DNA of 64,000 bases from Lunularia cruciata (lineage: Eukaryota; Streptophyta; Marchantiopsida; Lunulariales; Lunulariaceae). The translations under genes and the position numbers were made by a program. The DNA lies in contig OX419757.1 of assembly GCA_948567375.1 (NCBI GenBank), forward strand, positions 75,151,836 through 75,215,835, given 5' to 3'. The notes under the pieces were generated by a model. That model saw only the letters and a list, made by a program, of their open reading frames with translations. It had not been told where the DNA came from and searched no databases. Below are positions 1-64,000 of this stretch, piece by piece (position 1 is the stretch's first letter; the number at the start of each line of letters is the position of its first letter).

Positions 1-12108: not shown

Positions 12109-15100
12109 CACCAAATATGAATGGGACTAAGATTTCTGCTAAAGCTATGGGATATTTGTGACCCCTGGATGCCTTCAGCATCCTTGGGACAATTTCATAG
12201 TTCCTATGGGTTGGATTTTTTATGGAGAGGTGAAATGCATAGAGATTGGAAAGAATACCAATGGCAGAAGCACTTTGTTTGGCCAACACTTACATTGAGA
12301 GTTGACCTATGAAATATCTCATGATAAAATTGTCTTTTAACTTGTTTTTTGCCAGATCTATAAAAATCAATTTAAATAAAAAAAAATTATATGCAAACAG
12401 TTAGTAACAAAAGCTACTCCATAACTTCAAAAAGTGCCTGCCTAGTTCCATAAGGTTAAGGAAGTTGGTGACTTGATGACAGCAAAGCAAACTATTGAAG
12501 CCCTGGAAAATGGTGGTTGTACCCAAAATCAATACAAGTAGGTAGGTAGAGAATACCTAGGGGCATGTAGCTTCCAAATGGTCTTGGGTGTGGTATAACT
12601 TGGCAAAGGTGCAAAATAGACATCATATTCAAATTTCCCATTCAAGTAAGCCATGATGACATCAAGTTGATCAACAAGGAGACATTGTGTTATAGTCAAG
12701 CCAAGAAGGATGCAAATGGTTCCCATGGTGGCTATGGGTGCAAATGTTGTCCAATAGTTGATGCAAACAACTTAGGTGTAGCCTTGAGCAACCATATGGG
12801 CTTTGAACCTGACCAATAACATCATGCATATTTGTCTTGGTTTTGTAGACCCACCTAGAGTTGGCTATGTTTGCAGAGCAAGGTATGTCAAAGCAAGACA
12901 TTTCGGTGCAAACATGCATTTGGATAAGTGCATCATATTTGACCTAGACGGATTCACTCCAACATTTTGCATTAACACTATGGAGTGCTATGGCATATGA
13001 TATAGGTTTGGTGGAATATGATGGAGCATCTAGAGTGTTATTAATTGACATGTCATTATTGGATGTAGTAGCAATATATTCAAATTTGGGGAACCGACAA
13101 AATGGCTACGGAGTTTGGGTGGTCATACCCAAGACAATGGTGTGTGTGTCTAAAATTTAGGTGGCATTGGGCTTTGTATGGTGATGGTTGCCACTTCAAC
13201 CTTGGGTAGAACATGCATATTTTCATTTATGTTGTGTGTTTCATTCATATTTTCCTTGAAGAAACAATAGCCATCAATAGGGCTAGTGTCAACCTTAATT
13301 GCTATAGGTTGCAGGGTGGTGTGCTCCATGAAATGGGTGTGATACAAATGCAACCATTTGCATGTCTTTGGAATGTAGAAAAAGTATCTATTTGTCCATA
13401 GCTAGTAAAGATCACTTTTATTGCATGCAAGTCAGATTTTCCCAAGTTATGTATATCATTGAGGATGAAAGTTATGTATATCATTGAGGATGAAGGCACA
13501 ATATTCCCATGTGCACATAGGTGTTCCAAATCAGGTTTAGGAGCACTCTAGGCTTCTCATGGTGTACAACCATGCAGATGCAAATTTGGCCTTTGTTCTT
13601 GTAAGTATGTTGCTATTAGTATGACGCCTTCCCAATATCTATTATGTTTTCTTGTAGTGTACATCATAGCTTGTGCCCTTTTGATGAGTGTATGGATAGC
13701 TCATTTGGCAACTTGGTTGAGTTTACATGAGCGAGGAGGTGGTGTTTCTTTTTTATGATCCTGCACTTATGCAACCATACTTTGACTACATAATTGACAA
13801 ATTCACCTCCTCCATTGGTACATAAAATTTTCAAACAACAACCCAAAGATGTCTCTATCCTAGTACGGTATGACTTCAATTTTGAAAACACATCTAATTT
13901 CTGCTTGGGAGGTGCAACATCAACTATGCATGTGAATTCTCTAACCATGATAAGAAAGTATAGGTTGCCTTGGTGCAATGTAGTATACATGGTGCCAGCC
14001 AAATCAGCTCAGACTCAAGCTAATTTCATTGTGGCAATATGTGAGATACCATGGGTGGTAAGGAATTTTGCATGGTGGGATTCAGCTATAGCACAAGGTT
14101 TTCATATCCTGTGAGGTAGATTATTGTAGGGTAGACATATAGCAAAGTTGTATATTTTTCCCATATATGAGGCCCCAAGGTGCCCTAAGCATTGGTGCCA
14201 AAGTGTGGCATGTTTTTTGATAGCTAGAGCAATAATCACAAAGGGATAGAGAATTGAGCCATCAAGCTTGTAGAGGCAATCAACTATCATTGCCAAAGCT
14301 AATGTATGTCCATCCTTGTGCACAATGGCAATGCCACCTTCAAAGGAAACCCATGTACCAATAGCCCCAAGCACTTGGATAGATAGTAGTGTCATTTCTA
14401 AGTTGAGGCAAAGCAAGCATTATTGGAAAAAAAGAGTCTGACCAACTATGGTGCATACATGGAGCATACTTATATTGATAGCTGGTAACATGACTATCTT
14501 TGAGGACAATAGGCTTATTGGTGTTGAGAATCTTGTAGTCATGAAGGGCAACATTGTCATTGGTGATGTGATAGGTTACACTAGAGTTGAGCACAAGTCC
14601 ACTAAGCTTGGCATGTGATGTTGTAGACATACCCAAGAGTAACCATTTGTGGTCTTGGATGGAGGACAATATTTTATCCATTACTTAGGTAGATGTAGTT
14701 GTTGTAGTTGCAATGAGATGAGCTTAGCTTGGCATGCGATTGGTCACATTCAATTGAATGTGAGCAAGTGTGGGCAGGTCCACATGTGGTGGTTTTATGT
14801 GGCACATTGGTCTGCAGGATGTGACATGGGTGCCCATGGGGAAAACCCAGCTTGTTATAACAAACCGTCTCATAATGCACTCTTGTGCCATAATATTCAC
14901 AAGTAACATCTACCTTGTCTGCAGGTGTGGTGTTGTGACAAAGAAAAATTCATGTTCCTTGCCTGGTCTATTCTCCATCTTGCTGGCACAAAGCTCTTTG
15001 GTACATAGCATTGCCTCGACATCAGCTACCTTGAGCCCACCAATCCCTACTATAGCCATGAGAGTCATGAAAAGTGGCATGTGGTCTATTGTAGATAGTG

Positions 15101-15787
15101 CTCCAAGTAGTGTTGAAGCTTGGGCATCCTATTGATGTCCACACTGAAAATTTCTAATCTTTTGGTGAGCTCATGCAAGCAAGCAATGAGCTCCAAGATT
15201 GTCCCTTTATTGCAAAGCTTGAGTATATTGAATTTGCAAAGGATGAAAAGAAATTAGTATTATCTTTTTCTCAAACCTATAAACAAGTTTGCACCAAATT
15301 TGTGTGGTTGTCTTGCAAGTCATCAAGTCAAGGGCTACCATTAGTGACATGGTCAATCTGATCTATGCATTTTCCTTGCCGTCCTCCTTGTCCCAAGTAG
15401 CTTGTAGCTGCTAGTTTGGTAGCTTGTAGTATTGTGTTGGAGCTATCTGCTTGAAGTCTCATTGAGATCCCTTCTTTTGCGTGCTCTAAAGTTCCTGAGT
15501 TGACATCCCATAGGCCTTGGGCATGGAGGATGAGCTCCAAGAATTATTTCCAAATGAGCCAATTGTTTGCACTAATAAGGGGGTCAACATGGTAGATTTT
15601 TTGAGACATCAAGGTTTGCTTGGCCATGGTGATAGCTTAAGAGAAGATTTATAGTCATGCATACATGTAGGTCTTGGACTGTGTGTGTGAATACAATGTA
15701 GGAGTGTGGCATTGTAGAGTTCAGCAAGGGCTCATAACCTATAGAGCTGAAATAGCTCTATTCTATGGCAAGAAGTGTTGCTGCCCA

Positions 15788-15962
15788 TGATGGGAAAAAC
15801 ATAAGTACAAAAGCACATTGTAGAGAACTTAAGAGAGCTAGGGCATCACCCTAAGAGGAAGAGCAGATTGGAGTGATAGGTGGTTGTGGATAAACTTAAC
15901 ATTGTGCAGATAGCATGCTCTATGCAGGCATGTTGCCACATGGAAATGCTCATTGCTCAACA
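15788..15962 (-). repeat. 5' LTR of the copia element
   Basis: 175 bp partner of 10193-10367. In element orientation it starts TGTTGAGC and ends CCCATCA. The two LTRs differ at many positions, so the insertion is old. No standard initiator-Met primer-binding site was recognised just inside it. Confidence 0.88.
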
Positions 15963-16130
15963 CATAGCTCATCCCAAGAAAGAACAAGCTTCTTCACCAT
16001 AGACAGTCAAGTGGACTTTTTCTTCTTCTTGTCTTCTTTGTCGGCTTGTATTCTTGGGCAAGCATGATCTTTGTGGTAGTGCAGAACTCACACAAAATTC
16101 ATTCAATGCAATGCTATGATGACTCAAAGT
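15963..16130. repeat. Dispersed repeat family, copy B (right part)
   Basis: Continues copy B after the copia insertion and matches 2466-2690 of copy A: CATCCCAAG-AAGAACAAG, GGACTTTTTCTTCT and ACTCACACAAAAT. Unlike copy A it has only one copy of the 61-bp unit. Confidence 0.75.
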
Positions 16131-16999
16131 CAATGTGACTCCACATAGATAATAGATTAGGATGATTCTATTTAGTAAAATAGGGGGTCAATTTAATAAT
16201 TTCCAAAAAAGTTAGCTGAAAATTTTAAATTCCTTTTCAACACATCTTGTAAATAATTTTATGAACTAACACCAAGTATTTTATAAGGTCTCCAAATTTT
16301 CTTTGGAATTTTATAAGAAGCCAATTAAAACACACTACACTTTGTATATCCTCTCCTATCATTGCATCAATTCTAGTATTCTAGTAAGAATTTTTTGTTT
16401 CACAAGAGTGGCTAAAGGGCAAAAAGACCTTGTCTTTAAATGATAATTTAGTTTATATAATCATATATATAACACTTTTGGTAACAATTCTGGAATAAAA
16501 AAAATAGAAATTAATGATGTTAACTACAATATTATTCTAATCCCTAATATTTGTGTATATTGGCAAACTAATATATATTGTGACTTCAACTTCAAGCCAA
16601 TTAAGTTCCTAAGGGTTTATAAATCCTGATTGAATTTACATCATAATCATGCCAAAACATAGTGTGTAAAAGGAGGAACATGATTATCAAGGTTTAAGCC
16701 ATGTAAGAGTCTATGGTTTAACTTTGGATAAATTGTTGCCATGAGCATCATGTATCAAATTGTGCTAGAAATTGTGTTGCCAACTCCAAACTAGAAGTAG
16801 TACACTAGTTGGTGGATAGAATGAGTTCCCAAACAATAAGGTCTAAGCTTCCTTTTGCAAACTGGATGTCAAAATTGTGGATTGATATTTGCTTATAGTG
16901 TGCTACTATTTCTTAGTAATGTCTTGTAGAGAAAATTTCTGAGACTGAAAAGTGATGAGAGCCATTCTTATACAACTTATAGATTACTCTCATAACCAA
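16131..16999. other. AT-rich intergenic DNA, nothing recognised
   Basis: No coding, RNA or structured element was seen; long A/T runs dominate. Confidence 0.5.
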
Positions 17000-17563
17000 A
17001 TAAAGCAAGTACAGTGGTTAACTCTACAAAAATGCATTATTTCATGAACTAAAGTTATTGAAATGGATGGAAGTATGACTATATAGCTTTGAATTTATGA
17101 CTCAGTTGTTCTTGATTTTCATTTTATGTAGTATCATTCTTATGTACACTATATTTGCAACTTACTACACAATGCACAACATTGGTTGTAAATGACTTGC
17201 AAATAGTTAACCCATCTCTTAGTACACGAGAGGTAAAACTATGAGTAATCTAATCACGTCCTCTCCTCGTTTATGAAGACAAGATATTGTGCCCTTCTTA
17301 ATCTAACTTCACATATTACACAAGATTATGGAAGGAATATGAGGCCAAACCTCAAATTTTTCTTCTATTTCCCCAATAGCATAGTAAAATGTTATATGTT
17401 ATCTTGTCTCACTCTACAACATTCTCAACTTTTGCAAGGATTTCCTTTGATCAGAGATTTTTCCTTTCCATACTACACTTCCTAATTTCTAGAGAGTGAG
17501 GGTAGGAAAATTGGTATGCATGGAGCAAACAAAAAGAAAAAGGTGGAATAGAAAAAGCATTGT
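17000..17563 (+). repeat. Helitron 5' region, shared with 45797-46367
   Basis: Diverged direct repeat. Shared blocks include GCATTATTTCATGAAC, GGAAGTATGACTAT, CATGAGTAATCTAATCAC-type sequence, TAATAGCATAGTAA and CACTTCCT. The copies differ by many substitutions and small indels. Confidence 0.82.
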
Positions 17564-18650
17564 GAAAGCTTTTGAAATTGCTCAAGCCCGTAGAAATAGG
17601 TTGGCTTGAGAATGACGTGCCACGTGCATAGATGTTGAGCATGAAGTAGATATACAAGATATTAAAGTAGGCATGTGGAGTATCTAACTGAAGATCAGAT
17701 TGAGGATCTAGAAATTGATCATTGTACTCATGTTACACAACATGTTGAGCAAATAGAGGAGGAGGCAATGGTTGTCCAAGAGAATGGTTGTCTAGCACAT
17801 CAAGCAGCATGTGCTACAATCTTAGGTTTTACATTGGTATGTCATGTAGTTTGGCTGTCAGCATTTGACAGAAAATTTCAGCAAATTAATATGCATTATC
17901 ATGCATGTTGCACTTTTCATTTGCTAGAAGAGAGTATCAATAATAAGTGCTCAACATGTATCATAGGATGAGTAGACTTTTGCCAATAGAAAGGGAAATT
18001 TTCATGTATGTACAATTGTATATTGTCAATAACCATGCTACTCTACATGGTCAAGTGTCAATTTTCAAAAGTCTAGACCACAATACAATGGAGTTGCTCC
18101 AAAACATGTTACATGAGCACAAACCTTACACATGACTTTTTGAAATGTTTGTCAACAATTGATAGAGCAACAAGCAACATCATATGAGGTTGGTGCAATC
18201 ATGGTTGGCAATAGTAGTATGTCAAATTGGGAGATTGTTGCCAAGAGTGTGAATGGGACTCTTCAATCGATCTTGCACTATGCATATTTTCCATTGCATT
18301 ATGTGCGTCTCTTTCCCAACAAGCATTAAGGATAGTATTTGGACATCCTATTGAGAGGCTTTTGAATGCAAAGATGTGGAGTTTGAAAAAGTGGACCCAA
18401 ATTCTCTTAGAGGTATGAGCAAATCAAGGAGAGTAATGCATATGCAATTTTATGCATACATGTTTCACCTGCTCAATTTCCACTAGCATATCTTCTATGC
18501 AAGCAACATTCTATAATAGTACATTGTAGATGCATGCACATATGTTAAATAGAACCACTTGAAGTTCCTCAAGAACAATCAAAAGGACTTGCAATGCTTA
18601 ATTTATATTGGAGTGGTGGATGTTGTAGAGTTAAGATGTTTGTTATTATT
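17000..18650 (+). mobile_element. Helitron relic (helicase-like N-terminal region)
   Basis: Broken plus-strand translations follow the order of plant Helitron Rep/helicase proteins: a Cys/His block about 17870-17960 (HYHACCTFHLL), VQLYIVNNHATLHG about 18020-18055, LLQNMLHEHKPYT about 18095-18135, YEVGAIMVG then SVNGTLQSILHYAYFPLHYV with LFPNKH about 18183-18324, and SRRVMHMQFYAYMFHL with YIVDACTYV and LKFLKNNQKDL about 18426-18600. The ATP-binding helicase part was not found. Stops and frameshifts occur throughout, so it is inactive. The 5' part (17000-17563) recurs at 45797-46367. Confidence 0.82.
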
Positions 18651-20554
18651 CTCAACTACCTCAAAAAAGGGCTCAAAGTAGAGTGAGAATGCATCTCAAG
18701 GTCATTCCAGATATCAAGCCAGAAACTAACTAAGCGGTTCAGTCAGTAAGTGCAGATCATGCCTCCCTCCGTAATCTTTGTAAGCACAACTTGTTCTGGT
18801 TTAACCAAAATTGTCACAACGCACCTGAACAATCCGCACACCGTTTAGTGCCTTCACCTACAGGAAGGGCAAGCATGAAAGACAAGTTAGTTGGATGTAG
18901 AAATTCACATACAGCATGTGATCATATTCAGAGGAAAAACCACCCAGTGGGTGCAGGGCAGATGCCAAGGGTGATTCCACTTCTTAGGTCTGACTGAACT
19001 AGTGTTTTTGAAGATGTAAGAGATCAATATCTTGTTGTAGAAAATTGACTTCTTCACACACCACACCATTTCATTCAAGAGTGTTTTGGTTGCGGTTTGC
19101 ACTTGCTTCCTTATTGACTCAAGGAAGGAAGGCATGTCCCTTAAGGTAAGGTTACTTCTCTAAGGATCTTACAACATAGAGAGTTTCTTTGATTAACCTT
19201 TTTCACACTCAGATGAGTCTACACTAAAACACACGGCTGACCAATGGCTTACCACACTACCACTCCACCACAAATAAATTCTCCCAACCTGGGGTTGAGT
19301 TAAGTCTTGCAAGGGCCAAAACCAAAAGGCTTCTAATTCTAACTCAAATGATAATTATCCATCATATATTCTAGTCAAGTAGCTCAAGAGAATCCTAGAA
19401 GTATATGTCCTATAGCCAAATAAAATTTAGAACCATCTAAGTCTAATGGGGTTCTTTTGGATGTGGATAGTAAGATGGTGTGTATTTTATTCATTAGCTT
19501 GATAGGTTGGATAGTAAGATATATGCTTTATATTGTAGGTTGTTGGTGTATAAGATCTCTTTGAAGAAAGCTTATGTAGAAGATACTAACCGGATAGCTT
19601 AAATAACATCCTTGAGAAATTTCAATGCGACAACAAAGGGCCATGTTGCATGAGTGTCCTCAACTTCTTGGCTAGTTTTGCAAGAATGGCTAGATGTTTT
19701 GCCAACTTTTCATTCTTCTAAGCTTTGAAGAAAGCTTATATAGAAGATAATAATAGGATAGTGACATAACATCCTTGAGAAATTCCAATGCCACAACAAA
19801 AGGAAATGTTGGATAAGTATCATTACCTCCTTGGTTAGTTTTGCAAGAATGGTTAGATGCTTTACCAACTTTGCATTCCTCTTTGTTGGTCATAATCAAA
19901 GTACTAAAATGTTTAGCAAATTAGAAAGCAACATAGACAAAAAGGAGTTTTACATTGCTAGCTTTTGTTGAGGTATAGAGGTATCATATAATCCTAAAAT
20001 TGAGTTCATTTTAATTACTAAATGTTGGGATATCACTCTTGGTTGAAACATACACATCTTCTTTACAATAGATCTAATTGCATTACATTCAACCAAAAAT
20101 TCAAGCTCATTTTGAAAGAAATTGTCCATAGTTTTTGGTTACTTCTTGATGGAGTTAGAAACTTTTACATTGGCTAAGGAATCAAGGGTGCTAAACAACT
20201 CTGAGTTGGGGTTTTTGAAATCATATTCAAATATCAAACACTCAAACAAGAAAGCTTGCCATATGAATGTAATCCATCAAAACAAGACCTTGAAGATAAT
20301 TTCAGCAAGCATGAGCTTTACTTTGGGACACTAAGACAAGTACCAATCAAAGTACTCAAGTCTCATGAGATGGTCATCAAGTAGGAGACTTAAAAAAATT
20401 ATTGCAAAGAGAGATTCAAAGTGGAGGACTTTTAGGATAGCCAAATAGTGAAGATCAAATTATGTATAAATGAAGCAAGGACCATTCCAAAGAAATTTTT
20501 GAGTCATAATATGTAATAGAAGATTGAGATGCGTGGATTGGTAGGTGTTTTTTT
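18651..20554. other. Intergenic DNA with one tandem duplication
   Basis: No gene is recognised. A diverged two-copy tandem repeat of about 164 bp lies at 19563-19726 and 19727-19882, starting GAAGAAAGCTTAT in each copy. It shares ATAACATCCTTGAGAAATT and GTTTTGCAAGAATGG. Confidence 0.6.
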
Positions 20555-21787
20555 AGAGAATTTTCATAATATGGCCCTATTTTAACCAATATTTCACTAT
20601 ATGAACCGAGTAAAAGAATTTCAAAATATGACCACAAATAAGAGTCACCCACAAACTCTATTGCAATGTTAATTTCTATGTGCCTCACTTGCATTGCGTG
20701 CAGCACTTTGAATGATTGACTAACCTCTTCTAATGAAACAATTTGCAATCATGTCTCTATCCTATTGCAAGTTGAAGCCAAAATGGATAGTAATATAATT
20801 TACTTTTTAATTAAACTCTTCTAATGAAATGATCCTCAATCATAACAACCCTATCATTACAGACTTATGTTTGGGCCAAAAATAGGCTGCATTGAAGGAA
20901 GAATAAAAATTATTAGCATAAGAGCATCATATCATGCAACAACAAATCAATGATATCAACAAATCAATGATATTTTGTTCAAGTATAAAAACACATTTTT
21001 GTTGATGGTCTTGGGTTCTTAAGGATGAGGCATCCAAAATGTCTATGGCAATGTAGCCAATTAGGAACTCATAAGATCCTCAAAAATATTTGAAGTTTCT
21101 TCTGCACAACAAAACCTAAACCTTAAACTTCTCCATGACAATTACAATTGGTCATGTAGCCCTAGCAATATTGTTAAATATGCAGATCCTTTTCGTATAT
21201 TACCATCTATAGTTGGCATGAGTCATATAGAACAAATGATTCATGTTTTTGCATTTGAACTTTGAATTACATGACAAAGTAGACATAAGCAAAGGATTTG
21301 TGAAATGGTTATATTGGTCTAATCTTCTTAGGGCTAAAGAATTGAAAAATGCTGCAGAAGATGTGATAGCAAAAATGCATGTAATTTTTGTCCACTTCCA
21401 TCTATAAGTGAACAAACTTTATCATGGTTAAACCTCCAATTTCTCTTCATGGATAAATAAAGTCAAAATCTTCTAGCATAAGAGAGAAATTCAACCCAGA
21501 GCACTTGATGCTTACTTTATAGGAATTTAAGATTTACTCTTATTAAGTAAGCATAAGATAATTAAACCTCAAGGAGGATAGTATAAGCTTAGGAGAGTTA
21601 ACTCTCCTAAGCTCCTTTTGAAACTAAAGATTTATTTTCTCAAGTAAGTATTAAGCTCTCTTCTAGTGTTATAAGGTTGCAATAGAGTTTTTGTGTGAAT
21701 CTTGTGTATGGTCATATTGTGAATTATTTTAAGCAAGGTCATATGGTGAAATAGGGCTAAAATAGTATCATATTGTGAAAAATCTCT
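20555..21787. mobile_element. Non-autonomous DNA transposon with about 90-bp inverted ends
   Basis: The left end (20555-20645) and right end (21695-21787) are imperfect inverted repeats. Both begin AGAGA and share TTTTCA-AATATG, CTATTTTA, TATTTCAC-ATATGA and AATATGACCA. The interior has no intact transposase frame. It contains a perfect 28-bp palindrome at 21586-21613. No convincing target-site duplication was established, so the exact ends are approximate. Confidence 0.72.
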
Positions 21788-24170
21788 GGCTTTTATTATA
21801 GATTGTAGTGAAATTAGGAGATTTTGAAAGCAACCTCTTGGCCATTAACTTTGTTCCATTTTTATTTTATTTTATTTTTGCAATCTATGTAGAAACTTAG
21901 AGCACCTACTTGCAAAAAGAATTAATTTTTTTTGAAATATAAAAGGGAAGTTGTGACCTTCAATCTATCCGTCAATAAGTTTTGCATGAGAATGAAGACA
22001 ATCCACATGATATTCCTTGAGTGTTTTGAAGAACTGAGTGTAGAGAATAGGTAGTTTCATGTTCACTTTTAAATGTTGTGTACATAATGTATTATGCACT
22101 CTTAATGCTCACTTTTATTTTTGGTATCTATTGACTATAACTAGAGAAAATTATTTCTAAGATCTCACTTTGGATATGAAATTTATAGAGTGATAGTTTA
22201 AAGGATAATCTTAAATCTAGGTGAGAAGAGCTTTAATTGGAAGCAGTGAAGGTTCATTACTCAATTGACCATGCTAAAATACCTCCATGCAAAAACTTCA
22301 TTTTACTTTTAAACATCAAGGAACTTAACCTTGCTTCTCATACAAAACCTTGTTCATTGAAATGGATTTTATGTTCTCTTCTTGATGACTAAATTTTCAC
22401 ATTCTAGATAAATATATAACAGATCCTAAATTTTGAAGTTATCAATTTGTAATACCATAAATTTATAGGCTAAATTTTTTTATGTAAAGTAATAAGCATG
22501 CTAAGATCATTTTCCCACAACAAAGCTTTGCAAGATTAGTAATAATAAGAAGGAAAAAACTAATATCATAGAGAAAACATTAGATTATGACTTATATTTG
22601 TAAATTAATTAACTATTATTATATATTTGGTTAGTGAGATGGTTAGCTAATAAAATTGATATTTTATTGATATCAATATATATTATATCTTTTTTTGGTA
22701 GCCAATTTCCCAAGCTTATAGGATCACCATCTTTGGAAGTCTAATTATTCATATCTTTATCAATCTGATAACCTTGAAACCATACTAGAGAAAATTATAA
22801 TGATTATTAGAAAAGCTTGTTTATTTGCAAGCCTTATCTATTTGAAAGTTCTAAATATGGAATCTTTTATGAATTCTTTGCTCTTATAAATCTTATTAAA
22901 AGTTCTTTGTATTATATGCTTAAAAGATATTAAAGAAAATTTTATTTTCAAACACTTAGTGCTTGATTTCAACATATTTGAGTATAAAGATATGGTTTTA
23001 AACCACAAAGATTTTCTTCATTTCTTAATTTCTTCATGCATTTTGATCTTATTCTTTTCTTGAAAAATTTGTTCTGCAAAAACCACCATATCAAGCTTTT
23101 CAAAAACACATGCACTACTTTAATCTTTATCTTTTGCAAAATTAATAAAACTCTTATGAAATCATGTAAATGTTTGTATACTCAGTAATTTTGGACTATT
23201 AATATATCTATTTTATTTATAATAAGACCATATAACTTGAGTTTTATATGAAGATTAATAAATTAATAGATTGGTTTTGGTTGCTCGACTCTTTTGAAAT
23301 AGTTTTTTTTGGTGATTTGGAGTTTTATGAGGTATTCAATCTCTTATATAAGATTCCGTCCTTCAAGATTTATGAGTAATAATTGGTGAAGATATATTGA
23401 ATCTTCTTCAGTTCTATACACCATGATTATGAATCAAAATATTATCCATTAAAATCTTTTGAGCTTTAACTTCCCAATTATGCCTCCTATCTAATTTGGA
23501 ATACATAGTTCGTTGGATCAATTTCTTAAAACCCATTTCAAATAAGAAAAATAAGCACAAGGTTTTTGCCTTGCTTACATGGTTTGTTGTGAAGATATAA
23601 GGAAACTGGGTACTCTTTTCTACTCTGAGATTACTACTTTGCATTCCTACAAAGTAAGTATTAGAATCTTGTGTTAGATACTACTAGCATCATATGACTT
23701 ATATATATATATATGATCTGGCATACTTGCTTTTTAGGATATAAAAGTCTTTACTCCATAATGAGATAAAATAAATGTGGTTATTGTTATTAGTTCTATT
23801 AAAAAATATATATCTTTATTATCAAACTCTATATATGCTAAATTTTGATGTAGGTTAGGCAATGTTGCAAAACAATTGCGAGACCTTTTTAAAGTGAATT
23901 TGAAGGTTATCTCTCCGATGTGGAATTTCTTGAGGTGAATACAAGAGGATTCATTCTAAAATACCACGAATGATCTATATAAATCTTATGAAACTTTGGA
24001 ATTTGTTTTTCTTTATCTACATTGGGCCAGAATGGCCGTCTTATAATTTGAAATGCTTGAAGATTCCAAATCATTATAAGTAAGTTCAACAACAAAAAAT
24101 TTGAATGAAGAAAATTTTGAAAGTGTTTAAAGCCTTTATCTTGGTTTATGATCTATAAGTTGATAATGAG
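21788..24170. other. AT-rich intergenic DNA, no gene recognised
   Basis: Very AT-rich, with short TA runs (around 23700). No coding or RNA feature could be supported. Confidence 0.5.
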
Positions 24171-24228
24171 AGAAGAGGTGACTGCAAACAAGAAGGATGA
24201 GAAGACCCAATCAAGCCGTACATCAAGA
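24171..24228 (-). repeat. Retroposon 3' tail, copy 2
   Basis: On the minus strand: GTACGGCTTGATTGGGTCTT, CTCATCCTTCTTGTTT, GCAGTCACCTCTTCTC. This is the terminal part of the tail defined at 4895-5085, diverged at its last 20 bases. Confidence 0.7.
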
Positions 24229-24621
24229 TGTCTTATGGTCTAGAAGTTAATGGTAAGAATGTAAAGGTCATAGATAATGATTACTTTCCTCTACTTTTAG
24301 AGATATAACTTTCCATGTTAACAATTTTTTTTTGCTTGTTTTGGTTTATATAATTTAGTCCAATTCATCAATCATCAATCATTAGCTAATATCAATGAAT
24401 TTTCGAATTATATTAATTTATTATAATACATATTTTCTACTCTTAGAATAAAAGTTGAGGCTATTCTATATAGTAGTTGCAGCCATCATGAAAATAAAAT
24501 ATATTCATATGATCACTTTGCTTAGATTCCATTAGATATAGAGTATTTTAACCAAGTGTGTAAAGTCATGGTACTCTTTGAGAAATGACTTTATTAAAAG
24601 AGAGAGAGAGAGAAATATATA

Positions 24622-24700
24622 TATAAACCAAGAGAGAATATCTTAAATTTTCATTTTATATATATAATGAAAATTTAAGATATTCGCTCTTTGGTTTTTA
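24622..24700. repeat. Near-perfect long hairpin (MITE-like)
   Basis: Arms of about 35 bp: the left reads AAACCAAGAGAGAATATC then TTAAATTTTCATT, and the right is its reverse complement with one or two changes. A short TATATA loop separates them. It is preceded by an (AG)n run at 24599-24613. It may be a fold-back element or a miniature transposon. Confidence 0.85.
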
Positions 24701-25809
24701 ATCTATAGTGAATATTTAAATGTAATCTGCTTTTCAATTGAAACATATAAAATCTCAAACTCAACCATAAGAAATTTTCAATTTTTTGGAAGATATAAGT
24801 TTTTATTTTAAGTTTATAAGATAATTTCTTAGATATCTAAATGAAAAATTATAATATAAATGTAATTTATATGAAATGATAGTGCAATTACTATTTAACT
24901 TTGTTTAGTACTGTTTAGTAAGAGACTAGCATGATTGTAATAAAAAATTGATTTAAGTTCAATTTATACCTAGATTTTTTGATTTTAATAAATAATATTA
25001 TTATTCTAGAAAAATATTGAAAAAATTATTTCAGGTCAAGAGTTGAAATTTGATTTGATGTTAGATGGGTTAAATTAATTGGGATGCGCTAGACCAAGTT
25101 TGAACTTAGTTTGTTTTGATATTAATTACTGTGTGTTGGAGATTGTGTTTTTGTGAGGATATATATAGTGCATGAGTCTAACTTGAATTTCTTTTATATA
25201 TATACATGGTATTTTAATTTTTAATTTTTAATTTTATAATTAATGAATGTATTTTGATATACTTAAATTGAATAAAAAGAAATTTTAATCACTCAATGGC
25301 ACCTTTGTTCTAACTTAATGCAATTCAAGAAGACAATTTTCACTATAAAATGATACTTAGAAATCTACTACTTATTTACAAAATAGTGAAATAGGTTTAC
25401 AAATTATGAACATCCTGAGATAAAAAAAAACGGTTATATAAAGGACATCTAGTGATGGTTTGAATAGATATTACTTGATCTAAAAATATGTTTGTAAAAT
25501 ATTATTTTGTCATGATAATTAGTTCAGAAAAAACTAAAATATTTATCTTATTCTCTAGTGAAATTCTTGGAGAGAATATTATAAAGCTCTAGTAAAATCC
25601 TTCATAGAACATCTGAAATATAAATGCATACTTATAAGTATGATCTCAATAAAAGGAAACTTTTTATTTGATTGAAAAGTATTGGATTCATATTGATTAG
25701 CGCTGCAGTATAAGCATTTCTATTTGATCTAGATAATTTGCCTTTAAGCTCATGGGTCATATTTTCTCAAAGGGAGGACAACATACAAATTTAGATATTC
25801 GAGGATAAA

Positions 25810-26125
25810 ACTTCGAGCGAGATTAAAGACAAACCTGACGACCTTTCAGGGACTCGCGATTTTGGCGCCAACCGGATTGAACTCAGATCCACCAAACAAG
25901 TGCTCGAGCGTAAACTGAACTTTCTTGCCAGCAGAGGAAGGCCCGGCTTGCAGGGATTGGATTCTTTCCCAATGCCAGTGGAGCGGCTGGTGCGCCTGCA
26001 GCTCTATCGGATCTTCTTGCTCCCACCCGTCCCCCCCCATTCATCATCGTCTTTGGGGAGCTCGTCCGATTGGAAGGCAGAGGATGGTCTGCACACCGCC
26101 ACCATGAGAATGGCTCTAAAAGATT
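25810..26125. other. GC-richer island, possible exon fragment, not recognised
   Basis: The stretch stands out from its AT-rich flanks and is open in several frames: minus 26040-25846 (ending LFGGSEFNPVGAKIASP) and plus 25900-26133. Neither translation matches a family I recognise, and no start codon context or splice pair is convincing. It may be a gene fragment captured by a transposon or a relic exon. Confidence 0.35.
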
Positions 26126-26498
26126 TACCTTAGGTGATGTCTTTTCATGTATTTAATATCGCAATAATGAGAACAGTAACTTTAAGGAAGATATGCAGAC
26201 TCAAGTAATTTTAAAACGACTGGGATGTATTTGGGAATATTGAATAACATTTTTCTCTTCCAGTCAGTGCTCAAGTACTTTGGAAACGATTGGGATGTCT
26301 TGGGAAGTAACATCATTCTCTTCCAGTTAGTGCATACTAATTCCATTATTCTATATGTAAGATGGGTTTGATAAAGAAAGCTATTCATGACTAATTGTCG
26401 GATTTTTAAACATCTTTACCTCCAGCCACTAGACAATTCCCTTTGCATGGTGTGAGAAAGTTAGTAAGTACTCCTGAATAAAAAAGACCATCATAATT

Positions 26499-26504
<6 letters not shown>

Positions 26505-26559
<55 letters not shown>
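26505..26559. repeat. (AT)n microsatellite
   Basis: Uninterrupted AT dinucleotide run of about 55 bp, preceded by ACATACAT. Confidence 0.95.
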
Positions 26560-26562
<3 letters not shown>

Positions 26563-27066
26563 CATAGCGCTTAATTAATATAAAAACCTTATAAAAATTA
26601 ATATTTATTTTAGAGATATCTCTTTTTAATTATTTCATATAATTTGTATTTAAAAATTAAATAATCTCAGATTATACTAACAAGTGTTAAAGGAATATCA
26701 AGTACTAGAGAAGCTATGGACATAATCTTGTTAGATGTGCATTTGGAGTTTTAAAGTAAATAATGGCCTACTCATATATTATTGTAAAAGTCTATGAGGC
26801 TCATTGAGATACATATCTAAGAATTATTGCTTTTGGTAACTTGAAATAGTGAAATTTATAATGGAAAAGTGTACAAAAGACCAAAATAATATAAATTTAA
26901 CATGTCTTTAATTTATATAAAATATTATTATATTAAAATGTTGAACATCTTATTCGTTATAATGATTAGATCATCTTATAATTGGAGTCTAATTTACACT
27001 TCTATATTTGATATTTAAAAAATTTTGGTCTACTCAATTCTCTTTGTGATCATATAGTATTATATA

Positions 27067-28678
27067 GGGGAATTTTCATAAATGTGCCATTTAAACGTTA
27101 TTTGCAAAAATGGATGGATCATGGTTAAAAACTATCCACCAAGCTAACCCCAACCTCATGACCCAATGCATATTACTCATATTGTACGTGTCTTTATATA
27201 CTACTCTGGTTGCTCCAAGCGACAAGGCATAGTGATTGTGTCTGCATTTCTTGCAAACCACAACGTGCACTTGCTTGAGCCTACCTTCCATTACACGCTG
27301 CATATCCTCAACGCCTTGAATTTCACAACAAGAGGTGGCGCATGCGCTTGTGGCATTGTAGGCATGTCGTGCGCATCTTGTTGTGAGCATTGAAGTGACC
27401 TACCATCACGTTTTGTCAGCTATATGTTGCTTTGTTGTGGCCCTTAACCCCACATTGGCCAAATGTATATTGGTCTTCCGTTCTGACTTTGCCGCTTGAC
27501 CATAGCCTTTTTGATTTCAACCTTTCATGTAATGTTGTGCGGTTTGGACACACCAAATCAAAAGGAAGATCATTACATGAAATTGGCATCATCGATGTAC
27601 CGTAAGTGCAATACAAATCAATAGTTATGTAGGAGCTTGTTTAATGTCTTGAGGACAGGAGAACCTCCAAGAGAAATCCAGAAGAAGAACCACAAAGCTT
27701 AACACTCAAAACTCCTATGCACCAAAGGAGCACCTTATCTTTAGTATATAGCAAAGAGGATTCCCTAAAAGGAATCTCCACCCTTGGATCAAATACATAG
27801 ATTAGTGACATGTCAACAAGCTCTACCCTTAGATTAGTTGCATGCATGAGTGACATGTTGATTTAGGTCCTATCTAGTTGGTTAAACAAGCTATGACCAA
27901 AAGGAATCTTCATGTATGAATCTCAATATATCATGAGTGAGGTACTGTTTGAAAGCTCTGAATGAGACAAACAAGGAAGAGAGAAGGCAAGCTTTTTTTC
28001 CTTGGGGGAGAAGAAACCACACATTTTGAGGCCTAATTCATCTATTTAGGCCTCCAAAATTGGCTCTAAAGTTTTCAAGGTATTTTTGACTCTTGCTCTA
28101 TTAATAAAAATACTCTTTTGGTGATACCTCTATCTAATCTACTTAGTTCATCATGTATAACATCCTTCCAGATGTTACCAAGACAATTTTCTGTTCTAGA
28201 TAAGATGTCTAGCTATTGGTATTACAACTTGCAATAAAAGATGTAGATGCAAGCCCTACTTTGGCAATTACACCAACAGCATGGATGCGAGGGAATTGAT
28301 ATTCTTCAAAAGCTTTGCAATTGCAGGTTTGGGACTCAAGATCCACAATTTTTTTGCTTTTTTTGGCTGGTTTTTATTACCTCCAAACCAAGAAGTGAGA
28401 ACTATACTACTTAATATTGCTGGCCCTTGCGTTTCAATTCATTTTAGCATCCCATTGTGGATTCTGGGATGGTTGTGTTGACTTGTGCAAACATTGAGGT
28501 TCTGAGTTCTACAGGAGAGACAATATAGTGCAATGAAAGGTGGAATAGGTGGCTATCCATGAGATTGCCCAATTTTGCAAATAAAACTCTAGGATGAGCC
28601 CAATTTTGCAAATAAAATTTGAAATCTGCCATTTTTTGCAATTAAAATTTAAAAATGGCCCGTTTATGAAAATTCCCC
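27067..28678 (-). mobile_element. MULE-like DNA transposon relic with terminal inverted repeats
   Basis: The outer ends are inverted repeats: the left begins GGGGAATTTTCATAAA and the right reads the same on the minus strand, followed on both sides by a GCCATTT and TTGCAAAAA pattern. The minus-strand interior carries a zinc-knuckle-like C-terminal motif of Mutator transposases, FGQCGVKGHNKATY near 27465-27420, with the last cysteine changed to tyrosine. The catalytic core is not present. A solo LTR (27638-28226) is nested inside. The A+T-rich right end holds two more copies of an AATTTTGCAAATAAAA unit. Confidence 0.7.
27638..28226. mobile_element. Second solo LTR of the 7657-8393 family
   Basis: Starts TGTTTAATGTCTTGAGGACA and ends GGTATTACA. 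It shares CCAAAGGAGCA, CATGTCAACAAGCTCTACCC, TTGAGGCCTAATTCATC and ACATCCTTCCAGATGTTACC with the first copy. It lacks the internal duplication of that copy. No clear target-site duplication was seen. Confidence 0.8.
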
Positions 28679-30994
28679 AAATAATTTTTCTTATGAAAAT
28701 TTGAATAGTCAAGAAAATATAACTTAAACCTATGTAATGCATCTATAGTAGTTGGAATATGAAGAGATAACTGATTATATTAAAGTATAGTATTGTAATT
28801 ACTGAAAAAGATGTCCCTATCAGATGAATTTCTTTAAAATATTGTAGGACTAGTGAGGAAATATATTTGGTAGAAATCAGATTTCAGAACTAAATATCTA
28901 AATTTTTGCCCATAGTAGTAAAGCAAGAATTCAATTCTTATGGATATGTTTATTTTTCAAATCATATAAAGTAAATCAACCATATTTGAAGGATTAAATA
29001 TCCTGAATTTTTATTTTTACTTGGCTTTAATTTGGATCAAAATTTTCATTATATAGTTAAGCGATAATTTGTAAAAGCAACATCAAACATACGTAAGAAA
29101 AATACCTAGCTAATACCTTTCCTCCTCCTTGATCTTATTAACTACATACAAGAGAAGATAATTTAAGGTCTAAAGCTATGTTGTATGTAATTAAACTCCA
29201 TTTACTAGCGTAGCATTAATATTTGCTAATCTCTTTTTTCCTTATAAACATTTAAAAAATATCTCTACTATTGCTATAGATTTCATAGGTTTTTACTATA
29301 TTTAAAATAATTTTTTTTATCTTTGATGTTAATAAACATATACTCTCATATTCATTAATACATGAAAAGAATTCAATTCAATACTAAATCCATTGTAGTC
29401 CATGTCTTGTGTTTTTTTGTTTATTTTTGACATACCAATACTAGATTGGAGGTTCAGTTTTGAGTATATAATATCATCAATAGTATGTTTTGACGTACTT
29501 TAATGTTACCATATTAAAAAATGAGTCTAAAATCCTTACTATGTACTATACTCATTTAACTCATATTTATATGAACTTTAGTGCAAAAATTGATTCATAG
29601 ATCTCCTTTACATATTCTTTATATGAATTGACTTCTTAAGGATATTGTTTTTGATAATAATATAAATTATGAAATATTTTTATGGTAAGATAAATGATTA
29701 AAAGGTTAATGATTTTTAAAAGGAATGTTTTTAAGAGAGTATAGAATGTAAAGTGATTACATTATCAAGTGATGGCAAAAATAAAATAAAATTCACAGTT
29801 ATATTGATGCAAAGATAGAATTTATCATTTTTGTTGATAAATCAGAATTAAAAGGAAAATAAACCCTGTATAAGAACAAGTGTCGTATTTTAATATTTTA
29901 GAAATAATATTTATTTATAATCCATATATTACTATTTGAATAATATGCATTAATATATTTTTGTTGATCTAGATTTTCATTTTGATAGTAGCTTTTAGAT
30001 ATTTCATAAAATCACAATATCTTAAAATTTTAATATTATCTCTAAAAGATATACACAAGTGAAAATCTCTTATAAAAGGACATAACATACTAAATAATAA
30101 CACTCTCCCTAAAATGAAGATTGATCAAAGCTTTGGAGATTGTAATGTCTATATTTATCTAGTGTATTTTTAGAATATAAATTAAATATATAATTTTATA
30201 AATAAATATTTAACCATTAAATTTATAAAATAATAATCAATATATTTAAAGATTATATTTACTTATGAATATCACTCCTATATCAACTATATAATTTTCT
30301 TTCAAATATATACTTATATAAAATTTTACTTGCAAATATACAATTTTATAGATTAAACATCAAATTACACATTGCATTTAAAAATTTGTACCGTTTCAAT
30401 TAGAAAAACTGAAAATGAAAAAAAAATCCTAACACTATAGCAAAATTTTCTGTACTTGATTTGTTATAATTTAGAAATTTAATTTGTTATAATTATTTTA
30501 ATGATCAATTTTATATTAACAAAAATATTTATCAGATATTATTTCACTGGTAAATTTACACATTAAAAATTACTTATAATTATAGTAACATTTTTTAGAT
30601 TAATATTGGGGATTGTTGAATACAAATAGAAGATATATTATAAGAAGTTATTATGATTTACTGTAGTTATTCTTATGGACATTATGAAACAATCATCAGT
30701 ATCTTATAAGATATTTTGAATATCATAGCATATATATATATATATATATATAGTTACATTGTTGATAGACATCACTTCTCTAAAATGGTCTTAAAAATGA
30801 TAAAATGATATCTTCACTTTCCTATTATCCTACCTCTACAAAATTGTAGGATTCATGTTTCCATATCACATCTAAGGATATAATCCATATCCAGTACTCT
30901 AAAGCTTCTTTCTTCTCCCCTCTTTCTTTGAGAGATTTCCTACTCTCGGGTTGACTCTCTGATCCTCTATACCTTTCCAGGTTTGTATTTTATT
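28679..30994. other. AT-rich intergenic DNA, no gene recognised
   Basis: Extremely AT-rich, with a short (TA)n run near 30730-30752. No coding or RNA feature was identified. Confidence 0.5.
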
Positions 30995-31085
30995 TTGAGT
31001 GCGACCAAGAGTGAAAACAAGTAGCAGGGAAGACCCATCAAGGAAAAGATAAAGGGGGGTAAAATGGGGCTAAGCCTCAATTCAT
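30995..31085 (-). repeat. Retroposon 3' tail, copy 3
   Basis: The minus strand reads GAGGCTTAGCCCCATTTTAC, then a C-run, CCTTGATGGGTCTTCCCTG and GGTCGCACTC. It is a diverged copy of the 4895-5085 tail. Confidence 0.72.
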
Positions 31086-31391
31086 ACTCAAAGCTCCAGG
31101 CTTTTACATTGATTCTCTATTTTGATTCCAGTTTTTACATTGTTGCATTATATATCTTCTATCTTATTTGCATTCAATGAGGTTTGGATCTCCCGTTTCC
31201 AAGGAGGCTTCTGTCCTCATTTCTCTATATCTTACCCTACAAAATTGTAAATGTTATAGTACTTATTTTTCATTTCATATCTTTAATTATATATCGAAAT
31301 CACAAAGGTGAAAACTCAGATTACTGAACATTGAATGAACCTCAAACATCACTCTGTCTAAATGTATAACTTATACATTCACTCTGTTTTT

Positions 31392-31415
31392 TTCCTACGC
31401 GGTCGTCCTTTCTTT
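31392..31415 (+). repeat. Retroposon 3' tail, copy 4 (terminal 24 bp)
   Basis: CCTACGCGGTCGTCCTTTC matches only the last bases of the tail. It is either a very short 5'-truncated insertion or a chance fragment. Confidence 0.55.
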
Positions 31416-32230
31416 CTTTATGGTAAGAAATCATCTTCCAATCGTGTCTATTTATGACGAGACTTCCACTCCTACTACAATACCCACTAAACTCCATCCT
31501 ACAATATTTCGTATTTTAATTTTCAGTATAGATCACATAAACGGATTAAATCCCTTTAGATACTGTCTTTTTGATTAAATCTCAAAAAGATTATACAGTA
31601 ACTAGCCTATGTACTTTTATTTTGGTTATAAACGGTACTGATCCCTTTAAATACTGCCTTTCTGATTAGATATCAAAACAATTATACAGTAAATAGCTTA
31701 TGTACTTTTGTTTTGATTATGTGTCATTAATATTTCTATAAGTGTATATAGTGTTAGATCCACGATTTATGGATTTCTTGTTATCTATAAGATAAGACCG
31801 AAATATGCATTTGTAAACACAAAAAGTTAGAAGTTTTTAGCCAATCATGTCTCTTGTGATTTAAAACAATTTTTGTCAATTTTCAAGATCAAATTACTTT
31901 ACAGGTTGCTATATTCCGGTATTAATACAATGTAAATTGTAATATTATTTAAATAAAAAATTCTTGAGAGTCCTAAATTCATAATGAACCACAGTACAAA
32001 TATTTCAAGTGATTTAAACTCTAAAATTGAAGATAGTCTTGTTGAAGTAAATTCAAAACTCACCGCACAAAAAAATCAATCACAAAAAAGAAAAGAAAAA
32101 GAAAAAATAATAATTAATCCCTTTTAATTTCTAGAATTAAAATTAATAACTTAGATATAAAAAATGTATCTATCTATATACATATATATTTCATTCTATT
32201 TATATATAATATCAAAATAAAGTTTAGCTG

Positions 32231-32354
32231 ATTATGTGAATGTAGGGGCCTAGCTCCGTTTTACCTCTCTTTCCTCTCCCTTATACGGCTTGATGGGGTC
32301 ATCCGATCCCTCATGTGTTCTACGCTGTAGCTTTTTTCTCAATTGTGTGAATGT
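32231..32354 (+). mobile_element. 5'-truncated retroposon copy 5 with target-site duplication
   Basis: The insert 32244-32341 reads GGGGCCTAGCTCCGTTTTAC, CTCCCTTATACGGCTTGATG, CCTCATGTGTTCTACGCTG and TAGCTTTTTTC, the tail of the 4895-5085 family. It is flanked by 13-bp direct repeats ATTATGTGAATGT (32231-32243) and ATTGTGTGAATGT (32342-32354), which differ at one base. That is the footprint of target-primed reverse transcription. Confidence 0.82.
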
Positions 32355-32402
32355 TACTACTATGTGTTCTTAAGAAGCTTTTGGATTTCAAATCCAAACT
32401 TG

Positions 32403-32439
32403 TTACATAAAATTTGATTAGTAATCAAATTTTATGTAA
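32403..32439. repeat. Perfect 18-bp inverted repeat with 1-nt centre
   Basis: The left arm is TTACATAAAATTTGATTA (32403-32420) and the right arm its exact reverse complement (32422-32439). Short TTGGATTTCAAA repeats surround it (32370-32490). Confidence 0.92.
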
Positions 32440-33130
32440 ATAATAACTTCAAATAAATCCAAACTTCTTTTGGATCTTTTGGATTTCAAAGATCTTATTT
32501 GACTCTTATACACAGTTCATAATGTTAATACTGCATACTACTACTAATGTTTTTGCATAAAGTGAATGGTATTATAGATAATATCTATATGAATGCTTTC
32601 GGATAGAGATAACACCTCATTTAAATTTCTCTTGGACTGCGGTGCTGCCTCGAGACGGTTTAATTCATCGAAATCGGGATGTCCATGTTGCATGTCGACG
32701 GGTGTGGACGGCGCAGCGTCAAGTAACTGCGCAATCCGTTACCAGTAACCACCGTTTCAGGTTGTTAGTCGCGGAGCATCCAGAACAAGAAGCTCCGTTG
32801 TTTCTTCCAGCGCCTGACACTTCGTGGCTTCGTGAATCTCTTGGTTATTAGTTCGTTGTTCCTGCGGCATCTCGATCTTGCAATAAGCTTGGCTTCATCG
32901 GCAGATGATTGAGTAGTCATTGAGACTTAAAAAGGCTTTCCTTCGCCAGTCGAGGGTAATGCAGCTCAAGGAGTCCCTGTAGTTCATGGAGACTTGAAGT
33001 CAGAATCGAGAGTACGTACAGTGAGCGCTGAAACCCAAGGAAATGGACTGAGGAGCCGTTAATTTGCAGCTCCTACTGGAGTTCATCCACCGTCGGACTG
33101 TTGATTTGAGGCACGTGGTGGATCGCAACG

Positions 33131-33931
33131 GTAAGTTTCGCTGCGTTTCCGAACTTGAAGCTTCTCTTTAGGCTAACTTCTAGTACCCTGTATTAGAACT
33201 GATAGTCGATCCCCTATCGACTGCCCTGAAAGAAACGACTGAAGTTCCACGAAGACAATGTCGACGTTCTGTCGAACGGCCAATATTATCGTACTACTAT
33301 TACGAGTTGCTTGTGCTGATGTTAATCATGCGTTCCCTCGAGAGGAGGATGTCACACGAGAGGAAATGAAAAGATTCCCCAGTTTATGAAGAGACTGTTC
33401 TCTTTGACGCCCAAGAAAACGTGAAACTTCACTAGCAAGATATATGGACAAGGAGCTCGCGGGTGCGTGAAATTGCCGGAACGGCGTTGACCTCAGAGGA
33501 ACACAGTCGATTTAGCTTTTTGGCCGTGCGCTCTGTGCACTGCCGCCAAAACTTGTGTACAACAAATGGTACCAGCAGATGCACTTTATCTAGCCCATAA
33601 AAGTATTCCTGATTCCAACCAAATTACAATTATGAACAACTTAGTCTCAACAAACCCTGTCCTGGCGAGCCCAGGAAAAGACTATGGATGGCTGCAGTTA
33701 CCACCTTAAATTCGTGTGTGCAGATTTGGAGAGTCCTATTAAACACCTGACTGCTGTTGGTCGTCCTCCTTTCACGAGATGACTAATCGCAGCTATAGTC
33801 TTTGGAAAGGAGTTGAGAAAGAAAGTTTGCAGAGCTAAAGAGGCTTGCCAGCAGCTGAACAGATTAGGAATTCACTGATCGCTGAACAACGGGTTCTCTA
33901 ACATCATGCAAATTTTATGGTTATGTTGCAG
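33131..33931 (+). other. Likely 5'-UTR intron of the lipocalin gene
   Basis: A good donor (CAACG|GTAAGTTT, intron starting 33131) and an acceptor (ATGTTGCAG|G, ending 33931) bracket about 800 bp just before the coding start. The region 32640-33130 is GC-richer than its upstream flank and fits a promoter/5'-UTR. This is inference from splice consensus only. Confidence 0.5.
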
Positions 33932-33950
33932 GGTACGAACGAAGGAAGGG

Positions 33951-35255
33951 ATGGTGTCGAGAATGAGAAAAACAGTGATCCTTGTTTCAGTGATTATACT
34001 GAGCACTGTCAGGTTCGGCGCTCAGGGAGGTATTTTGGAAGATTACAGCTCTGCATTTTGTCTAAAAGCACCAAACCTGTCCAAATGTCCATCACCCCCA
34101 ACTTTCGATCTCGTTGACATCAGCGCTTTCGCGGGCAAATGGTACGAGATTGGCAGCACCGCACAATTCAAATTTAATCACGAAGCTGGATTGGCTTGTA
34201 TGACAACAAACTACACGGTAATGACCTCTGCTAGTTTCTGGGGGCCCAAAACTACGAACTTCTCCGTCGTTGACAAGGGTCTCAAAGCGATCGGAAGCCT
34301 CGGAACGTTTGGAGTAAAGCAAATCAATACATATGCAAAAGGACTCTGCCAGAACGCTCGTGACATTTGCAACCTGCTGTCCGCCAACAGCAATATAGAC
34401 AAAGCTCTATCGTCCATGTCCACAGTTGTTGGAAAAATCTTCCTGCTGCATGGGGTGGAAGCAACGACGCTCAAACAAGCCAAAACCGCCATAGGTTCAG
34501 CCATAAAAGCCATAAACGTGGCTTTGATTTCGCTTTCGAAGAACGTTACGCAAATTCAGTACGTGACCGCGAAGCTTAGCCAAGCAGATGGTGAAAGCAA
34601 GGACAAAGCGGGTGAGCTAATCAACGTCACAATGAAGGCTGGTAACGTGGAGAAAGACATCCAAGCTGCAGTGAGTGCCATTGCCGATGCCCGTGGCCAG
34701 ATCATACGAGTCGCAGCAAAGCTCGTACTCGTTGGGGGAGTTGATTCGGCCATCAAAGCAGTTCCAGATCTTGGAAATGCGGTATTTTCACTAGCTGCTG
34801 CTGAGAACGCCATACTTGCTCTGGCAGGACAGATGCGATTAACTTCTATCGGGATTTCCGCTATGTCGGGTTTGATTTCACTGGACACTACAAAACCAGA
34901 AGGCTATGCTAGTGGTGTTCCATTCTCAGCTGTTCAGAACTCGTCTTATGCCGGTAGATTTGATGCCAGCTACTTATCAACGAAGACCCCATATTTAGTT
35001 CTGTCAGTAGACGGCTTTCCCGTTATGGGTTACAATGCCGCTCTACTTTATACCTGCAGTGACGGAGTCGCTGGTTCTCGTTACAATCAAGGTCTTTTCA
35101 TCATAGGTAGGGCTCCAACCTTAGCACAGTCAGTGATTGACCGGTTCATGAGTGTGGCTAATTACCATGGAATTAGTACTGACTGTGACGATCCTTTCCT
35201 TTACACAGTGCAAACTGCAGAAATGTGTACTAACACGTCGTACATCCTTCAGTGA
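33951..35255 (+). CDS. Secreted lipocalin-like protein with large helical insertion
   Basis: 434 residues from the ATG at 33951. An upstream in-frame ATG (33906) lies before a probable acceptor (TTGCAG at 33926-33931), so it is probably intronic. Residues 5-26 look like a cleavable signal peptide (basic MRK, then VILVSVIILS). Residues 52-110 carry the lipocalin start (FAGKWYEIGSTAQF at 60-73) and the next strands, LACMTTNYTV. Residues about 322-434 carry the closing half (TPYLVLSVDGF, YNAALLYTC, FIIGRAPTLAQSVIDRF), as in apolipoprotein D and bacterial Blc. Between them lie about 200 residues, about 115-320, rich in Ala, Lys, Ile and Val and predicted helical, which ordinary lipocalins of 160-190 residues lack. 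Several N-x-S/T sequons fit secretion. The ligand is unknown; a small hydrophobic molecule is typical of the family. No intron is evident in the coding part. Confidence 0.85.
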   Translation: MVSRMRKTVILVSVIILSTVRFGAQGGILEDYSSAFCLKAPNLSKCPSPPTFDLVDISAFAGKWYEIGSTAQFKFNHEAGLACMTTNYTVMTSASFWGPKTTNFSVVDKGLKAIGSLGTFGVKQINTYAKGLCQNARDICNLLSANSNIDKALSSMSTVVGKIFLLHGVEATTLKQAKTAIGSAIKAINVALISLSKNVTQIQYVTAKLSQADGESKDKAGELINVTMKAGNVEKDIQAAVSAIADARGQIIRVAAKLVLVGGVDSAIKAVPDLGNAVFSLAAAENAILALAGQMRLTSIGISAMSGLISLDTTKPEGYASGVPFSAVQNSSYAGRFDASYLSTKTPYLVLSVDGFPVMGYNAALLYTCSDGVAGSRYNQGLFIIGRAPTLAQSVIDRFMSVANYHGISTDCDDPFLYTVQTAEMCTNTSYILQ

Positions 35256-37439
35256 TGCCTTTAGGACTAGTCTCTAGCATAAAGTTACCCCTGCTGCTCC
35301 ACGAAGATCAGTAAACATAGAAGAATCTCAGCTTCTAGGTGCATCGCCAATATTGGCGATTGGAGTCACAGCTAAAGTTCGGGCTGACGTATGAGAAATA
35401 TCATACAACGTAAATGTGCAAATTATATGAAAGGTTTCATCTGTCCAGCAACAAAAGGATAGGCTGCAGCGATAGTGGAAAGGATTGAGTTGTAGCATGA
35501 TTGTGATTTAAAAGCTACTTGCAACAAGAGGGAAGTACATATATCAAACTTGGTCAGCAGAAATTTCCTCCGCAAGTGATCAGAACAAACCACGAAACTT
35601 GAGGCGGAATCCGGAAGTGACAATTAATGTTGACAGTTCGCTCCTCCGCCAACAGATCTCATAGTGATCATCCGTGCTGTAAGCCTCTTGATTATATAAG
35701 CTGCTGGAATTTACACACTAAGCTCATTAGTACCCTCTGTCTAAAAAGAATAATTTCTTATACAACATCATCGATACAAGCTACGGCTAATGATGCGGTG
35801 CACGAAGATTCTTGCAGGTCCGTCTCCAATTTGAAGGTTTTGCGTACAGGTGCATGCCGATTCTATGTTTACCTGTATCTGTGATCAGATCAGCAGCAAG
35901 GTGTTTAACTTGATTTGCTCACCTGATATGTGCGGTTGGTCTATTTATTGCATTGTTAAAATCATCTTCATTCTCCTAAAAATTTCCAAGAGAAGCTACT
36001 TCCAACAGTGAATGACGAGCGTTCTGGCAAGGAATTTCGTTTCGCCATGCCCAAAGGCGAATCTGTGAATGCGAATGCAAATGCGAAGCAGCAGCAGGCT
36101 CCTCATAAAGAGCAGTCGATTTTACAAAACTCACAGATAGCACTTAATCCTCCTCGGTGCGGGAATGTTCGAGAATGTGTGATTCTCGAACACCTTCTGG
36201 CATAAGTAACTTGTCGCACTTCAGACATTGTTGGTCTGGACACCATGTGAAATGAGTTACAGGTCGTGGGCCGGTTACCACATGGTGTGGACCTTCTAGA
36301 TTCTGAGGATTGCGTTACATCACAAGAGTATCAATTAGGATGGGTTTCATCTTGCTCTGAAGTGCTTGACCGATACTAGACCATGGAAGCGAAAGAAAAT
36401 CAGAGTTCGGTGAGTACTGTGACTCACAGACAACGTACTACCTCATGGATTTCAGGATGCCAAGATCAGAGAGAATACTTCCCCCCACCTCCACACTCGC
36501 AGGGGCTCGTCCAGGATGTTGTAACTTGTAAGTTTTCACCTTCCCTCATGACCCCAATGCATAGTAATGGTGAGAAGGGAACCAAATGCCATATTCCCTC
36601 ATGACCCCAATGCATAGTAATCGTGAGAAAGGAACCAAATGCCATAGAGAACGGTAATGCCATAGATTCTCCATATGGCCTCGTAGGGGAAGCCAAACAA
36701 AAGTGAGCCACATCACAAGCCATATCACAAAGCACTCAACTCATAATTGGCGAGTCACAAGTTCAACTCATGCTATTTTATAAACTTTTAGATTTTGGAT
36801 CATTATTCTCATCTGAAGTATATAAGTAACAGCAGATCTCTTTAAGATATACTCATGAAAGAAGTATATTGAGAGAGAATAAGTATGCAGTGTTCTCATG
36901 TATACTGGTTTTGTAACCTTGCCATCAAGCAAATTTTTGATTCTCTCACGTACAACCAAAAGGAAACGACTGGATAAAACACCTTGACTGACAAGTAACA
37001 TCGCATTCACGATTCACTATCAACTATCCAATCAGTATCACCAGAGTCGGGTAGTATTACTCATTAACATCTCGTTTATTCGTGCTAATAATGAAGATTG
37101 ATGAGTAAATAATCACAATTTGTTGAATCTTCCTTTTGATTGGTAGCCTTAGTACTTAAGGTCGATTCAGTACTCACGTAACTTTTCTGAGCTAGTCCGT
37201 ATGTTGTGCTATGGAGAAGCAGCAAACATTATCATTGGTTCTCCTCTCACATCGTAGACCTTCCATTCAATGTTTAATGAGCTCTTCCCTAGACCACTTT
37301 AAGTTGTGATAGAGTGGAAACTATATCGAGACAAGGTACGCATCGAAACAAGGACATATATACTGGTGAAAATGCATTTTAACACTTAAATGTTAATGAC
37401 ATTTGGACTAATTGGGACCATTATTCCAGAAGACCAGGC
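35256..37439. other. Intergenic DNA, no gene recognised
   Basis: No conserved frame was found. It contains an 18-bp perfect palindrome (35343-35360, centre CCAATATTGG) just downstream of the lipocalin stop, and a 53-bp tandem duplication at 36541-36593 and 36594-36646 beginning TTCCCTCATGACCCCAATGC. Confidence 0.55.
36541..36646. repeat. Two-copy 53-bp tandem duplication
   Basis: Adjacent units start TTCCCTCATGACCCCAATGC at 36541 and 36594 and differ at two positions. Confidence 0.92.
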
Positions 37440-38068
37440 ATGCTAGTTTGCTGACAGATAGCACCTCGTCTACAGCTCTGAAGCAAAGGGCACAATTCTC
37501 CCACAGTAGATGGTTCATTTATTGTGGATTCCTCATGTCGAGTTCTGAAAGGTTTCTGCAGAGGGCTTCTATCCTGGTTTCTGTTATGTTTGGCTTGCTA
37601 TAAGTGACTTGCCTGATCAAGAGCAAGAGCAAAACTTGACTGATGGAAACTCCTTACTGTATCATGCGGATATATATTCAGTCACTTCTAAGGTTGAGTA
37701 TTAAAGTGACTACATATCTTGAGTGGTCAATACTCATGAAGTCACGCAGGTCTATATTCAGGAGTTTAGACGGATGACAGAGGGACTATCCCTGTGTTTG
37801 TATATATATACATATGTGCAATGGAAATAAAGGTTCGAAGGCTGGTGTGAGCCTGTTTCAGCCGTGGAGGTAGCTTCCGAGACAGGGAGTGAACCACGTT
37901 ATTTCTTGTTAGTCCTCTGAAGATGTTTAATGGGCCTTATGATGTGCTATTGCGAGAGGTCCTTGGGACTGTATTTTCTAACAGGTTTCAGCTCACGTCC
38001 CGTTTCATACATGTGCATCGTTTGATTCTGAGAGAGGGACCCTTTGGCCAAATTGTCCACATCTCACC

Positions 38069-38521
38069 ATGACTGTTCTTCAACCTGTGAAGATTATCGA
38101 GGTGCTGTATGCGAAGTACAAGGGGCTGGAGCGTAAGGAGCTGCTGCAGTTGACAGCCGATGAGATGAGAGCTGCGGGAGAGCCCTACACAGGTGTGTAT
38201 CTTTACATGCTCCATGGAGGGGAACTCGTTTTGGAGGCATTTTCCGGACGGGAGACAGAGCATGACAGAATCAAGGTAGGTCACGGTGTTTGTGGAACTG
38301 CAGTGAAGGAAGGATGTGATCAAAATGTGCCGGACGTGAGGACGAGGGATAATTACATCGCGTGCAATCGTTTCACGAGGAGTGAACTTGTGGTATTAGT
38401 TCGGAAAGACGATAAGATTTTGGGTCAGATTGACATAGATAGCGATGTTCTAGACCCTTTCTCCGAAGACGAACAAGTCGCAGTGAGATTGGTTGCTTCT
38501 GCTTTAGGCCACATGCTGTGA
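38069..38521 (+). CDS. GAF-domain protein, free methionine-(R)-sulfoxide reductase-like
   Basis: 150 residues in one exon; start chosen at CACCATGAC, the first ATG. Nearly the whole protein is one GAF domain (about 15-150). The motif GHGVCGTAV (71-79), IACN with Cys99, SELVV (Glu106) and GQIDIDS (119-125) match free methionine-(R)-sulfoxide reductases (bacterial YebR/MsrC, yeast fRMsr), which reduce free Met-R-O with thioredoxin. Cys75 and Cys99 occupy the positions of the second resolving and the catalytic cysteine. The usual first cysteine (in GKxAC) is replaced by GRETEHD, and Cys83 is extra. The protein may thus be a reductase with altered resolving chemistry or a ligand-binding GAF protein of bacterial type. 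There is no targeting signal, so it is probably cytosolic. It converges on the Egt1-like gene about 770 bp away, and both were copied together to 2.8-4.6 kb. Confidence 0.85.
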   Translation: MTVLQPVKIIEVLYAKYKGLERKELLQLTADEMRAAGEPYTGVYLYMLHGGELVLEAFSGRETEHDRIKVGHGVCGTAVKEGCDQNVPDVRTRDNYIACNRFTRSELVVLVRKDDKILGQIDIDSDVLDPFSEDEQVAVRLVASALGHML

Positions 38522-39292
38522 ATATGTCGCACTGGATTCTGCTGTGCAACATTTAATTTCAATGAGGAACGGATTACTGGAAGCCTTCGGAGTTCTGAAG
38601 ATTATGAGGTGCGTCTTTCCCATCGTTCAAGGCTGTCAAGTTATGAACGTCAGACCTGCTGGTGGCTATAGGCAGAATTTTGTGTCTCGAGTTAATTTTG
38701 TAGGCTAGTGGATTAAAGCTTTCGTCATATGAAATTCATGCAGAAATTTGTTTACCTTCTCTGAAGGTTGTGTCTGTTATGGTTAAATTTCAGATAATGG
38801 TCTAGCTGGCAACCGTAGCTGAGCCCATCATCAATGAGGCCAAATTTCTTCGTTTGGAAGAACTGACGAACGCAGTGCAAACAAGTATATCAGATGTTAG
38901 GGTTTTGGCTTGATTAACATTTTTTACAGATCAAAATGTGTAACTCTAGAAAATGCTGCACAACTCTCATGACTTGGAGAAAAATTAGGTCCGCCACATC
39001 CTCAACTGTAGGTCCACTTACGGATGGAGAAGAGTCACACCAAAGATAATAATGAAAAAGTATGGAAGTCACTGGTACTAACAATGTTATACCAGCATTA
39101 AATCCGTCTTGGTCATTACAATTTGAATTCATACCCAATCATAATCTGTGCTGCTTGAGCAGCTTGAGCAAAATTACTCTGCACAACCTGACTATACACT
39201 AACTGCCCCGAAAATATATTGGTCGACCTAAACCAAATCTCACCCTTCATCTGCACATCATCTTTAGAGAGCTAACATTCCTTTCTTAAAAC
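38522..39292. other. Spacer between the convergent GAF and Egt1-like genes
   Basis: It presumably holds the two 3' UTRs. No separate gene was seen. It is alignable with 3239-3966 in inverted orientation. Confidence 0.6.
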
Positions 39293-42200
39293 CTACCTGC
39301 AACATCTGAACTTGGCGAAGACAAATCGATACTGTTTCTGATAGAAGTTTCTGAAAGAATCTCTTCTCAATGAGGGATGAGTGACAGGAGACGATCCTTT
39401 CAGCACGAAATGACTGTCATCGAAAAAATCTTGGGAGTACTCGGGATAGTCTGCCATGGGCTTGAAACCCGGGAAGCCCTGAAAGGGTGTGCTAGTCCAC
39501 TCATAACCACCAGTCCTCATTTGCTGGACCAATTCCTCAGCTGGGTCCACGTCCAAGACCCGCTGGTATTCTGCTTCAGAAAATATTCTGCAGCCCAACC
39601 ACTTGCAGAAAGCTTGAGCTTCTGATAAACTGACAAATACGGGTTGGTGTGCAACCTTTGACCAATGATTAGTGGCCTGAAATCCATGAACAAAATACTC
39701 GCCCTCCACGAGCGACCATGTTGCCGGATACTTGAAACCGTTTCCCTTGAAATGAGCATAATCGTCCGAGTCCCATAAACTTTCTTGCTCATAACCACCT
39801 TCCTTCACAAATCTGTGAAACTCTGCAATGGAAACAGGCCTGCTGCTGACCCAGAAGGTCGTGGATGTACCCGTCTGGAGTTGGGGGTACTCATTATCCC
39901 AAAGGAAGCCAGTTTTACCCAAATCTGCTCCAAGAACGACTTTACCTGGTTCGATGGTAATCATTTTGGACTTCGCCAGAGAATTAATGATGGACATGGT
40001 GGAAGGAGGTTCAGCGGAGTTCATATGACTTTGTGGTAGTTGTGCAGCGGTCACAGTTGCCATGGTCTTCTCGAATGCTACTTTCCTTTCCTGCGTAATC
40101 ATGTACGCTAGTGTCTCTTGATGCATGCGGTCATGCTCAACCACAAAAGTGATGAGATTGGATTTGGTTCGGTACTTTCCTTCCTGAATTACTTTCAGTA
40201 CCTTCTCTCTGATTGAGTTGACGTAGGCAACAATCTTCTCTCTTTCGGGCCACTGAGCTGGAGGTTTTGGGTGACTGTGGCATCGGGAAGGATCAAGTAG
40301 TACCGGATCGATGCCTCTTGAGAACATGGTGTCCATGTCTGTAGCAGGTTCGTCGGGAAATAATTTCAGCTTTGTGAAGGATGTCAGATGACCACTGCAC
40401 ACAACGAAAGACCAAAGAATCATATTAGTAGTCAATAGGCCCTGGTGAGCATTTCAAATTGTACAAGATGTATTTTGGAAGTTTATTCGGTGTCTCATTC
40501 TTGTCTGGTCCTCGCTTCATGAAGGGAATACGAACAGCGTGATATCTACTTTGCCTACCATCGATAGAATGAATAACATTTTGCATCTACAGATTGATAT
40601 AAATGCATTTTAAATAGAAAACTCTCAAGGAACGGTTGAAACTAGTTTTACTTAATGTATAATCCGCAGAAAAGTTTGAACACAGGTAGCTTATTATCAC
40701 CTACATATCAGCAGGTTTCACTTGCTATTACGTTCTTTGCATCGACGGAGTTAGACTTGATGTTACCAAAATCCTCTTGGATACGTCAGATACTTACTAG
40801 TAAAAGCAAAAAGGATGACGAACATCGATGGGCTTCCGACTCCAATCGGGGATTCCCTCAAACAGTTTATCGGTATCCTGCCAGCACTGAGTAAGAGCTT
40901 CATAATCATCCAGGAGAATTTGACTCCCGTAAGTCTGATTGTGCCATGCTGACAGAAGATGAAAACCTGCTTTCTCAGTCATTTGATGTATTATATCCAA
41001 AGTAAACTTCCTTGAGATCTCCATCAGCACTCTTTCTCCAGGCCTGCAACACTCCCAATAGATACATGAGGAGGGTACCTCCAGATAAAAGATGACGTCC
41101 GCTAGTAGCCTTTGTTCTTTGCTTCACCTACAACCTCCCAGTTCCTTTTAAGTACTTGGTATATTTGGGCAGTTCTACGAGTCTAGGACAAACTCTAGAC
41201 GGCCCTCGAGGGTTCATACCCAAACCCCATTGCTTCACTAGAACCCCCCCGGAGCCCTCACTAAGCAACCATTGGAGCTAGATCTGCATGCTATTGCGAT
41301 TCTCATTAAAGGTTGGCAAATTTCAGAAGACAGATATTGTTGTTCTATGGAATATCGATAACCTATCAGGTGAATTTTCTAGGATCTTTCGCGATAACCC
41401 ACCTAACTTCGACTTGATGCTGTGGGAGCGTAAGACCTTCGGGGAATTTCAGGTACATCTCCACCTGTTTAAGTTCAGAGTTTATGTCAACTTCATATTC
41501 CCAAGAATGCTCCTCAGCTGTAGAGCCTTCATGTCCCAGAGTACGAAGTGCATTCCTCATTCCATTTTTTATGAATGCCTCCGTAACTCCATGCTTGTCA
41601 TAATAAGCATCACGTAATATACCCTCTCTTTTCCACATATCTGAGTCAACAAAAGCACAGCTCGAATAAGACCCCCAAGTCATGAGTTCTGTAGATTTCT
41701 GTGGTTTGACTGTAAAGCTCGGTCAACCGAAGGAAGCATAAGTTCAATACCACTTTATCAGTCATAATGCGATCTTTCATGCATCTCAATCTTACCAGTG
41801 CATAGAAACAGGCGACATCTCGTTTTCACTGCATTCAAAGCTTTAGCGAAAAACTCTGTTGCAACATCGTGAGACAGATTGCCCACCCCGCTTCCAAGCC
41901 AGATCACACACAGTGATTCCTCCGGGTACTTCTCTCTGACTTTCCTGAGACCCTCTATATAATCTGCCGCCACTAGATCCACAGTGAGATGACCCTGAAC
42001 CAAGAGCATCAAATTACAGCGCGCCTCGTCCAGAAACGACTCAGACACGTCGATTCCTGCAAACCGGCATCTGCAAACTCAACCATTACACCGTCAATCT
42101 CTCTCCTCCATCCCATTCTTAACACACGAGGTATCCTACTAGTTCTAAACACCATCAGTTTTTGAGGATGCCAAAACTCCGCGCGTACCTTCCATGGCGA

Positions 42201-42724
42201 GCAACGAGAGCGTTGAGAATGTGAGCAGTCTTGCGCGCAGAACCACAACCAAGCTCTACAACAATACTGCCATCGGGAATGTGGGCCACTATCTCCTCCA
42301 CATGCTCCTTCAGCATGTTATCCTCTGCTTTGAAAGGGTAGTACTCTTCGAGTTTCGTGATCTCTTCGTACAGGTTCGAACCCTTGTCATCATACAGAAA
42401 CCGGAACGGAACCTCCTTATCGGACTGTTTCCGCAAGCCGTTTAAAATGATCTCTCTCAGCTCCTCTGTTTCTGGCGAAGAAGTAGTAGTCACTTCCTGC
42501 TCCAACTTTTTCGTTGGCGGGTTGCTGACCACCACGGTCGGGGGATTGTTCACATGCTTGGATTTCAAATCAGACTTGAGCTCTGCTAAAGTATCCAGTA
42601 ATTGTTCTTTTTGGGGAGGGTAGACGTACGGCGTGGGAGCCTTCAATCCCCAGATTGCTGGCATCCTTACGGCTGCTTTACTCCAGGAACTGCAGTCACG
42701 ACAAGACAGATTTTCGCGCTCCAT
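39293..42724 (-). CDS. EGT1-like: Egt1-type fusion: EgtD-like methyltransferase plus EgtB-like sulfoxide synthase
   Basis: Five exons with GT-AG introns join in frame to 798 residues: 42724-42189, 42070-41796, 41640-41403, 41043-40798, 40394-39293. Residues about 95-410 are an EgtD-type SAM-dependent histidine methyltransferase (FLYDDKGSNLYEEIT, EYYPFKAED, SAM loop VVELGCGSARKT near 155-166, LGSGVGNL, DAYYDKHGVTEAF). Residues about 415-560 are a DinB-like domain with all three Fe(II) ligands expected from EgtB: His434 (YGHL) and the HX3HXE motif His519/His523 in HDRMHQE. Residues about 575-798 are the formylglycine-enzyme-like domain (VLGADLG, WDNEYP, GGYE, AFCKWLGCRIFSEAEYQR, YRFVFAKFR). Order and length match fungal Egt1, which makes hercynine from histidine and joins it to cysteine with O2; OvoA has the methyltransferase last. 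The start could be 42802 or 42664 instead. No transit peptide is evident. The substrate is inferred. Confidence 0.93.
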
Positions 42725-44404
42725 CAGCAACCTGAAGAAACAATGTCTGATCTGACCATTACGCAATGGTTGATGACAGTAGGAAGGTTCTCTTAAGAAC
42801 AAAACAGTCCAACGCAGGAAGCTGGTAAAGCCTTCAGTACTGGCAACAAGCTACAAAGTTCCTGGGTGTGAAGCAAATCTGGGGCTAGACTGAACCAGTT
42901 GCAACTGCAGCAAGTTGAGGGCAGTTTTGATGTGGTAGACCAACAGATGATAAATTATTCCTTCCGTATCCATCCACTCATACAAGTGGCTGAACCCCTC
43001 GAATGGCTCCGTGCCATAAATAACAACTTAGCCACTGCTAACTTCAGCGTTTTTAGGACAAGGAGCTTTGACAGACGAGGATGGGGTGTGATGAATGCCG
43101 AAGGACAATAAGACTTAAATTTATGGGAGATGGATGCACACGAATGAAGTCATGCGTCTGCAAGATGAACGCAGATGAACCGAGAGAGGATTTAGCACAC
43201 AGTTACAACATTCAACATTAAGTTGATAGAATTCCAGCGGGTGCATTGGAAATTGAACTCGACGACAAAGATTTCCAGATGCACCCGCGGGGATAATGCT
43301 TCTAGCTGGTCCCACTTATTGAGTGCTACTGGAACGTTGGGAATGATCCAACCGTAACAGTGTGTTCCAAGTCCGTTACACTTCAAGTCGAGACATCAAA
43401 TCTTACTTTCTCCTCAGCGATGCACATTTTAATCCAAAAGTCAATCAACGCGGGTGTAAACTCCAACAACAACGAATACTAGATCGATTTCATTCAAATT
43501 GACCACCTCAAGTTGGTTCCGGGTCCCTGTTTAGAAGTAGGACCGACGTTACGAAAGACATCAACAAACCACGGGGTACGTCTCCTATTTCAGATGCTCA
43601 CGAGGAGAACATCCCTGCGGCCACCATGGATAAGCGACTGATCTCCCTAAATACAGACATCAGGGCCAAATGGCGTGAATCTACTGTAAGTGTGTAAGAG
43701 TCTTTACATTGGCGAATATTCTAGCATCATCGAATGTCCTTCCATGCCATCTACTGCTGATACAGAGAGCCGTCAGGGAGTACAGGTGGAACGGGAGGAG
43801 GTAGCTATTGAAAGACTTCGGATTGTAATCGAGCAAAGACATTTCTCATTGGACTGCATCTGAACCAGAGATAAAAGTAGTTTCCGAGATTCTAGAACTG
43901 GTAATAGTACAGATAGAGAGAGTATTCGAAATTTTAAACCAAGCAGTCAGGCAGCTGCTAGAGAGAAAAGCTTACTGAGTATGAATTCAAACTCCAGTTG
44001 CTCTTGATCTCACACTGTGCACTGTGCACTCTCAAATCTCTTTGCTTAAGCCCACGCGAGGGAGACGGAACTTAAGAAAAGTAGCAACGTGGAACCAAAA
44101 CTCTTTCAATTTACCAAGATTCGATACTTTCAGCAGATTCACAGACGAGCGCCAAATAATAGATTACGAACCGATTTGAAAGCCCATATACTGACGAGAT
44201 TACGCATTCCATGCACGAGAGGCTCCCTCTCTCCCACAGACTATCAACCGCGTCACATGTGTCCTTAGACGAGCTCGCAAGTGTCGATACCCGCATCCTC
44301 CAGTTATGCCACGTTATAAGCCATGCAGTCCATGGACTCGATGAACTACTCCTTGGCGCTATGGTCTACGTAGTCGAAGTCCTTCATGGCATACACAAGA
44401 AAGA
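42725..44404. other. 5' flank of the Egt1-like gene and intergenic DNA
   Basis: An acceptor-like ATTGTTTCTTCAG lies just upstream of the chosen start (42736-42748 on the minus strand), so a 5'-UTR intron is possible. No other supported gene is present. A possible two-exon micro-ORF at 43626-43804 (plus) is discussed in the findings. Confidence 0.45.
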
Positions 44405-44560
44405 GAGAAAAGACGACCACATAGACCACATGAAGGATGGGAAGACTGAAGCGGAAGACCGCATCAAGCCGTGTAAGGAGAGAAAAAACGAAGGTAAAAT
44501 GGGATTAGGCACCAATAGTATCGAGATGAAAAGTCTGCCCTGTCACACCTAAAATAGAAT
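44405..44560 (-). repeat. Retroposon 3' tail, copy 6
   Basis: The minus strand reads TTTTAGGTGTGACAGGGCAG, TACTATTGGTGCCTAATCCC, CATTTTACCTTCG, TTACACGGCTTGATGCGGTC, TTCCCATCCTTCATGTGG and TCTATGTGGTCGTCTTTTC. It is the longest copy of the tail apart from copies 1 and 9. Confidence 0.78.
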
Positions 44561-44812
44561 GAGAGAAAAAGCCAATCACATGAAGGATACACAAGAATGC
44601 GGCAGATGAATGTCAAACAGCTGGCCAGGTTCTTCCGTCTAGCTGGCTTGGCCGAAAAAGCTCCTAAGATAGCCAGAATGAGAGAAAAAGCGAAGTTGAA
44701 GGATACACAAGAATGGGGCACACATACACAAGAATGAATGTGTGCAGATGAATGTGAAACAGCTGGCCAGGTTTTCCCGTCTAGCTGGCATGGCCCAAAA
44801 AGCTGGTAAAAC
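44556..44812. repeat. Two-copy diverged tandem repeat
   Basis: Units at 44556-44674 and 44675-44812 both start AGAATGAGAGAAAAAGC and share GAAGGATACACAAGAATG, CAGATGAATGT, AACAGCTGGCCAGGTT and CGTCTAGCTGGC. The second unit has an extra ACACATACACAAGAATGAAT insertion. The element abuts retroposon copy 6. Confidence 0.85.
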
Positions 44813-45796
44813 ATTGTTCTCATGGGTTTATAGAGCTACCGGGTTTGGTTAGGTATCACTATAACAGTGAACGAGTAAGGAAAATTTGCAGCACACTAGT
44901 CAGTTAGTGGCTTGTAATGTCGATGATTTTAAACAATATTCAGTAAAGAGTTTTGGAATTTCAATAAATAAATAAAATAAATAATTTTTCCTGTTTTATA
45001 TTGCTTTTGTGGTTTAAAGGGCCATTTATAGAGGATAACTAGTACAGAATTAGTCATGTTGTATAGAAATTTGAAATGACATTAGAAATTTTTACACTTG
45101 GAAACTCTAAAAGAATTTACCGTAAAATATCATTATCTCAAAGTCTGACATAAAATGAGAATAGAATAACTTGTTATAATTGTACCATCTCATAGCTTAT
45201 TTTGAATGTGCATAACAATTTAATATTATTATAATATTGAATCACATTTTATTATTTAATTATTTTAGTTTCCAATTTTACTATCTGAGCAAGAAGTTTT
45301 AGAATGTTGTATGGTTTTGCTTCTAAAATTTAATAAATTTTTTTGTGAGTATTTAAATGTTTCAGAAAATAAGTTTAATTTACACAAAATAAAAAGAAAA
45401 CATAATTTAGAAATGACTAAAGGGTTATATTCCATTTCTACAAACAGTACATAGATAAAGTAGCACATTCGTTAGTTAATTAAATATAAAATAAAATACA
45501 GAAAAAATAAAATAGATATAATATAACACAATATAATTGAAATATTTCTTAATATAATTTCTTAAATTTTACTTGAACCTAGACAATAGTTTTAGTTCCT
45601 TGATAACGGTCCAATTAATTTATTTCAGTTGATACTTAAAAGCATCTATGTATGTTACAATTAATTAACTAATAATTAAATATAAAAATAATAATAATAT
45701 ACATGAACATAATTTCTATATTTAACTATAAAATGGTTCGTTTAAGACGGTTTGAGAGGTTATGTTTGTCTTTATCACGTTAAGAGATACAAGAGA
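44813..45796. other. AT-rich intergenic DNA, nothing recognised
   Basis: A/T-dominated sequence without coding or structural features. Confidence 0.5.
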
Positions 45797-46367
45797 TATA
45801 AAGCAAGTACACTGTTGAAACTCTACAGATTTGCATTATTTCATGAACAAGTATTATGAACTGAATTTATTCAACGCTGGAAGTATGACTATTTAGCTTT
45901 GAATGGATGAATCATTTTTTTCCTGGTTATACTTTTACATAGTGTCATTTCCATGTCAACTCTATTTTATGTACACTCTCTACAGTACGCTATGCACATT
46001 GTTGATCGTAAATTACTTGCAGATGGTTAACGATGAGTAACCATGTAAAACCATGAGTAATCTAATCACCTGCTCTCATCCTTTACGAAGACACGATACC
46101 TTGCCCTTCTTTAGCTAACTCACAAGGATATCGGATTCATGGAGGAAATGTGAGAAATTTAACAAATCTTTCTTCTATTTTCCTAATAGCATAGTAAGAC
46201 ATTAATATTTTGTCCTGTTGTGTCACTCAACAACATTCCCAACTTTTACAAGGAGTTCCTTTGTCCAGAGATTTTTCCCTTTTCCAGGCTACACTTCCTG
46301 ATTTCTAGGACAACTGGTATGCGTGGAGGAAAAAAAAAGGAAAAGGTGCAAAAGAAAAAGCATTGCA
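45797..46367 (+). mobile_element. Partial Helitron copy (5' region only)
   Basis: Direct-orientation homolog of 17000-17563. It lacks the helicase-like translations that follow in the first copy, so it is either a non-autonomous derivative or a truncated relic. Confidence 0.7.
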
Positions 46368-48895
46368 TGAAACAAAATCCCTTATCTAAAGAAATCTTCC
46401 TAAGCAAATGAATTAGTGAGCTCTTGACTAAGGGACGGTGTTTGCATCTGGATCAGATGGAAGAAAAGGGCAACACTATGCACTTGCGTTTAGTGTCGTG
46501 TGTTTTCGAGGAGTGATTCCAGAATGTCCCTCGGAATGAGTAATAAACCTTCCGAGGGAAAGTTGGTTCCCTGGGTGGATGAAACAGTTCTGAAGTAAAT
46601 AGATGATTGAAAGATATAATTAAAAATGATTCAAAATAGAGACAAAAACAGATGACGAGGTAAGTATGCTTTAAAGTGGAGACAAAATGGTAGAACGTCC
46701 CCCAGGGAAAACCATCTTTAGCAAGCCTCAGAAGTAGAAGGATTAGTAGATCGCTACGTTTCTATCGCAGTCTTCAACGAAATGATTCAGGCAACGCCAT
46801 GGAATGAACGATCTTGAAATCCTGCTACAAAACTTCACCACCAATCACGGTTCTGAATCAATTGCTTCGTGCTCTGAACTTATCTTGTCGTCGTCGTCCA
46901 GGTGTGCAGAAGCGATGTAGAACTGTCCAAGAATTGCTTGTCTTCGTTGCGCTTATTGGAGAAGTAAGACAAATGTCGTGACTTTGAGGGACACTTTTGA
47001 CACTTTTGGTAGACCTTTTTCCAAATAATAGGAGGCTCATAGTGCCAGACTCAAGAACTGTTAAGCGAAGGGCCAAAAAACTGACATATATGACCTTCAA
47101 ACCGCGTTTGCGCATCATTAAGTTATGCGGCGGCCATTAAGGTCGAGACGACTGTTATCGAATTTAAGTAATCGACAGAATTCGCAAAAGGACAAACAAG
47201 TAACTAAGGGCAGTTCACATAACATAACTGGATAGACTTCAGAGGGTGTGTAGTCGTTTGAAAGTGGTGATTAATTCTAAATCCATTGCTATTGATCTGA
47301 ATTTATGAATGATGTAAATAATCTAGCAGAAGAAATTTCTATTGTGAGGATAGAAATTAAATAGCTTCTGGTGGTTCTATACTTAAGAACTGAAGCTGGG
47401 AGGGAAACGATCCAATACAGAGATCATAACCCTCCAAACAAGCGATTTCTGGCAATGAGCGTGCATTTCTGATTTCGAGCTTTTCATGTTCTTTGCTTGC
47501 TTTCTGCTTATTTTTACCTTACTTTCGCCTCAATTGGTCCCAATGTATTAACTTGACGCTTGTCCTTCAGATTCACGAGTAACACTTCGTCAACCTGGAG
47601 AATTGCTGATCACTTGAATCTTGTAGCTCATGACACAAGTTCTTCAGATCCACACGTAAGAACTGTTCATGCTGCAGAATTTGTCATCAAGCGTCACATA
47701 CATGATTGCACGGAGTATTCAGATATTTACTGGATTACTTTTCTTTGTAACTGTAAGCACCTGCTAGTAGGTGGTTAAAATGTGGGGATTTGGCTCTTCA
47801 GTTGCTAGACGACGACATTGTGCGGTGACATTGTGTATTCGACAAGTTGTGGATCATAAGCGAGCTGTATATGCTAGTGCCCGACAGAGAATATACGGGG
47901 CAGGTGTGAACATATCATGAATTTTGTGCTAGAACTAAAAAGAGATTTCTTCTAGACAAAGCTACAATCTTGTTCGGGCATACTTTTCATGAGCAACAGG
48001 CAACGACTGAATCAAGGAATTTTTGTCCGAATCAAGATCTACTTTGTCTGCTTTACGAATTTGTGATACGGAGTTCCTAAAGTTAGTGCTCGAGGGGAGT
48101 AAGTATGTATCGCCGATATTGGCCAATTCCACGCGCTCGATCGATCCATCTCGCTAAGCTAAATAATTTCAAGTCATACCCCGAAGTTCAGTAGTATACT
48201 TACGACTAAAAGGAACTGATGACACACAGATGTCTCGCATATTCTAATTGGCCAGGTTTGGGTGATTGGAATGTTACAATCCAATATGTTAGTCGAATAC
48301 TTCCCTTGACAGCCTTACAGACATAACCTTATTCTAACGTAGTCTTATCACTGAGTTCTAATAAGCGTGCGTCTAAAGAAGAAATAGTTTGCCTTGAGCA
48401 CACAATTCGTGAAGACGGATCAGGGATTGGCGTTGAAGAATCACATTGTCATGCATACTGAAATGTGCATGCTCCAATTTCTTTCATATCTATCCATTAG
48501 AGTGTGCACGGGGAGTACACACGCAGACAAGCCAGATACTAGCTTATTGTACTGTGCCTTGTACCCCTTCTTCTTTTACATAAGGGTATACTTTCTTGGC
48601 TTGCATTTCCGTGGCACGCATTTAGATTCCAAGTGTCATCTCCATTGCCTCATGTATCATTCTCGATCCGACTACAGTAACATGACGTCGTGAGTTCTAG
48701 ACCTCAACTTCTGGTGGAAAACAGATTCTTTACTGAGCTCCAATATTCTTACATTATTTCCAACGTAGGAAGATTGCCGATGGAGATACCTGAAGGTCTC
48801 GGATAACGTGGCTGTCTAACTTAAGTGGGAGTTTTTGTCGCTAGCGCTCTCTCTCTCAGTTGTCATTTAAACTTTGAATTTCCTGATTGTACATG
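46368..48895. other. Intergenic DNA, no gene recognised
   Basis: Composition is less AT-rich than the transposon-dense flanks, but open frames are short and unconserved. No RNA gene was seen. Confidence 0.45.
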
Positions 48896-48899
48896 CTGA

Positions 48900-48966
48900 G
48901 ATATAGCTCAATGGTAGAGCTGTCCACTGCAGTCCGCCAGGTCAATCCTGGGTAGGATCCTGAATT
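48900..48966 (+). other. tRNA-Cys-like sequence, degenerate
   Basis: The D-arm TAGCTCAATGGTAGAGC (48904-48920) is intact and an anticodon-like CACTGCAG (GCA, Cys) follows. The T-arm reads ATCCTGGGTAGGAT without the GTTCGA loop, and the acceptor ends do not pair. It is a tRNA pseudogene or the tRNA-derived head of a SINE, since copy 7 of the retroposon tail follows about 120 bp downstream in the same orientation. Confidence 0.6.
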
Positions 48967-49084
48967 AAGGATCACTTAACCACAGTTCCCCACATCCCAT
49001 CGTGAGATTTCCATGGTCTACGTTACTCTCTTTTGTTCTCCCTCCGTTTAGGATTTCCGCATGACACCAATCTACGTAAGACAA

Positions 49085-49172
49085 AGCCCATACAGTTCTA
49101 TCACCTCCACTCTTGTACGGCTTGGTGGGGATCTTCCCATCCTTCTTGTTATCCTACGCGGGCGCCTTGACA
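49085..49172 (+). repeat. Retroposon 3' tail, copy 7 (downstream of tRNA-like head)
   Basis: Reads CTTGTACGGCTTGGTGGGGA, TCTTCCCATCCTTCTTG and CCTACGCGGGCGCCTTG, the terminal part of the tail at 4895-5085. Together with 48900-48966 it could form a SINE of about 270 bp. Confidence 0.72.
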
Positions 49173-49824
49173 TTCAGATGTCTAGATGTCTGAAGCAGCA
49201 TAAAGAATAAGCTAGAATAGCAAAGAATAATGACAGGTAATCAATGATTCACGCCCTTATTTCCACTAGCCTTGATTCGAATGCGTGCTTGTGCAGTGTT
49301 GAAGAAATGGAAAAAGATTACCACTAGTTCGATGGCTTCGGATCTCTTGATATTAGCCTTAGGGCAAATGTGGGTCTTGATTCATTGAGCACTTCCCTAG
49401 TTCGGATACCAATGCATGCGACAGCCGACTAAATAACTGGCTTTATGTGTTGGTGCGCTCGCAATCTGATGATCGACCATGTAATTGAGTAAAACGACCG
49501 ACCGAACGTATAAGGGAGTCCAGTCTCAACATTTTGGTGTCTCACTCTCTGAAGATGAAACATGTCTCTTTCCAACAAGGAGAGGGCGGAAAACGATAAA
49601 ACTCCTATGGTTCTTAGAGAGCTTATCATTTCACGGAGTCCCTTTGAACACTGTATCTAGAAGTTGATAGTAAAGTCCAGGAAAGCATGATTTCACAATG
49701 CTTTGTCGAATTGCTGGATTTCTGCAAAATGCGGAGAACCAAAAACATATTGTAGTTAATTTGAGCTACAAATGGATAGAAGCACATCAGCTATCGCAAG
49801 AGGGAATTCCTTGATTCCCAACAA
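49173..49824. other. Intergenic DNA, nothing recognised
   Basis: No coding or structured feature was found before the tRNA-Ala gene. Confidence 0.5.
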
Positions 49825-49897
49825 TGGAGATGCGGGGTATCGATCCCCGTGCCTCTCGCATGCTAAGCGAGCGCTCTACCATCTGAGCTACATCCCC
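49825..49897 (-). tRNA. tRNA-Ala (anticodon AGC)
   Basis: 73 nt with a complete cloverleaf: acceptor GGGGATG pairs with CATCTCC and contains the G3:U70 wobble that marks alanine tRNAs, followed by discriminator A. The D-arm is AGCTCAGATGGTAGAGC, the anticodon stem-loop CTCGCTTAGCATGCGAG with anticodon AGC, and the T-arm CGGGGATCGATACCCCG. There is no intron and CCA is not encoded, as in eukaryotic nuclear genes. It appears functional. Confidence 0.97.
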
Positions 49898-50590
49898 GGA
49901 TAGGTCAGGGAGTATCTCTAGTCAATATATACTTTTCAGTGAAGTCACTGTCGGCATTCCAGGAAGTCAAGTGTGAGAAATCACTCTGGTAGAGTGACAG
50001 TGTGAACTAACTTCTACCTAAGATCGATCAAACGCGCTACAAGGAAAGCGACAATCTGCTGTACCTGGCTGCTGCCATAATTCTGAAGATATGATAAAGC
50101 GTTTCAATTGGTCCAGTACAACTCCACCAAATAAACAATTTTATTGCGGTTGAATTTTCACCCATCTTCAAGGTACTGTTGAGCTTTCAACATCTACACT
50201 GAGATGGACTTGCTCTAAAGCTAAGTAAGCTTCGTGTAGATTTCGCATAAAATGGGCTATCACTGCACTTCTATGTAGTCTTATCTTAGATATCATTTCT
50301 CTCATTGGCCTTCTTTCGTTCCGCCGGTCTATTCACTGTGCGATGATCAGTTCAACATACGAGGTGAAGGTGAAGGTGAAGGTGGAGTCAAGAAAGCTTG
50401 TAATAGAGGTGATTTCTTTCCCTACTTTTCGTCAGTTGAAGCGGTTTCTTCGCACATTCAGTCTGGTTCATTTGATGCATAAGGTTTGTAAGTAAGTCTA
50501 ATTCCAAAGATCCTGAATAGGGTATAGATTTATCATTCTCACTTTTACAAGTTCCTTATGGTCTGGTGTTATATGCTGACTGTTATATGC

Positions 50591-50634
50591 ATTCTCTCAG
50601 CATCAGCATCAGCATCAGCTGATGCTGAGAGAAT
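50591..50634. repeat. Hairpin with 16-bp perfect stem
   Basis: The left arm is ATTCTCTCAGCATCAG, the loop CATCAGCATCAG, and the right arm the exact reverse complement of the left. The CATCAG triplet repeat in the loop suggests it arose by slippage plus inversion. Confidence 0.9.
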
Positions 50635-50808
50635 TTGAATGGCTAAGAACTAGGTCGGGTCAGGAGTAATCATCAGCACAGCAGGAAATCATATCAATTC
50701 GAACTCACTGCATGTGAATCTGAACCAATCAAAGTCCGTCTTCCATATGGAGAAAGGCAGAAAAGTTTGTTCTTCTCTCACAAGCAACAGCTCCCAGTGC
50801 AAATACCT

Positions 50809-51060
50809 TCATCCGAAGGTGTATCTACAAGTATTCGAGCAAACGGAGGAATTTTGGAATGCTCCGGTCATTATTCCCGGTGGAATGTTGGGGAAAAGAT
50901 TATCAAGGAGACTTCCGGTTGCCTCTTCATTGACTTCAGGTACTTCTTCATCAGCAGGTGCTTTTGCGTTCACAACAGGTACCTCGCCTTCTGTTATTGC
51001 AGGTACCTCTGCAAGTTTTTCGTTCACAACGGGTACTTGGCCCTCTGTGATTTATGCAAG
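50809..51060 (-). other. Low-complexity open stretch, possible exon, not recognised
   Basis: The minus strand reads repeated VPVVN-, EVPAITEGEVP and PADEEVPEVNEEATG-like units, then LLDNLFPNIPPGIM. The plus strand is also open with FTTGTSPSVIAGTS-type repeats. Imperfect nucleotide repeats (GGTACCT-CC, TTCACAAC-GG) cause both. Neither strand shows a convincing gene structure, so coding is uncertain. Confidence 0.3.
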
Positions 51061-52595
51061 CAATGATTTAGAGATGCCCGTAACCAAAGACGTTGAGATC
51101 CTTCCTGGTAAAGGCTAAGTAAATACAACTAAAATAGTACCTACTAAACCATTTCAAAAGAATAGATGATGTATGCTTTCTCATAGTCAGGCAGTCAGTC
51201 ATGGTCATCATCATCACCTAAGGAGAGTAGCTAGACACAGGCTTAGACAAAGTCTGCAGTAGCAGCTGCTCAGTTAGTTCTTTACTTGCGAACGGTGAGT
51301 ATTGGTCATAGTAACAACAGGTTCTACAGAAAGTGAGCTTGGAGATGTGTATACAAATTTAGGAGATCGAATTTAGTCCATCCTCCTAACTTCGCTACGG
51401 AAATGCCATCTGAGTTATTCTAGGGAGTGTCGAGGTCTAAACTCTTACTTACTGCCTGATCCAAGGTGAAGTTAAAAAAATTGTAATTTAGTTCCCCTTG
51501 ATAAGTCTATTTTCTGAATTTTCATTGCAGTTATTTTGCTTGGAGTGCGGATGGGATCCGTCCTACATGCTAGTTGTGCACCAACCATATTCTGCAAGAA
51601 GTTTAGGGCAAGTGTGAGTACAGTGTACCTGAATTACAGTATTCGTATCTTACTATCCTACTCCAGAGCTCATCGGTCCAAGCTTACAGTCATGTTCAAT
51701 CTCTGCACTTGCTACCTTCGCCGTCGATACCAAATCGGCGCTTCGCTGCGATAATTGGGACTCAAGTAATCCTAATTCGCGCAGAATAGTGTCCTTTTCG
51801 CCCTAATAACTTCCTCGGCACCCAACCCTCGTCGGGCCTCCGAGTAGTTGTTCACAATGAATTTGTGACTAGGATTATGAAAAGAACCAAACATAGATTG
51901 GCCAAAAAGCTTTGAGATCTCCTCGTCTCTAAGTCACAGTGACCCATGAATATACATCGGTGATGTCTAAAATGACTTACCAAGAATAAGAAGTGTCAGT
52001 GAAGGCGGCCAGATGTATTCCAACTTATAGCTCATTTCTAGAGCAGAGCCAGTTAAGATATTGTGTGGCATCGTGAGTGTATTGAACTATCTGCTCCCCA
52101 TCTCTTGGCACATCAACGTCGATTCGCGTGCTAAAGGATAAGTCATTTCAAAGCCCTGCTCCTCGAAGAACAATCGGATGACTAGCCTTTCACTTTCATC
52201 CTAACCAGTATGCAAGGAACATTGTTCTTAGTTTTGAGGGTCGTAAGACTGTAACCCTTATCATATATTTAGAGTACAAATTGTCTTCGGACGAGTTATA
52301 AGGGCCCATCGATCCTGGGTAAATTACAGCTACCGTGGTAAACAAAGAACTAGTAAGACTCCTGAGATTCCACAAACGGGAATGTTACTGTAACAGCTCC
52401 ACTATCAAAATTTAGGATTCAAGCTCTGGACCCGTCTTTAATGGGTATACATGTACACTACCGATGGAATGCGCGTTGAAAGAAGCTTACCGGACACCTT
52501 TTGAAGGCTATCTAACAAAGCAGCATGAATAGCCGAGATCCATGGCATGCTTACCCCTTCAGTTTTACAAATCAACAAAATCTACATTTAGTTGC

Positions 52596-54499
52596 TTAGA
52601 AGGTCTTGAAGCACTCCTTTGCAGCAGCGATAGTGAATGCAATGTCCTCTTCAGTATGTGCCAAGCTCGTAAATCCAGCTTCGTACTGCGAAGGAGCAAG
52701 GTATACTCCCCTCTCAAGCATGCCACGATGGAACTTAGCGAACCTTGTAGTGTCACTCTTCTTTGCATCCTCAAAGTTAGCCACTGGGCCCTTCTGGAAG
52801 AAAAACCCGAACATTCCCCGGATGTTGCCTGAGCAGAATTCAATTCCAGCTTCATCAGCTGCTGCCTGCAATCCCGTCACCAACATATTGGTGATCCTCT
52901 GAAGTTGTTCGTAGGTTCCTGGTGCCTTCAGTCTCTTCAAAGTTTCAATACCTGCTGTCATGGCAAGAGGGTTTCCACTCAAGGTTCCGGCTTGATACAT
53001 GGGACCTGCTGGGGCAACCATCTCCATGATTTCCCTCCTTCCACCGTAAGCACCCACTGGAAGACCTCCACCGATGACCTTTCCCATAGTGGTGATGTCA
53101 GGGGTGATGCCGAAGTACTCTTGAGCACCACCATAAGAGATTCGGAATCCAGTCATGACCTCGTCGAACACCAACAGGGAGCCATCCTCCGTGGTTATGT
53201 CCCTCAAGGCCTGCAAAAACTCCTGCCTAGGGACAATGTACCCAGCATTTCCAACAACTGGTTCCAGAATCACAGCGGCAATCTGTCCGGGGTACTCAGC
53301 AAAGACCTGCTTCACAGCTTCAATGTCATTGTATGCGGCAGTCAAGGTGTTTGCGGTTGAGCTCTTGGGAACTCCGGGAGAGTCCGGGAGACCCAGAGTG
53401 GCAACACCACTTCCTGCTTTCACTAGGAAGGAGTCAGCGTGACCATGGTAGCATCCCTCAAACTTCAAAATCTTCTCGCGGCCGGTGTATGCTCGCACCA
53501 ACCGCAGCATGGACAGACAAGCTTCAGTTCCGGAGTTCACCATTCGGACCATTTCCACGCTGGGAACTGCTTCGATCACAAGCTCTGCCAACTGGTTTTC
53601 CAAGAAGGATGGGGCACCGAAGCTGGTTCCCTTCTTTAGAGTTTCAATGAGAGCAGCATTAATCTGTAAACAGTAAACACTCACATTGTATCAGTCCCAC
53701 TGTCTCATAAATGATCATCTTCGTCCATATATTTGTTATTATTAAACATTGAAACTGTGAACAAATTCCTTGTCCCAACAAAAAGATATCTCCAGAAGTA
53801 AGCTGAGACATACTATAATACCTGATCATCACAGTGACCAAGAATGGCAGGACCCCATGAACCGACGTAGTCGATGTACTCGTTTCCATCTACATCGTAA
53901 CAACGGGAACCCTTAACACGGTCGAAGACAATTGGGTTGCCACCAACAGATTTGAATGCTCTCACTGGAGAATTAACACCACCGGGCATCAAATCCTGCG
54001 CGAATTCCAACAAAAGACATCTAAGAATCATCTCACCCTTGAAACAAGAAGGCAAAGCAAATATCACCCCCATAACTTCAGTTATAGTTCCCCAAACTTC
54101 CCATTATGCTGTGCAGGTTACCACAATTCATGGCTTAAGTCGTCGAGAAAAATCAGAGAGGAGATTCAGGAATACGGCAACCTCAAAATATATCGCTTAC
54201 TAGTTTCCCATATACAATGTGAAATGCTTGAGATTTTGAAGCCCACAATCCTGAAGCAGAGACGGAAACTCAGGGCAGAAAACAACTAGACCAACCTTAG
54301 CAGCGGTGAAGATCTCCTCGGATCTCTGAGTAGTGTAGGCTTTCTTCTCCACAGATAGCGTCATCCTCACCACCTTCGAAGGCAGTCCCTTGATAACGCT
54401 GGAAGAGGAAGAAACAGCAACTCCCTTGCTCAACTTCTTAAGTCCTGACCATTGCTGCGAGACATTGGCAGTCAATCCTCTAGTCGCCAAAGCCTCCAT
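52596..54499 (-). CDS. GSA: Glutamate-1-semialdehyde 2,1-aminomutase, plastid precursor
   Basis: Three exons (54499-54296, 53995-53822, 53663-52596) join in phase 0 to 481 residues. Residues 1 to about 50 are Ser/Ala/Lys-rich and look like a chloroplast transit peptide. The mature protein follows the family closely: [52 protein letters not shown] [40 protein letters not shown], and [18 protein letters not shown] with the PLP lysine at about residue 321. The enzyme is a PLP (class III aminotransferase fold) mutase that converts glutamate-1-semialdehyde to 5-aminolevulinate, the committed precursor of chlorophyll and heme, in the stroma. Length and conservation indicate an intact gene. The start MEALATRGL is preferred to one 21 codons upstream because it begins a typical transit peptide. 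Confidence 0.97.
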
Positions 54500-55003
54500 C
54501 GCAACAACAGTACCGAAGGGTACACGCAAATCCCTGTTTCTAAACCCCTCCCCTCCTTTCAAACAATTGATTGATCACGCGGAAGCTGTGTAGGCAGAGC
54601 AAACACCCCTTCCTATTCTTAAGATTTCGCTCTTGGAGGTAAAAGGCACTTTGAGCCTCCGTAATGAGGAGCAGAGAGATGTGAGAATCTCACACAGGGC
54701 AGAGGAGAGGGTGAGAGAGCAAATCCAATCGGGTCCAATGCCGTTGATTCGCCACCACAATCTGCACGAAATCCAGGTTGGATGGCCCGGATCAGGGTTT
54801 GGGTTTGCTGCTATTGCTGTATTGCTGCTCCTGCTCCTTTACCGCGATAAAACCATGGTAAAGTAAACGTCTCGTAAGAAAAGTTAGTAACATCGTCGAT
54901 TTTCGCTTTACTAGTTTCGCTTTAAATCGCCGATAATTTCGCGAATCCTCTAATGACCGCGGTAAATCTTATTCACACCACACAAAGACTGTGATTCTCT
55001 CAT

Positions 55004-55067
55004 ACCATGTATTAGAGGAAAGGCGACCGCGTAGAAAACACGAGGGATGGGAAGACCATGTATTAGA
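55004..55067 (-). mobile_element. 38-bp retroposon insertion with 13-bp target-site duplication (copy 8)
   Basis: The insert 55017-55054, read on the minus strand, is CTTCCCATCCCTCGTG, TTTTCTACGCGG, TCGCCTTTCC, i.e. the last 38 bp of the family tail. It lies between perfect direct repeats ACCATGTATTAGA (55004-55016 and 55055-55067). It is an extreme 5'-truncation about 0.5 kb upstream of the GSA start, and it fixes the 3' terminus of the family without a poly(A) tail. Confidence 0.88.
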
Positions 55068-58000
55068 TGGTAGTTTAGTTAACGAGGAACAAATGTTATA
55101 GTAACTATGGACGTCACTTAAGTCGATGAAGCTTCTTCATTCATTTGGCACAAACAGCCAAAGCAAGAAAGAGTGTGCAACGACATATCTTCCTTCATGC
55201 CTTGTCATAACGCAGCCATAAGATACCGGAATCTACACTACGCTTAGTTCTTCCCGAATACGTCCATAAGTTGTTGCATGTAGTGAAACTTGATCGCATT
55301 AACGATTCTTATGTAAACCAAATGCATAAGTATCATGCAACTGTTAAGGAGGATTTTCTGGTGCTGATCAAAGAAGAAGCATATAAAGTCAAATTCTTCT
55401 ACAAGTTTATGTAAATACTGGTGATACTCTCTGCACTTATGCTAATCCCTTTCCTGCTCCAATGCAGATTAATCAAGCTGTTGAACGGATGCTGTTCTCC
55501 AAAGACATCATAGAGTTTCATGGATCGAGCCTGTGAAGACCTCCTTGTCTTTGGTGAAACGGGAACCTGTTTGTTTCAAGTCGATGCAGCTCTTGACCAG
55601 CTCACCGGAAATTCGAGAATCGGTTTGCCCGTTTGCAACCTTGAGTACGGTATCTATCTCGTTACTAATGAAGCTACTGAAGTTCGTAAAGCTCCTGAAA
55701 ACCAGCAGCTTGATCAATTTTATGAGAGGGATTTTATGAGAGGGATCAATTTTCATAGATCCGTTGTTGGACAGATCGAGCATATGAAGAGGTAATGAAT
55801 CCGTGCTGTAAACTAGCGTGGTTTTCGAGGAATTGTCGTTTGTCTGAGTTATCACTCGAGTTCAGTTTTGGTAGCTATATCCGCCAGATAATTCATAGTT
55901 GGTTTCGTTTCTGTCCTTGCAAGACTGCTTCTCCGTCAAAGGCGGTCAAGGTCCAGCACAGTCAGGTTTCTTCACAGTTCTGTCCTCGTGGTGCTGTCCC
56001 GACTGACCGCTTGTGGCAAAGACACGATCGCGTCAAGAAAGAAGTGGAATTTGATCCGTAGTGGGGTAAAGATGGAGGTTGACTATTGTCGTTGGCAGCA
56101 GAGAGAGTTCTCATAAGCTTCCATGCCACCTGGAGAGTACATAGTGTTAGTGTTGCTCAAAGGAACAGGCTAATCAGCGAAATAGCTAATGTCAGGCCTT
56201 GTAGAACCGTTGTGTCAAACGAACGTAGCTCAGAGAGAGCTGTTCTGCCGTGGGGCTATTTCCCAAGCAAGCGGAAATGTCGTATGCAGACATTTTTCAA
56301 CAACCGAAGTCCTTGCGCTCCAGAAAATCAAAACGAGTTCCATCCAAACTGACAAGGCTAGCAAAAGACAATTTCAGACCTCTCGTGCGGTGGTTAGCTC
56401 CCGTTTGCTGTTCCTCCGGGTTTCTGTCATTCGATGGTCCCTGCGTTCTCGCTGTGTGGGCGGAAAGCCCATGCGGATTGGCAGCATGCTTTGGAAAGAA
56501 AGATGAGAACTCCGGCTACTCGCTATTGCGGTGCTCCGTCATCAAATCGCTTCAGTTGGAAGGCAGAGATAGACCCCTGAAGAACTGTTCCACTACCAGT
56601 GAACGTGGCCCTATAAGAATTCACAAGTAAAACTGTCGTTGCTGTCTATTTCCACATTTCAATCTTGGACTAAACTACACATCCCGGGCATTCGTGATTG
56701 GGCGTGCCGGGAACTCACGTCTAATAGTTTCATGAGAATCTGTGGATATCCAACAGTAGCCTGAGGTTTTAGGTCAACTTTTGCTCTTAAGAAACAAGCC
56801 CGCAATCGCGACTGGTATTAACCCATCTCTGTCAGCTGATGATAAAAGTATAATCATGATTCATACAGTACGAATAATAAAGTGACATCCTCCAGAGATG
56901 GGTGGTAGAGCAGAGTATTCGGGATTGAGTATTTCGACTTGGGTTCGCGGTTTAGGCAAGCAGACGTGAGCTTTCCTGCTTAGTGTTCGGATCGTGGTGT
57001 GACCTACAGGCATGCAATTTCGACTGAACCCTAAAACGCAAGCGCTCAGTGGAAGAAGAAGTCGTTTTTTGTATTTCTCGCATGGTGCAGGCACCGATGG
57101 AGACAAGCCTCACGGCCGTTAACATCATAGCGAGTACGAAGATAGGACTTCAATACGAATCGAAGATATGGAGGGCAGCTGTTCAGCTCAAAGAGACGAA
57201 AACCCTTAAGCATAGAATAGGACAAGGACAAACGGACCCAATCCATAAGCACTGAAGTTCTCTGTCACTCATGACAGAGGAGTCCTCTGCTCTGTTAAGG
57301 AGTCCTCTGCTTATACAAACTCGGAGGAAAGGGACATGGTTGCACCAAGCCTATGTGGGACAGCGATAGCATTCCCAAGAAAAACTGCAGGTAGAAAATG
57401 GTCCTCTCCGAATGATGGGGAGAAGGAAAATTTAAGCTTTGCTCCTCCACTCATTCCTTCAAGCTCATGAGGGAACGAGGCTTATGGATTGGACGTTCTA
57501 CCCTGAACACATCTTCTAAGATACACACATCTTCTAAGACTTTCATCGCGAACAAAGAGACCGAGGTCAAGGACCTCACAGCTCCAAACCTGTCGGGTGG
57601 CCGATGAGTGCGAAGGAGGTGAACACTCTTATAGGTAAGTCACTCTAGAGTCACTGAGGCCCTTGTGATACGAGAACCAGCACCGTCCGCAATCATCTTC
57701 CAACCACTGCACGGAGAAATCTGATGAGCAGACAAGATTTCTCTCCACTGCAGTGACGGAACAATTTGTTCACACAATCGTCAGGGATCTCTCCCGGTAC
57801 AAGTATGGTAATTGTACTCAACACTACATTCCGGAGCCCCAACTTTCTTGAGAGTCTTCCTGAAGGTCCAGGCTGCTGGAGAGTGCCCTGAGCCCGCTAG
57901 TTCTGTGTTTCCCGTAAACCCTAAAATTGATTACGGCTTCGTTGCCTTCCGCTCTACTGTCTACGAGTCACAAGAAAGAGATCGACAGCACGTGAATTCA

Positions 58001-58755
58001 TCCGCGGTTATATCAGCTTTGTGCAGTTTGTGCCTGAATTTCTAAAGCAATTCAGAAATGTACCACGTTTACCCGTACCACGTAAACCATGATCGCAGTC
58101 GGCCTTCCATAACTACTGTACTGTACATGGCTCGCAGTGTATCCAAGACGGTGCACAATCACGGGTCTTGAGTATGAATACAATTTCATATTTCAGTATC
58201 ATGAGATTTAGTGCATTGGTTACACAATGAACTTATCACACTTGAGTTTAAACCTTTTATTATATTTGATTCCTATCAGAACCTGAGAATTATGCTTATT
58301 ATACTAATTATTAATATTATAATTAATTTATATTTAGATACAATGGATCATTATTAAATTAGTTTTAAACATTAATACAAAGGGGAAAAAAAGGATAATA
58401 GTGCTCTAGATCGTTTTCTCTACTGTGAATTTTCGAATTCATTCGAACAGTATATATGTTTATCAGATCAATTTTTCTTTTATACATATAATCGCATAAA
58501 ATAAAGAATTTCAAATATAAATTTAGAGATATCCGTGATTTTTTTAATATTCAGATTTAGTTGAATATTTGAAACATTTTCTGGACGAAAACCCCGTAGC
58601 CATAAAGAGCAACAGGTCACCGTTTAGATTTCATGTAAAATTTTACGGTTATGGTCCTTGTAACTATAAAATAGTTGAATCTGGGGGTACATGCGCAACT
58701 CTATAAATGAGCAATGCGCAACTCCATAAACTCCCTTAGTTTCTTGTAGATTTTC
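55068..58755. other. Intergenic DNA, no gene recognised
   Basis: Several frames of 70-130 codons are open on both strands (for example 56250-56630 plus and 55855-55508 minus), but none shows a recognisable domain, and the strands overlap. Non-coding transcripts cannot be excluded. Confidence 0.45.
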
Positions 58756-58970
58756 ATGACTTGCATAGCTTAATATCTTAGGTGCCACACTACATATTTT
58801 TCATATCCCTGCTATTGTGACCTAGCCTCATTTTATCTTTTTTTTCATATCCATATTATTGAGGCCTAGCCTTCTTGCCTTATTTTGTCTCTTTTGTAAG
58901 TCCCTTGTACAGGCTTGACGTGATCTTCCTTTTCATTCATGTGTTCTACATGGTCGCCTTTCTAGTATAT
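58756..58970 (+). repeat. Retroposon 3' tail, copy 9
   Basis: Reads ATGACTTGCATAGCTTAATA, TTAGGTGCCACAC, GACCTAGCCTCATTTTAT, TTGAGGCCTAGCC, CCCTTGTACAGGCTTGACG, TCATGTGTTCTACATGG and TCGCCTTTCT. The TTCATATCC-to-CCTAGCC segment is duplicated in tandem. With copy 1 it is the longest copy of the tail. Confidence 0.8.
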
Positions 58971-59435
58971 TAAAGGAAATTTTTGAATGCAAACACCCAA
59001 ATGTATAATATTTTCAAAGAGGGGTACAGTTTACTGAATCGGGAACTTTTTTAGGGGAGTTAACTAATGTGGGCATGAATATTTATAATATTTACATAGA
59101 GAGGTCCAGTTTAGTGATATGAAAACTAGAAAACTAGTTACAAATAGGGACACATTTCCCGGTTTGGCAATGCACTCCCTCTGCTCAATATCAGCTTTGT
59201 TTATTAGTTCCTTCTCTCCAAATTTTTTTTTTTTTATAGTTTACCATGGTTCATCTCTTACAAGTTAAAGTAATTTGTAGTCTTGCAAAAGAAGCACGAG
59301 TAGCATGTTCAAACTACTTGCTATGTCAGCTCTCTTTACATTCATAAGCATTGTTCGATGGTAGGTTACATATTGATTCATTTATTGCACCTGATGCAGC
59401 TTACTTGAACTTTATAAAAACATTTTAAGCACACT

Positions 59436-59609
59436 GCTGCAGTTTTGCAGAATTTGCAGGGTCATTTGTTCGCAGTGTTAAAAAGCTCACTCTCCTTCTT
59501 TATAAATATTATGGATTTCTGTGCTGCAGTTTTGCAGAATTTGCAGGGTCATTTGTTTGCAGTGTTAAAAAGCTCACTCTCCTTCTTTATAAATATTATG
59601 GATTTCTGT
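59436..59609 (+). repeat. Two-copy 87-bp tandem duplication
   Basis: Units 59436-59522 and 59523-59609 start GCTGCAGTTTTGCAG and are nearly identical (GTTCGCAG versus GTTTGCAG). 87 is a multiple of three, and the plus strand is open through both units (LQNLQGHLFAVLKSS repeated), but there is no supported gene around it. Confidence 0.93.
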
Positions 59610-60631
59610 GCCTGGATATGTGAAATCAATTAATAGGATGGGCACTTGATGGATACTATGACGGTGTTCCATATGATGTGCATATGCAGTACGATCGCTT
59701 ATTCTTCAAGAATACTAAAGACCAATACTTCCAACCTACTGTATCAAAATCCTCTTGTCTGTAAGAAAACGATGCATATCACAAGAGAAAGATATTCAAA
59801 ATCTACGCCATGTGTAGAGAATCTTTAAACAGTAGTGCACTATAGGAGGGACCTAAACCCTAAACGCTGAAGAAGTAACTGTCAACGGACATGTGGTTTA
59901 TAATTTTATCGATACTACTGTCATTGAATACACAAGTTATGACAGTTCCAATTTGAGAAGAGGTTTAGTTGCAGGTGTATTTAGCATCTTAAGAAAAAAA
60001 AGAAGAAAAAACCGGGGTAAGTTACTTTCAGGCAAAGCACCGTCATAGGTCATAGGAATTTAAGTAATTTTAAAGAATGAATGTGTTCATGACACCTCAT
60101 TGTTCGCAACAGTACTTGCCCCATCCGGTTCTTCTGAAAGAAACTCAAACCTATTACCATAAAGAAATTTACTTGAAGATCGTGATAAATCGTCTAAACG
60201 ACCAGCTACATGACTGACTGAAATGACTGCTGTGAATTTTGCAAATCAAATATCTTCTTCCTTTCTCTCAAATAAAGTCTCATATATACTCAAGATATGA
60301 TCATGAACAATATATTATGTTAGATTTAGTTAATTTCTAGTTTAGTGATTTCCTTATTTTTTTATTTTTATTATATTTTTCTAGAAGCTGTGCTAAATAT
60401 TCTTAGAGTAAAGAGAAGCTTAATTAGGGTCCTGCAAAGCAACCTTAAGGGTTTACTTATGTGTAAATAAGATTGGTTTCTGTTATTGTTTTGTTAAGTT
60501 CCCGTACAAGGGTCATTCCTAGCACGTTGTACCTTGTTTCTAGTGTATTCTATGCTGCTTAACATTAAGGTACCTTTCATGTTGCATGAGTATTATTGTG
60601 TATTATCTTTGAAAATTTTGAGAGAGAGTGA

Positions 60632-60887
60632 GTTGAGTATTGCTGAGTGCAATCAAGAATGTTCTACTATGGTGAGACTAGGAAAATTGAATGCTAAGAT
60701 GTCTGATACATCACAAGTCAGAATGACTGAGAATAAACTATCTACTTCAAAGACTAGAAGTTGAGTATTGCTGAGTGCAATCAAAAGTGTCTATTATGGT
60801 GAGACTAGGAAAATTGAATGCTAGGATGTCTGATACATCAGAAGTCAAAATGACTGAGGATAGACCATCTACTTCAAAGACTAGGAA
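60632..60887 (+). repeat. Two-copy 128-bp tandem duplication
   Basis: Units start GTTGAGTATTGCTGAGTGCA at 60632 and 60760. They share GTGAGACTAGGAAAATTGAA and GATGTCTGATACATCA with scattered substitutions and one single-base gap that breaks the plus-strand frame. Confidence 0.9.
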
Positions 60888-61450
60888 GTAAAGTCTAATC
60901 ATATTATAGTGCAGTGTCTTGATGATTCCACAAAGGACTTCGAGTATCATCGAGTCTAGCTGATGAAGTAGTCTCGTGGGCAATTTCTGAATCACATAGC
61001 ATTTGAATAACGGAAGTCACGAGGAGTCATAGCATTTGAATAACAGTTACATAAACGTCAGTAAGGTCATGCCAATCTGCAACTGGTTTTTGGACTTCCG
61101 TATTTAGATGAGCTAATGCAGAAGAATATGGGCACGGTGTTCTCCGTTTGAGAAGCTCTAGTGTAAACAGTGATGTAACAGCACTACATAAATAACTGCA
61201 TTTACTCTGATGTAACAGCAACACATAAATTTCATAAAAGCATAAGTACTCAAAGCAGGATGAATACAAATTTGAACGGAACAGAGGACAGAGATATTGT
61301 AGTTTAACTTAGTATGGATGAAGATTTGCTGGATCTGAAGTCGGTCAACTCTCCAAAACGTTTTCGAGTTTTGATTTTACTAAGTCCATGGAGCTGAAGG
61401 ACTTTTTGACGCTTGCACTCAGGAAGGTAATATTCTAATCAAACCGAGCG

Positions 61451-61485
61451 TCAGGGCACCTCCTCTGCCTGAGGAGGTGCCCTGA
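61451..61485. repeat. GC-rich hairpin, 14-bp perfect stem
   Basis: TCAGGGCACCTCCT, loop CTGCCTG, then the exact reverse complement. Outer bases CCGAG (61444-61448) and CTCGG (61494-61498) could extend the pairing after a bulge. It stands out in AT-rich surroundings. It is not a bacterial-type terminator in this context. Confidence 0.88.
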
Positions 61486-62639
61486 ATTCCTGACTCGGAT
61501 CGATCTATCACTGTATCTCTATACATTGATGTCAGTTCGATGCATGTAAACGTGCAGCATGTCATTTAGAGAACAAATGACAAACCGGCAATGAGGCAAC
61601 TTGCGTGTAGAGAAGGCAAAGTGAGTGAGTGAGTACTAAGCCGAGACAAGACTCGCAAATCTTCAGCAGCACCAGCTTAGCTCAAACTTTCTAGTTCTCC
61701 TGCTTGTTCATCGAATTATATTCCATTCCAATCTGTTCATTCTCTGCCTAGTTTCACTTAGTCATATCAAACATCCCAAGATGTCTGGCTGCAGAAACTC
61801 TGATTGCTAATGCGGCGCTCCCTGCAACTGCAGTAGCAGGGAGTCACCATCTCACGTAGTTTGGCAGCCAGTTCTGCTCAGCTCTCGGTTTACTTTATGC
61901 TTCTCACCATATTATCTTGCGTTACCGTATTACCTGCTTCTTCCAGAAACATGTCAACAACTCCTCAACGTGATATTTATTGATCGACAGCCGCAGCTCC
62001 ATGGGCACCTTCAAGTCCGAGATTCCGGGACACTTTCGATTCCGGGATGAGGCAGTATGTTCCTCTATCCATTGCATCCGTTTCCCGAACTAGCGGAAGA
62101 GGCCGCGAGGTCTAGACATTTGACTGAACAGCTACATAACAATGTCAAATTGCCTGCTTGATTTTCATTCTCTTGTATATTATTGTTTTCGTGACTTGGA
62201 ATTATGATATAAAATATTATATAAATAAATAAATAAAATAATTTAAATTTTTTAGATTTAATTTATATATTCAACTTATAAAACATCTAGTATAATATAA
62301 TAATAACATCTTTCAATATATAAATAGCGAACTTAATTTTAAAAAATGTATATAGTCTTCAATATTTTAGAACGCCAGGTAAACTCTCATTTTCAAACCT
62401 ATTCAAGCTCACCGTACCATACTAAATTCTTGAGGTTCCTCCATGTTCAAGAGGTGAGCGTGTTTTTGAGTGTTTGGACGTGGTGCTTACCTAGCCAAAT
62501 ACTTTAGCAAATTGAAAAATTTATTAATATTAAAATGATATACTAAAACTAGCATCTTAATACTGAAATTATGATTAGATATTCATAATATTATCCATAA
62601 TATTATATCATTACAAATTACACCGACTATGAATAACGT

Positions 62640-63065
62640 CCACTTATTGCATATGAGAATATTTTCGAAATGATGGTACAAATTGCTATATTTTGCTTAG
62701 ACGATTTCTAGATAGAGTCACAAATTAAATTACCTTTTTAGATTGGAAATATTTCAAAATAATTTACAAATTGCTTAATTAGATGATTTCGAGACAGCAT
62801 CACACATTTTTCTAGATGATGACATCACTCACTGTAAAATTTGTTTTTCAAAATAATATTACAAATTAGATTCCTTACATGTCTGTTTATTTTTCTAGAT
62901 AATTACATCACTCATTACAGATAAAAGATGTCTCGAGATAATGTTACAAATTGGTTTGTTTTTCTAGATGATTTCGATACAACGTTACAAATTGATCTGT
63001 TTTCATAGATGATGCCATCACTGACCGCAGATGAAAAGATAGTGCTACAAATCAGGTTCCGTACA
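62640..63065. repeat. Degenerate tandem array of about 100-bp units
   Basis: Four or five diverged units share, in order, TTTTTCTAGATGAT, ATCACTCA, GATGTCTCGAGATA-like, GTTACAAATT and TTCCGTACA-like words. A further diverged unit lies at about 63440-63515 (GACTTCACTCACATCA, GTGTTACAAAATGAATTCCG). Period and copy number are estimates made by eye. Confidence 0.65.
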
Positions 63066-64000
63066 CGTTTTCTTGTTGGATCTGCAGAACTGGTCTTGGG
63101 TACGGAATCCAAACGACACACCTTGTAAATTATACTTTACCCTCCGAAAGTGACATTATTATGGTGAAGAACAAAAAGCGAGATGATCCGAAAGTTTTTT
63201 TCTTCGATATCAATGCATCACTAGAGAAGGTAAAAGAAAATTAACGTTGTATCGACTGCCTTCGATCTATTCAATTTCTCGACTTGTCCTATCCTTTAAA
63301 TAGAAAACACCTGCGTATGTATGAAACAATTTTTGGAGACAAATTTGAGAAACCAATTCTGGAGAGGTGAAATCACGATATGGGGTTGCTCTTCACGCTG
63401 GACAATCAATAGTTGTCGTCACTTTCTCTATTTATTCTTCTGGATGCTGGATGGTGACTTCACTCACATCACTTGAAAATATTCAAATGGTGTTACAAAA
63501 TGAATTCCGTACTTGGGGAAGGTTGTGGTGGAGGGAAATGGAGAAGTTATAAGCAAAAGAGTTTAAAAACAGTCTTGCGAAGTCCAATGTGAGCAGGCCA
63601 TCAGTCAATTAAACATGTTCACAACTGATAATTAGAGGAGAGTCCAACGGTTCTATGCGATGCTTGTCAAGAGCCGAAGCGTTTCACAGCTGGAAAAGTA
63701 GCAGGTGAACTTTTGGAGGGAGTTTACTTCGCCGTCAATTTTCATCATTTATTGCATAACTATAAGACAGTGTGAACGATGGTAGTAGTTTGGTCGGTAA
63801 GTTTACAAAAGGATAAGGTGTGTAGTGTGGTTGAATCAAGGCGTTCAGGCACACGACGAATTCACTGAGCCTGGACCGATGAGATATTGAACCTTCGAAG
63901 TTACAGGAAAGATGAGACTTGGTGATTGCGGTCAGCATAAGAAATGCGAGCTTTCGTTGGTGGAGTCGGCAGGCTATTCACAGGCTATCAACAATGTTCG

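Follow-up and report, generated by a model that had tools for sequence, protein, structure and literature searches.

The window analysed here, a 64,000-nucleotide stretch of the Lunularia cruciata genome, contains an intact, intron-bearing gene for a genuine orthologue of the bifunctional enzyme EGT1; ergothioneine synthesis in plants has itself already been published, in 2026. With a probability of about 0.92, we read the gene as a liverwort EGT1 that most probably descended vertically within the green lineage and is present in one intact copy with two broken duplicates nearby. The genome adds to the evidence for retention, in a thalloid liverwort, of a single EGT1 gene that is intact and under selection, in agreement with the 2026 work on non-flowering plants.

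Rebuilt from the sequence, the gene comprises five exons (Table 1) separated by four introns, all of them GT-AG, in phases 2, 1, 2 and 2. The spliced frame of 2397 nt encodes 798 residues and a stop codon, with no internal stops. These exon numbers reproduce those of the earlier note, which had five exons splicing in frame to 798 residues; a possible correction concerns the start. The equivalent of Met21 is the start residue in four of seven liverwort orthologues (P0001-P0004; MPPVW/MPAIW), two others (P0005 and P0006) carry N-terminal extensions ahead of it, and P0007 has no equivalent. On this sequence comparison translation may begin near 42664, at Met21, which would give a product of 778 residues.

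Table 1 EGT1 and accompanying features of the Lunularia cruciata window (window coordinates)
Feature	Position	Strand	Basis
EGT1 coding span, 5 exons and 4 introns, 798 codons and stop, from 42724	39293..42724	-	Splice model, homology, domains
EGT1 exon 1, start of methyltransferase half; possible native start Met21, ~42664	42189..42724	-	Splice model, orthologue starts
EGT1 exon 2, methyltransferase half	41796..42070	-	Splice model
EGT1 exon 3, methyltransferase half	41403..41640	-	Splice model
EGT1 exon 4, methyltransferase half ends, DinB part begins	40798..41043	-	Splice model, domains
EGT1 exon 5 (stop codon included), remaining DinB part with H434, H519 and H523, and FGE-type half	39293..40394	-	Splice model, alignment
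GAF protein resembling free methionine-R-sulfoxide reductase (fRMsr), 150-aa open frame, convergent with EGT1	38069..38521	+	Pfam GAF, structure matches
Plastid-type glutamate-1-semialdehyde aminomutase (GSA) exon, context marker	52596..53690	-	92% to Riccia fluitans R1flu_010331
Partial duplicate, inverted, 88% identical to 37986-39737, with last ~149 EGT1 codons and GAF copy	2795..4500 (2795-4642 as EGT1-GAF segment)		

The window (C6:75151836-75215835) lies within a contig of 76.8 Mb; the whole genome measures 566 Mb in 74 contigs. The GSA gene stands about 10 kb from EGT1. Contamination is ruled out by the size of this contig and by the 92% identity of GSA to its Riccia fluitans counterpart; the contig and the GSA neighbour also bear out the earlier note, which placed a complete Egt1-type gene with introns in the nuclear DNA of a plant. 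In R. fluitans, the locus tags of GSA (R1flu_010331) and of one EGT1 copy (R1flu_010342) differ by 11, and the two records list a contig of equal length, which suggests that the neighbourhood of the two genes is conserved.

Pfam finds three domains in the protein: PF10017 (Methyltransf_33, the EgtD family) at residues 90-387 (237 bits against a cut-off of 23), DinB_2 at residues 399-526 (27.7 against 24.8) and FGE-sulfatase (PF03781), whose best stretch covers 574-710 (90.5 against 23.3). The Egt1 order of methyltransferase, DinB and FGE, read before from the letters alone, is thus reproduced with each domain above its cut-off; no Pfam domain was found C-terminal of FGE. Kock et al. 2026 recognise EGT1 by an IPR019257 methyltransferase followed by an IPR005532 FGE-sulfatase domain in one protein (PMC13358676). 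Checked here as PF10017 and PF03781, the two occur in this order in the window protein, both above the curated cut-off, and between them lies a DinB domain with three iron-ligand histidines. The ligands His434, His519 and His523 had been named earlier and all are there: when the window protein is aligned with 77 matches (69 from a first protein search, eight new from a second), H434 is kept in all 78 rows, and H519, H523 and E525 in 75 each, the remainder being two gaps and one substitution.

Against solved structures, the N-terminal half matches EgtD (best 4uy6, 6.1e-28), and the C-terminal half EgtB-IV, SenA, OvoA and EgtB. The EgtD-type histidine pocket is found through M332 and E358, whose partners in the EgtD structure are likewise Met and Glu; M332 occurs in 66 of the 78 rows (nine gaps, three other residues), E358 in 70 (six gaps, two other residues). 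We take them to be equivalents of M252 and E282 of M. smegmatis EgtD, the Met and Glu setting histidine specificity.

Against the NCBIfam models, the window protein scores 204 bits with EgtD (TIGR03438, cut-off 290.9), 173 with EgtB (TIGR03440, cut-off 360), 184 with an EasF-type methyltransferase model (cut-off 205.6), 153 with OvoA (TIGR04344, cut-off 400) and 190 with SenA selenoneine synthase (NF041186, cut-off 420), reaching none of the cut-offs and scoring higher with SenA than with EgtB. Ten proteins served as controls. Five green-lineage EGT1 proteins (P0001, P0015, P0025, P0048 and P0053, the last a metagenome protein placed with green algae by the tree) fall below the same cut-offs and all score SenA above EgtB; EgtB comes out above SenA in three single-domain EgtB-like proteins (P0067, P0068 and L001) and in P0065. 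The fused protein P0196 exceeds the EgtD cut-off (301 bits), its SenA and EgtB scores lying within 2 bits of each other. Judged by these scores, the lean towards SenA and the sub-cut-off values are a trait of green EGT1. The lean cannot be put down to how the models behave in general, and it is no proof of a selenium donor.

In protein searches, the closest sequences come from Marchantia paleacea (73% identity across 97% of the query), M. polymorpha (72 and 70%), Riccia (62-69%) and Calypogeia (63%), and the extent of the M. paleacea match excludes a chance resemblance. These neighbours mark the genome as that of a liverwort of the Marchantiopsida. No angiosperms appear among the named matches, many matches being without names. 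We built a 47-row tree from the window protein, 33 named or catalogued matches and 13 metagenome rows, selected from the matches. Here the window protein sits among plant EGT1 proteins: it groups with Marchantia (94/78), nested in a Marchantia and Riccia set (100/100), within successive clades for liverworts (100/100), for land plants (97/99) and for streptophytes (99/99); chlorophyte algae branch outside these. Rows are given labels such as Spirogloea, Mesotaenium and Picochlorum on our assumption, their identifiers being the source of the names. Lycophytes, ferns and gymnosperms branch in the expected order. The tree departs from expectation in joining mosses to vascular plants (92/84) and not to liverworts; several green-algal forks fall below 90, there are no hornwort rows, and rows P0065, P0196 and P0198 are distant. 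Over the range of green algae up to gymnosperms, the branching of the gene tree is largely that of the plants, which supports vertical retention and not transfer into the liverwort lineage. The horizontal transfer that the earlier note had named first as the likely origin therefore gives way to its own alternative, ancient retention.

Two EGT1 records each are found in Riccia fluitans (R1flu_001896 and R1flu_010342), Ceratodon (12G and 3G) and Cryptomeria (SUGI_0817810 and 0817940). The paired records group within their own lineages in the tree, the pattern expected if each lineage had duplicated the gene for itself; some may instead be alleles or errors in the gene models.

Kock et al. report EGT1 in Klebsormidium, in all analysed ZCC-grade streptophyte algae, in one of two named chlorophytes and in all examined bryophytes, lycophytes, monilophytes/ferns and gymnosperms, with none in angiosperms; EGT2 is given for all analysed species (PMC13358676). 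Ergothioneine was detected in sterile cultures only where EGT1 and EGT2 both occur, and high light and heat raised its level in Physcomitrium patens and in Klebsormidium nitens; in Thuja callus, which has both genes, ergothioneine was not found (PMC13358676). The view from which the earlier note set out, in which land plants lack ergothioneine synthesis of their own, was overturned by this publication of April 2026 (PMC13358676). As early as 2015, Egt1-like proteins of the same domain make-up had been noted in moss and algae, with function then unknown (PMC4659905). With the EGT1 proteins of Kock et al. 2026, and with Marchantia and Riccia, the window protein shares its domain order and one clade, at 62-73% identity to the liverwort orthologues; it differs in coming from another species and in that two broken copies stand near the intact gene.

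The sequence analysis itself establishes orthology, the exon-intron structure, the order of the domains, the ligand and pocket residues, and selection; for substrates, products and the EGT2 step, homology and the literature lead us to expect the following pathway. The EgtD-like N-terminal half would convert histidine, with three SAM, to hercynine; the DinB/FGE half, with iron held by H434, H519 and H523, would then use O2 to join cysteine and hercynine into hercynylcysteine sulfoxide, and a separate EGT2-type PLP lyase encoded elsewhere in the genome would free ergothioneine. Both the EgtB chemistry and the Egt1/Egt2 route are described in the literature (PMC10903977). The product had been suggested to be possibly another betaine-thiol; the sequence leaves room for this, but it is unlikely, because ergothioneine has been measured in other plants with EGT1.

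Among known systems, fungal Egt1 (Schizosaccharomyces, Neurospora) has the same fusion of a methyltransferase with a DinB/FGE sulfoxide synthase, the likeness being drawn from published descriptions. OvoA, the ovothiol synthase, has a related DinB/FGE sulfoxide synthase half, but its methyltransferase sits after that half, whereas the EgtD-type methyltransferase of the window protein precedes it. Each half of the window protein matches the solved structures of bacterial EgtD or EgtB. The bacterial genes differ in their arrangement: across 80 loci kept of 322, no open frame spans both halves, 53 loci have both genes separately (50 of these on one strand) and in 27 EgtB alone was seen; the plant protein, for its part, lies below the NCBIfam cut-offs for both. 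A fused bacterial donor had been considered on the strength of tblastn matches across both halves, and was rejected with no single frame covering both in the 80 loci.

We also placed each half separately, by quick searches with SH-aLRT support alone. In the EgtB-half tree (54 rows, including 26 of the 80 bacterial loci), 21 green rows come together at 99; the nearest outsiders are the fused P0198 (82) and the Holophagae locus L067 (92), both long-branched. In the EgtD-half tree (55 rows, with 16 bacterial loci and 15 single-domain proteins), 23 rows come together at 100, and the single-domain P0201 and P0203 sit inside the green clade. One clade of green proteins with the fused metagenome proteins P0196 and P0198 was not rejected (p 0.614, two very long rows removed). 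No fungal proteins were recognised among the matches of the two EGT1 protein searches, many of which are unnamed. The green clade stands apart from bacteria for both halves in trees without a recognised fungal sequence. A tentative and rather doubtful proposal is that green-plant EGT1 is a single ancient bifunctional enzyme, fused before the chlorophyte/streptophyte split, possibly independently of fungal Egt1; the SenA lean of the green synthase half would fit such a distinct history. In that case, ergothioneine synthesis would have come together on more than one occasion or been passed among early eukaryotes. P0065, a eukprot transcriptome protein, shows the reverse fusion, in which EgtD follows the sulfoxide synthase; this suggests that some eukaryote fused the two in an event of its own.

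Around the intact gene, the genome holds two degraded relatives. The partial duplicate in the window has a one-base gap at EGT1 codon 667, and its GAF copy contains stops. A larger duplicate lies outside, at C6:75140290-75147703, which in window coordinates runs from about -11545 to -4132; roughly 45-50 kb separate it from the gene, and it matches most of 36000-44500 at 80-88%; its EGT1 part is internally inverted, lacks part of exon 1 and contains stops. Genome searches were run exon by exon, with scores for the best candidates only. All five PF10017 matches fall at the intact gene or the larger duplicate, and the five exon-5 matches divide into one at the intact gene, three at the larger duplicate and one at the partial duplicate. 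One intact EGT1 copy was found in the genome; a single copy would lend itself to clean genetic tests of the role of ergothioneine in a land plant.

The duplicates can be compared with the gene using six liverwort proteins (three Marchantia, two Riccia and Calypogeia) that are unanimous at 361 positions; the window protein agrees with this consensus at 345 of them. Where, among these positions, the intact gene and the larger duplicate differ (33 differences), the liverwort state is found in the intact gene 29 times, in the duplicate twice and in neither twice. The partial duplicate, with polarised counts of 2 and 2 out of 4, is uninformative. With 29 of 33 differences showing the liverwort state in the intact gene, the comparison points to purifying selection acting on that gene while the duplicate decays.

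Three other readings were weighed against a conserved, vertically inherited EGT1. The idea that the gene itself is decaying or has lost its function, as the two duplicates have, draws on the presence of both broken EGT1 copies within about 50 kb, a sign that the locus is unstable; with the open frame and all splice sites intact, and with 29 of the 33 polarised changes sitting in the broken duplicate, we regard it as very unlikely. Recent horizontal transfer from a fungus or bacterium into this liverwort or into liverworts, followed by intron gain, would accord with bacterial EgtB relatives of up to 36% identity and with the reported absence of EGT1 from angiosperms (PMC13358676). It is extremely improbable given orthologues in chlorophytes, streptophyte algae, mosses, lycophytes, ferns and gymnosperms, a tree that largely matches the plants, a single green clade apart from the bacterial rows for both halves, and no fused gene in any of the 80 bacterial loci.

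The remaining reading concerns chemistry: the C-terminal half could use a selenium donor or another thiol, making selenoneine or another hercynine thiol the main product. The SenA score exceeds that of EgtB here and in five of five other green EGT1 proteins, and this lean is missing in all three single-domain EgtB-like proteins and in P0065 (and amounts to 2 bits in P0196). Yet the SenA score, 190 against 420, is far below its cut-off, and ergothioneine itself has been measured in plants of this group (PMC13358676); a different donor is accordingly quite unlikely, and EGT1 of the ergothioneine pathway stays the preferred reading.

The EGT1-GAF locus seems prone to rearrangement, and illustrates how EGT1 can be duplicated and broken. 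The GAF neighbour, a putative redox enzyme, was duplicated jointly with EGT1 and may deserve attention. Its frame matches PDB structures (best Ta0848, 2.7e-19; also 3mmh, named methionine-R-sulfoxide reductase, 1vhm yebR and 1f5m YKL069W), and its cysteines stand at positions 75, 83 and 99; a literature search on fRMsr in moss found nothing. Elsewhere in the window, a 431-aa open frame at 33960-35252 (+) has a weak lipocalin match near its end, below the cut-off (19.3 against 23 bits). Finally, adjoining open frames at 6213-7402 (-), one of them with a sub-cut-off RVT_1 match (21.9 against 29.6 bits), are probably a decayed retroelement.
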